A stretch of 39,512 nt of DNA, from assembly GCA_035574475.1 (NCBI GenBank), contig DATLYR010000003.1:1-39512 (forward strand), written 5' to 3'. The notes below the pieces were generated by a model. It had not been told where the DNA came from and did not search any database. It saw nothing but the letters and a program-made list of their open reading frames with translations. Source of the stretch: Nevskiales bacterium (GTDB lineage Bacteria > Pseudomonadota > Gammaproteobacteria > Nevskiales > DATLYR01). The translations under genes were made by a program, and so were the position numbers. The first letter of the stretch is position 1. The number at the start of each line of letters is the position of its first letter. This document shows positions 1-39,512 of this stretch, in pieces.

Positions 1-23
1 CGGGGCACGAGGGCTGTGCGCCG

Positions 24-1880
24 CTAGCGCCCGCCGATCGACGGCCGGCAGAAGCAGTGCGAATACACGCCGCTCGGGTCGTTCAGCCAGCGCATGGCCG
101 CTTGCAACTCGTAGCGCTGCGCGATCTGCTGTAGCCCCTCCGGCAGCGCCAGCTGGCGCAGTCCCAGCCGGGCCAGGCCCGAACTCAGCCGCTCGATCAG
201 ACTGCTGGCGAAATCGCGCTGCGGCTCGATCACTTCGAGCCGGTAGTTGTCCGCGTCCAGCCCGGCCAGCTCGACCGCAGCCTCGATCGCTGCCTGCAGA
301 CCGCCGGCCTGATCCACCAGGCCGAGCCTGCGTGCGTCCAGCCCGCTCCAGACGCGGCCGCGCGCCAGACGGTCCACCGCCTCGGCGTTCATGCGTCGGC
401 CCTTGGCGACCTGCTCGATGAACTGGCGGTAGTCCTTCTCCACGGTCAGCTGGATGGCGCGCGCCACATCCGGTGACATGGGCCGGTCGATGCGCAGAGC
501 ACCCGCCATCGGCGTGGTGCCGACGCCGTCGACGCGGATGCCGAGCTTGGCCAGCGACCGGTCGAGGGTCGGGACCAGCCCGAACACGCCGATCGAGCCG
601 GTCAGCGTGGTGTCCTGCGCCCAGATCTGGTCGGCCGGTGCCGCGATCCAGTAGCCGCCCGAGGCAGCCAGGTTCGACATCGATACCACCACCGGCCGCC
701 CGCTCTCGCGGAACCGTGATACCTGGCGGCGAATGGTCTCGGCGGCGGTGATGCTACCGCCGGGGCTATCCACGCGCAGCACCAGCGCCGCGATCTGCTC
801 ATCCTGCAGCGCCTGGCCGATCAGGTCGGCCAGGGTATCCGCACCGGTCATGCCGACTACGCTCTCACCATCGATCAGCTCGCCCTGCGCCACCACCAGT
901 CCCACCGCCGGTGTGTCCGGTGCATATCGGGGGCGGTCCACGACCGACAGGTAGGTGAAGTGATCGATCTGGCGGAAGCTGTCGATGTCCTCGTCCATGC
1001 CCACGATTGCACCGACCTTCTCGCGTACCTGCTGCAGGGTCAGCAAGCCGTCGACGAGCTTCGCCTCCTTGGCTGCCCGCGCCAGGTCGCCCTGGTGCGC
1101 CTCGACCACGGCCGGCAGATTGGCAGCGTAGTTCTCGATGGCGTCCGGCGCGAGTTTGCGCGGTGCGGCGATGCCGGCCTTGTAGTGCTCCCACAGCACC
1201 TGCAGCCAGGCGGCATTGGCCACCTTTGCTTCGGGCGACATGTCGTTGCGCTCGAAGGGCTCGACCGCCGACTTGTACTCGCCGACGCGAAACACGTGCA
1301 TGTCCACGCCGAGCTTGTCCAGCGCCTCTTTGAAGTACATGCCGTAATGACCGAAGCCTGCCATCAGTACGAAACCCATCGGATCCAGATAGACTTCGTC
1401 GGCCTGGGCGGCCAGGTAATAAGCCGGCTGGCTGTAAGCCGGCGCATAGGCGACAAGCTTCTTTCCGCTGCGCTTGCGGAACTGCTGCAGCGCCGCGCCC
1501 AGCTCCTGAAGCTGCGCCATGCCGGCGTCTTCCAACTCGTCGAGCTTGAGGAACACCAGCTTGATGCGCGGGTCGGTGGCGGCATAGTCCAGTGCCTTGA
1601 TCAGGTCCCTCACCCGAGTCTGGCGCGGGCGCTCGCCAAACACCCGCTGCAGCAGCGCGGTCTCCGGCGGCTCGTCCACCATCTCTACCAGCGTGCCCAG
1701 CGGCACCCAGACCAGTGCGACGTTGTCCTCGACCGTCCATTCCGGTCGGCCGGACAGCAGCAGCCACAGGGCCAACACCAGGGCCAGCACCACCAACGTC
1801 ACCAGCACACGGCGGACAATCTCGATCACCTGCCAGATGCCGGCGAACAGGCGAACGATCCAGGAGCGACTCGATGACAT
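24..1880 (-). CDS. sppA: Signal peptide peptidase SppA, long (67K) form
   Basis: Membrane-bound serine protease that degrades signal peptides left after secretion. The 618-aa protein has the length of the Escherichia coli long form and the duplicated S49 fold. A membrane anchor spans about residues 24-43 (hydrophobic LVTLVVLALVLALWLLL). The likely catalytic dyad is Lys203 in the N-terminal repeat (EYKSAVEPF) and Ser407 in the C-terminal repeat (AASGGYWIA). The glycine-rich VDSPGG and TGSIGVFG segments are also present. It starts at ATG 1880 with a GAGGTG-like ribosome site upstream. It is monocistronic as far as visible and diverges from the peroxiredoxin gene. Family assignment is firm; the catalytic residues are assigned by motif. 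Confidence 0.95.
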   Translation of the reverse strand: MSSSRSWIVRLFAGIWQVIEIVRRVLVTLVVLALVLALWLLLSGRPEWTVEDNVALVWVPLGTLVEMVDEPPETALLQRVFGERPRQTRVRDLIKALDYAATDPRIKLVFLKLDELEDAGMAQLQELGAALQQFRKRSGKKLVAYAPAYSQPAYYLAAQADEVYLDPMGFVLMAGFGHYGMYFKEALDKLGVDMHVFRVGEYKSAVEPFERNDMSPEAKVANAAWLQVLWEHYKAGIAAPRKLAPDAIENYAANLPAVVEAHQGDLARAAKEAKLVDGLLTLQQVREKVGAIVGMDEDIDSFRQIDHFTYLSVVDRPRYAPDTPAVGLVVAQGELIDGESVVGMTGADTLADLIGQALQDEQIAALVLRVDSPGGSITAAETIRRQVSRFRESGRPVVVSMSNLAASGGYWIAAPADQIWAQDTTLTGSIGVFGLVPTLDRSLAKLGIRVDGVGTTPMAGALRIDRPMSPDVARAIQLTVEKDYRQFIEQVAKGRRMNAEAVDRLARGRVWSGLDARRLGLVDQAGGLQAAIEAAVELAGLDADNYRLEVIEPQRDFASSLIERLSSGLARLGLRQLALPEGLQQIAQRYELQAAMRWLNDPSGVYSHCFCRPSIGGR

Positions 1881-2008
1881 TGTTTAAGGACACCTCGGGC
1901 GGTAATTAAACCATGCTAAGCCACACACGGCGGCGTGCCCATGCCCGTGTGCAGCAAGACCGGGCATGCGGGGTATGCGGCTTAAATCATAACCTGACTT
2001 AATCGTAG

Positions 2009-2055
2009 CAATAAGAATAATTGTCTTGTGCTATTTTTCCACCCTGCACTAGAAT
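2009..2055 (+). promoter_or_regulatory. Promoter of the peroxiredoxin gene with upstream palindrome (candidate OxyR-type site)
   Basis: An unusually AT-rich stretch in GC-rich surroundings. TTGTGC (2026-2031), an 18-bp spacer and TAGAAT (2050-2055) make a reasonable sigma-70 promoter. A perfect CAAT-N7-ATTG palindrome (2009-2023) lies immediately upstream, followed 7 bp later by CTAT (2031-2034). LysR-type activators such as OxyR bind phased 4-bp blocks spaced by 7 bp just upstream of the -35, and the product is a peroxide-removing enzyme. The OxyR reading is inference: only one block matches the classical enterobacterial sequence. Confidence 0.4.
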
Positions 2056-2143
2056 CGCCGCACTACAGCAATCCGCTCTGCTAACGACGGATTCCTGCGT
2101 GAGGTTTGCCGAGTTCCACCCCCCTCTTTTCAAGGAGATTGCC

Positions 2144-2746
2144 ATGAGCGTACTGGTTGGCCGCAAAGCCCCCGACTTCACCGCCGCCGCCGTCATGCCC
2201 GACGGCAGCATCAAGGAAAACTTCAAGCTCTCGGACTACCGCGGCAAGTACGTGGTGCTGTTCTTCTGGCCGCTGGACTTCACCTTCGTGTGCCCGTCCG
2301 AGATCATCGCGCACGACCACCGCCTCGAAGCGTTTAAGGAGCGTGGCGTGCAGCTGATCGGCGTGTCGATCGACTCGCAGTTCACCCACCATGCCTGGCG
2401 CAAGACCCCGCCCAAGAACGGCGGCATCGGCGAGGTCGGCTTCCCGATGGTGGCGGACGTCAGCCACGCCATCACCAATGCCTACGGCATCGCCCACCCC
2501 GAAGCGGGCGTAGCCATGCGCGCCTCCTTCCTGATCGACAAGGACGGTGTGGTACAGCACCAGGTGGTCAACAACCTGCCGCTGGGCCGCGAGGTGGACG
2601 AAATGCTGCGCATGGTGGACGCGCTGCAGTTCCACGAGGAGCACGGCGAGGTCTGCCCGGCCGGCTGGCACAAGGGACAGCCCGGCATGAAGCCGACTGC
2701 CGAGGGCGTGGCCGAGTACCTGGCCAAGAACGCCCGCAAGCTCTGA
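2144..2746 (+). CDS. Typical 2-Cys peroxiredoxin (AhpC/TSA family)
   Basis: Cytoplasmic thiol peroxidase reducing hydrogen peroxide and organic hydroperoxides. From ATG 2144 the protein is 200 aa. It has the peroxidatic Cys50 in DFTFVCPSE and the resolving Cys171 in GEVCPAGW, so it is the Prx1/AhpC type in which the two cysteines of different subunits form a disulfide. A GGIG segment is present (residues 93-96), but no classical C-terminal YF motif is seen. The frame is open further upstream, but ATG 2144 is chosen because AAGGAGAT lies 4 bases before it and because family members begin here. The next gene, trxB, could supply reductant through thioredoxin, a sensible pairing though not proof of partnership. 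Confidence 0.95.
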   Translation: MSVLVGRKAPDFTAAAVMPDGSIKENFKLSDYRGKYVVLFFWPLDFTFVCPSEIIAHDHRLEAFKERGVQLIGVSIDSQFTHHAWRKTPPKNGGIGEVGFPMVADVSHAITNAYGIAHPEAGVAMRASFLIDKDGVVQHQVVNNLPLGREVDEMLRMVDALQFHEEHGEVCPAGWHKGQPGMKPTAEGVAEYLAKNARKL

Positions 2747-2760
2747 CGAAACAAGCAAGG

Positions 2761-2870
2761 AATGAAACAGGATTAACAAGATGTTGCAGGAAGATCAGGA
2801 TCAAGAATTCTTCGTTGAAGAAGTCTTCTTATCCTGTTCGTCCTGTTGAATCCTGACCCTCCTGTTCCAT
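2761..2870. repeat. Long imperfect palindrome made of CAGGAT units, copy 1
   Basis: Fills most of the space between the peroxiredoxin gene and trxB. The left arm carries ACAGGATTA, GCAGGAAGA and TCAGGATCA units spaced roughly 10-13 bp. The right arm carries their complements (ATCCTGTTC, TCCTGTTGA, ATCCTGACC, CTCCTGTTCC). The two arms fold around a centre at about 2815 with a GAATTCTTC/GAAGAAGTC stem and a GTT loop. The same architecture recurs at 5084-5184. It resembles a dispersed intergenic palindromic repeat family. No open reading frame is evident in it. Confidence 0.75.
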
Positions 2871-2878
2871 TTCTTTAA

Positions 2879-3901
<1,023 letters not shown>

Positions 3902-3913
3902 TAAGATTCGCGG

Positions 3914-5095
3914 ATGGACGCGAATCCCGACGCCCGCTCCCCCCTCATCTTCATCATCGCCGGCGAACCCTCGGGTGACGCGCTCGCCGCGCGCCTGATG
4001 GCGGCACTCAAGGTCGAGACCGGCGGGCGCGTGCGCTTCGCCGGCGTCGGCGGCGAGCGCATGCAGGCGGAAGGCCTGCAAAGCCTGTTCCCGATGCGCG
4101 AATTGGCACTGATGGGCATCTTCGAGGTGCTGCGCCACGTGCCGCGTATCCTGCGCCGCATCCGCGAGACCGTGGCCACCGTCGATCGCCTGAAACCCGA
4201 CATCGTGCTGACCGTGGATGCGCCCGGCTTCACGCTGCGCGTGGCCAAGCGCCTGCGCGGCCACGGCATCCCGCTGGTGCATTACGTCGCACCGACGGTC
4301 TGGGCCTGGAAACCCGGGCGCGCGCGAGAGATCGCGCAATACCTGGACCGGCTGCTGGTGGTACTGCCGTTCGAGCCGCCTTACTTCGAACCGCACGGCC
4401 TGGCCTGCGACTTCGTCGGCCATCCTTCCGTGGAAGATGCCGATGCCGGCGACGGCGCAGCCTTCCGCCGCCGACACGGCATCCCGGAGGATGCGCCGCT
4501 GCTCTGCGCCCTGCCCGGCAGCCGCGCCTCCGAGATCCGCCGCCTGATGCCGGTCTATGGCGAGACCCTGCGCCTGCTGCTGCCACGCATCCCGCAGCTG
4601 CGCGTCGTGGTGCCGGCGGTTGCGCATGTCATGGAGGCGGTGCGCGAGGGCGCCGCGCACTGGCCGCTGCGGCCGGTGATCGTGGCCGAGTCCGCCGAGA
4701 AGCACGACGCCTTCGCCGCCGCAACCGTGGCGCTGGTGAAATCCGGCACCACCTCCATTGACGTCGCCATCGCCGGGCTGCCGGGCGTCATCACACAGAA
4801 GCTCAACGCGCTGAGCGGCTGGCTGATCCTGCGCGCGGTCCAGGTAGAGCACATGAGCATCATCAACCTGCTGCTGGGCAAGCGCCTGCAGCCGGAATAC
4901 ATTCAGCACCTGTGCCAGCCGCCGCTCTTGGCGGCGGCGCTCGCCGAGCTGTTCGAGAACCCGGACAAGCGCCGGGAAATCCGCGAGGAGGGGCTGCGCG
5001 CCGCCCGGCTGCTGGGCCTGGGCGATGAGCCGCCCAGCCGGCGCGCGGCCAAAGCGGTACTCAAGGTCATTCAAGAGAAGAAATGGACAGGATGA
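3914..5095 (+). CDS. lpxB: Lipid-A-disaccharide synthase
   Basis: Glycosyltransferase (GT19) that joins UDP-2,3-diacylglucosamine and lipid X to form the lipid A disaccharide at the inner membrane. The 393-aa protein begins with the family's IIAGEPSGDALAARLM. It also shows TVDAPGFTLRVAK, HYVAPTVWAWKPGRA, LPGSRASEI and the VKSGTTSIDVAIAGLP motif. Length is normal (E. coli 382). Its last codons and stop lie inside the second CAGGAT palindrome, so the C-terminal KKWTG is written by repeat DNA; the repeat may have supplied the stop codon. Presence of lpxB confirms a Gram-negative outer membrane. Confidence 0.97.
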   Translation: MDANPDARSPLIFIIAGEPSGDALAARLMAALKVETGGRVRFAGVGGERMQAEGLQSLFPMRELALMGIFEVLRHVPRILRRIRETVATVDRLKPDIVLTVDAPGFTLRVAKRLRGHGIPLVHYVAPTVWAWKPGRAREIAQYLDRLLVVLPFEPPYFEPHGLACDFVGHPSVEDADAGDGAAFRRRHGIPEDAPLLCALPGSRASEIRRLMPVYGETLRLLLPRIPQLRVVVPAVAHVMEAVREGAAHWPLRPVIVAESAEKHDAFAAATVALVKSGTTSIDVAIAGLPGVITQKLNALSGWLILRAVQVEHMSIINLLLGKRLQPEYIQHLCQPPLLAAALAELFENPDKRREIREEGLRAARLLGLGDEPPSRRAAKAVLKVIQEKKWTG

Positions 5096-5184
5096 ACAGG
5101 ATTCTCAGGATTTGCAGGACTGTATTTTTTTCACCAGGAAATCTTGATCCTGTGAATCCTGTTAAATCCTGTCTATCCTGTCCA
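5084..5184. repeat. Long imperfect palindrome made of CAGGAT units, copy 2
   Basis: The left arm carries GGACAGGATGA, ACAGGATTCT, CAGGATTTG and CAGGACTG. The right arm mirrors it: GATCCTGTGA, ATCCTGTTAA, ATCCTGTCT and ATCCTGTCC. The outermost TGGACAGGAT/ATCCTGTCCA arms are a perfect 10-bp inverted match, and the centre is near 5133. The unit period is 10-12 bp. The element covers the end of lpxB (stop at 5093-5095) and the gap before the convergent Rieske gene, so it could serve as a bidirectional hairpin between the two transcripts. Confidence 0.75.
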
Positions 5185-5200
5185 CCCCCCTTCTTGGTTT

Positions 5201-6253
5201 TCAACTCATCCAGCGCAGGGTGCGGGGCTTGACCGGGTTGTTGAACGGCCGTTTCTCCTGCTGGCACTTGTCCCACTCGCGCTTGAGGCTGAAGTACCAC
5301 TTGGCCTGAGTATCGGTGTCGTTGATGAACATGATGGGCGGCTTGTACCGCAGGCCTTCCTCTTGCATCACGACCACATCCCGGTCCTGCTTCAGGAACT
5401 TGTGCAGCAGGAGGCGCGCAACCGGCTTGAACACCGTGAGCACCGGCGTGGTCCAGTACAGGAACTGGTGCACCTCGGTTTCGTGATCGTTGAGCGGGGT
5501 ACAACAGGTCAGCGACACCGCCGTGTGCCGGTCGCCTTGGATGTGCTCGATACGCACACCCGGCAGCCGGAAGCTGATCTCGGTGGAGACGTTCTTGCCG
5601 AACAGCTTATAGGGCTTGGCGCTCTGCCGGAGCGGGTAACGCACCATGCGGAAGCCATGCTCGATCGGCTCGTAATCCTTCCGCACCTCGCGCAGCTTCA
5701 AGTTACGCGTGCGCCACCACCACGAGGTGTGCACATAAGAGGCGTGGGCGGGGTCCATCAGGCCCATGACCGCATGGTCGACATGGCAGGGAAAATGCAT
5801 GGTTTCGGAGACCTGCGGCCGCGCGTCTTCGGGGAAATCCGGGACCATCGGCACCGGCGGCAACGCCTGCCCTTCCACGTAGCCCTCGCCCGGCATGAAC
5901 ACCCAGACGTTGCCCTGCACCTCGCGGCAGGGATAGCTGCGCACCTTGATGGCGGACAGCGGCAGGCTGGTGTCGTCCGGCGGGATCGAGGGGATCTCCA
6001 CGCAGGCGCCGTTACGGGTGTCGAATTTCCAGCCGTGGTAGCAGCACTGCAGCGTGCAGTCCTTGAGCCAGCCATAGCTGAGCGGTATGCCGCGGTGCGG
6101 GCAGATGTTGCGCAGGCAAAAAACGCCGCCATCCGCGCGCCGGCCGATCACCACCGGCTCGCCGAGCAGGGTCTTGGCCACCATCTGGCCGCGCGCGAGA
6201 TGCGTACCGGACTGCGCGAGATACCAGCAGTTGCGGAGCAGTTGGGCGTCCAT
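5201..6253 (-). CDS. Rieske [2Fe-2S] oxygenase, alpha-subunit-like; substrate unknown
   Basis: 350-aa protein of the Rieske non-heme iron oxygenase class. The cluster ligands are Cys51 and His53 (NICPHRG), then Cys70 and His73 (QCCYHGW), giving C-x-H-x16-C-x2-H. A mononuclear iron site is suggested by His170 and His175 in MDPAHASYVH. The overall pattern (CVEIP after the Rieske domain, a single polypeptide with no beta-subunit neighbour) is closer to the VanA/pheophorbide-oxygenase-like group than to naphthalene-type dioxygenases. No reductase or ferredoxin gene is adjacent, so electrons must come from elsewhere. It diverges from the NlpC/P60 lipoprotein gene, with 84 bases between the starts. 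Function cannot be named. Confidence 0.85.
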   Translation of the reverse strand: MDAQLLRNCWYLAQSGTHLARGQMVAKTLLGEPVVIGRRADGGVFCLRNICPHRGIPLSYGWLKDCTLQCCYHGWKFDTRNGACVEIPSIPPDDTSLPLSAIKVRSYPCREVQGNVWVFMPGEGYVEGQALPPVPMVPDFPEDARPQVSETMHFPCHVDHAVMGLMDPAHASYVHTSWWWRTRNLKLREVRKDYEPIEHGFRMVRYPLRQSAKPYKLFGKNVSTEISFRLPGVRIEHIQGDRHTAVSLTCCTPLNDHETEVHQFLYWTTPVLTVFKPVARLLLHKFLKQDRDVVVMQEEGLRYKPPIMFINDTDTQAKWYFSLKREWDKCQQEKRPFNNPVKPRTLRWMS

Positions 6254-6337
6254 GAGCGCGAAAGTTTAGCGGACAAGCCTCGCGTGCCGCCACCGCCGGT
6301 GGTTATCATGTGCTGCGGAATCCGCCTGCAAGCCCTG

Positions 6338-6802
6338 ATGCGCCCTATCATCGCAATCCCCGCACTGCTGCTGACAGCGGCGCTGGCCGCCTGCACGGTC
6401 ATCGAACCGCCCGCACCCCGGAGCGACCCCCGCGACGTCGTCGTGGACGAGGCAGTGGCACAGCTCGACCGCTCCTACCGTTATCGCGGCAGCGATCCGA
6501 CCGGCTTCGACGCCAGCGGACTGGTGCGCTACGTGTACGCGCGCTGCTGCGGAATCGAGCTGCCGCACAGCGCCGAGGCGCAACGCGCGCAGGGGACCTC
6601 CATTGACTACAGTCGCGTGCGCCGCGGCGACCTGCTGTTCTACAGACTGGAGGAGACGCCGTTCGGGGAACTGCATGTCGGCATCTATATCGGACGCTCG
6701 CGCATGGTTCACATCCGCGAACAGGGCCGCGTGCAGATCGAGCCCATCGATCTGCCCTATTGGCAACGGCGGCTCGAAGACGTCGTCAGCTACCTGCCCT
6801 GA
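6338..6802 (+). CDS. NlpC/P60-family lipoprotein lacking the catalytic cysteine
   Basis: 154-aa protein with a lipoprotein signal: MRPIIAIPALLLTAALAAC, lipobox LAAC, lipidated Cys19. The rest is one NlpC/P60 domain. The family's catalytic block is GFDCSGLV, but here it reads GFDASGLV, with Ala59 encoded by GCC at 6512-6514. His113 (LHVGIYIG) and His125 (MVHIRE) remain, as does RRGDLLFY. Active members cut peptidoglycan stem peptides; without the nucleophile this one should not hydrolyse and may bind cell wall or act as a scaffold. An in-frame ATG at 6308 with GGTGG upstream is an alternative start, but it would add a less typical 10-residue leader. The frame upstream of that is antisense to the Rieske gene. 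Confidence 0.85.
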   Translation: MRPIIAIPALLLTAALAACTVIEPPAPRSDPRDVVVDEAVAQLDRSYRYRGSDPTGFDASGLVRYVYARCCGIELPHSAEAQRAQGTSIDYSRVRRGDLLFYRLEETPFGELHVGIYIGRSRMVHIREQGRVQIEPIDLPYWQRRLEDVVSYLP

Positions 6803-6817
6803 GCGTTGCCATTGGCA

Positions 6818-6861
6818 GACCCGGGCTTTCGGGTCGGCATCGGCCCACCATTGCGGGCCGA
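6818..6861. terminator. Two tandem hairpins between convergent genes
   Basis: GACCCG/CGGGTC with a six-base loop (6818-6835) is followed by TCGGCCC/GGGCCGA with an eight-base loop (6840-6861). They sit between the end of the NlpC/P60 gene and the end of rplS. Neither has a clear T-run, so they may mark 3' ends or terminate weakly in both directions. Confidence 0.45.
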
Positions 6862-6880
6862 CGCGTGCCGAAGGGCGTGA

Positions 6881-7228
6881 CTAGCCCAGCTTTTCGGTGA
6901 TACGCGCGGCCTTGCCCGCCAGCTTGCGCAGGTAGTACAGCTTGGCGCGGCGCACGTCGCCGCGGCGCTTGACCTCGATGCCACCGATCGTCGGGCTGTA
7001 AGTCTGGAACACACGCTCGACGCCCTCCCCGTGCGAAATCTTGCGCACGGTGAAAGAGGAGTTCAGACCGCGGTTCTTCTTGGCGATGACCACGCCCTCG
7101 AAGGCCTGCAGGCGCTCGCGATCGCCTTCCTTGACCTTGACCTGCACCACGACGGTGTCGCCGGGGCCGAAGTCCGGCAGCTTTTTCTGCATCTGTTCCG
7201 ATTCGATCTGCTCGATGATTTTGCTCAT
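6881..7228 (-). CDS. rplS: 50S ribosomal protein L19
   Basis: 115-aa large-subunit protein located at the 30S-50S interface. It has the family start (SKIIEQIE), the [16 protein letters not shown] segment, [20 protein letters not shown] and [13 protein letters not shown]. The length equals the usual 115-117 aa. It is the last gene of the conserved rpsP-rimM-trmD-rplS operon, 9 bases after the trmD stop. Confidence 0.98.
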
Positions 7229-7237
7229 GTCAGCACC

Positions 7238-8017
7238 CTATTTACCGTCGCTCCGGCCACCGGCCAGATAGTCTTCGATCCATTCGCGCAGCAGAGTCTG
7301 CTGCGTCTCGCTCAACTCGAGCCCGTCCAGCAAATCCGGCCGCTTCAGCCATGTCCGGCCCAGCGCCTGTTTGAGCCGCCAGCGCGCGATCTGCGCATGG
7401 TCGCCGCTCAGCAGCACTGCCGGCACCGTCTGCGCACCCTCGCCGGCCCATGCCAGCTGCTCGGGGCGCGTGTAGTGCGGGTGGTCCAGCAGGCCCGCCA
7501 TGAACGAATCCTGCTGCGCCGATTCCGCATCGCCCAGCACGCCGGGCAACAGCCGCGTCAGCGCGTCGATCAGCACCATCGCGCCCAGCTCGCCGCCGGA
7601 GAGCACATAGTCGCCGATCGACAGCTCCAGATCGACTTCCCGGTCGATCAGGCGCTGGTCGAGTCCTTCGTAACGCCCGCACAGCAGCACGTACCCCGGC
7701 TGCTGCGCCAGCGCGCGGACCAGTGGCTGCGTCAGTCGCTCGCCCTGCGGGCTGAGGTAGATCACCTTCGCCTGCGCACCGGCGGCCTCGCGGGCTGCCC
7801 GTAGCGCCGCCTGCACAGGCCCTACCTTCATCACCATGCCGGGTCCGCCGCCGTATGGGCGGTCGTCCACGCTGAGGTGCCGGTCCTGCGCGTAATCGCG
7901 CGGATTCCAGCACTGCAGCTTCAGCAGACCGCGCTCCACCGCGCGACCGGTGACACCCCATTTCGTGACCTGCTCCACGAACGCCGGGAACAGCGTCACG
8001 ACCTCAATCCTCATCAT
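7238..8017 (-). CDS. trmD: tRNA (guanine37-N1)-methyltransferase
   Basis: Makes m1G37 in tRNAs reading CNN and related codons, preventing +1 frameshifts. It is a SPOUT trefoil-knot enzyme. Visible motifs are [12 protein letters not shown] at the N-terminus, the knot segment [24 protein letters not shown] and the HPHYTRPE region. I choose ATG 8017 (259 aa). ATG 8014 is equally consistent, and a GTG at 8026 would extend the protein by three residues. It lies just after rimM and before rplS, the classic order. Confidence 0.97.
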
Positions 8018-8030
8018 CGGCCGCACCGAC

Positions 8031-8567
8031 CTACTCGACCGCGTCCGGATCCCAGTCCACCTGGATCCGTCCGGCTGCGAGATCCACCGACTTCACGATC
8101 GGCCCCAGCACACAGGGAATCCAGCGCACGCCCGTCTCACCGCCGACCACCAGCATGTCGTGCGCCGGCGTTTCCAACAGTTCGCGCACCCGGCCCAACC
8201 GCCGCCCCTGCAGGGTCTCAACTTCGAGCCCCAGCAGGTCGGCCCAGTAAAACTCGTTCGGGCCCAGGGCCGGCAAAGCCTCGCGCATAACCGCGATCTC
8301 GCTACCGACCAGCGCCGCCGCCCGGTCGCGGTCATCGCAGACGCTTCCGCTCTCGTCCGCCAGTTGCGCCACCAGGCCCCGGCCCTGTCGGCGGCCTTCG
8401 ATCAGGCGGGCGACCTGCCACCGGCCGGCGCGCCCGAGCTGCCATTGGCGGTACCCCAGGATGTTTTCCGGCGGTCGGGTCCAGGATTCCAGCTTGACCC
8501 AACCCTTGACGCCAAACACGCCGACGATGCGCCCCAGGACGATGCGCCGGTTGGCGTCAGCGCCCAT
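8031..8567 (-). CDS. rimM: 16S rRNA-processing / 30S maturation protein RimM
   Basis: Assembly factor that binds S19 and helps mature the 3' head domain of the 30S subunit. The 178-aa protein has the N-terminal [19 protein letters not shown] motif, then a PRC-barrel-like C-terminal half with [11 protein letters not shown] and [17 protein letters not shown]. It stands between rpsP and trmD in the expected order, with 16 bases to the rpsP stop. Confidence 0.97.
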
Positions 8568-8583
8568 GCAGCAACGACTTTAC

Positions 8584-8925
8584 TTAGGCCGCAGCCTCCG
8601 CAGTCTTGCCCTTCTTCGCCTTGCCGGCGACCTTCCTGGCCTTCGTCGGCGCCGTGCCGTCTGCGGCCGGCGCCTCTGCCGGCTGGAGGGCAGCGCGCTT
8701 CATCAGTTCGGCGACGCGGTCGGACAGCTGCGCGCCCTGCTTGACCCAGTGGTCCACGCGCGCGGTGTCGATCCGCAGGCCCACTTCGTTGCCTTGGGCG
8801 ATGGGATTGAAAAAGCCCAGCCGCTCCAGATAGCGACCGTCGCGCTTATTGCGCTGGTCGGTGACGACGACGTGGTAGAAGGGGCGCTTCTTGGCGCCGC
8901 CACGGGTGAGGCGAATCTTGACCAT
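8584..8925 (-). CDS. rpsP: 30S ribosomal protein S16
   Basis: Small-subunit assembly protein. The N-terminal ~82 residues ([20 protein letters not shown] onward, with [14 protein letters not shown]) are the standard S16 fold. At 113 aa it exceeds the E. coli protein (82 aa). The extra ~30 residues are an Ala/Lys/Pro-rich, low-complexity tail, probably disordered and rRNA-contacting. It is the first gene of the rpsP-rimM-trmD-rplS operon. Confidence 0.97.
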
Positions 8926-8985
8926 GCGTGAATGCTTCCTGAGCTGTGCGGCCGCAAGGCTTGGGGGCCTAAAAACAAGCCGCGC

Positions 8986-8991
8986 ATTTTA
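8986..8991 (-). promoter_or_regulatory. rpsP: Candidate -10 element for the rpsP operon
   Basis: On the minus strand TAAAAT (8991 to 8986) stands out in GC-rich DNA about 60 bases upstream of the rpsP start and downstream of the convergently placed ffh stop region. No good -35 is seen at 16-18 bp spacing (best TACACT), so this is only a candidate. Confidence 0.35.
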
Positions 8992-9044
8992 CGCGCTTTG
9001 GCCCGGAAAGTGTAGTGGCGGCCTGATCTTAGCGAGCGGCGCCG

Positions 9045-10403
9045 TCAGCCGGGTATGCCGGGCGGCAGCCGGCCCTTCATGGCCTTGAGCATACGCCCCA
9101 GGCCACCCTTGGAAAACTGCTTCATCATCCGCTGCATATCCTCGTGCTGGCGCAGCAGCCGGTTGACGTCCTGGACCTGGGTGCCGGAACCGGCCGCGAT
9201 GCGGCGCTTGCGGGAGGCACGAATCAGCTCCGGGAAACGCCGTTCCTGGGGCGTCATCGAACCGATGATGGCGATCTGGCGCCTGAGGTCCCGGTCGTTC
9301 ACCTGGGTCTTGGCGGCGGCGGGCAGCTGTCCCGCGCCCGGCAGCTGCTCCAGCAGCTTGGACAGCCCGCCCATTTCCAGCATCTGCTGCAGCTGGGCAC
9401 GCAGGTCTTCCAGATCGAAGCCCTTGCCGCGGGCCAGCTTGCCGGCCATCTGCTCGGCCTGGCGGCGGTCCACCTTGCGGCTGGCCTCCTCGACCAGGCT
9501 GAGCACATCGCCCATGCCGAGGATGCGCGAGGCGATGCGCTCCGGATGGAAGGCCTGCAGACCGTCCGGTTTTTCGCTGACGCCGATGTACTTGATCGGC
9601 CGGCCGGTGACCTGGCGCACCGACAGCGCGGCGCCGCCCCGGGCGTCGCCGTCGGTCTTGGTCAGGATCACGCCGGTGAGCGGCAGCGCATCGCCGAAGG
9701 CCTTGGCGGTGTTGGCAGCATCCTGACCGCTCATGCTGTCCACCACGAACAGGGTTTCCACCGGGTCCAGCGCGACGTGCAGCGCGCGGATCTCGTCCAT
9801 CATCGCCGCATCGATGGCGAGCCGACCGGCGGTATCGACGATCAGCAGATCGTATTGCTGCAGTTTCGCGTGTTGCCGCGCGGCGCTCGCGATCTCGACG
9901 GGCGACTGCCCTGGGCCGGCGGGAAAATAATCCACCCCGACCTGCCCGGCCAGCGTCTGCAGCTGCTGCAGGGCGGCCGGCCGGTAAACGTCCGTGCTGC
10001 TCACCAAGACGCGCTTGTGCAGCTGCTCCTTGACCAGTTTCGCCAGCTTTCCGGTGCTGGTGGTCTTGCCGGAGCCCTGCAGGCCGGCCATGAGGATCAC
10101 CGCGGGCGGCTGCGTGCGCAGGTTCAGCGCTGCGTTCTCGGCACCGAGGATCTTGACCAATTCCTCGTGCACGATCTTGATCAGCGCCTGGCCCGGGGTC
10201 AGGCTCTGCATCACCTCGGCCCCGACGGCACGCCCGCGGATGTCCTCGATGAACTGCCTGACCACCGGCAAGGCCACATCGGCCTCCAGCAGCGCCATGC
10301 GCACCTCGCGCAAGGTGTCGCGGACGTTGTCTTCGGTGATGCGCCCCTGCCCGCGCAGCTGCTGCAGGGTGCGCGTGAGGCGTTCGCCCAGGTTCTGGAA
10401 CAT
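9045..10403 (-). CDS. ffh: Signal recognition particle protein Ffh
   Basis: SRP54 GTPase that binds 4.5S RNA and hydrophobic signal sequences and delivers ribosomes to FtsY at the membrane. The 452-aa protein has an N domain (1-~95), then the G domain with GLQGSGKTTSTGKL (107-120), DTAGRLAID and TKTDGDARGG. The methionine-rich M domain ends with MQRMMKQFSKGGLGRMLKAM. It lies upstream of rpsP, as in E. coli, and diverges from the ypjD-like gene. Confidence 0.98.
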   Translation of the reverse strand: MFQNLGERLTRTLQQLRGQGRITEDNVRDTLREVRMALLEADVALPVVRQFIEDIRGRAVGAEVMQSLTPGQALIKIVHEELVKILGAENAALNLRTQPPAVILMAGLQGSGKTTSTGKLAKLVKEQLHKRVLVSSTDVYRPAALQQLQTLAGQVGVDYFPAGPGQSPVEIASAARQHAKLQQYDLLIVDTAGRLAIDAAMMDEIRALHVALDPVETLFVVDSMSGQDAANTAKAFGDALPLTGVILTKTDGDARGGAALSVRQVTGRPIKYIGVSEKPDGLQAFHPERIASRILGMGDVLSLVEEASRKVDRRQAEQMAGKLARGKGFDLEDLRAQLQQMLEMGGLSKLLEQLPGAGQLPAAAKTQVNDRDLRRQIAIIGSMTPQERRFPELIRASRKRRIAAGSGTQVQDVNRLLRQHEDMQRMMKQFSKGGLGRMLKAMKGRLPPGIPG

Positions 10404-10512
10404 GGTGAAAGCGTCGCGGTCAGGCTGGCGGCGATGGTAACACAGGGCCTTAACGCACCGGCGGCGCTTGTGCGATGATCAGCGCCACCGCCGTCCCGCG
10501 CCCGCCGACACC

Positions 10513-11325
10513 GTGAACCTGCCGATCAGCCTCACCGTAGCGCTGTATCTCGTCGCCACCCTGCTGCTGGGCTGGCGTTTGCGCGCCGGCGAGGCTGCGT
10601 CCAACGGCTTCCGCGGCCCGGCGCTGGGGCTGGGGGTCGTCGCCGTGTTCGCGCACGGCTGGTTGCTGCAGCAGGCCTTGTGGCAGGACGCCGGCCTCGA
10701 TCTCAACCTGGGCCATGCGCTGTCCCTGTTCAGCTGGCTGTCGGCGCTGCTGCTGTGCTTGCTCAGCCTGCGCCGGCCGCTGGAAAACCTGGGGCTCGTC
10801 CTGTTCCCGTTCGCGGCCGTCGGCACGGCGCTCGGGCTGGCCTGGCGTGGCAGCAATGCCGTGCTGGTCGAAGCCGGCTGGGCGCTGCAGTTGCATATCG
10901 TGCTCTCGGTGCTGGCCTATGGCGTACTGACGCTGGCGGCAGTGCAAGCGCTGGTGCTGGCTGTCCAGGACCGGCAGCTGCATCGCCATCGCAGCGGTGG
11001 CTGGCTGCGGGTATTGCCGCCGCTGCAGACCATGGAGCAACTCTTGTTCGAGCTGACTGCGACAGGCTTCTTCCTGCTCAGCCTGGCGCTGCTGAGCGGC
11101 TTGGTCTTCGTCGAAGACCTGTTGGCCCAGCACCTGGCCCATAAAACCTTCTTCTCGGTACTGGCCTGGCTGTTCTATGCCCTGCTGCTGTGGGGCCACT
11201 GGCGCTTCGGCTGGCGCGGGCGCACCGCCACCCGCGGCACGCTGATTGGCTACTTGACGCTGGTGCTGGCCTACTTCGGCAGCAAGTTCGTGCTGGAACA
11301 GCTGCTCGGCACGCACTGGGCCTGA
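10513..11325 (+). CDS. ypjD: Inner-membrane protein YpjD, cytochrome c assembly (CcsA-like) family
   Basis: About 270 aa, almost entirely hydrophobic, with roughly eight membrane segments, matching the CcsA/HemX-like family named for cytochrome c assembly proteins. The position beside ffh and followed by a CNNM transporter is conserved (E. coli ypjD-yfjD), which suggests a link with the transporter rather than with cytochrome maturation. No ccm/ccs genes are nearby. I choose GTG 10513, which gives NLPISLTVALYLVATLLLGW as the first membrane segment. A TTG at 10468 would add a charged, unlikely leader. Confidence 0.85.
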   Translation: MNLPISLTVALYLVATLLLGWRLRAGEAASNGFRGPALGLGVVAVFAHGWLLQQALWQDAGLDLNLGHALSLFSWLSALLLCLLSLRRPLENLGLVLFPFAAVGTALGLAWRGSNAVLVEAGWALQLHIVLSVLAYGVLTLAAVQALVLAVQDRQLHRHRSGGWLRVLPPLQTMEQLLFELTATGFFLLSLALLSGLVFVEDLLAQHLAHKTFFSVLAWLFYALLLWGHWRFGWRGRTATRGTLIGYLTLVLAYFGSKFVLEQLLGTHWA

Positions 11326-11402
11326 GGCGCTGCCGCGCGCCTTGACAGGGCCGCCGCTGGCCCTGAGACAATAGCCCTCCCACCCCTTCAGAGTCGCCCG
11401 GC

Positions 11403-12683
11403 TTGGACGCAATACCGCTACTCTATCTTGTTGTTTTCGTTATTGTTTGCTTCATATTCTCGGGCTTTTTCTCCGGGTCTGAAACGGGCCTGATGGCCCT
11501 CAACCGCTACCGCCTGCGGCACTTGGCGAAATCCGGTCACCGCGGCGCCCAGTTCGCCTCCCGGCTGCTGGAACGCCCCGACCGTCTGATCGGCCTGATC
11601 CTGCTGCTCAACAACCTGGCCCAGGCCCTGATCCCCATGCTGCTGCTGATGGTGGTGCAGCGCCTGGTGGGGGATCCCGAGCTGGCGCTGGCGATCGCAA
11701 CCGTCGCCACCGCGCTGATGATTTTCATCTTCGCGGAATCCATGCCCAAGACCCTGGGCGCGATCCACCCCGAGCGGCTGGCGATGCCGGCGGCCTACGT
11801 CTACTACCCGCTGGTGCGCCTGTTCCAGCCGCTGCTGTGGCTGACCAATCTGACCACCAACGGCCTGTTGCGCCTGATCGGCGTATCCCCGGAACAGGCC
11901 GCGGCGCACAGCATCAGCACCGAGGAGCTGCGCACCGTCGTGGCCGAGGCCGGGGCGCTGCTGCCGCGTCGGCACCGGCGCATGCTGCTGTCGATCCTCG
12001 ACCTCGAGAAGATCACGGTCGAGGACATCATGGTGCCGCGCACCGAGATCGTCGGCATCGACCTCAGCCAGGACTGGGACCGCATCCTGCAGAGCCTGAT
12101 CGGCAACCAGCACACGCGGCTGCCGGTCTACGACGGCAGCATCGACGAGCTGCGCGGCATCGTGCACATGCGTCGCGTGCTCGGCCTGTACATCGAAAAC
12201 CGGCTCAACCGGGAAACGCTGCTGGGACTGGCACGCGAGCCCTACTACGTGCCCGCCGGCACGCCGCTCAACCAGCAGCTGGTCAACTTCCAGCACCAGA
12301 AGCGGCGCATCGGCTTCGTGGTGGACGAGTACGGCGACCTGCTCGGCCTGGTCACCCTGGAGGACATCCTCGAGGAGATCGTCGGCGACTTCACCAGCGA
12401 CCCGCTCATGCGCCTGCGCAACGTCACGCGCAACCCCGACGACAGCTTCACCGCCGCCGGCACAGTCACCGTGCGCATGTTCAACCGCGCCACCGGCTGG
12501 AAACTGCCGACCAGCGGCCCGAAGACGCTCAACGGGCTGATCGTGGAATACCTCGAGGACATCCCGCAGCCCGGCACCTCGCTCCGGCTGGGCGGCTACA
12601 CCCTGGAGATCGCCGAGATGGAAGACAACGTGGTGCGCAGCGTGCGCATCCGGCAGAACGAGGAGCCGGCGCGCGCGCAATAG
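11403..12683 (+). CDS. yfjD: CNNM/CorB-type membrane protein (DUF21, CBS pair, CorC/HlyC domain)
   Basis: 426-aa divalent-cation (Mg2+) transporter-family protein. The DUF21 membrane domain occupies about residues 1-180 and contains the SGFFSGSETGLMALNRYRLR signature. It is followed by a CBS pair (about 200-335, including VEDIMVPRTEIVGID, TRLPVYDGSIDELRG and LVTLEDILEEIVGDF) and a C-terminal transporter-associated domain (about 345-420). Length matches E. coli YfjD. The start is TTG 11403; alignment with the family start supports it, although no strong ribosome site is visible. It probably forms an operon with the ypjD-like gene, 77 bases apart. Confidence 0.92.
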   Translation: MDAIPLLYLVVFVIVCFIFSGFFSGSETGLMALNRYRLRHLAKSGHRGAQFASRLLERPDRLIGLILLLNNLAQALIPMLLLMVVQRLVGDPELALAIATVATALMIFIFAESMPKTLGAIHPERLAMPAAYVYYPLVRLFQPLLWLTNLTTNGLLRLIGVSPEQAAAHSISTEELRTVVAEAGALLPRRHRRMLLSILDLEKITVEDIMVPRTEIVGIDLSQDWDRILQSLIGNQHTRLPVYDGSIDELRGIVHMRRVLGLYIENRLNRETLLGLAREPYYVPAGTPLNQQLVNFQHQKRRIGFVVDEYGDLLGLVTLEDILEEIVGDFTSDPLMRLRNVTRNPDDSFTAAGTVTVRMFNRATGWKLPTSGPKTLNGLIVEYLEDIPQPGTSLRLGGYTLEIAEMEDNVVRSVRIRQNEEPARAQ

Positions 12684-12698
12684 CCGGCGCGGGGGCTC

Positions 12699-14060
12699 TC
12701 AGGCCACGTCCAGCACTTGGGCCAGGCGGTCGGCGGCCAGGATATCCAGCCCGGGGATGCGGCCCGGCCTCGGCGCATTGGCCTTGGGCACCACGGCGCG
12801 GGTGAAGCCGTGCTTGGCCGCCTCGCGCAGGCGATCTTCCCCGCCCTGCACCGGGCGGATCTCACCCGCCAGCCCGACTTCGCCGAACACCACCAGGTCG
12901 TTGGCCAGCGGCCGGTTGCGGAAGCTGGACAGCGCCGCCAGCAGGATCGGCAGGTCGGCCGCGGTCTCGGTGACGCGCATGCCACCGACCACGTTCACGA
13001 ACACGTCCTGGTCGTACATGGCCACGCCGCCATGCCGGTGCAGCACCGCCAGCAGCATCGCCAGGCGGTTGGCATCCGGCCCCAGCGCCACGCGCCGCGG
13101 CGCGGCGCCATGACTTTGGTCCACCAGTGCCTGCACCTCGACCAGCAGCGGCCGGCTGCCCTCGCGCGTGACCATGGTCACGCTGCCGGGCACCGGCTGC
13201 TCATGGCGGGAAAGAAAGATGGCCGAGGGATTACTGACTTCCTTCAGACCGGTGTCGGTCATGGCGAACACGCCCAGCTCGTTGACCGCGCCGAAGCGGT
13301 TCTTGGCGGCGCGGATCACACGGTAGCGGCTGCCGCGGTCGCTCTCGAAATACAGCACGGTGTCCACCATGTGCTCGAGCACCCGCGGGCCGGCGATCAC
13401 ACCCTCCTTGGTGACATGACCGACCAGGATGACGGTGGTACCAGTCTGCTTGGCGAAGCGCACCAGCATGGCGGCGCTCTCGCGCAGCTGCGACACCGAG
13501 CCCGGCGCCGACGCCAGCGCCTCGGTGAACATGGTCTGGATCGAGTCCACCACCATGATGCGCGGCCGCTCGGCCTGCGCCAGGTCGAGGATGCGCTCGA
13601 CGCAGGTTTCCGCCAGCAGGCCGAGCGCGGTGTCGGGCAACCCCAAGCGCCGTGCGCGCAGATGCACCTGCTCCAGTGATTCCTCGCCGGTGATGTAAAG
13701 CCCCTTGACGCCTTCGGGCAGGCCGCACATCACCTGCAGCAGCAGCGTGGATTTGCCGATGCCGGGGTCGCCGCCGATCAGGATCACCGAGCCCGGCACC
13801 CAGCCGCCGCCCAGCACGCGGTCCAGCTCGGTGAGCCCGCTGCCAGCGCGCGGCGCCTCCCGGAGCGCGACGTCCCGGAGCAGGCGCACGCGCGACTCGC
13901 CGGCATAGCCGACCGCGCGCAGGCCCTTGCCGCCGCCGGCCGCGACACTGAGCGTTTCCACCAGGCTGTTCCAGGCGCCGCAGTCCGGGCACTGCCCGGC
14001 CCACTTGGGCTGCTGCGCGCCGCATTGCTGGCAGCTGTAAACTGTTCTGGACTTGCTCAT
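12699..14060 (-). CDS. radA: DNA repair protein RadA
   Basis: RecA-like ATPase that promotes branch migration of recombination intermediates. The 453-aa protein has the N-terminal zinc finger (Cys10, Cys13, Cys24, Cys27), Walker A GGDPGIGKST (96-105), the RadA-specific KNRFG segment and a C-terminal Lon-protease-like domain ending near GLDILAADRLAQVL. Length is normal. It faces convergently into the CNNM gene and starts 23 bases from the divergent DUF1289 gene. Confidence 0.97.
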   Translation of the reverse strand: MSKSRTVYSCQQCGAQQPKWAGQCPDCGAWNSLVETLSVAAGGGKGLRAVGYAGESRVRLLRDVALREAPRAGSGLTELDRVLGGGWVPGSVILIGGDPGIGKSTLLLQVMCGLPEGVKGLYITGEESLEQVHLRARRLGLPDTALGLLAETCVERILDLAQAERPRIMVVDSIQTMFTEALASAPGSVSQLRESAAMLVRFAKQTGTTVILVGHVTKEGVIAGPRVLEHMVDTVLYFESDRGSRYRVIRAAKNRFGAVNELGVFAMTDTGLKEVSNPSAIFLSRHEQPVPGSVTMVTREGSRPLLVEVQALVDQSHGAAPRRVALGPDANRLAMLLAVLHRHGGVAMYDQDVFVNVVGGMRVTETAADLPILLAALSSFRNRPLANDLVVFGEVGLAGEIRPVQGGEDRLREAAKHGFTRAVVPKANAPRPGRIPGLDILAADRLAQVLDVA

Positions 14061-14083
14061 CAGCGGGCCTCGTCGACTCAGCA

Positions 14084-14281
14084 GTGCAAACCACCAGCGA
14101 ACAGGACTCTTGCGAGATCGAATCGCCCTGCACCGGCATCTGCCGGCTGGACGCCCGGCAACGCTGCGAGGGCTGCCTGCGCAGCATCGAGGAGATTATC
14201 GCCTGGCCCACGGCCGATCGCGAAACGCGCCGGCAGATCCTGCGCGCCGTGGCCGAACGCAGACTTGGCCGCTGCGGGTGA
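14084..14281 (+). CDS. Small DUF1289-family protein
   Basis: 65 aa from GTG 14084. It carries the family pattern SPCTGICRLD...CEGCLRS...I..W with Cys16, Cys20, Cys28 and Cys31, followed by a helix of the RRQILRAVAER type. The conserved cysteines suggest a metal site, but no function is established. The GTG start lies 23 bases from the radA start on the opposite strand, so the two promoters must overlap the other gene or be very compact. dgkA follows about 80 bases downstream. Confidence 0.8.
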   Translation: MQTTSEQDSCEIESPCTGICRLDARQRCEGCLRSIEEIIAWPTADRETRRQILRAVAERRLGRCG

Positions 14282-14360
14282 ATGCCATAGCCTGCCCTCC
14301 ATGTTGCAGTCACATGCCCGCACTACACTCCGGCCCATCGTAGACTCACGAGGAACGCCC

Positions 14361-14732
14361 ATGCCCAAGCCCGGCAAGACCGGTATCGGTCGCATCGTCG
14401 ATGCGCAGTTGTACACGATCCAGGGCCTGCGCGCGATCTGGAAGCACGAGGCCGCCTTCCGACAGGAATGCGCACTGGCCGCGGTCATGATCCCGGCCGC
14501 ATTCTGGATCGGCAGCGACGCAGTGCAGGTCGCGCTGCTGATCGGCGTCTGCCTGGTGGTGCTGATCGTGGAACTGCTGAACTCGGCCATCGAAGCGGTC
14601 GTGGATCGCATCGGCCCGGAACTGCACGAGCTGTCCGGCCGCGCCAAGGACATGGGCTCGGCCGCGGTATTCATCAGCCTGTGCCTGGCCGGCCTGACCT
14701 GGCTGCTGATCCTGTGGCAGCGTTTTGCTTGA
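14361..14732 (+). CDS. dgkA: Diacylglycerol kinase
   Basis: Inner-membrane enzyme that phosphorylates diacylglycerol to phosphatidic acid, recycling lipid left from membrane-derived oligosaccharide or LPS modification. The 123-aa protein has three membrane helices and the active-site segment [16 protein letters not shown]. Start ATG 14361 is preceded by GAGGA. The frame is open upstream, but the family begins here. Its stop codon lies 10 bases before the msrA start. Confidence 0.96.
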
Positions 14733-14742
14733 GGGGCCATTC

Positions 14743-15369
14743 ATGTTCTGCGACCTGCGCGGCACCAGCTTGAAGATCCCGCCTGACCGCTTCCCCGACC
14801 CGGTGCAGGACCTCACCCTGCCGCCGGGCAGCGGTCCGCAAGTGGCGGTGCTGGCCGGCGGCTGCTTCTGGTGCGTCGAGGCGGTATTCAAGGAAGTGGA
14901 CGGGGTGCTCGAAGTCACTTCCGGCTATGCCGGCGGCGATGCCGCCACGGCCAATTACGAAGCGGTCTGCAGCGGCAACACCCGGCACGCCGAGGCCATC
15001 CGCCTGCGCTACGACCCGGCGCGCGTGAGCTACGGCCAGCTGCTCAAGCTGTTCTTCTCAGTGGCGCACGACCCCACCCAGCTCAACCGTCAGGGCAACG
15101 ACCGTGGCCCCCAGTACCGCTCGGCGATCTTCTACGCGGATGAGCAACAGCGTATCGTCGCCGAGGCCTATATCCGCCAACTCGAGCAGGCCGGCGCGTT
15201 CAAGGCGAAAATCGTCACCACGCTCGAACCGCTGGAAGCCTTCTACGAGGCCGAGGGCTATCACCAGGATTACGCCGCGCGCAACCCGGGCCAGCCCTAT
15301 ATCGCGATGGTCGCAGCACCGAAGGTGGAAAAGCTGCGCGTATATTTCGGCGATCGGCTCAAGCGTTAG
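14743..15369 (+). CDS. msrA: Peptide methionine sulfoxide reductase MsrA
   Basis: Reduces methionine-S-sulfoxide in oxidised proteins using thioredoxin. The 208-aa protein carries the active site GGCFWCVEA (catalytic Cys41), SGYAGG, the [19 protein letters not shown] segment and EGYHQDY. It has a ~35-residue N-terminal extension before the core domain. ATG 14743 is chosen because GAGGGG lies 6 bases upstream; a TTG at 14725 overlapping dgkA is less likely. Thioredoxin reductase is also encoded in this window, but not next to it. The 3' end overlaps the convergent alr by 11 bases. Confidence 0.96.
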
Positions 15370-16447
15370 GCCGACCCGCGTAGACGTATTCCACGCGCTT
15401 CCGTCGTACCGCGCAGAACAGCTCGTAGGCGATGGTATCGGCGGCCGCGGCGACCTCGTCCGCTGGCAGGCCCTCGCCCCACAACACCGCCTCGTCGCCC
15501 TCGCGCACCTCATCGCAGCCGCGCAGGTCCACGGCCAGCAGGTCCATGGACACGCGGCCCACGACCTGCGTGCGCCGGCCGCCGACCCGTACCGGCGTAC
15601 CGCTCGGCGCATGGCGCGGATAACCATCGCCGTAGCCGATGGCGAGGATGCCGACGCGCATGCGCTCGGGCGTGATCCAGCTGCCACCGTAACCCACTGC
15701 TTCGCCGGCCGGCAGCTCGCGAATGCTCAGTACGCGGCTGCGCAGGGTCATGACCGGCCTGAGGCCCAGCGATTCGGCGCTGCACCCGGCCAGGGGGCTG
15801 GCGCCATACAGCATGATGCCGGGGCGCACCCAGTCCGCATGCGCATCCGGCCAGGCCAGGATGCCGGCGGAATTGGCCAGTGAACGGGCGCCCGGCAGGC
15901 CGGCCGTCATCTGCCTGAAGGTCTCGATCTGCCGGCACGTGGCGGGGTTGTCCGTTTCGTCCGCGCAGGCGAAATGCGTCATCCAGCCCTGCAGACGTAG
16001 TGCCGGCAGGGCCGCCAGCCGCCGGCACAGCTCGGGCATGGCGCCAGACTCGAAGCCGAGCCGGTGCATGCCGGTATCCAGTTTGATCCAGACGGCGGCC
16101 GTGTGGGCGCAGGCGCTGCGCTCGATCAGGCCGAGCTGGTGGAAGTCGTGCACAACGAGCTGCAGGTCCTGCCCGGTGGCCGTATGCAGCTCATCCGTGT
16201 CCAACACGCCGCCGAGCAGCACGATCGGCCGGCCGATGCCGGCCTGGCGCAGCTCCAGCGCCTCGCCCAGCGTGGCCACGGCGAGTGCGTCAGCGTCGAG
16301 CGCACGCGCCACTTCGACCGCGCCATGGCCGTAGGCTTCGGCCTTGACCGCCGCCATGACCCGCGCGCGCGGCGCGCGCTCACGGACCCTGACGAGATTG
16401 TGGCGCAGCGCGTCGAGATCGATGACCGCCCAGCTGCGGCGACTCAC
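15359..16447 (-). CDS. alr: Alanine racemase
   Basis: PLP enzyme interconverting L- and D-alanine for peptidoglycan. The 362-aa protein has the PLP lysine Lys35 in [11 protein letters not shown] and the second-site tyrosine region [31 protein letters not shown] 16447 is chosen: it overlaps the dnaB stop (GTGA, sharing two bases), which implies translational coupling, and it puts [15 protein letters not shown] at the N-terminus as in the family. A longer start at 16498 would run inside dnaB. Confidence 0.96.
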
Positions 16448-17802
16448 CCGCGGACTTCCTCGTAGTAGTCGGCCGCCAGGTTCTCGAAGCGCGTGCAATG
16501 GCGCAGAAAGGCCACCTCGAAGCTGTCGGTGGGGCCGTTGCGCTGCTTGCCGATGATGATCTCGGCAGTGCCCTTCTTGGGGCTGTCCGGCTTGTAGTAT
16601 TCCTCGCGATGGATGAACACCACCATGTCCGCGTCCTGCTCGATGCTGCCCGACTCGCGCAGGTCGGACATCTTCGGCTTGTTGTCGGGGTTGGTCTCGG
16701 CCTTGCGGCTGACCTGCGACAACGCGATCACCGGCACGTTGAGGTCACGCGCCAGCGCCTTGAGACTGCGCGAGATCTCCGACACCTCGGTGGTACGGTT
16801 CTCGCGCGTGCCCGGCACCGTCATCAGCTGCAGATAGTCGATCACCACCAGCCCGATGCGGTGATCGCGCTGCATGCGTCGTGCGCGCGCGTGCAGCTCG
16901 GTCGGGCTGAGCGTGGAAGAATCGTCCACGAAGATGCAGTTGCGCGCCTGCTCGATCAGTGACACCGCCGAGGTGAAGCGTGGCCATTCGCTGTCCTCAA
17001 GCTTGCCGGTACGCACATGCTGCTGGTCGATCCGGCCGAGCGAGGCGATCATGCGCAGCAGCAGCTGGGTGGACGACATCTCCATGCTGAAGATCGCGGT
17101 CGGCACGTTGTGCTTGATGGCCACGTTCTCGACGATGTTCATCGCCAGACTGGTTTTGCCCATCGCCGGCCGTGCCGCGACGATGATCAGGTCGCCCTTC
17201 TGCAGCCCGCTGGTCATTTCGTCGAACTTGGTCAGGCCGGTGGACAGGCCGGTCAGCGGCTGGTCGGACTCGTACAGCTCGTGGATGCGGCTGACCACCT
17301 GCGGCAGCACGTCGCCGACGCTCTGAAAATCCTGCTTGCCGCGCTTGATCTGTTCGGCGATGGCAAAGACTTTCTTCTCCGCCTCGTTCAGCAGCTCACT
17401 GGTACTGCGGCCCTGCGGGGCATAGCCCATCTCCGAGATCGACACGCCGGCGCCGATCAGCTGGCGCAGCACCGATTGCTCGCGCACGATGTCGCCGTAG
17501 GCCACGATATTGGCCGAGCTGGGGGTCTCGTTGGCCAGGGTGCCCAGATAGGCCAGGCCGCCCGCTTCCTCCAGCTGGCCGCGCGACCTGAGCCACTCCG
17601 CCAGGGTAACGGCATCGTAGGGCTTGTTGTTCTCGGCCTGGTGCTGGATGGCGCGGAAGATCAGCCGGTGGTCCTCACGGTAGAAATCCTCTTCCGCCAC
17701 GCGGCCGGCGATGCGCAGCCAGGCCTCGTTGTCGAGCAGCAGGCCGCCGAGCACGGCCTGCTCGGCTTCGATCGAATGCGGCGGCAGTTTGGCAATGGTC
17801 AT
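16444..17802 (-). CDS. dnaB: Replicative DNA helicase DnaB
   Basis: Hexameric 5'-3' helicase of the replication fork. The 452-aa protein has the N-terminal primase-interacting domain (about 10-115), a linker, and the RecA-like C-terminal domain with Walker A RPAMGKTS (211-218), IFSMEMSS and VIDYLQLM. No intein is present. It is placed between rplI and alr, as in many gammaproteobacteria. The leader contains two hairpins (17826-17873), and a rho-independent terminator separates it from rplI, so it probably has its own promoter. Confidence 0.98.
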   Translation of the reverse strand: MTIAKLPPHSIEAEQAVLGGLLLDNEAWLRIAGRVAEEDFYREDHRLIFRAIQHQAENNKPYDAVTLAEWLRSRGQLEEAGGLAYLGTLANETPSSANIVAYGDIVREQSVLRQLIGAGVSISEMGYAPQGRSTSELLNEAEKKVFAIAEQIKRGKQDFQSVGDVLPQVVSRIHELYESDQPLTGLSTGLTKFDEMTSGLQKGDLIIVAARPAMGKTSLAMNIVENVAIKHNVPTAIFSMEMSSTQLLLRMIASLGRIDQQHVRTGKLEDSEWPRFTSAVSLIEQARNCIFVDDSSTLSPTELHARARRMQRDHRIGLVVIDYLQLMTVPGTRENRTTEVSEISRSLKALARDLNVPVIALSQVSRKAETNPDNKPKMSDLRESGSIEQDADMVVFIHREEYYKPDSPKKGTAEIIIGKQRNGPTDSFEVAFLRHCTRFENLAADYYEEVRG

Positions 17803-17825
17803 CGGGCGCTACAGGGTGATGGGGC

Positions 17826-17873
17826 CGAACGCCGTGCCGGCGTTCGTTCCCGCGAAGTTTGGACGCAACTTCG
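17826..17873 (-). other. dnaB: Two tandem perfect hairpins in the dnaB leader
   Basis: CGAACGCCG/CGGCGTTCG with a 3-base loop (17826-17846) and CGAAGTT/AACTTCG with a 7-base loop (17853-17873) lie back to back between the rplI terminator and the dnaB start (ATG at 17802). They could stabilise the leader RNA or be a protein-binding site. No regulator is identifiable from the sequence. Confidence 0.5.
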
Positions 17874-17887
17874 GCCTTCGGCAACCG

Positions 17888-17917
17888 CAAAAAAACAGGC
17901 CCCTTGCGGGGCCTGTT
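17888..17917 (-). terminator. Rho-independent terminator after rplI
   Basis: Read on the minus strand, AACAGGCCCC/GGGGCCTGTT (10-bp perfect stem, GCAA loop) is followed by a run of T residues. It lies 25 bases after the rplI stop and ends the rpsF-rpsR-rplI transcript before dnaB. Confidence 0.9.
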
Positions 17918-17941
17918 GACAAGCTGTGACCAAGATGTGGA

Positions 17942-18403
17942 TCAGCCTTCTTTCTCTTTTTCTTCTTCGACGATGACGAGAATCGACACCTCGACATCGG
18001 AATGCAGCTGCAACTGCACGGTGTGCTCGCCGGTCTGGCGGATCGGACCGTTGGGCAGCGTGATCTCGCGCTTCTGGACGGTGATCCCTTCGCGCTTGAG
18101 TGCCTCGATGATCTCGAAGGTGCCGACCGAGCCGTACAGCTTGCCTTCCTCCGCGGCCCGCGCCTTGACGGTGAGCTTGTAGCCCTCCAGCTGCTGCGCG
18201 CGGTGCTGGGCGGCGTTCAGACTGTCGGTGGCGCTCTTCTCGAGCTCCGCCCGGCGCGCCTCGAACACCTTGACGTTCTCCGGCGTGGCCGGCAGCGCCA
18301 TGCCCTGCGGCAGCAGGTAGTTGCGCCCGAAGCCCGCGCGTACCTTCACGCGATCGCCCAGATCGCCGAGGTTGCGCACCTTCTGCAACAGAATCACTTC
18401 CAT
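17942..18403 (-). CDS. rplI: 50S ribosomal protein L9
   Basis: 153-aa two-domain L9. The N-terminal rRNA-binding domain begins MEVILLQKVRNLGDLGDRV with GFGRNYLLPQG. A long helix connects to the C-terminal domain with KLYGSVGTFEI. The C-terminus ends in an acidic/lysine tail (EEEKEKEG). It is the last gene of the rpsF operon, 10 bases after rpsR. Confidence 0.97.
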   Translation of the reverse strand: MEVILLQKVRNLGDLGDRVKVRAGFGRNYLLPQGMALPATPENVKVFEARRAELEKSATDSLNAAQHRAQQLEGYKLTVKARAAEEGKLYGSVGTFEIIEALKREGITVQKREITLPNGPIRQTGEHTVQLQLHSDVEVSILVIVEEEKEKEG

Positions 18404-18413
18404 GGGCGCCTCC

Positions 18414-18638
18414 TCAGTGCTGGTCGGTGTACGGCAGCAGCGCTAGGAAGCGCGCTCGCTTGATGGCGGTTGCCAGCTGGCGCTGGTAATGCGTCTGCGT
18501 GCCGGTGATGCGGCTCGGGACTATCTTGCCGGTCTCGGTGATGTACTGCTTCAGAGTGGCGAGATCCTTGTAGTCGATCTCCTGCACCTTCTCGGCGGTG
18601 AAACGGCAGTATTTCCTGCGACGGTAGAAACGCGACAT
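18414..18638 (-). CDS. rpsR: 30S ribosomal protein S18
   Basis: 74 aa with the typical [20 protein letters not shown] and [30 protein letters not shown] segments. It forms the S6:S18 heterodimer with the product of the gene two bases upstream. No priB lies between rpsF and rpsR, unlike in E. coli. Confidence 0.97.
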
Positions 18639-18640
18639 GT

Positions 18641-19048
18641 TCAGGCCCTCGCTCCGTTGTCGCCGGTCTCGGCGGTCTCGTCCTCGCCGAAGCTCTCGCG
18701 CTCGCGGCGACGGCCCTCGTCACGGCCTTCCTGCGACTTCATCATGATCGACGGCTCGGTCTCCGGGCCGGGGCGGCTCAGGGTCAGGCTGCGGATCACG
18801 GCGTCGTTGAAGCGGAACGCGCTCTCCAGCTCGGTCAGGGTGGTCTGGCCGCACTCGATGTTCATCAGCACGTAGTGGGCCTTGTGCACCTTCTGGATCG
18901 GGTAGGCCAGCTGGCGGCGACCCCAGTCCTCGACGCGGTGCACCTTGCCCTGCTGGGATTCGATCATGCCGCGATAACGCTCGATCATCGCCGGCACTTG
19001 CGGGCTCTGGTCCGGGTGGACCAGGAAGACGATTTCGTAATGACGCAT
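18641..19048 (-). CDS. rpsF: 30S ribosomal protein S6
   Basis: 135-aa S6 beginning [19 protein letters not shown], with [27 protein letters not shown]. It has a charged C-terminal tail ([16 protein letters not shown]) of about 30 residues, comparable to other gammaproteobacterial S6 tails. It is the first gene of rpsF-rpsR-rplI. Its strong ribosome site AAGGAG can pair with an upstream CTCCTT, see the leader feature. Confidence 0.97.
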
Positions 19049-19055
19049 TCAGCGC

Positions 19056-19122
19056 CTCCTTGTGGGTGATGCCCCCCGCAGCGCGGTGGAGCAAGGAGTT
19101 TTCCGGGCCCGATGGCCCGGAA
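19056..19122 (-). promoter_or_regulatory. rpsF: Candidate S6:S18 autoregulatory leader of the rpsF operon
   Basis: On the minus strand a perfect hairpin TTCCGGGCC/GGCCCGGAA with an ATCG loop (19101-19122) is followed two bases later by CTCCTTG (19092-19098). That segment is exactly complementary to CAAGGAG (19056-19062), the ribosome site of rpsF. The 29-base loop between them contains CCGC/GCGG and the CCG trinucleotide typical of S6:S18 leader RNAs. Known S6:S18 leaders repress translation when the protein dimer binds. Pairing is read directly; the ligand is inferred from the family and position. The first hairpin could instead end the rlmB transcript. Confidence 0.5.
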
Positions 19123-19165
19123 GGCGCGCAAATATACGTGAATCAGGCGGTTGGCGCAATCCGCC

Positions 19166-19903
19166 TCAGCCGCGCTGCCGCAGGGCCTCGTACAGGCAGA
19201 CGGCGGCCGCGACCGACACGTTCAGGCTTTCGACGCTGCCGCGCATCGGGATGCGCACCAGCAGGTCGCAGTGCTCGCGGGTCAGGCGGCGCAGGCCCTT
19301 TTCCTCCGCGCCCAGCACCAGGGCCAGCGGCCCCTTGAGGTCGGTCTGGTACAGGCTCTGGCCGGCTTCGCCGGCCGCACCGATGACCCAGATCCCGCGC
19401 TGCTGCAGTTCGCGCAGGCTGCGGGCCAGGTTGGTGACCTGGATGAAGGGCAGCACCTCGGCGGCGCCGGCGGCGGCCTTGCGCGCCACGGGGGTCAACC
19501 CGACGGCGCGGTCACGCGGCGCGATCACCGCATCCACGCCGGCGGCGTCGGCGGTGCGCAGGCAGGCGCCGAGGTTGTGCGGGTCCTGCACGCCGTCCAG
19601 CACCAGCAGGAAGGGTGCATGGCCCAGGCCGTCCAGCAGGGCCTCCAGGTCGGGCTCGCCGAGCGCCCGGCCGGCGTTGACCTGGGCCAGCACGCCCTGG
19701 TGGTTGACGTCCGGCGCCCGCCGGTCGAGTTCGCTGCCTTCAACGAGCTGCAGCGGCACGCCGCGCTCGCGGGCCAGCGCCTGCAGTTCCGCGCTGCGCC
19801 TGTCCTCGCGCCCGCGGCGCAGCCAGACCTGGCGCGCAGCGCCGCCACGCAGCGCGGCGAACACCGCGTGCCAACCGGCGACCAGACCGGCCTCCTCAGC
19901 CAC
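19166..19903 (-). CDS. rlmB: 23S rRNA (guanosine2251-2'-O)-methyltransferase
   Basis: SPOUT-class SpoU methyltransferase acting on G2251 of the 23S P-loop. The 245-aa protein has an N-terminal L30e-like domain (AGWHAVFAALRG) and the SpoU motifs NLGACLRTADAAGVDAVIAP, LVLGAEEKGLRRL and IPMRGSVESLNVSVAAAV. Its start overlaps the rnr stop by 8 bases, the standard rnr-rlmB arrangement. Confidence 0.96.
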   Translation of the reverse strand: MAEEAGLVAGWHAVFAALRGGAARQVWLRRGREDRRSAELQALARERGVPLQLVEGSELDRRAPDVNHQGVLAQVNAGRALGEPDLEALLDGLGHAPFLLVLDGVQDPHNLGACLRTADAAGVDAVIAPRDRAVGLTPVARKAAAGAAEVLPFIQVTNLARSLRELQQRGIWVIGAAGEAGQSLYQTDLKGPLALVLGAEEKGLRRLTREHCDLLVRIPMRGSVESLNVSVAAAVCLYEALRQRG

Positions 19904-22178
19904 GCCGACGTTTCCCGCGCTTTGGCCCGCGGCCCTGGGCCGGTCGCGCGCCCGGTTCGGCCGACAGCGACCCCGGCGCCAGCACCGGTTCGAAATCGAT
20001 CTTGCGCTCGTCCAGGTTCACGCGCAGCACGCGCACCCGGATGCGGTCGGCCAGATGCCAGATGCGGCCGCTGCGCTCGCCGCGCAGGCGGTGGTGGCGT
20101 GGTTCGTGATGGTAGTAGTCGTTGGGCAGACTGCTGACGTGCACCAGTCCTTCCGCGTAGACGCGCTCGATCTCGACGAACAGTCCAAAAGGAGTCACGC
20201 CGGTGATGAGGCCGTCGAACTCTTCGCCGACGCGGTCCAGCATGAACTCGCACTTCAGCCAGCTGACGGCGTCGCGCGTGGCCTCGTCCGCACGGCGCTC
20301 GGTCATCGAGCAGTGCGTGCCCAGCCCCTGCATCAGCGTGGTCGTATACGGGAACTGCTCCGGCCGGCGCCGTGCCAGCGCATGCTTGATGGCGCGGTGC
20401 ACCAGCAGATCGGGGTAACGCCGGATCGGCGAGGTGAAATGTGTATAGCAGTCCAGCGCCAGGCCGAAGTGGCCGATGTTCTCGGGCGTGTACACCGCCT
20501 GCGCCAGCGAGCGCAGCAGCACGGTCTGGATCAGGTGCGCGTCGGGCCGTCCCTGGATGGCGCTCAGCAGTCTGGCGTAGTGCCGCGGTTCGGGCGAGGC
20601 ACCGCCGCCCAGGCTCAGGCCCAGTTCGTTGAGAAAGGCGCGCAGCTCTTCCAGCCGGTCGGCCTCGGGCCCGGCGTGGACGCGGTACAGCAGCGGCAGC
20701 TTGCGAGCCGTCAGGAACTCAGCCGCCTGCACGTTGGCGGCGATCATGCACTCCTCGATGATGCGGTGTGCCTCGGTGCGCACCACCGGTATCACGTCCT
20801 CGATCTTGCGGTCCGGCCCGAACTTGATCTTGGTCTCGGTGGTCTCGAAATCGATCGCGCCGCGCCGCTGACGCGCCGCGAACAGCGCGCGGAACACGCC
20901 CTGTAAATGGCGCAGCTGCGGCAGCAGCGCCGCATGGCCCAACTGCTCCGCCACGGCCGGACTGTCGAGCATCGCCGCGACTTGGTCGTAGGTCAGGCGC
21001 GCCTGCGAACGCATCACCGCGTTGTGGAAACGCGCGCCGCTCACCTGCCCCTGCGGGCTCACCTGCATCTCGCAGGCCAGGCACAGGCGATCCACACCGG
21101 GATTCAGCGAGCACAGGCCATTGGACAGCGCCTCCGGCAGCATCGGGATGACCTGACCGGGAAAATACACCGAGGTGCCGCGCAGCTCGGCCTCACGGTC
21201 CAGCGCGCTGCCCGGCGTCACATAGGCCGATACGTCGGCAATGGCGACCCAGAGTGTCCAGCCGCGCCCCTGCGGCTCGGCGTACACGGCGTCGTCGAAG
21301 TCGCGCGCATCGGCACCGTCGATGGTCACCAGCGGCATCGCGCGCAGGTCCAGCCGGCCGCGCGTGTGCGCCTCCGGGACTTCGGGCGACAGACCGGCAG
21401 CCTCCTGCAAGACGTCCGCCGGCCACTCGTGCGGCAGGCCGTGCGCGCGGACGGCGATGTCGATCTCCATGCCGGGCGCCATGTGCTCGCCCAGCACCTC
21501 GACGATGCGGCCGATGGGCTGCGTGCGCTTGTCCGGCGGCTGCACGATCTCGGCAGTGACGATCTGCCCCGGGCGCGCGGCGCCGCGGTCGGCAGGCGGG
21601 ATGAGAATGTCCTGGCTGATGCGCGCGTTGTCCGGCATGACCACGCCGATGCCGTGCTCCTCGACATAGCGGCCGACGACCCGCGTGTTGCGCCGCTCCA
21701 GCACGTCCACCAGCGAACCCTCGCGCCGCCCGCGATGGTCACGGCCGGTGATGCGCACCAGCGCGCGGTCGCCATGCAGCAACGCGCGCATCTGCCGCGG
21801 CGACAGGAAAACGTCGTCACCGCCGTCGTCGGGCTTCAGGAAGCCATAGCCGTCGCGGTGGCCGATCACCGTGCCATGCACCAGGTCCATGCGCGTGGTC
21901 AAGCCGTAGGCGCCCTTGCGGTTCTGCACCAGCTGGCCGTCGCGGATCATGGCGCCCAGGCGCTTGCGCAGCGCTTCCTGGTCCTGCGGCTCGTCCAACC
22001 CGAACAGGGCCTGCAAGGCGGACAGTTCCACCGGCTCGCCGCGTTCGGCCAGCAACTGCAGGATCAGTTCCCGGCTCGGCACCGGCCGCGCATAGCGCTC
22101 GTGCTCACGCGCGTGCGCGGGATCGTGGCGGCGCCAGTCGCGGGGGTTTGCACTCGATTTTCCGTTCTTTCTTTTCAT
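19896..22178 (-). CDS. rnr: Ribonuclease R
   Basis: 3'-5' exoribonuclease able to degrade structured RNA and involved in trans-translation and rRNA quality control. The 760-aa protein has an N-terminal helix-turn-helix-like region (about 32-95), cold-shock domains (about 100-270), the RNB catalytic domain with DGADARDFDD (287-296), an S1 domain near the C-terminus (FDGLITGVTPFGLFVEI) and a basic tail (RGPKRGKRRRG). It is slightly shorter than E. coli RNase R (813) but complete. It diverges from tRNA-Leu. Confidence 0.97.
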   Translation of the reverse strand: MKRKNGKSSANPRDWRRHDPAHAREHERYARPVPSRELILQLLAERGEPVELSALQALFGLDEPQDQEALRKRLGAMIRDGQLVQNRKGAYGLTTRMDLVHGTVIGHRDGYGFLKPDDGGDDVFLSPRQMRALLHGDRALVRITGRDHRGRREGSLVDVLERRNTRVVGRYVEEHGIGVVMPDNARISQDILIPPADRGAARPGQIVTAEIVQPPDKRTQPIGRIVEVLGEHMAPGMEIDIAVRAHGLPHEWPADVLQEAAGLSPEVPEAHTRGRLDLRAMPLVTIDGADARDFDDAVYAEPQGRGWTLWVAIADVSAYVTPGSALDREAELRGTSVYFPGQVIPMLPEALSNGLCSLNPGVDRLCLACEMQVSPQGQVSGARFHNAVMRSQARLTYDQVAAMLDSPAVAEQLGHAALLPQLRHLQGVFRALFAARQRRGAIDFETTETKIKFGPDRKIEDVIPVVRTEAHRIIEECMIAANVQAAEFLTARKLPLLYRVHAGPEADRLEELRAFLNELGLSLGGGASPEPRHYARLLSAIQGRPDAHLIQTVLLRSLAQAVYTPENIGHFGLALDCYTHFTSPIRRYPDLLVHRAIKHALARRRPEQFPYTTTLMQGLGTHCSMTERRADEATRDAVSWLKCEFMLDRVGEEFDGLITGVTPFGLFVEIERVYAEGLVHVSSLPNDYYHHEPRHHRLRGERSGRIWHLADRIRVRVLRVNLDERKIDFEPVLAPGSLSAEPGARPAQGRGPKRGKRRRG

Positions 22179-22197
22179 GTGTTTTCCTGCAGCGGCG

Positions 22198-22226
22198 TTG
22201 ACTTTGCCCGCCGCTGCGATTAGATT
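22198..22226 (+). promoter_or_regulatory. Sigma-70 promoter of tRNA-Leu
   Basis: TTGACT (22198-22203), a 17-bp spacer and TAGATT (22221-22226) are followed by a GC-rich discriminator (CTCGCCGC). That is typical of stable-RNA promoters under stringent control. The tRNA begins 46 bases after the -10. Confidence 0.75.
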
Positions 22227-22271
22227 CTCGCCGCTTCAACGCTACGCCGCGTCGCGGCGGATGCGCCACCT

Positions 22272-22356
<85 letters not shown>

Positions 22357-22402
22357 AGCGCACATCCTAGCACGTACAGGATGATCCAACCGACGCAACG
22401 AT

Positions 22403-22426
22403 AACCCGCTTAAACAGCGGGTTTTT
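22403..22426 (+). terminator. Rho-independent terminator downstream of tRNA-Leu, island-encoded
   Basis: AACCCGCT/AGCGGGTT (8-bp stem, TAAAC loop) followed by T residues. It replaces the native tRNA terminator, which the island pushed to 31739-31762. Confidence 0.8.
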
Positions 22427-22471
22427 CGTCTGTAGCCGTCCAAACCCTTCCACTTGCATCCGGGCCGACGT

Positions 22472-22564
22472 GGGGATACGGTTGGGGATACGAGACGAGC
22501 GTATCCCCACGAGACTCGAACCTGGGGCCCAACTCTCCCTCGGAAACGAGTCCAGCGTATCCCC
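22472..22564. repeat. GGGGATAC repeats, left end of island (candidate integrase/Xis arm sites)
   Basis: Two direct copies of GGGGATAC at 22472-22479 and 22484-22491 (12-bp step), then two inverted copies GTATCCCC at 22501-22508 and 22557-22564. The last lies 11 bases before the integrase start, so binding there could also control integrase expression. Two more direct copies with the same 12-bp step are at the right end. Confidence 0.7.
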
Positions 22565-22575
22565 ACGGGGGCTGA

Positions 22576-23805
22576 ATGCCCAAGCACATCAAGCCACTGA
22601 CCGAGGTCCGCATCCGGAGCGCCAAGCCCGACCAGTACCCGCTGTGGGACGGTGGCGGCCTGCACCTGATCCGCGATCCGGCCGGCGCGCGGCGCTGGCG
22701 GCTCAAGTATTACCGGCCCGACGGCCGCGAGAACCGGATCGGCTTCGGCCCCTATCCCGACGTGCCACTGGCCGAGGCGCGCCGGCAGCGCGAGCGCGTC
22801 CGCGAGCTGCTGCGCCAAGGCACCGACCCCGCCGAGCATCGCAAGGCCCAGCGCGACGAGGCCAAGCGCGCCACCGTGGGCACGTTCGAGGCGGTCTCGA
22901 AGGCCTGGCGTGAGTTCAAGGGCAAGAGCTGGTCGCCGGAGAGCAAGCGCAAGGCCGAGTACGTGCTGAACACCTACCTGCTGCCCTCCCTGAAATCCCG
23001 ACAGGTTGCCACGCTGAAAAGCGCTGAGGTCGCGGCCGTGCTGCGCCGGATTGCCGACCGCACGCCCGACCTGGCCCGCAAGGCCCGCCAGTACGTGCAG
23101 GGCATCATCCGCTACGCGATCCGCGAAGGCCTGCGCGACGAAGGGCGAGTGCTGATCCTGGACGAGGTGCTGCCCAAGAGCGCCAAGGGTCACATCCCGG
23201 CGCAGACCCTGCCCGATGAGATTGCAGCGCTGATAAAGGCCGTGCGCGGCTACAGCTCGCACGTCACCCGCGCCGCCCTCTTGATGTGCGCGTACACCGC
23301 GCAGCGGCCGGGCACGGTCGCTTCGATGCGCTGGGACGAGATAGCGCAGGATGTGGCCGAGTGGCGCATCCCGCCGGCCAAGATGAAGATGCGGCACACG
23401 CACATCGTCCCCCTGCCCCGCCAAGCCCTAGAACTGCTGACGGAGATGCAGCAGTACACCGCCGGGCGCGAGTACGTGTTTCCACCCCTGGCGCGCCAGC
23501 ACAATCCGCACCTGCACCGTGACGCGCTGAGCAATGCACTGCGGGACATGGGCTTTGCCGGCAAGCATGCGCCGCACGGCTTCCGGGGGATGTTCCGCAC
23601 TGCCGGCCGTGAGCGCCTGGGGATAGATTCCGACGTGCTGGAGGCGCAGCTAGCACACGCCAAGCGCGGCGACGTGCAGAAGGCCTACGACCGCACCACG
23701 TTCGATGAGACGCGGCGCCGGGCTATGCAGCGCTGGGCCGACTACCTGGACGGGCTCGAACACAAACGGGAAAAGGTTGTTTCAATCCGCGCGAAACGGG
23801 CTTGA
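22576..23805 (+). CDS. Tyrosine integrase, P4-like (DUF4102 N-terminal domain)
   Basis: Site-specific recombinase catalysing insertion and excision of the island at tRNA-Leu. The 409-aa protein has the N-terminal DUF4102 arm-binding domain (about 5-95, with YPLWDGGGLHLIRDPAGARR), a core-binding domain (about 100-190) and the catalytic domain with Arg244 (TAQRPGTV), His334 and Arg337 (HGFRGMF), His361 (LAHAKRGD) and nucleophile Tyr371 (AYDR). All catalytic residues are present, so the enzyme looks active. Start ATG 22576 has GGGGG just upstream. It lies directly beside the tRNA in the same orientation, the usual arrangement. Confidence 0.95.
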   Translation: MPKHIKPLTEVRIRSAKPDQYPLWDGGGLHLIRDPAGARRWRLKYYRPDGRENRIGFGPYPDVPLAEARRQRERVRELLRQGTDPAEHRKAQRDEAKRATVGTFEAVSKAWREFKGKSWSPESKRKAEYVLNTYLLPSLKSRQVATLKSAEVAAVLRRIADRTPDLARKARQYVQGIIRYAIREGLRDEGRVLILDEVLPKSAKGHIPAQTLPDEIAALIKAVRGYSSHVTRAALLMCAYTAQRPGTVASMRWDEIAQDVAEWRIPPAKMKMRHTHIVPLPRQALELLTEMQQYTAGREYVFPPLARQHNPHLHRDALSNALRDMGFAGKHAPHGFRGMFRTAGRERLGIDSDVLEAQLAHAKRGDVQKAYDRTTFDETRRRAMQRWADYLDGLEHKREKVVSIRAKRA

Positions 23806-23809
23806 GCAG

Positions 23810-26485
23810 TCAGCCGATCTTGTCCGCGATCTGCTTGTGGACTGACCGGCCCGCCTCATCCTCGGCGACCGCAAACAGAAACAGGCAACGGCCGCCGCTG
23901 GATTTCTCCCATTGATCGCCGACTTGCTTCTTTTCGCGGGAGTCGTCGTTAGTCTTGTAGGGATCCCCCTTGTATTCGACCGCCAGCACGCGACCGTCAT
24001 CCATCTCGGCGATGAAGTCCGGATAGAAATAATCCGTGGCGGTTGGCAGCCAGAAGGAGAATTTTTCCTGTCGCTCGATATTCCGCACCCAGTGCTTGAC
24101 CTTCGGGTGCGAATCAAGCGCCTGTGCGCAAATAAACTCCTCGGAGCGCTGGCCCGCACCCGTCTTTTCGCGCAGGTCATGGATGACGGGATAAAAGTGC
24201 TTCGTGAACTCGTAACTGCCCTGATAGCAGTTGCGCGCCGGGTATTGCCCTGGCTGAAACTGGAAGCTGAGCGGCGCGGCCTTGTCTGCCGGCGCGACGG
24301 CCATCTCGAACAGCCGCCCCTGAAAGCCTTGGGCTATCGCTAACTGTCGCAACCGCAAAATTTCCGCGTTGATTGCCTGTGCCAGCAAGTGACGGGCGCG
24401 TACCAGTGCAGTCAGTGTGAACCCACGCTCCTTGGTCAGGTGCGTAACCATCTTGACCAGATAGGCCTGTAGCTGCGTCTGCAAGATGTAGGGCTTGCGT
24501 GTTTGGGCATCCAGCCAGCGCACCAAGTCCTGCTCGCTGACCGTTCCCGCGACTGCGTTGAGGTTGAGCTGCTGGGCGTCTACGTGGCGGTACTTCACCC
24601 GCTCGCCGTTTACGTCAATCTCGAAGGAATTGACGGTTTCATGGATGGCGAACCCTTCCAGCTTTACCGGGCTATCCAGCAGGTTCCAGTCGCCCACGCT
24701 GCTCAAGGTTTCGCGTTCGACGACCTCCAGATAGCCGTCAAGCTTGAGACAGAGTTGCGGCACAGGGGCAAAGCCTGCGCCCAGTTGCGCCGGCGCCAGC
24801 AGCGCGCGGCGCATGGCGCGGTGCGCGTCAAACTGCTGCTTGACCGACTCGCGCGCCTTGGCCGGCACGGACTGCGTGATGAAGGTTTCCGCCTGCGCCA
24901 GGGCTTCGGCATCCAGATTGCCCTTGAGCAGCACGGTGGCACCTGTCGAGGTTGGGCGGATGTCCACCGCCTTTTTCACATCCTCCGGCCAATGCTGCGT
25001 ATCCGGCGCCTGTTCAAGCTCGATATGGCAATCGGGAATCGTCGGCTTCGGTGGAGCCGTGCCCGTGCCGCCGTCCAATGCCAACGGCTGCTGCGGAACC
25101 AGCACGCTGCTGGCCTCGAACCGCTCAAAGCCCATGTTCTGCACCATGCGGTCCTTGAGGTTGGCCGCGGCCTCGGCGAAGTTGGCGGCGACGATGTGCG
25201 CGTAAGCCTTGTTCAGCGGCTCCTGCTGGCGTGTCTTGGCGTAGGGCATCCGCAGCACGCGGCCCAGTAGCTGCTCAACGTCCTTGGCGGACGACACGGA
25301 TTGCAGGGAAGCCAGCACGTAGGCGAAGGAACAATCCCAGCCCTCTTTCAGGGCCTCCACCGTGATGACATAGCGCACCGGGCAGGCGGGATCGAACAAA
25401 TTGATCCCGTCCAGCTCTTTCTGCGCCCCGGTCGCCACCGCGATCTGCGCCTCGGGGATGTGCAGTTCCTCCAGCAGGTGCTTGCGAACCACATCCACGG
25501 TGGCTTCACCACCCTTGGGCTGCGCCTGGATCAACACAATCGGGCGCACGTAGTCGCTTTCCTTCTGCGCCACCGTTTCCAGCCGCGTGCGCGTCAGCAG
25601 CGCATCGCGCAGGCAGCTCTGCCAACCGTCCGGGTGCTCAGCGAGCACGATGGGCAGCTTAATCATCTGCTCCGCTTTCAGCTCCGCGGCGGCGACGTGA
25701 TACAGCACGTTGTTGCCGGGCACCGGCGTTGCGGTCAGCTCCACCACGCAACTGGGGTTGAGCCGGCCTAGGGATTTGAAGAAGCGGTCCGTGCGGTTGT
25801 TATGCGCTTCGTCCACGATGACGATGGGCCGCTGCTGGTTCAGCCAGTTGGCGACGGAATATTTCACCCGCCCAACGTCTGCGGCGGCCAGGAACGGCTG
25901 GTTCTGCAAGTCGTCCGCCGTGACCTTCTCCAGTCCTTCGGCAGCGCTCGGCGGCAGATTCTCGAAGTGCGGCGCCAGCTCCTCGAAGAAGGAATAGACA
26001 TTGCGCTTGGCAGTATCGCTAACGTTGAAGGATTGGATCGTCGCCACCACCACGATGCAGGCCTTGCCCACGTCCTGCGTGCCGATGGTTTGCAGGCTTT
26101 CAAGGTCGCAGACCAGCACGCGGTCGCCGAAGTGCTGACCCAGCGCGTGCCGGTAGGGATGATGCGCGTTGCTCAGGCTTTCCAGCGTTTGCGCGCGGAT
26201 GGCGTCGGAGGGCGTCAGCCACAGGACGACGGGCGCATCGGTGTCCAGCATGGTTTTGCCCGCCAACGGCACGGTATGCGCGGCCAGCAGCGTCTTGCCG
26301 CCGCCAGTGGGCACGCGCAGGCAGACGCTCGGCACCACGCCGAACACGGGCTGATAGGGCTCCGTGCGTCCTTGCGCGGTCAGCGCCACCTTGAAGGCCT
26401 CGGCCACCGGCATCCGGCGGCAGGCCTGGAGGAACGCGGCCAGCGCCGCCAGGGCATCTTCTTGGTATCGCTTGAGGGTGAGCAT
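23810..26485 (-). CDS. Type III-like restriction endonuclease, Res subunit
   Basis: Superfamily-2 helicase/nuclease that cleaves unmodified DNA in complex with Mod. The 891-aa protein has Walker A PTGGGKT (59-65), the DEAH box VIVDEAHNN (225-228), LTATP (about 250-254), the motif VI-like QLLGRVLRMP and a C-terminal PD-(D/E)xK nuclease with Pro822-Asp823 and Glu837-x-Lys839 (VLAVEYKG). All catalytic motifs are intact, so it appears functional. It is somewhat shorter than EcoP15I Res (~970 aa). Its start lies 5 bases after the mod stop with no clear ribosome site, suggesting coupled translation. Confidence 0.92.
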   Translation of the reverse strand: MLTLKRYQEDALAALAAFLQACRRMPVAEAFKVALTAQGRTEPYQPVFGVVPSVCLRVPTGGGKTLLAAHTVPLAGKTMLDTDAPVVLWLTPSDAIRAQTLESLSNAHHPYRHALGQHFGDRVLVCDLESLQTIGTQDVGKACIVVVATIQSFNVSDTAKRNVYSFFEELAPHFENLPPSAAEGLEKVTADDLQNQPFLAAADVGRVKYSVANWLNQQRPIVIVDEAHNNRTDRFFKSLGRLNPSCVVELTATPVPGNNVLYHVAAAELKAEQMIKLPIVLAEHPDGWQSCLRDALLTRTRLETVAQKESDYVRPIVLIQAQPKGGEATVDVVRKHLLEELHIPEAQIAVATGAQKELDGINLFDPACPVRYVITVEALKEGWDCSFAYVLASLQSVSSAKDVEQLLGRVLRMPYAKTRQQEPLNKAYAHIVAANFAEAAANLKDRMVQNMGFERFEASSVLVPQQPLALDGGTGTAPPKPTIPDCHIELEQAPDTQHWPEDVKKAVDIRPTSTGATVLLKGNLDAEALAQAETFITQSVPAKARESVKQQFDAHRAMRRALLAPAQLGAGFAPVPQLCLKLDGYLEVVERETLSSVGDWNLLDSPVKLEGFAIHETVNSFEIDVNGERVKYRHVDAQQLNLNAVAGTVSEQDLVRWLDAQTRKPYILQTQLQAYLVKMVTHLTKERGFTLTALVRARHLLAQAINAEILRLRQLAIAQGFQGRLFEMAVAPADKAAPLSFQFQPGQYPARNCYQGSYEFTKHFYPVIHDLREKTGAGQRSEEFICAQALDSHPKVKHWVRNIERQEKFSFWLPTATDYFYPDFIAEMDDGRVLAVEYKGDPYKTNDDSREKKQVGDQWEKSSGGRCLFLFAVAEDEAGRSVHKQIADKIG

Positions 26486-26490
26486 GGCGA

Positions 26491-28011
26491 TCAGCGCGTC
26501 TTGATGTCGTAGGGGATCTGTTTGAAGGTGACGCCCGCGGCAACCAGCGCCGCGTCGCCCAAGCGCGTGGTTTCGCCGTAAATCACCTTCGGCCCGTCAT
26601 GCGGGTAGCGTTCATTGAGCATCTGCAGGATGGGGCGCGTCAGCACGTTGCCACCGTCCGGCCGCTTGTCGCCCAGAATGCCGTTGAACAGCAGGTAGTA
26701 GGCCGTGCCGTTGTGCCGGCCCAACAGCGGTTTGTTGAACGTCTTGGCTGCCGGGGTTGCCGTCTCGAAATGCCAGATGAACGCGGCCAGTGTGCCGAAG
26801 CGTACTTCGGGATTGATGCGGCCATCGGCGTCGAACGCCGCCTGGCCCAGCGTACAGAAGCGGAAGCCGCCACCACCTTTCCAGCCCACCGCTTCGCTAA
26901 TGCCGCCCTGCTCACCCTCGATGACCTTTTGCAGGCGTGGGATGCAGTGCGTGCGGGCATGCTCGCCCATCTCGATTCCGATATAGCGGCGGCCCATCTT
27001 GTGTGCGACGGCGGCGGTTGTACCCGAACCAAGGAAGGAATCCAGAACGATGTCGCCAGGCTGAGTAGAAATGTTCAATGCCCGCTCTATCAGCCGTTCC
27101 GGCTTTGGCGTACCGAAGGATTCCTCGCCGGGGAACAGCGCGCGCATTTCGTTTTTGGAAGTGCGGTTACTGCCCACTGCGTCCTTGCCCCACAACGTAC
27201 GCGGCACAAGGTCGCTGACCTCCGACAGGTAACGCTTGATGCTCGGCCGCGCGTCTCCATTCGGCCCCCACCAGATTCGACCGTCTGCATCCAAGGCGCG
27301 CAACTTCTCCTCAGAAACTCGCCAGTACCGGCCCGGTGGCGGTGAGAAGGTCCGGCCTGTTGGACCCGTGATGCTGTACTGGCCTTTTGAATATGGTTTG
27401 TTCGCGTAAGGGTCTCCAGGAAGCCAGGGGCCGCGTTCGTCGTTGTCAGGGTTCGTGTAGATCGAGTTGGCTTCCTCCGTGCGTGCCAACTTTATCGGCG
27501 TCCAATCGGGATGACGCGCGTAGACGTGGATGTAGTCGTGGTCGCTGGAGAACTGACGTGCTGAGTTTCGCGGCGAGTCGGCTTTTTCCCAGATAACGGT
27601 CGTAACAAAGTTTGCCCGGCCAAAAACTTCGTCCATGAGCACCTTGAGGTAGTGCCCTTCGTTGTCGTCAATGCTGACCCAGATGCTTCCCTCCTCCGCG
27701 AGTAGTTCACGCAGCAGCACTAGACGCGGATACATCATGCTCAGCCATTGGCTGTGCTCAAGCTTGTCGTCGTAGTGCTCGAATGCGGACTGCGTGTTGT
27801 AGGGCGGGTCAATGAAAATGCACTTCACCCGCCCGGCATAGACCGGAATCAGCGCCTTGAGCGCCAGCAGGTTGTCGCCCTGGATCAGCAGATTGTCCGG
27901 CGGGTTTTCCTCGCTGCCGCCATGCACGGCCTCCTGCTTGAGCAGGTGAACCGGCACCGAGCGCGTGGCCTCCTTCGCCTGATTTTTGTTGACCCAATCC
28001 AGAAACGGCAT
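26491..28011 (-). CDS. Type III-like DNA methyltransferase, Mod subunit (beta class)
   Basis: Probably an N6-adenine methyltransferase that protects host DNA and gives the RM complex its specificity. The 506-aa protein has motif IV DPPYNT (68-73) near the N-terminus and motif I DSFLGSGTT (324-332) after a variable target-recognition region (about 140-290). The order IV-TRD-I is that of beta-class Mod proteins. The start (ATG 28011) has GGGGA 8 bases upstream. It forms an operon with res. The shared divergent promoter region with the 28140 gene is described separately. Recognition sequence cannot be predicted. Confidence 0.93.
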   Translation of the reverse strand: MPFLDWVNKNQAKEATRSVPVHLLKQEAVHGGSEENPPDNLLIQGDNLLALKALIPVYAGRVKCIFIDPPYNTQSAFEHYDDKLEHSQWLSMMYPRLVLLRELLAEEGSIWVSIDDNEGHYLKVLMDEVFGRANFVTTVIWEKADSPRNSARQFSSDHDYIHVYARHPDWTPIKLARTEEANSIYTNPDNDERGPWLPGDPYANKPYSKGQYSITGPTGRTFSPPPGRYWRVSEEKLRALDADGRIWWGPNGDARPSIKRYLSEVSDLVPRTLWGKDAVGSNRTSKNEMRALFPGEESFGTPKPERLIERALNISTQPGDIVLDSFLGSGTTAAVAHKMGRRYIGIEMGEHARTHCIPRLQKVIEGEQGGISEAVGWKGGGGFRFCTLGQAAFDADGRINPEVRFGTLAAFIWHFETATPAAKTFNKPLLGRHNGTAYYLLFNGILGDKRPDGGNVLTRPILQMLNERYPHDGPKVIYGETTRLGDAALVAAGVTFKQIPYDIKTR

Positions 28012-28075
28012 TCAGTTGTTCCCCATGCAGTCCTGCAGCCTTATGGCGGTGAGCCGCTGGCCGTTCTTGTCTACG

Positions 28076-28129
28076 TTGGATGTCGCAGGGCCTCCCTGTA
28101 TCTTACAGGCTCGAACAGCACGCACCCAA
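28076..28129. promoter_or_regulatory. Overlapping divergent promoters with a shared palindromic operator
   Basis: Plus strand: TTGGAT (28076-28081), 17-bp spacer, TATCTT (28099-28104), driving the 28140 gene. Minus strand: TTGGGT (28129-28124), 18-bp spacer, TAAGAT (28105-28100), driving mod-res. A perfect palindrome CCTGTA-TCT-TACAGG (28095-28109) covers both -10 elements. A dimeric repressor bound there would shut both directions at once. It is not a LexA box, because the half-site spacing is wrong. Confidence 0.6.
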
Positions 28130-28139
28130 TACGGTCACG

Positions 28140-28964
28140 ATGAGCGAAAGGGCTTTAGTAGACGGATGGCCCGCATGGGCGCCAAAGGACTTGCTGGAAT
28201 GGTTCGGCCGGGTCGCAGATAAGCTCCCACCCAGACAGTTCGAGTTCTATGCGAAGCTCGCCAGCGATCAACGCATGCGTGAGGTTTGGGTGTGGTACGA
28301 GAAAGCCAGACATACGGCAACCCATCCGCTCGGCCGATCATCACTCTCATTCTGCATGAAAATCGCGGGCGCAATGAGCCTGCCCGAGAAACCCGGCAAC
28401 ATGAGCGTCAAGCAACGCGAGAAATACTTTGCGAAGGTTCGTCTGCACGCGACCGCTTTGCGCGATCTGCTTAACGACACCCTGTTTGACTACACCCCAT
28501 TCAGCGAGCTGGTCATAGATCAAGAGAAACTTGCGGATACCGTTGTAAGAGACCTGCAACCTTGGGGCGACGACGAGACGGGGCACGTTGTTGCTTATTG
28601 GGTGGACGACGACGGCGTGCGCAGGATGGACTGGGATTACCCACAATCACATTTCACGGAGCTTTTATTCAACGTCATTGAGTGGACACGCCAGGAAGAT
28701 TTCTGGGGAAGAGGCGGGTTGATGTCTAGCGCCCCAATCGGTCAAGCGAATTCGCCGAACATGCGCACAATATATTTCAACTACACGTTGTATAGCTCTC
28801 TTCTGCGCGACGGAATCAGCATTCCTTTCGCACTGCTTGCTACCACAGCGAATGTGGCACTGGATCTTCCCGCGCATTTGCTGGTGGATGAGGACACGGT
28901 GCGTAAACAGGTGCGGCGAGTCGAGGCCCGCCTCCGCAAGGAGGCTCCCGACAAAGCGTTCTGA
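28140..28964 (+). CDS. Uncharacterised 274-aa protein divergent from the RM operon
   Basis: I do not recognise this family. From ATG 28140 the protein is 274 aa, soluble, with many aromatic residues and no signal peptide or clear membrane helix. The N-terminal third is helical and Trp/Lys/Arg-rich (WAPKDLLEWFGRVADKLP). A middle part carries DDETGHVVAYWVDDDGVRRM, and the C-terminus is a charged helix (VRKQVRRVEARLRKE). GC content is visibly lower than in the chromosomal genes, as expected for acquired DNA. The frame opens at 28080, but that start would lie inside the predicted promoter. Sharing a promoter region with mod-res suggests a role tied to the RM system, or a cargo gene under the same repressor. 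Confidence 0.7.
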   Translation: MSERALVDGWPAWAPKDLLEWFGRVADKLPPRQFEFYAKLASDQRMREVWVWYEKARHTATHPLGRSSLSFCMKIAGAMSLPEKPGNMSVKQREKYFAKVRLHATALRDLLNDTLFDYTPFSELVIDQEKLADTVVRDLQPWGDDETGHVVAYWVDDDGVRRMDWDYPQSHFTELLFNVIEWTRQEDFWGRGGLMSSAPIGQANSPNMRTIYFNYTLYSSLLRDGISIPFALLATTANVALDLPAHLLVDEDTVRKQVRRVEARLRKEAPDKAF

Positions 28965-28966
28965 GC

Positions 28967-29000
28967 GGACAAAAATCCGCGGCTTCCCCATTTTTTGTCC
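28967..29000. repeat. Inverted repeat between the 274-aa gene and alpA
   Basis: GGACAAAAA (28967-28975) and TTTTTGTCC (28992-29000) are perfect 9-bp arms around a 16-base GC-rich spacer, two bases after the stop of the upstream gene. It could be a bidirectional terminator-like structure or a binding site for the nearby AlpA protein. Confidence 0.5.
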
Positions 29001-29065
29001 TGTCGCAAGCTGACGCTTTACGCGAGCATTCGCCCATGTTCAGCACTGCCCAGAGGAGGGCGAGC

Positions 29066-29263
29066 ATGGCCGAAAGCATCTTGCGACTGCCACAGGTGAA
29101 GGCCCGCACGGGCCTGAGCCGTTCCAGCATCTACGCCGCGATCTCGCGCGGCGAGTTTCCCAAGCCCGTCGCCTTGGGCACCCGCAGCGTCGGCTGGCCT
29201 GAAAGCGAGGTGAGCGCCTGGATCGAGCGCCGCATCGCGGCATCCCGCCGGCGCGCGGCGTAG
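29066..29263 (+). CDS. AlpA-family excision/transcription regulator
   Basis: 65-aa winged-helix (MerR-like) DNA-binding protein. It shows the family pattern ILRLPQVKARTGLSRSSIY, ISRGEFPKPVALG, and VGWPESEVSAWIERR. AlpA/Xis-type proteins in P4-like elements activate integrase transcription or act as excision factors, so this is the best candidate for binding the GGGGATAC repeats or the 28967-29000 palindrome. Start ATG 29066 has GAGGAGGG at 5-base spacing; the in-frame ATG at 29036 has none. Confidence 0.88.
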   Translation: MAESILRLPQVKARTGLSRSSIYAAISRGEFPKPVALGTRSVGWPESEVSAWIERRIAASRRRAA

Positions 29264-29270
29264 GACGCTT

Positions 29271-29789
29271 ATGGGGCGGCGTGCGCGCGGCGCGGAGCTG
29301 GGCGCCAAGCGGGAACCTGGGGGCTTTTCGGCATGGCCGAGAGCTTGCGCTAGAAGCGAAAACTTTTACCGGCTGAGCTACACGGCACGGTCGCTACTGT
29401 TCGAGTTCCTGACGCAGTACAGCGGGGCAAATAACGGCGATCTGACCTGCGCCTGGACCGTCCTGCGGGTCCGAGGCTGGAACTCCAAAAGCACGATTCA
29501 ATTCGCGCGTGACGAGCTGCTGCGTACCGGCTGGATCGTGGTTACTCGCTATGGCGGCTTGGGCGTTACGGAACTGTACGCGTTGACGTTCTTCGACATT
29601 GACGAGTGCCAGGGCAAGGTTGATCCGGAGCTGGTTGGCCGGCGCCTGAGTTACTGGCGAACAGGCCGCAATCTGCACTATCTGCCGAAGAAAAAGGCCG
29701 CTGCAAAAATGAAAAGCCACCCCGATTCTCAGGGCGGAAAGTCCCGAAATTCGGGGCGGCAAATCCCTATTCTCAGGCAGGCGTCATGA
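29271..29789 (+). CDS. Phage/plasmid-type protein of unknown function, possible replication-related
   Basis: 172 aa beginning MGRRARGAELGAKREPGGF. I recall a similar opening (MGRR-rich, then REPGGF) in a family common in prophages and integrative elements of Proteobacteria. The central part (YRLSYTARSLLFEFLTQY, NNGDLTCAW, RGWNSKSTIQFARDELLRTG) is compatible with a winged-helix fold. The last ~25 residues are Lys/Arg/Ser-rich and are encoded by the start of a phased DNA repeat array (29721-29856), an arrangement like initiator genes lying beside their iterons. No enzymatic motif is visible. It follows alpA by 7 bases and is probably co-transcribed. Confidence 0.65.
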   Translation: MGRRARGAELGAKREPGGFSAWPRACARSENFYRLSYTARSLLFEFLTQYSGANNGDLTCAWTVLRVRGWNSKSTIQFARDELLRTGWIVVTRYGGLGVTELYALTFFDIDECQGKVDPELVGRRLSYWRTGRNLHYLPKKKAAAKMKSHPDSQGGKSRNSGRQIPILRQAS

Positions 29790-29856
29790 AGGCAAGTCCC
29801 GATTCTCGGGTTTATTTGGAAGCCGCTGGACGCTGGCCTTTCCCCGATTCTCGGGG
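29721..29856. repeat. Phased palindromic repeats, CCCGATTCTCGGG (iteron-like array)
   Basis: Five copies: 29721, 29743, 29765, 29798 and 29843 (first C of CCCGA or CCCTA). The spacing is 22, 22, 33 and 45 bp, close to whole helical turns. The first three are tandem 22-bp units including a GGCGGAAAG-type tail. Each copy is itself a small inverted repeat (CCCGA-TTC-TCGGG); the last is extended to CCCC...GGGG. This pattern fits iterons of a replication origin or a cooperative operator. It lies at the 3' end of the 29271 gene and ends 47 bases before the next gene. Confidence 0.7.
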
Positions 29857-29903
29857 AGCTTCTAAGTTTTACCACTCCCTACCCGTACATCTGGGCGCTG
29901 TTC

Positions 29904-30509
29904 ATGGGCGGATTCGGTAGCGGCAACACCGGCTGGCGCCCTCACCTGGAGAGCGCCTTGTGCCTGAGTCTGCCGAAACTCAGGCACTGGGGTTACGTAC
30001 TGGCCGGCGGCACCGTCACGGGCAAACTGATCTGGACGTATGGCACGGATCAGTACGCGGGTTCCATTCGAGTCCACGCCAACGAGCACGGTGGCTGGAT
30101 CGAAATGCGCCACGAACTTCGTGAGCGCGCCCAGAGCATCGAGCTGGTGGCCGTGGCCCCGCCGTTCGGCGGCGTGCGCTGGTACATGCGCTGCCCCTAC
30201 ACCGGCCGGCGCGCGCTCAAGCTCTACCTGTTCAACGGTATCGAACTGTTCTGCTGCCGTGACGCGATCCGTCCGCGGCCCACCTACGCCAGCCAGCGCG
30301 TCTCAGGCTCCGACCGAATCATGGCGCAGCGCTGGGCGATACGGCGCAAGCTGGATGATCCCGGCGACCTGTTCACGATCCTGACGAAGCCGAAGTGGAT
30401 GCGCTGGCGGACGTTCGAGCGGTACGAGCAGCACGACAATGCGCTCGCCGAGCGTGAGAACGTGCATCTCTTGAGGTTGTTGGGAAGGCTGCAGAAAAAA
30501 CGGGGTTAG
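29904..30509 (+). CDS. Integrative-element protein starting MGGFGSG, degenerate zinc-ribbon
   Basis: 201 aa. The family, as I recall it from phages and islands, begins MGGxGSG and contains two CxxC knuckles around GRR...LY and ends in a WRT(F/Y)xR segment. Here MGGFGSGNTGW, RCPYTGRRALKLYLF, ELFCCRDAIRPRPTYASQR and KPKWMRWRTFERYE are visible. The second cysteine of each expected pair is missing (CPYT; CRDA), so metal binding is probably lost. The start has no clear ribosome site. Function unknown. Confidence 0.65.
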   Translation: MGGFGSGNTGWRPHLESALCLSLPKLRHWGYVLAGGTVTGKLIWTYGTDQYAGSIRVHANEHGGWIEMRHELRERAQSIELVAVAPPFGGVRWYMRCPYTGRRALKLYLFNGIELFCCRDAIRPRPTYASQRVSGSDRIMAQRWAIRRKLDDPGDLFTILTKPKWMRWRTFERYEQHDNALAERENVHLLRLLGRLQKKRG

Positions 30510-30528
30510 CCAGAAGTTTTAGGTTTAT

Positions 30529-30554
30529 CCCGCCGTGCGCAAGCCGCAGGCGGG
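30529..30554 (+). terminator. Strong hairpin after the MGGFGSG gene
   Basis: CCCGCC-G-TGCG-CAAGC-CGCA-GGCGGG, a 10-bp stem with one bulge, 20 bases after the stop at 30509. It has no T-run, so it acts as a terminator only if another factor helps, or as an RNA 3'-end stabiliser. Confidence 0.4.
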
Positions 30555-30698
30555 TCCTTCCCCTGCACCCTTTGCGGGTAATTTGGACCCCGCCGTTTTC
30601 CTAGATTCGTCGGGATTTTCGCGTTCCTTCACATGGGCAATACGACACCCGCGTAAATGCTGGGGATCGGCGCACCGAGGTGCAAACAAATCGAGGCC

Positions 30699-30896
30699 CT
30701 ACGGCGGCAGGTAGCAGCCGTGCTTGCCGTCGTAGACGCGCCAGCAGAGGTCCTGGAGCTGGAGCCGAAGCACGGTGCGGTCCACCTGCCGGGCACGGGC
30801 GGCGGCGTCGGCCAGCTCTGCGTCGGTGGGCGGCACGGTCGCGCAGGCGGCCAGCAGCCCGGTCAGCAGCGCGGCAATCGTGGCGGAGCGGTACAT
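30699..30896 (-). CDS. Small putative lipoprotein
   Basis: 65 aa from ATG 30896: MYRSATIAALLTGLLAAC is a good lipoprotein signal (lipobox LAAC, Cys18). A helical, Arg/Ala-rich region follows, then a C-terminal CWRVYDGKHGCYLPP with two cysteines that may pair. There is no ribosome site of note and no recognised family. It lies in an otherwise gene-free stretch (30510-31066) on the strand opposite its island neighbours. If it is not a gene, that stretch holds only the hairpin at 30529 and a possible promoter at 30963. Confidence 0.45.
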   Translation of the reverse strand: MYRSATIAALLTGLLAACATVPPTDAELADAAARARQVDRTVLRLQLQDLCWRVYDGKHGCYLPP

Positions 30897-30962
30897 GCGG
30901 GAATTACAGCACAGCGCAGGCTCACCGGCTGAGCCTGCACCCGTGGTATCAAGGACAAGTCT

Positions 30963-30992
30963 TTCAACCCGTGCCAAGGGAAGGGATAGTAT
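30963..30992 (+). promoter_or_regulatory. Candidate promoter for the last two island genes
   Basis: TTCAAC (30963-30968), 18-bp spacer, TAGTAT (30987-30992). It lies about 75 bases before the GTG start at 31067. Weak -35; tentative. Confidence 0.3.
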
Positions 30993-31066
30993 GGCCGTGA
31001 CTCGCTCAATGACATGCTGCGAAAGGACCCGGAAATGGTGCATTTGGCGATAGGCTTGCTGTTCAG

Positions 31067-31387
31067 GTGGGCGCCGTGATCCGGCAGCTCGACCTGGAGC
31101 CGTTCGATGCCCGTGACCCTCGGCTGATCCTGTCTTGGGACCCGGAGACCGGGGAGATCAGCGGGCCCGGTGCGGCATTCGTGCGTGGACGCATGGAGGG
31201 CTCGCCCGATGGCTTTGTGTCCTGCCATCCGGTGCCGTATTACCACCCGCTCAGCCGGGACCCGTTGCGCAGCATGACCGACATGGCTGCGATACTGGGC
31301 TTCGAGTACAAGCTGCCGGATGACCTGCAGGAACACTATCCCCAGCCCGAAGAAGACCCAGAGGCCGACGAAAACACCGTCTACTGA
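31067..31387 (+). CDS. Small acidic protein of unknown function
   Basis: 106 aa from GTG 31067, the first in-frame start after an upstream stop codon. An Asp/Pro-rich N-terminus (LEPFDARDPRLILSWDPETG) is followed by VRGRMEGSPDGFVSCHPVPYYHP and a strongly acidic tail (EEDPEADENTVY). No family is recognised. The stop lies 4 bases before the next gene, so the two are likely co-translated. A GTG at 31076 is an alternative start. Confidence 0.55.
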   Translation: MGAVIRQLDLEPFDARDPRLILSWDPETGEISGPGAAFVRGRMEGSPDGFVSCHPVPYYHPLSRDPLRSMTDMAAILGFEYKLPDDLQEHYPQPEEDPEADENTVY

Positions 31388-31391
31388 TGTC

Positions 31392-31622
31392 ATGAAGGAC
31401 TCAGACCTCCGCTATTTCGATGATTCCAAGCCGGTGTGTCAGTGCGATATTGCGCAATGCGAAATGTGCCAGCACTTCAAGGGCAAGCGGAGCTGCGCGG
31501 CTTTCGATCAGATCCCGGATGCGATCTGGGACAACAAGTTTGACCACCGGCAGCCCCATGCCGGCGATAAGGGTATCCGCTTCGAATGGCGCCACGACAT
31601 CCGGCCACCGGCCGGCGCCTAG
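31392..31622 (+). CDS. Small cysteine-rich protein of unknown function
   Basis: 76 aa from ATG 31392. Five cysteines (CQCDIAQCEMCQHF, then SCAAFDQIPDAIW) and a GDKGIRFEW end form a pattern seen in small hypothetical proteins with a C-x2-C...C-AF-IP..I motif, probably a zinc or other metal knuckle. It is placed as the last gene before the right-end repeats. An earlier in-frame ATG (31320) would overlap most of the upstream gene's tail and is rejected. Confidence 0.6.
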   Translation: MKDSDLRYFDDSKPVCQCDIAQCEMCQHFKGKRSCAAFDQIPDAIWDNKFDHRQPHAGDKGIRFEWRHDIRPPAGA

Positions 31623-31642
31623 TCGCGGGAAGTTAGCGTGAT

Positions 31643-31662
31643 GGGGATACGAGTGGGGATAC
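31643..31662. repeat. GGGGATAC repeats, right end of island
   Basis: Two direct copies at 31643-31650 and 31655-31662, a 12-bp step as in the left-end pair, 50 bases inside attR. Probably the second set of recombinase arm sites. Confidence 0.7.
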
Positions 31663-31712
31663 GTGGTGGCCCGCGCACAAGGACCATCACAGAATCAATC
31701 AGTTAGCAGAGA

Positions 31713-31736
31713 GTTCGGGTCCTCTCCTGGCACCAA
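31713..31736 (+). repeat. attR: displaced and decayed tRNA-Leu 3' end
   Basis: GTTCGGGTCCTCTCCTGG followed by CACCAA. Relative to the tRNA it has an A-to-G change in the T-loop and has lost one G of the acceptor strand. It cannot form a tRNA by itself. Confidence 0.85.
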
Positions 31737-31738
31737 AC

Positions 31739-31762
31739 AAACCGGCGGCAGCCGGTTTTTTT
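31739..31762 (+). terminator. Rho-independent terminator, probably the native tRNA-Leu terminator
   Basis: AAACCGGC/GCCGGTTT with a GGCA loop and a T-run, 3 bases after attR. Before the island inserted, it would have lain directly after the tRNA. It now also stands 50 bases beyond the end of purA (opposite strand). Confidence 0.8.
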
Positions 31763-31812
31763 GTGCGCGAAACCATGCACTTAGCCGGCTTTCGGGTACC
31801 GCGGGGCGCAGC

Positions 31813-34126
<2,314 letters not shown>

Positions 34127-34159
34127 GACAAAACGGCCTTTTCCAGCGCAAACGGGGGG

Positions 34160-34357
34160 TTATTGGCGCAGCAAGTGTAGCAGGACGAGGCCGCTGCCGA
34201 CCGCCACCGCGCCGGCGATGCGCAGGCTGCGGTTGTCCAGCCGGGCGATTTCCGCGATGACGGCCTTCCAGCGCTCTGGCGCCAGCAGCGGCCACAGGCC
34301 CTCGATGACCAGCACCAGGCACAGGGCCCGCAGCAGATCGAGCCAGAGCGGGGACAT
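34160..34357 (-). CDS. Small inner-membrane protein, DUF2065
   Basis: 65 aa with two hydrophobic segments (LLRALCLVLVIEGLWPLLAP and IAGAVAVGSGLVLLHLL) around WKAVIAEIARLDNRSLR. This is the conserved small gene between hflC and hisZ in many gammaproteobacteria. Its ATG directly follows the hflC TAG. Function unknown; location suggests a link with the HflKC complex. Confidence 0.9.
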   Translation of the reverse strand: MSPLWLDLLRALCLVLVIEGLWPLLAPERWKAVIAEIARLDNRSLRIAGAVAVGSGLVLLHLLRQ

Positions 34358-35230
34358 CTAGCGCCCGCCGGCTGGCGGATTGAAGTAGCGGAAGAACTCG
34401 CCCTCCGGCTCCAGCACCAGCACGTCGTCCTTGCTGCGCAGAGTATTCTGGTAAACCGCGAGGCTGCGATAGAAGCTGTAGAACTCGGGGTTGCGGCCGT
34501 AGGCGCGGGCGTAGATCTCGGCTGCCTCGGCATCGCCCTGGCCACGGATCTTCTCCGCCTCGCGATAGGCCTCGGCCAGGATGACCTCGCGCTGCCGGTC
34601 GGCGTCGGCGCGGATCCTTTCCGCGGCCTCGTCACCGCGCGCGCGCAGGTCGTTGGCCACGCGCTTGCGCTCCGACTCCATGCGCTCATACACCGAGCGC
34701 GTGACCTGGTCGGGCAGGTCGATGCGCTTGATGCGCACGTCCACCACCTCGATGCCCATGTCGGCCAGCTGCGGGTTGGCTGCCGTGGCCAGCTTCTTCA
34801 TGATCTCGGTGCGCTCGCCCGACACCGCCTGCTGCACGGTGCGCGCGCCGAACTCGTCGCGCAGGCCGCCCTTGATGATCTTGGACAGCCGGTCCAGCGC
34901 CTTGGCCTCGTCGCCGCCGGTGGCGCGGAAATAGCTGCCGACGTCCTTGATACGCCATTTAACGAAGAAGTCCACCACCAGGTTCTTCTTTTCCAGCGTC
35001 AGGAAGCGTTCTTCCTTGTTATCGAGTGTCAGGATGCGGCCATCGAAGCGCCGCACCTCGTCGATCACCGGCCACTTCAGGTGCAGGCCGGGCGCGTAAT
35101 CGGTGCCCTTGATCTTGCCGAGCTGGACGACGACAACCTTCTCGCGCTCGTCCACGGTGAAGGCGGACCCGAACACCAGACCGACGACGGCAATGGCCAG
35201 GAACAGGAGACTGAGCTGCCGTGGCGTCAT
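34358..35230 (-). CDS. hflC: HflC, SPFH/band-7 membrane protein
   Basis: 290 aa. N-terminal membrane helix (LSLLFLAIAVVGLVFGSAF), then the band-7 domain and a coiled-coil region rich in EAERIRADADRQREVIL. Forms the periplasm-facing HflK-HflC cage that surrounds and modulates the FtsH protease. It starts 3 bases after the hflK stop. Confidence 0.97.
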   Translation of the reverse strand: MTPRQLSLLFLAIAVVGLVFGSAFTVDEREKVVVVQLGKIKGTDYAPGLHLKWPVIDEVRRFDGRILTLDNKEERFLTLEKKNLVVDFFVKWRIKDVGSYFRATGGDEAKALDRLSKIIKGGLRDEFGARTVQQAVSGERTEIMKKLATAANPQLADMGIEVVDVRIKRIDLPDQVTRSVYERMESERKRVANDLRARGDEAAERIRADADRQREVILAEAYREAEKIRGQGDAEAAEIYARAYGRNPEFYSFYRSLAVYQNTLRSKDDVLVLEPEGEFFRYFNPPAGGR

Positions 35231-35233
35231 GGC

Positions 35234-36328
35234 TTACCTCCCGCGGCCGCGGTAATCGTTGGCGGGGGCCGCCGGCGCGGGACGCGCGGCCGGTGCCGGA
35301 ACCTGCGCCGCCGCATCGTCCGCCGGCGCGGCCGGCGCCTGGCGCATCAGCTGATCGACGGGCAGGTACAGCAGCTGGTTGCCGCTGTCGCTGTCGACCA
35401 CGATCTTGCTGGTATTGGCGAGCACGGATTCCATCGCGTCGAGATAGAGCCGTTTGCGCGTGACCTGGGGGGCACGCTCGTACTCGGCGCTCAGTGCCAC
35501 GAAGCGGTCGGCCTCGCCCTTGGCACGCTCGACCACGCGGCTGCGGTAGGCTTCCGCCTCGGCAATCTGGCGCGCCGCCTCACCCCGAGCGATCGGCAGG
35601 ATGGCGTTGGCATAGGCCTCGGCCTCGTTTTTCTTCTTGACCTCGTCCTCGCGCGAGCGCGTGACGTCGTCGAAGGCCGGCTGCACCGGATCCGGCGGCT
35701 GCACGTCCTGCAGCGTCAGTGTCGTGACCAGCAGGCCGGAGGCATAGGCATCGAGCCGATCCTGCAGAATGTTCTGGGTCTGCTGCGCGACCTCGACGCG
35801 GCCCTCGCTCAGTACGAAGTCCACCTTGCTTTTGCCCACGACCTCGCGCACTGCGCTCAGCATAGCTTCACGCAGCGTGAACTCCGGGTCGCGCAAGCGG
35901 AACAGGTAGTTCTCCGCATCGCTCACGCGGTACTGCACTGCCAGCTCGACGCTGACGATGTTCTCATCCTGGGTCAGCATCACCGCACGATCGGACAGCG
36001 ACTGAACCTGGTCGACGTTGACCTTCTCGACACGCTGAATGGGATAAGGCAGATGCCAGTGCGGCCCCGGACCGGTGGTGGCGACATGCTTGCCGAACTG
36101 CAGCACCACCCCGCGCTCGGCCGGCTGGATGATGTACATGCCCGACAGGATCCAGATCACGCCCACGGCTGCGGCGATCGCCAGCGCACTGAAGCGCCCC
36201 TCGCGGCCCGGTCCGCCACCGATGCCGCCGCGCAGGCGGCGCAGCAGCGTTTCGAAATCCGGCGGCCGCGGCCCCCGGGACGACCTGCTCCAGGGATCCT
36301 TGCCGTTACCGGGTTCATTCCAGCCCAT
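35234..36328 (-). CDS. hflK: HflK, SPFH/band-7 membrane protein
   Basis: 364 aa from ATG 36328 (MGWNEPGNGKDPW, the family start, with AGGA upstream). It has a Gly/Arg/Pro-rich N-terminus, a membrane helix (LAIAAAVGVIWILSGMYII), the band-7 domain and a Pro/Ala-rich C-terminal tail. Partner of HflC. The frame's earlier ATG (36370) lies inside hflX and is not needed. Confidence 0.97.
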   Translation of the reverse strand: MGWNEPGNGKDPWSRSSRGPRPPDFETLLRRLRGGIGGGPGREGRFSALAIAAAVGVIWILSGMYIIQPAERGVVLQFGKHVATTGPGPHWHLPYPIQRVEKVNVDQVQSLSDRAVMLTQDENIVSVELAVQYRVSDAENYLFRLRDPEFTLREAMLSAVREVVGKSKVDFVLSEGRVEVAQQTQNILQDRLDAYASGLLVTTLTLQDVQPPDPVQPAFDDVTRSREDEVKKKNEAEAYANAILPIARGEAARQIAEAEAYRSRVVERAKGEADRFVALSAEYERAPQVTRKRLYLDAMESVLANTSKIVVDSDSGNQLLYLPVDQLMRQAPAAPADDAAAQVPAPAARPAPAAPANDYRGRGR

Positions 36329-36330
36329 GC

Positions 36331-37638
36331 TCAGTGTCCTGTCACGCCGCGTGCCTGCTTGCGCGGGCAAGTGTACTGGATACCTTCCTGCCGAAACAGC
36401 CGTTCCATCTGCGCGCGCGGCAAGGCAATGCGCAGGCGCGAACCCCCCGTCGTGTCGGCCGTCTCTTGCCGCACGGCGCCCAAGGCGAACAGCCGAGCGC
36501 GCAGCCGGCCAGCGGCCGCCGGCAGGACGAGTTCGCGCTCCTCGATGTCCGGGTAGAAACGCTCGACCAGGGCCGCACGCAAAAGCTCCAGACCGGCGCC
36601 GCTCACCGCCGACAGATACACGCGCCGCACCTGCCCACCCTCGTCGCGCTCCAGCCGCGGCTGCGCACCCTCGATCAGGTCGATCTTATTGAATACCTCG
36701 ATCTGGGGCACCTCCGCGGCGCCGATTTCTTCCAGCACTGTCCGCACCTGGCGGATACGCTCCATGCGCTCGGAATCCGCGGCGTCCACCACGTGCAGCA
36801 GCAGCTGCGCCTGGCGCGTCTGCTCGAGTGTGGCGTGAAAGGCCTCGACCAGGTCGTGCGGCAGGTCGCGGATGAAACCGACCGTGTCGGCGAGAATGAC
36901 GTTTTCGCCCGCACCCAGCGGCAGGCGACGTAGGGTTGGGTCGAGCGTGGCGAACAGCTGGTCGGCAGCATAGGCCTGAGCGCCCGTGAGGCGGTTGAAC
37001 AACGTACTCTTGCCGGCGTTGGTATAACCCACCACCGAGACGGCGGGAATCTCGGCCTTGCGCCGCGCCGCGCCGCTGGTGCTGCGCTGGCGCCGCACCT
37101 TGTCCAGCCGGTCCTTGAGCCGCTTGATGCGGTCGCCGATCAGGCGCCGGTCGGTTTCCAGCTGGGTTTCGCCGGGACCGCGCAGGCCGATGCCGCCTTT
37201 CTGCCGCTCCAAGTGCGACCAGCCACGCACCAGACGTGTGGCCAGATGCTGCAGCTGCGCCAGTTCCACCTGCAGCTTGCCTTCGTGCGAGCGCGCGCGC
37301 TGCGCGAAGATGTCGAGGATCAATCCGGTGCGATCCAACACCCGGCATTGCAGCAGCTTTTCCAGGTTGCGCTCCTGGCTGGGTGACAGATCATGGTTGA
37401 ACACCACCAGCTCGGCGCGGTGCGCGGCCACGGCAGCGGCGATCTCGGCGGCCTTGCCGCTGCCGGCAAAGTATTTGGCGTCGGGCACTTCGCGGCGACC
37501 GCCGAGCGCGGCCAGAATCTCCGCGCCGGCCGAGCGGGCGAGTTCGACGAACTCGGCCTGGGCCTGGGCGTAGTGCGTACCGGGAAACTCGAGGTGGACC
37601 AGAACGGCCCTCTGGCCGCCCCGGGGGCGCTCAAACAT
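36331..37638 (-). CDS. hflX: Ribosome-associated GTPase HflX
   Basis: Splits stalled or heat-damaged ribosomes. The 435-aa protein has an N-terminal HflX domain (about 1-130), a linker with GGIGLRGPGETQLE (148-161), and the G domain with GYTNAGKST (204-212), ADTVGFIRDLP and NKIDL. It stands between hfq and hflK as in E. coli. Confidence 0.97.
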   Translation of the reverse strand: MFERPRGGQRAVLVHLEFPGTHYAQAQAEFVELARSAGAEILAALGGRREVPDAKYFAGSGKAAEIAAAVAAHRAELVVFNHDLSPSQERNLEKLLQCRVLDRTGLILDIFAQRARSHEGKLQVELAQLQHLATRLVRGWSHLERQKGGIGLRGPGETQLETDRRLIGDRIKRLKDRLDKVRRQRSTSGAARRKAEIPAVSVVGYTNAGKSTLFNRLTGAQAYAADQLFATLDPTLRRLPLGAGENVILADTVGFIRDLPHDLVEAFHATLEQTRQAQLLLHVVDAADSERMERIRQVRTVLEEIGAAEVPQIEVFNKIDLIEGAQPRLERDEGGQVRRVYLSAVSGAGLELLRAALVERFYPDIEERELVLPAAAGRLRARLFALGAVRQETADTTGGSRLRIALPRAQMERLFRQEGIQYTCPRKQARGVTGH

Positions 37639-37655
37639 CCGCGCCTCTTGCAGAG

Positions 37656-37898
37656 TCAGTCTGCAGCGCTGTCACCCTCACCGGCAGAGATCGAGACGTT
37701 GCGCGCCGGCACCACCGTCGAGATGGCGTGCTTGTATACCATCTGGTTGACGCTGTTGCGCAGCAGCACCACGAACTGGTCGAAAGACTCGATCTGGCCC
37801 TGCAGCTTGATGCCGTTGACCAGGTAGATCGAGACCGGGATGCGCTCTTTACGCAGGGCGTTCAGGAACGGCTCCTGCAGGGTTTGTCCTTTTGACAT
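37656..37898 (-). CDS. hfq: RNA chaperone Hfq
   Basis: Sm-like hexamer that pairs small RNAs with mRNAs. 80 aa with Sm1 ([20 protein letters not shown]) and Sm2 ([11 protein letters not shown]) strands. The C-terminal tail after the Sm core is short (about 15 residues) compared with the ~100-aa E. coli protein. Confidence 0.98.
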
Positions 37899-37945
37899 GT
37901 TGTTCTCCGGCTACCCTTTAAATTTTCGCAATCTGTCCACCAATC

Positions 37946-37951
37946 AGTGTA
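37946..37951 (-). promoter_or_regulatory. hfq: Candidate extended -10 promoter upstream of hfq
   Basis: On the minus strand TGTTACACT contains an extended -10 (TGn-TACACT) 48 bases before the hfq start, in the 71-base gap after miaA. No good -35 is visible. It would allow hfq-hflX-hflKC expression apart from miaA. Confidence 0.35.
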
Positions 37952-37969
37952 ACACAGGCCTTTGCCGGT

Positions 37970-38920
37970 TCAGCCGACCAGGCCGGCCCGATCCAGGTAC
38001 TGCCGCACCTGCCGGGCCAGTTCCAGCGTGTCGCTGTCGAACCAGGCATCGACCGCCTCCCGCCGCAGCCAGGTCAGCTGGCGCTTGGCGTACTGGCGCG
38101 AGGCGTAGATGGCCCGGCTCACTGCTTCGTCCAGACTGAAGTGTCCGTCGAGGTGGAGCCACAGCTGCCGGTAGCCGACGGCGCGCATGGACGGCAGCTC
38201 CGGCGACAGGTCGCCGCGCGCGCGCAGGCGCGCCACCTCCGCCAGGAAACCGCGCGCCATCATGCCGTGGAACCGCTGGGCCAGACGCTCCCACAATCGC
38301 TCGCGGGACGGCGGTGCCAGCGCCAGCAGGTGCACCGGCCAGGGCAGCGTCGGCCGCGCCGCCGCGTACAGCTCGCTCGGTGTCGCGCCGGTGAGCTCAA
38401 CGATCTCCAACGCCCGCTGTATGCGCTGGGCGTCGTTGGGGTGGATGCGCGCCGCCGTGCCCGGGTCGCGCACCGCCAGCCGGCGGTGCAACTCCGGCCA
38501 GCCGACCGCGGCCGCCTCGGCGCTGAGGCGCGCGCGCAGTTCGGGCGCCGCCGACGGCAGGCTGCTCAAGCCCGCGCGCAGTGCACGGAAATACAGCATC
38601 GTGCCCCCCACCAGCAGCGGAATGCGACCCTGCGCATGGATGGCGGCGATCTCGCGCAGCGCATCGGCACGGAAGCGCGCCGCGGAATAGGTTTCGGCGG
38701 GGTCGCAGATGTCGATCAGCCGGTGCGGCGCCTGCACCAGTACCTCCGGCGACGGCTTGGCGGTGCCGATATCCATGCCACGGTACACCATGGCCGAGTC
38801 CACGCTGACGATGTCGAAAGGAAGACTTTGCGTCAGCGCCACGGCCAGATCGGTCTTGCCCGAGGCGGTCGGCCCCATCAGGAACACCACCGGCGGGCGG
38901 GCGTCGGCCGCTGTGCCCAT
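37970..38920 (-). CDS. miaA: tRNA dimethylallyltransferase
   Basis: Adds the dimethylallyl group to A37 of tRNAs reading UNN codons. The 316-aa protein has the P-loop GPTASGKT (16-23), DIVSVDSAMVYRGMDIGTAKP, LLVGGTMLYFRALRAGL and the tRNA-binding YAKRQLTWLRRE. Its start follows the mutL stop by 7 bases. Confidence 0.97.
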   Translation of the reverse strand: MGTAADARPPVVFLMGPTASGKTDLAVALTQSLPFDIVSVDSAMVYRGMDIGTAKPSPEVLVQAPHRLIDICDPAETYSAARFRADALREIAAIHAQGRIPLLVGGTMLYFRALRAGLSSLPSAAPELRARLSAEAAAVGWPELHRRLAVRDPGTAARIHPNDAQRIQRALEIVELTGATPSELYAAARPTLPWPVHLLALAPPSRERLWERLAQRFHGMMARGFLAEVARLRARGDLSPELPSMRAVGYRQLWLHLDGHFSLDEAVSRAIYASRQYAKRQLTWLRREAVDAWFDSDTLELARQVRQYLDRAGLVG

Positions 38921-38927
38921 GCAATGC

Positions 38928-39512
38928 TCAGCGGCCGCGCAGGAACAGGCGGTCGAGCTCGGCCAGGTCCACCTGCACCCAGGTCGGGCGGCCGTGGTTG
39001 CACACGCCGGCGCGCTCGGTGCGCTCCATGTCGCGTAGCAGACGATTCATTTCCTCGGCGGTGAGCCGGCGGTTGGCACGCACGGCGTTGCGGCAGGCCA
39101 TGTTGCCGAGGATACGGTCCTGGAGCTGCTGCAGCCGCGCCGCACTGCTCTCGCCGTCGAGATCGGCCAGCACGTCGCGTGCCAGCTGCGCGGCGTCCTC
39201 GCCCTGCAGCAGCGCCGGCACGGCACGCACGCGCAGGCTCTGCGGGCCGCTGCGGTCCAGCTCCAGCCCCATCGCTGCCAGCGTGGTGGCATGCCGTTCG
39301 GCCAGCTCGGCATGCGCGGCACTCACGGCCACGGTCTGGGGCACCAGCAACGGCTGGCTGCGCACGCGGCCCTGCGCCAGGTCGCGCTTCATCGCCTCAT
39401 ACAGGACGCGCTCGTGCGCGGCGTGCATGTCCACCAGCACCAGGCCCTGCGCGTTCTGCGCCAGGATGAAGACCCCGTGCAGCTGCGCAAGGGCAAACCC
39501 GAGCGGCGGGGC
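38928..39512 (-). CDS. mutL: DNA mismatch repair protein MutL, C-terminal part
   Basis: The frame is open to the end of the window, so the N-terminal ATPase half lies outside. Visible are AQLHGVFILAQNAQGLVLV, DMHAAHERVLYE, ACRNAVRANRRLTAEEMNRLL and CNHGRPTWVQVDLAELDRLF. There is no DQHA(x)2E(x)4E endonuclease motif, in keeping with MutH-type gammaproteobacterial MutL. It ends just before miaA. Confidence 0.96.
   Translation of the reverse strand, partial: APPLGFALAQLHGVFILAQNAQGLVLVDMHAAHERVLYEAMKRDLAQGRVRSQPLLVPQTVAVSAAHAELAERHATTLAAMGLELDRSGPQSLRVRAVPALLQGEDAAQLARDVLADLDGESSAARLQQLQDRILGNMACRNAVRANRRLTAEEMNRLLRDMERTERAGVCNHGRPTWVQVDLAELDRLFLRGR

What the first reader, a model, noticed from the sequence alone, without database searches (positions are those of the whole stretch)
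29721..29856. Helically phased iteron-like array overlapping the 3' end of a phage-type gene
Five copies of the palindromic CCCGATTCTCGGG core are spaced 22, 22, 33 and 45 bp, nearly whole turns of the helix. The first three are tandem 22-bp units inside or at the end of the 29271 gene. Phased 22-bp repeats beside a small DNA-binding-type gene are the hallmark of iteron origins or cooperative operators. It would mean the island can replicate after excision, or that it has a multi-site control region. The overlap with coding sequence is unusual.
Basis: partly seen in the sequence, partly recalled or inferred. Interest (0 to 1): 0.65.

Follow-up and report, generated by a model that had tools for sequence, protein, structure and literature searches.

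The report
Iteron-type replication origin of a satellite-like island
A small mobile island in a bacterial chromosome carries, at the end of one of its genes, a ladder of evenly phased palindromes beside an easily melted stretch of DNA; comparison with 55 relatives shows that the gene's protein and its palindromes change together while the spacing stays fixed, so this is most probably the island's own, previously unnamed, replication start site.

Summary
The array is real: five CCCGATTCTCGGG-like palindromes (two exact, three with 1-3 changes) at 29721-29855, spaced 22, 22, 33 and 45 bp; three lie in the 3' end of ORF 29271-29789, two beyond it. ORF 29271 is an unnamed winged-helix protein (no Pfam or NCBIfam family) encoded next to AlpA in a 9.4-kb tRNA-Leu integrative island. 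Of about 90 relatives, 55 non-redundant ones carry a significant array at or just after the same gene's 3' end. Palindrome sequences differ widely, but spacings keep whole helical turns (22, 32-33, 43-45, 52-54). Palindrome sequence covaries specifically with the protein's recognition helix. After the last palindrome, and almost only there, lies a conserved CC-TTTATAGATAT-TACCA element, the weakest duplex nearby. In 19 of 55 the array is wholly non-coding, so it is conserved as DNA. Profile and fold searches point to replication initiators (staphylococcal RepA N-domain, lambda O-like). Best reading: a minimal iteron origin with its cognate initiator, used after excision, with host or helper machinery loaded by an unknown route. 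Replication itself is not shown; a multi-site transcription control region is the main rival. New variant of a known kind.

The parts
29271..29789 (+). Initiator-like winged-helix protein (172 aa), the array's presumed cognate DNA-binding protein
   Evidence: No Pfam/NCBIfam/PHROG hit on its own; relatives weakly hit PHROGs replication initiation O-like / DnaD-like loader; profile hits RepA N-domain 4PTA E=6.5e-4; AlphaFold pLDDT 85, Foldseek top hits 4pt7/4pql/5kbj RepA, viral GpO-N / RepA-like
29472..29510 (+). Codons 68-80, RGWNSKSTIQFAR: recognition-helix region that covaries with palindrome sequence
   Evidence: Sliding-window covariation peak; partial correlation 0.46, 0/2000 permutations; strongest pair residue 71 (Asn) with base +-3
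29721..29733 (+). Palindrome 1 (CCCGATTCTCAGG), inside ORF 29271
29743..29755 (+). Palindrome 2 (CCCGAAATTCGGG), inside ORF 29271
29765..29777 (+). Palindrome 3 (CCCTATTCTCAGG), inside ORF 29271
29798..29810 (+). Palindrome 4 (exact), 3' of the stop codon
29843..29855 (+). Palindrome 5 (exact), last site, fixed distance from the melt element
29856..29874 (+). Candidate unwinding element GAGCTTCTAAGTTTTACCA (family consensus ACC-TTTATAGATAT-TACCA); CCA begins 23 bp from the centre of palindrome 5
   Evidence: Present after the last palindrome in 39/55 relatives against 5/168 after earlier palindromes; the least stable 18-bp windows of 29300-30500 start at 29859-29860; profile
29036..29263 (+). 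AlpA-family regulator/excisionase directly upstream; AlpA homologues near the initiator gene in many relatives
   Evidence: PF05930 E=1.7e-20; tblastn hits in 19 loci
22576..23805 (+). Tyrosine integrase of the island
   Evidence: PF13356, PF22022, PF00589
22334..22357 (+). attL-like site: 3' end of tRNA-Leu GTTCGAGTCCTCTCCTGGGCACCA
31713..31735 (+). attR-like site GTTCGGGTCCTCTCCTGGCACCA, the other end of the island

Best explanation
The array plus the element at 29856-29874 is the replication origin of a satellite-like integrative island, and ORF 29271 encodes its cognate initiator. Mechanism: dimers of the winged-helix protein bind the odd-centred palindromes, one dimer per site, through the recognition helix (supported by covariation). 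Because the sites are whole helical turns apart, bound dimers lie on one face of the DNA and can pack together or wrap it (inferred). This strains and opens the AT-rich CTTCTAAGTTTTACCA element, which follows the last site at a fixed distance (position and weakness shown; opening inferred). A host or helper-phage helicase is then loaded (inferred, route unknown: neither the protein nor the genes near it encode a recognised helicase, primase or loader). The origin would act after integrase/AlpA excision of the island. Shown: geometry, covariation, conserved weak element, relationship of the protein. Not shown: binding, melting, replication.
For: Array geometry is conserved in 55 non-redundant relatives while palindrome sequence is not. 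The palindrome half-site covaries with the recognition-helix residues: partial rho 0.46, 0/2000 permutations, random column sets outside it reach at most 0.25. Conserved weak element after the last palindrome: 39/55 against 5/168 after earlier ones; among the weakest 5% of its 1.4-kb surroundings in 43/55, median rank 0.5%, against a median of 34% after earlier palindromes. The protein resembles replication initiators by sequence profile (RepA 4PTA, E 6.5e-4; PHROGs O-like) and fold; the one phage-collection relative is annotated 'replication protein O'. Carriers are integrase + AlpA islands, including 10-13-kb elements with head, portal, protease and terminase genes. Known parallels: lambda/Stx iterons inside gene O with an AT-rich tract on one side (PMC7466680; lambda spacings 20, 24, 23); Rep boxes inside rep of pSK41 (PMC5703833); SGI1 oriV immediately 3' of rep (PMC7433901); covarying RepA DNA-binding domain and iterons in the PLE satellite (PMC8263062).
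Against: No autonomous-replication, copy-number or circular-junction data. No PLSDB plasmid uses this protein as its own replicon: the single hit is a prophage-like region of a megaplasmid. No DnaA boxes in the family apart from two distant members. No helicase, primase or loader among recognised neighbours. The protein lacks the C-terminal domain that lambda O and RepA use for replisome contact. Matches to named initiators are weak (RepA Foldseek E 0.02-0.1). No IMG/VR contig showed terminal repeats indicating a circle. An AT-rich element could also be a promoter -10.
Confidence: 0.74

Rival explanations
1. A multi-site operator: the winged-helix protein is a cooperative repressor or activator and the AT-rich element is the -10 region of a promoter that it controls, for example for the downstream cargo or packaging genes.
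For: Winged-helix proteins are often regulators (MarR-like proteins appear among weak fold hits). The element (TATAGATAT) is -10-like, and on the reverse strand TGG-TAnAnT resembles an extended -10 (reading). Phased operators also give whole-turn spacing.
Against: The last palindrome covers the place of a rightward -35, and no other conserved -35 exists on either side. The array is tied to the 3' end of its own gene, not to the start of the next gene; distance to and orientation of the next ORF vary (in L017/L128 the next ORFs, including one of 725 aa, run towards the array; ORF calls are crude). The protein's best profile and fold relatives are initiators, not repressors.
Confidence: 0.17
2. 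A partition centromere: the protein is a TubR/ParR-like adaptor and the array is its centromere.
For: TubR structures appear among weak Foldseek hits; TubR binds iterated sites next to its own gene (own knowledge).
Against: No TubZ, ParA or ParM-like NTPase among the families listed for neighbours of 20 relatives; the melt-prone element has no role in this model.
Confidence: 0.03
3. The repeats are only a coding repeat at the protein C terminus, or chance.
For: Three of five copies are in the reading frame.
Against: Palindrome DNA varies freely between relatives, the stop codon falls anywhere from just after the core to beyond +400 nt, and 19/55 arrays are entirely non-coding; 69 of 88 members have an array scoring at least 10 and above all 40 shuffles.
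Confidence: 0.01

Closest known systems
Lambda O protein and ori-lambda (and Stx phage relatives)
   Same: Initiator whose dimers bind four or more ~18-bp palindromic iterons lying inside its own gene, with a melt-prone AT-rich tract on one side (PMC7466680)
   Different: Lambda O has a further C-terminal domain (contact with P; own knowledge) and iterons in mid-gene at 20-24 bp; here the protein ends soon after the DNA-binding domain, the array can run past the stop codon, spacing is 22/33/44/54, and the AT element is short and ends in TACCA
RepA_N initiators (pSK41, pTZ2162 plasmids; PLE satellite RepA)
   Same: N-terminal winged helix is the best PDB profile and fold match; semi-palindromic iterons, in pSK41 within rep; in PLE the DNA-binding domain and iterons covary (PMC5703833, PMC7145576, PMC8263062)
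   Different: No PF06970 match; no DnaD-like or other C-terminal domain; carried by integrative islands with tyrosine integrase and AlpA
Gram-negative PICI origins (EcCICFT073)
   Same: Iteron origin immediately 3' of the initiator gene in an int/alpA island (PMC6092414)
   Different: PICIs use a primase-initiator (Pri-Rep) and two iteron sets flanking the AT-rich region; here a small protein without primase and iterons on one side only
SGI1 rep/oriV
   Same: Excisable island with an iteron origin directly downstream of rep (PMC7433901)
   Different: SGI1 has GC-rich 17-bp direct repeats, a DnaA box and a RepA_C-type protein; none of these here

Membership tests
Iteron-type replication origin | Three or more repeated initiator sites in helical phase next to the initiator gene | tested here: met
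Iteron-type replication origin | Adjacent low-stability AT-rich unwinding element | tested here: met
   Presence and weakness only; unwinding itself not tested
Iteron-type replication origin | Sites recognised by the neighbouring initiator | tested here: met
   Indirect: recognition-helix covariation; no binding assay
Iteron-type replication origin | DnaA box (common, not universal) | tested here: not met
   Only L061 and L067 have one
Iteron-type replication origin | Supports autonomous replication | not testable with these tools
   Needs a plasmid maintenance assay
Phage_rep_O / lambda O family | Match to the phage O N-terminal model (TIGR01610) | tested here: not met
   Window protein none; one of ten relatives E=0.021
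Phage_rep_O / lambda O family | Palindromic iterons inside own gene plus AT-rich tract | tested here: met
Phage_rep_O / lambda O family | C-terminal domain for the helicase loader | tested here: not met
   Stop usually about 10-50 codons after the conserved core; pLDDT falls after residue ~140
RepA_N family (PF06970) | Pfam RepA_N match | tested here: not met
RepA_N family (PF06970) | Winged-helix N-domain fold of RepA | tested here: inconclusive
   Profile hit 4PTA E=6.5e-4; Foldseek RepA chains rank 1-4 but E 0.02-0.12
Gram-negative PICI | Integrase and AlpA | tested here: met
Gram-negative PICI | Pri-Rep protein and iterons on both sides of the AT-rich region | tested here: not met
   No primase gene recognised in the island; palindromes on one side only

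The most novel reading that the evidence does not exclude
A widespread, unnamed class of minimal replicons: one winged-helix protein of about 130-170 aa plus about 200 bp (phased palindromes and a CC-AT-TACCA exit element) is the only element-encoded replication function of many satellite-like integrative islands and capsid-carrying satellites of Proteobacteria. Helicase loading would use a conserved post-wing segment (PIDEC-GKLD) and/or the TACCA element to capture the host or helper replisome, while iteron specificity diversifies by paired change of recognition helix and palindrome, perhaps to escape incompatibility or origin-targeting enzymes.
Probability: 0.45. Interest if true: 0.75.

Novelty: new variant of a known kind. 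Interest (0 to 1): 0.62.

Why it matters
If right, it gives a sequence signature for finding replication origins of islands that were not known to replicate, a reason why satellites with no recognised primase or helicase could amplify, and a natural series of some 40-55 matched protein-site pairs from which a DNA-recognition code can be read (contacts already suggested: residue 71 with base +-3, residue 75 with base +-4). It also makes testable how an initiator with no recognisable replisome-contact domain starts replication.

Tried and rejected
Rfam scan: only the tRNA. Single-protein scans of genome contigs and viral contigs found nothing; a profile scan of genome contigs was not possible because no stretch was conserved enough. 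First literature search too narrow. DnaA boxes: not enriched. Circular contigs among IMG/VR relatives: none by terminal repeat, though L041 has a 51-bp tRNA-like repeat near both ends. Leftward extended -10 promoter in the conserved element: considered; no -35-like conservation beyond it, left as part of the operator rival. Partition centromere: no NTPase partner recognised. First structure job was not accepted because two rows came from annotated records; run without them. About 19 of 88 members gave no significant array with the strict 15-mer detector; some (for example L007) have visibly degenerate palindromes and keep the downstream element, others are remote or fragmentary.

Full report
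Observation. The window holds five related odd-centred palindromes at 29721, 29743, 29765, 29798 and 29843, spaced 22, 22, 33 and 45 bp. Two are exact CCCGATTCTCGGG; the others differ at one to three positions. Dinucleotide shuffles predict 1.6 such matches in the whole window at two mismatches; all five observed lie within 135 bp. The first three are inside ORF 29271-29789 and the last two are beyond its stop codon.

Setting. The gene lies in a 9.4-kb island: tRNA-Leu at 22272-22356 provides attL, and a near-copy of its 3' end (GTTCGGGTCCTCTCCTGGCACCA) at 31713-31735 is attR. A tyrosine integrase (22576-23805), a type III restriction-modification pair (23810-28011), an AlpA protein (29036-29263) and unnamed genes lie between. 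GGGGATACG occurs four times near the left end and twice near the right end of the island, where 0.1 is expected in the whole window, as would fit integrase or excisionase arm sites. Island GC is 62% against 67% outside.

Relatives. The 29271 protein has no Pfam, NCBIfam or PHROG match of its own. Whole-genome searches, IMG/VR and annotated phage and plasmid records gave about 90 distinct relatives, mostly in bacterial genomes of the same phylum. Each region 3' of the conserved core was scanned with a detector that takes any repeated 15-mer on either strand and is not told about spacing. In 69 of 88 the array scored at least 10 and above all 40 dinucleotide shuffles; 55 remain after removing proteins over 70% identical.

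Geometry is conserved, sequence is not. The palindromes range over GTACAGAAACTGTAC, GTGCAGAAACTGCAC, TGCCAATTTGGCA, CCGCACTGAGTGCGG, GTACGGCCACCGTAC and CCCGATTCTCGGG among others. The 168 spacings pile up at 22, 32-33, 43-45 and 52-54; vector strength is 0.61 near 10.5-10.75 bp and none of 5000 random sets was as periodic. In 19 of 55 the array lies wholly after the stop codon, in 26 partly inside, and in 10 wholly inside an open frame. The repeats are therefore conserved as DNA sites and not as codons.

The protein reads the palindromes. For 41 non-redundant members with odd-centred palindromes I compared half-site similarity with protein similarity in sliding windows. The correlation peaks over columns 51-64, RGWNSKSTIQFARD, residues 68-81 of the window protein; the AlphaFold model has a helix, in the place of a recognition helix, at 73-85. 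Partial correlation with the rest of the protein held fixed is 0.46 (0 of 2000 permutations; random column sets outside the helix reach at most 0.25). Among pairs less than 40% identical elsewhere, helix similarity still predicts site similarity (rho 0.48), the rest hardly (0.13). Single-position signals: residue 71 with base +-3 and residue 75 with base +-4. C at -4 and G at +4 are shared by about three quarters of the family. The permutations do not fully remove shared ancestry, but ancestry alone does not explain why the signal sits in the recognition helix.

A conserved weak element. After the last palindrome, and seldom after the others (39/55 against 5/168), comes CC-TT-(AT-rich)-TACCA, with CCA 18-28 bp, most often 23 bp, from the palindrome centre. 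In the window it is GAGCTTCTAAGTTTTACCA with CCA at exactly 23 bp. It is in the weakest 5% of duplex within 700 bp on either side in 43 of 55 relatives (median rank 0.5%), against a median of 34% at the same offset after earlier palindromes; in the window the weakest 18-bp stretch of 29300-30500 starts at 29859. Little is conserved further downstream and there is no independent -35-like signal.

What the protein is. Relatives weakly match PHROGs replication initiation O-like and DnaD-like loader families. A profile of 41 members finds the N-terminal domain of a staphylococcal replication initiator (4PTA, E 6.5e-4) as best PDB match. Foldseek ranks RepA N-domains first in the PDB, with weak E-values, and GpO N-terminal, RepA-like and replisome-organiser proteins among viral models. 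The relative in Pseudomonas phage vB_Pae_U1 was annotated 'replication protein O' by its depositors.

Carriers. Integrases are found among the upstream ORFs (11 of 80 ORFs in 20 loci) and AlpA homologues in 19 loci; downstream genes are varied cargo. No primase, helicase or partition ATPase was among the families listed for the four ORFs on either side; for the downstream side only the 25 most frequent families are shown. Many IMG/VR relatives are 10-13-kb elements with integrase, regulator, this gene, then head, protease, portal, HNH and both terminase genes, the layout of capsid-forming satellites.

Mechanism and rivals. The anatomy matches lambda, where dimers of O bind palindromic iterons inside gene O and an AT-rich tract beside them opens (PMC7466680; lambda spacings 20, 24, 23), RepA_N plasmids with Rep boxes inside rep (PMC5703833), SGI1 with oriV directly 3' of rep (PMC7433901), Gram-negative PICIs with the origin 3' of rep (PMC6092414), and above all PLE, whose RepA DNA-binding domain and iterons covary (PMC8263062, PMC7145576). 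I therefore prefer an origin (0.74) over an operator (0.17). Steps shown: geometry, covariation, weak element. Steps inferred: dimer binding, cooperative packing, strand opening, helicase loading, replication after excision. The main gap is how a helicase is loaded, since the protein ends shortly after its DNA-binding domain; a conserved PIDEC-GKLD segment after the wing is a candidate contact.

Novelty. It works like a lambda-type or RepA_N-type origin, but it fails the sequence tests for membership in either family and lacks their C-terminal domain. In the open-access papers searched I found no description of this initiator/array family; subscription papers were not searchable. I class it as a new variant of a known kind.

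Noticed in passing
22472-22564 and 31643-31663: Six copies of GGGGATACG near the two ends of the island (four left, two right; 0.1 expected in the whole window): likely integrase or AlpA/excisionase arm sites.
   Followed up: partly
23810-28011 (-): Type III restriction-modification pair (res 891 aa, mod 506 aa) carried as cargo of the island.
   Followed up: partly
29904-30509 (+): Gene starting MGGFGSGNTGW, no Pfam match, directly downstream of the array; relatives near the homologous initiator gene in L054 (49% identity) and L103 (31%).
   Followed up: partly
28080-28964 (+): 294-aa protein with no Pfam or PHROG match, between the mod gene and alpA.
   Followed up: no
L008 and L015 (one genome, G084): The same initiator and array occur twice about 203 kb apart on one contig with equal match scores: probably two copies of one element in one chromosome.
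   Followed up: no
L005:3669-4393: Cupriavidus prophage-like region on a megaplasmid with two tandem paralogues of the initiator, a toprim gene before and a helicase gene after, and 24-bp-spaced longer repeats: a version inside a fuller replication module.
   Followed up: partly
L061 and L067 (same genome): Distant members with repeats at 16-bp or 31-53-bp spacing and DnaA-box sequences (TTATCCACA) just downstream.
   Followed up: partly
L021, L024, L028, L031: 10-13-kb IMG/VR elements with integrase, this initiator, and head, portal, protease and terminase genes: look like capsid-forming satellites, with array spacing 23, 74, 34.
   Followed up: partly
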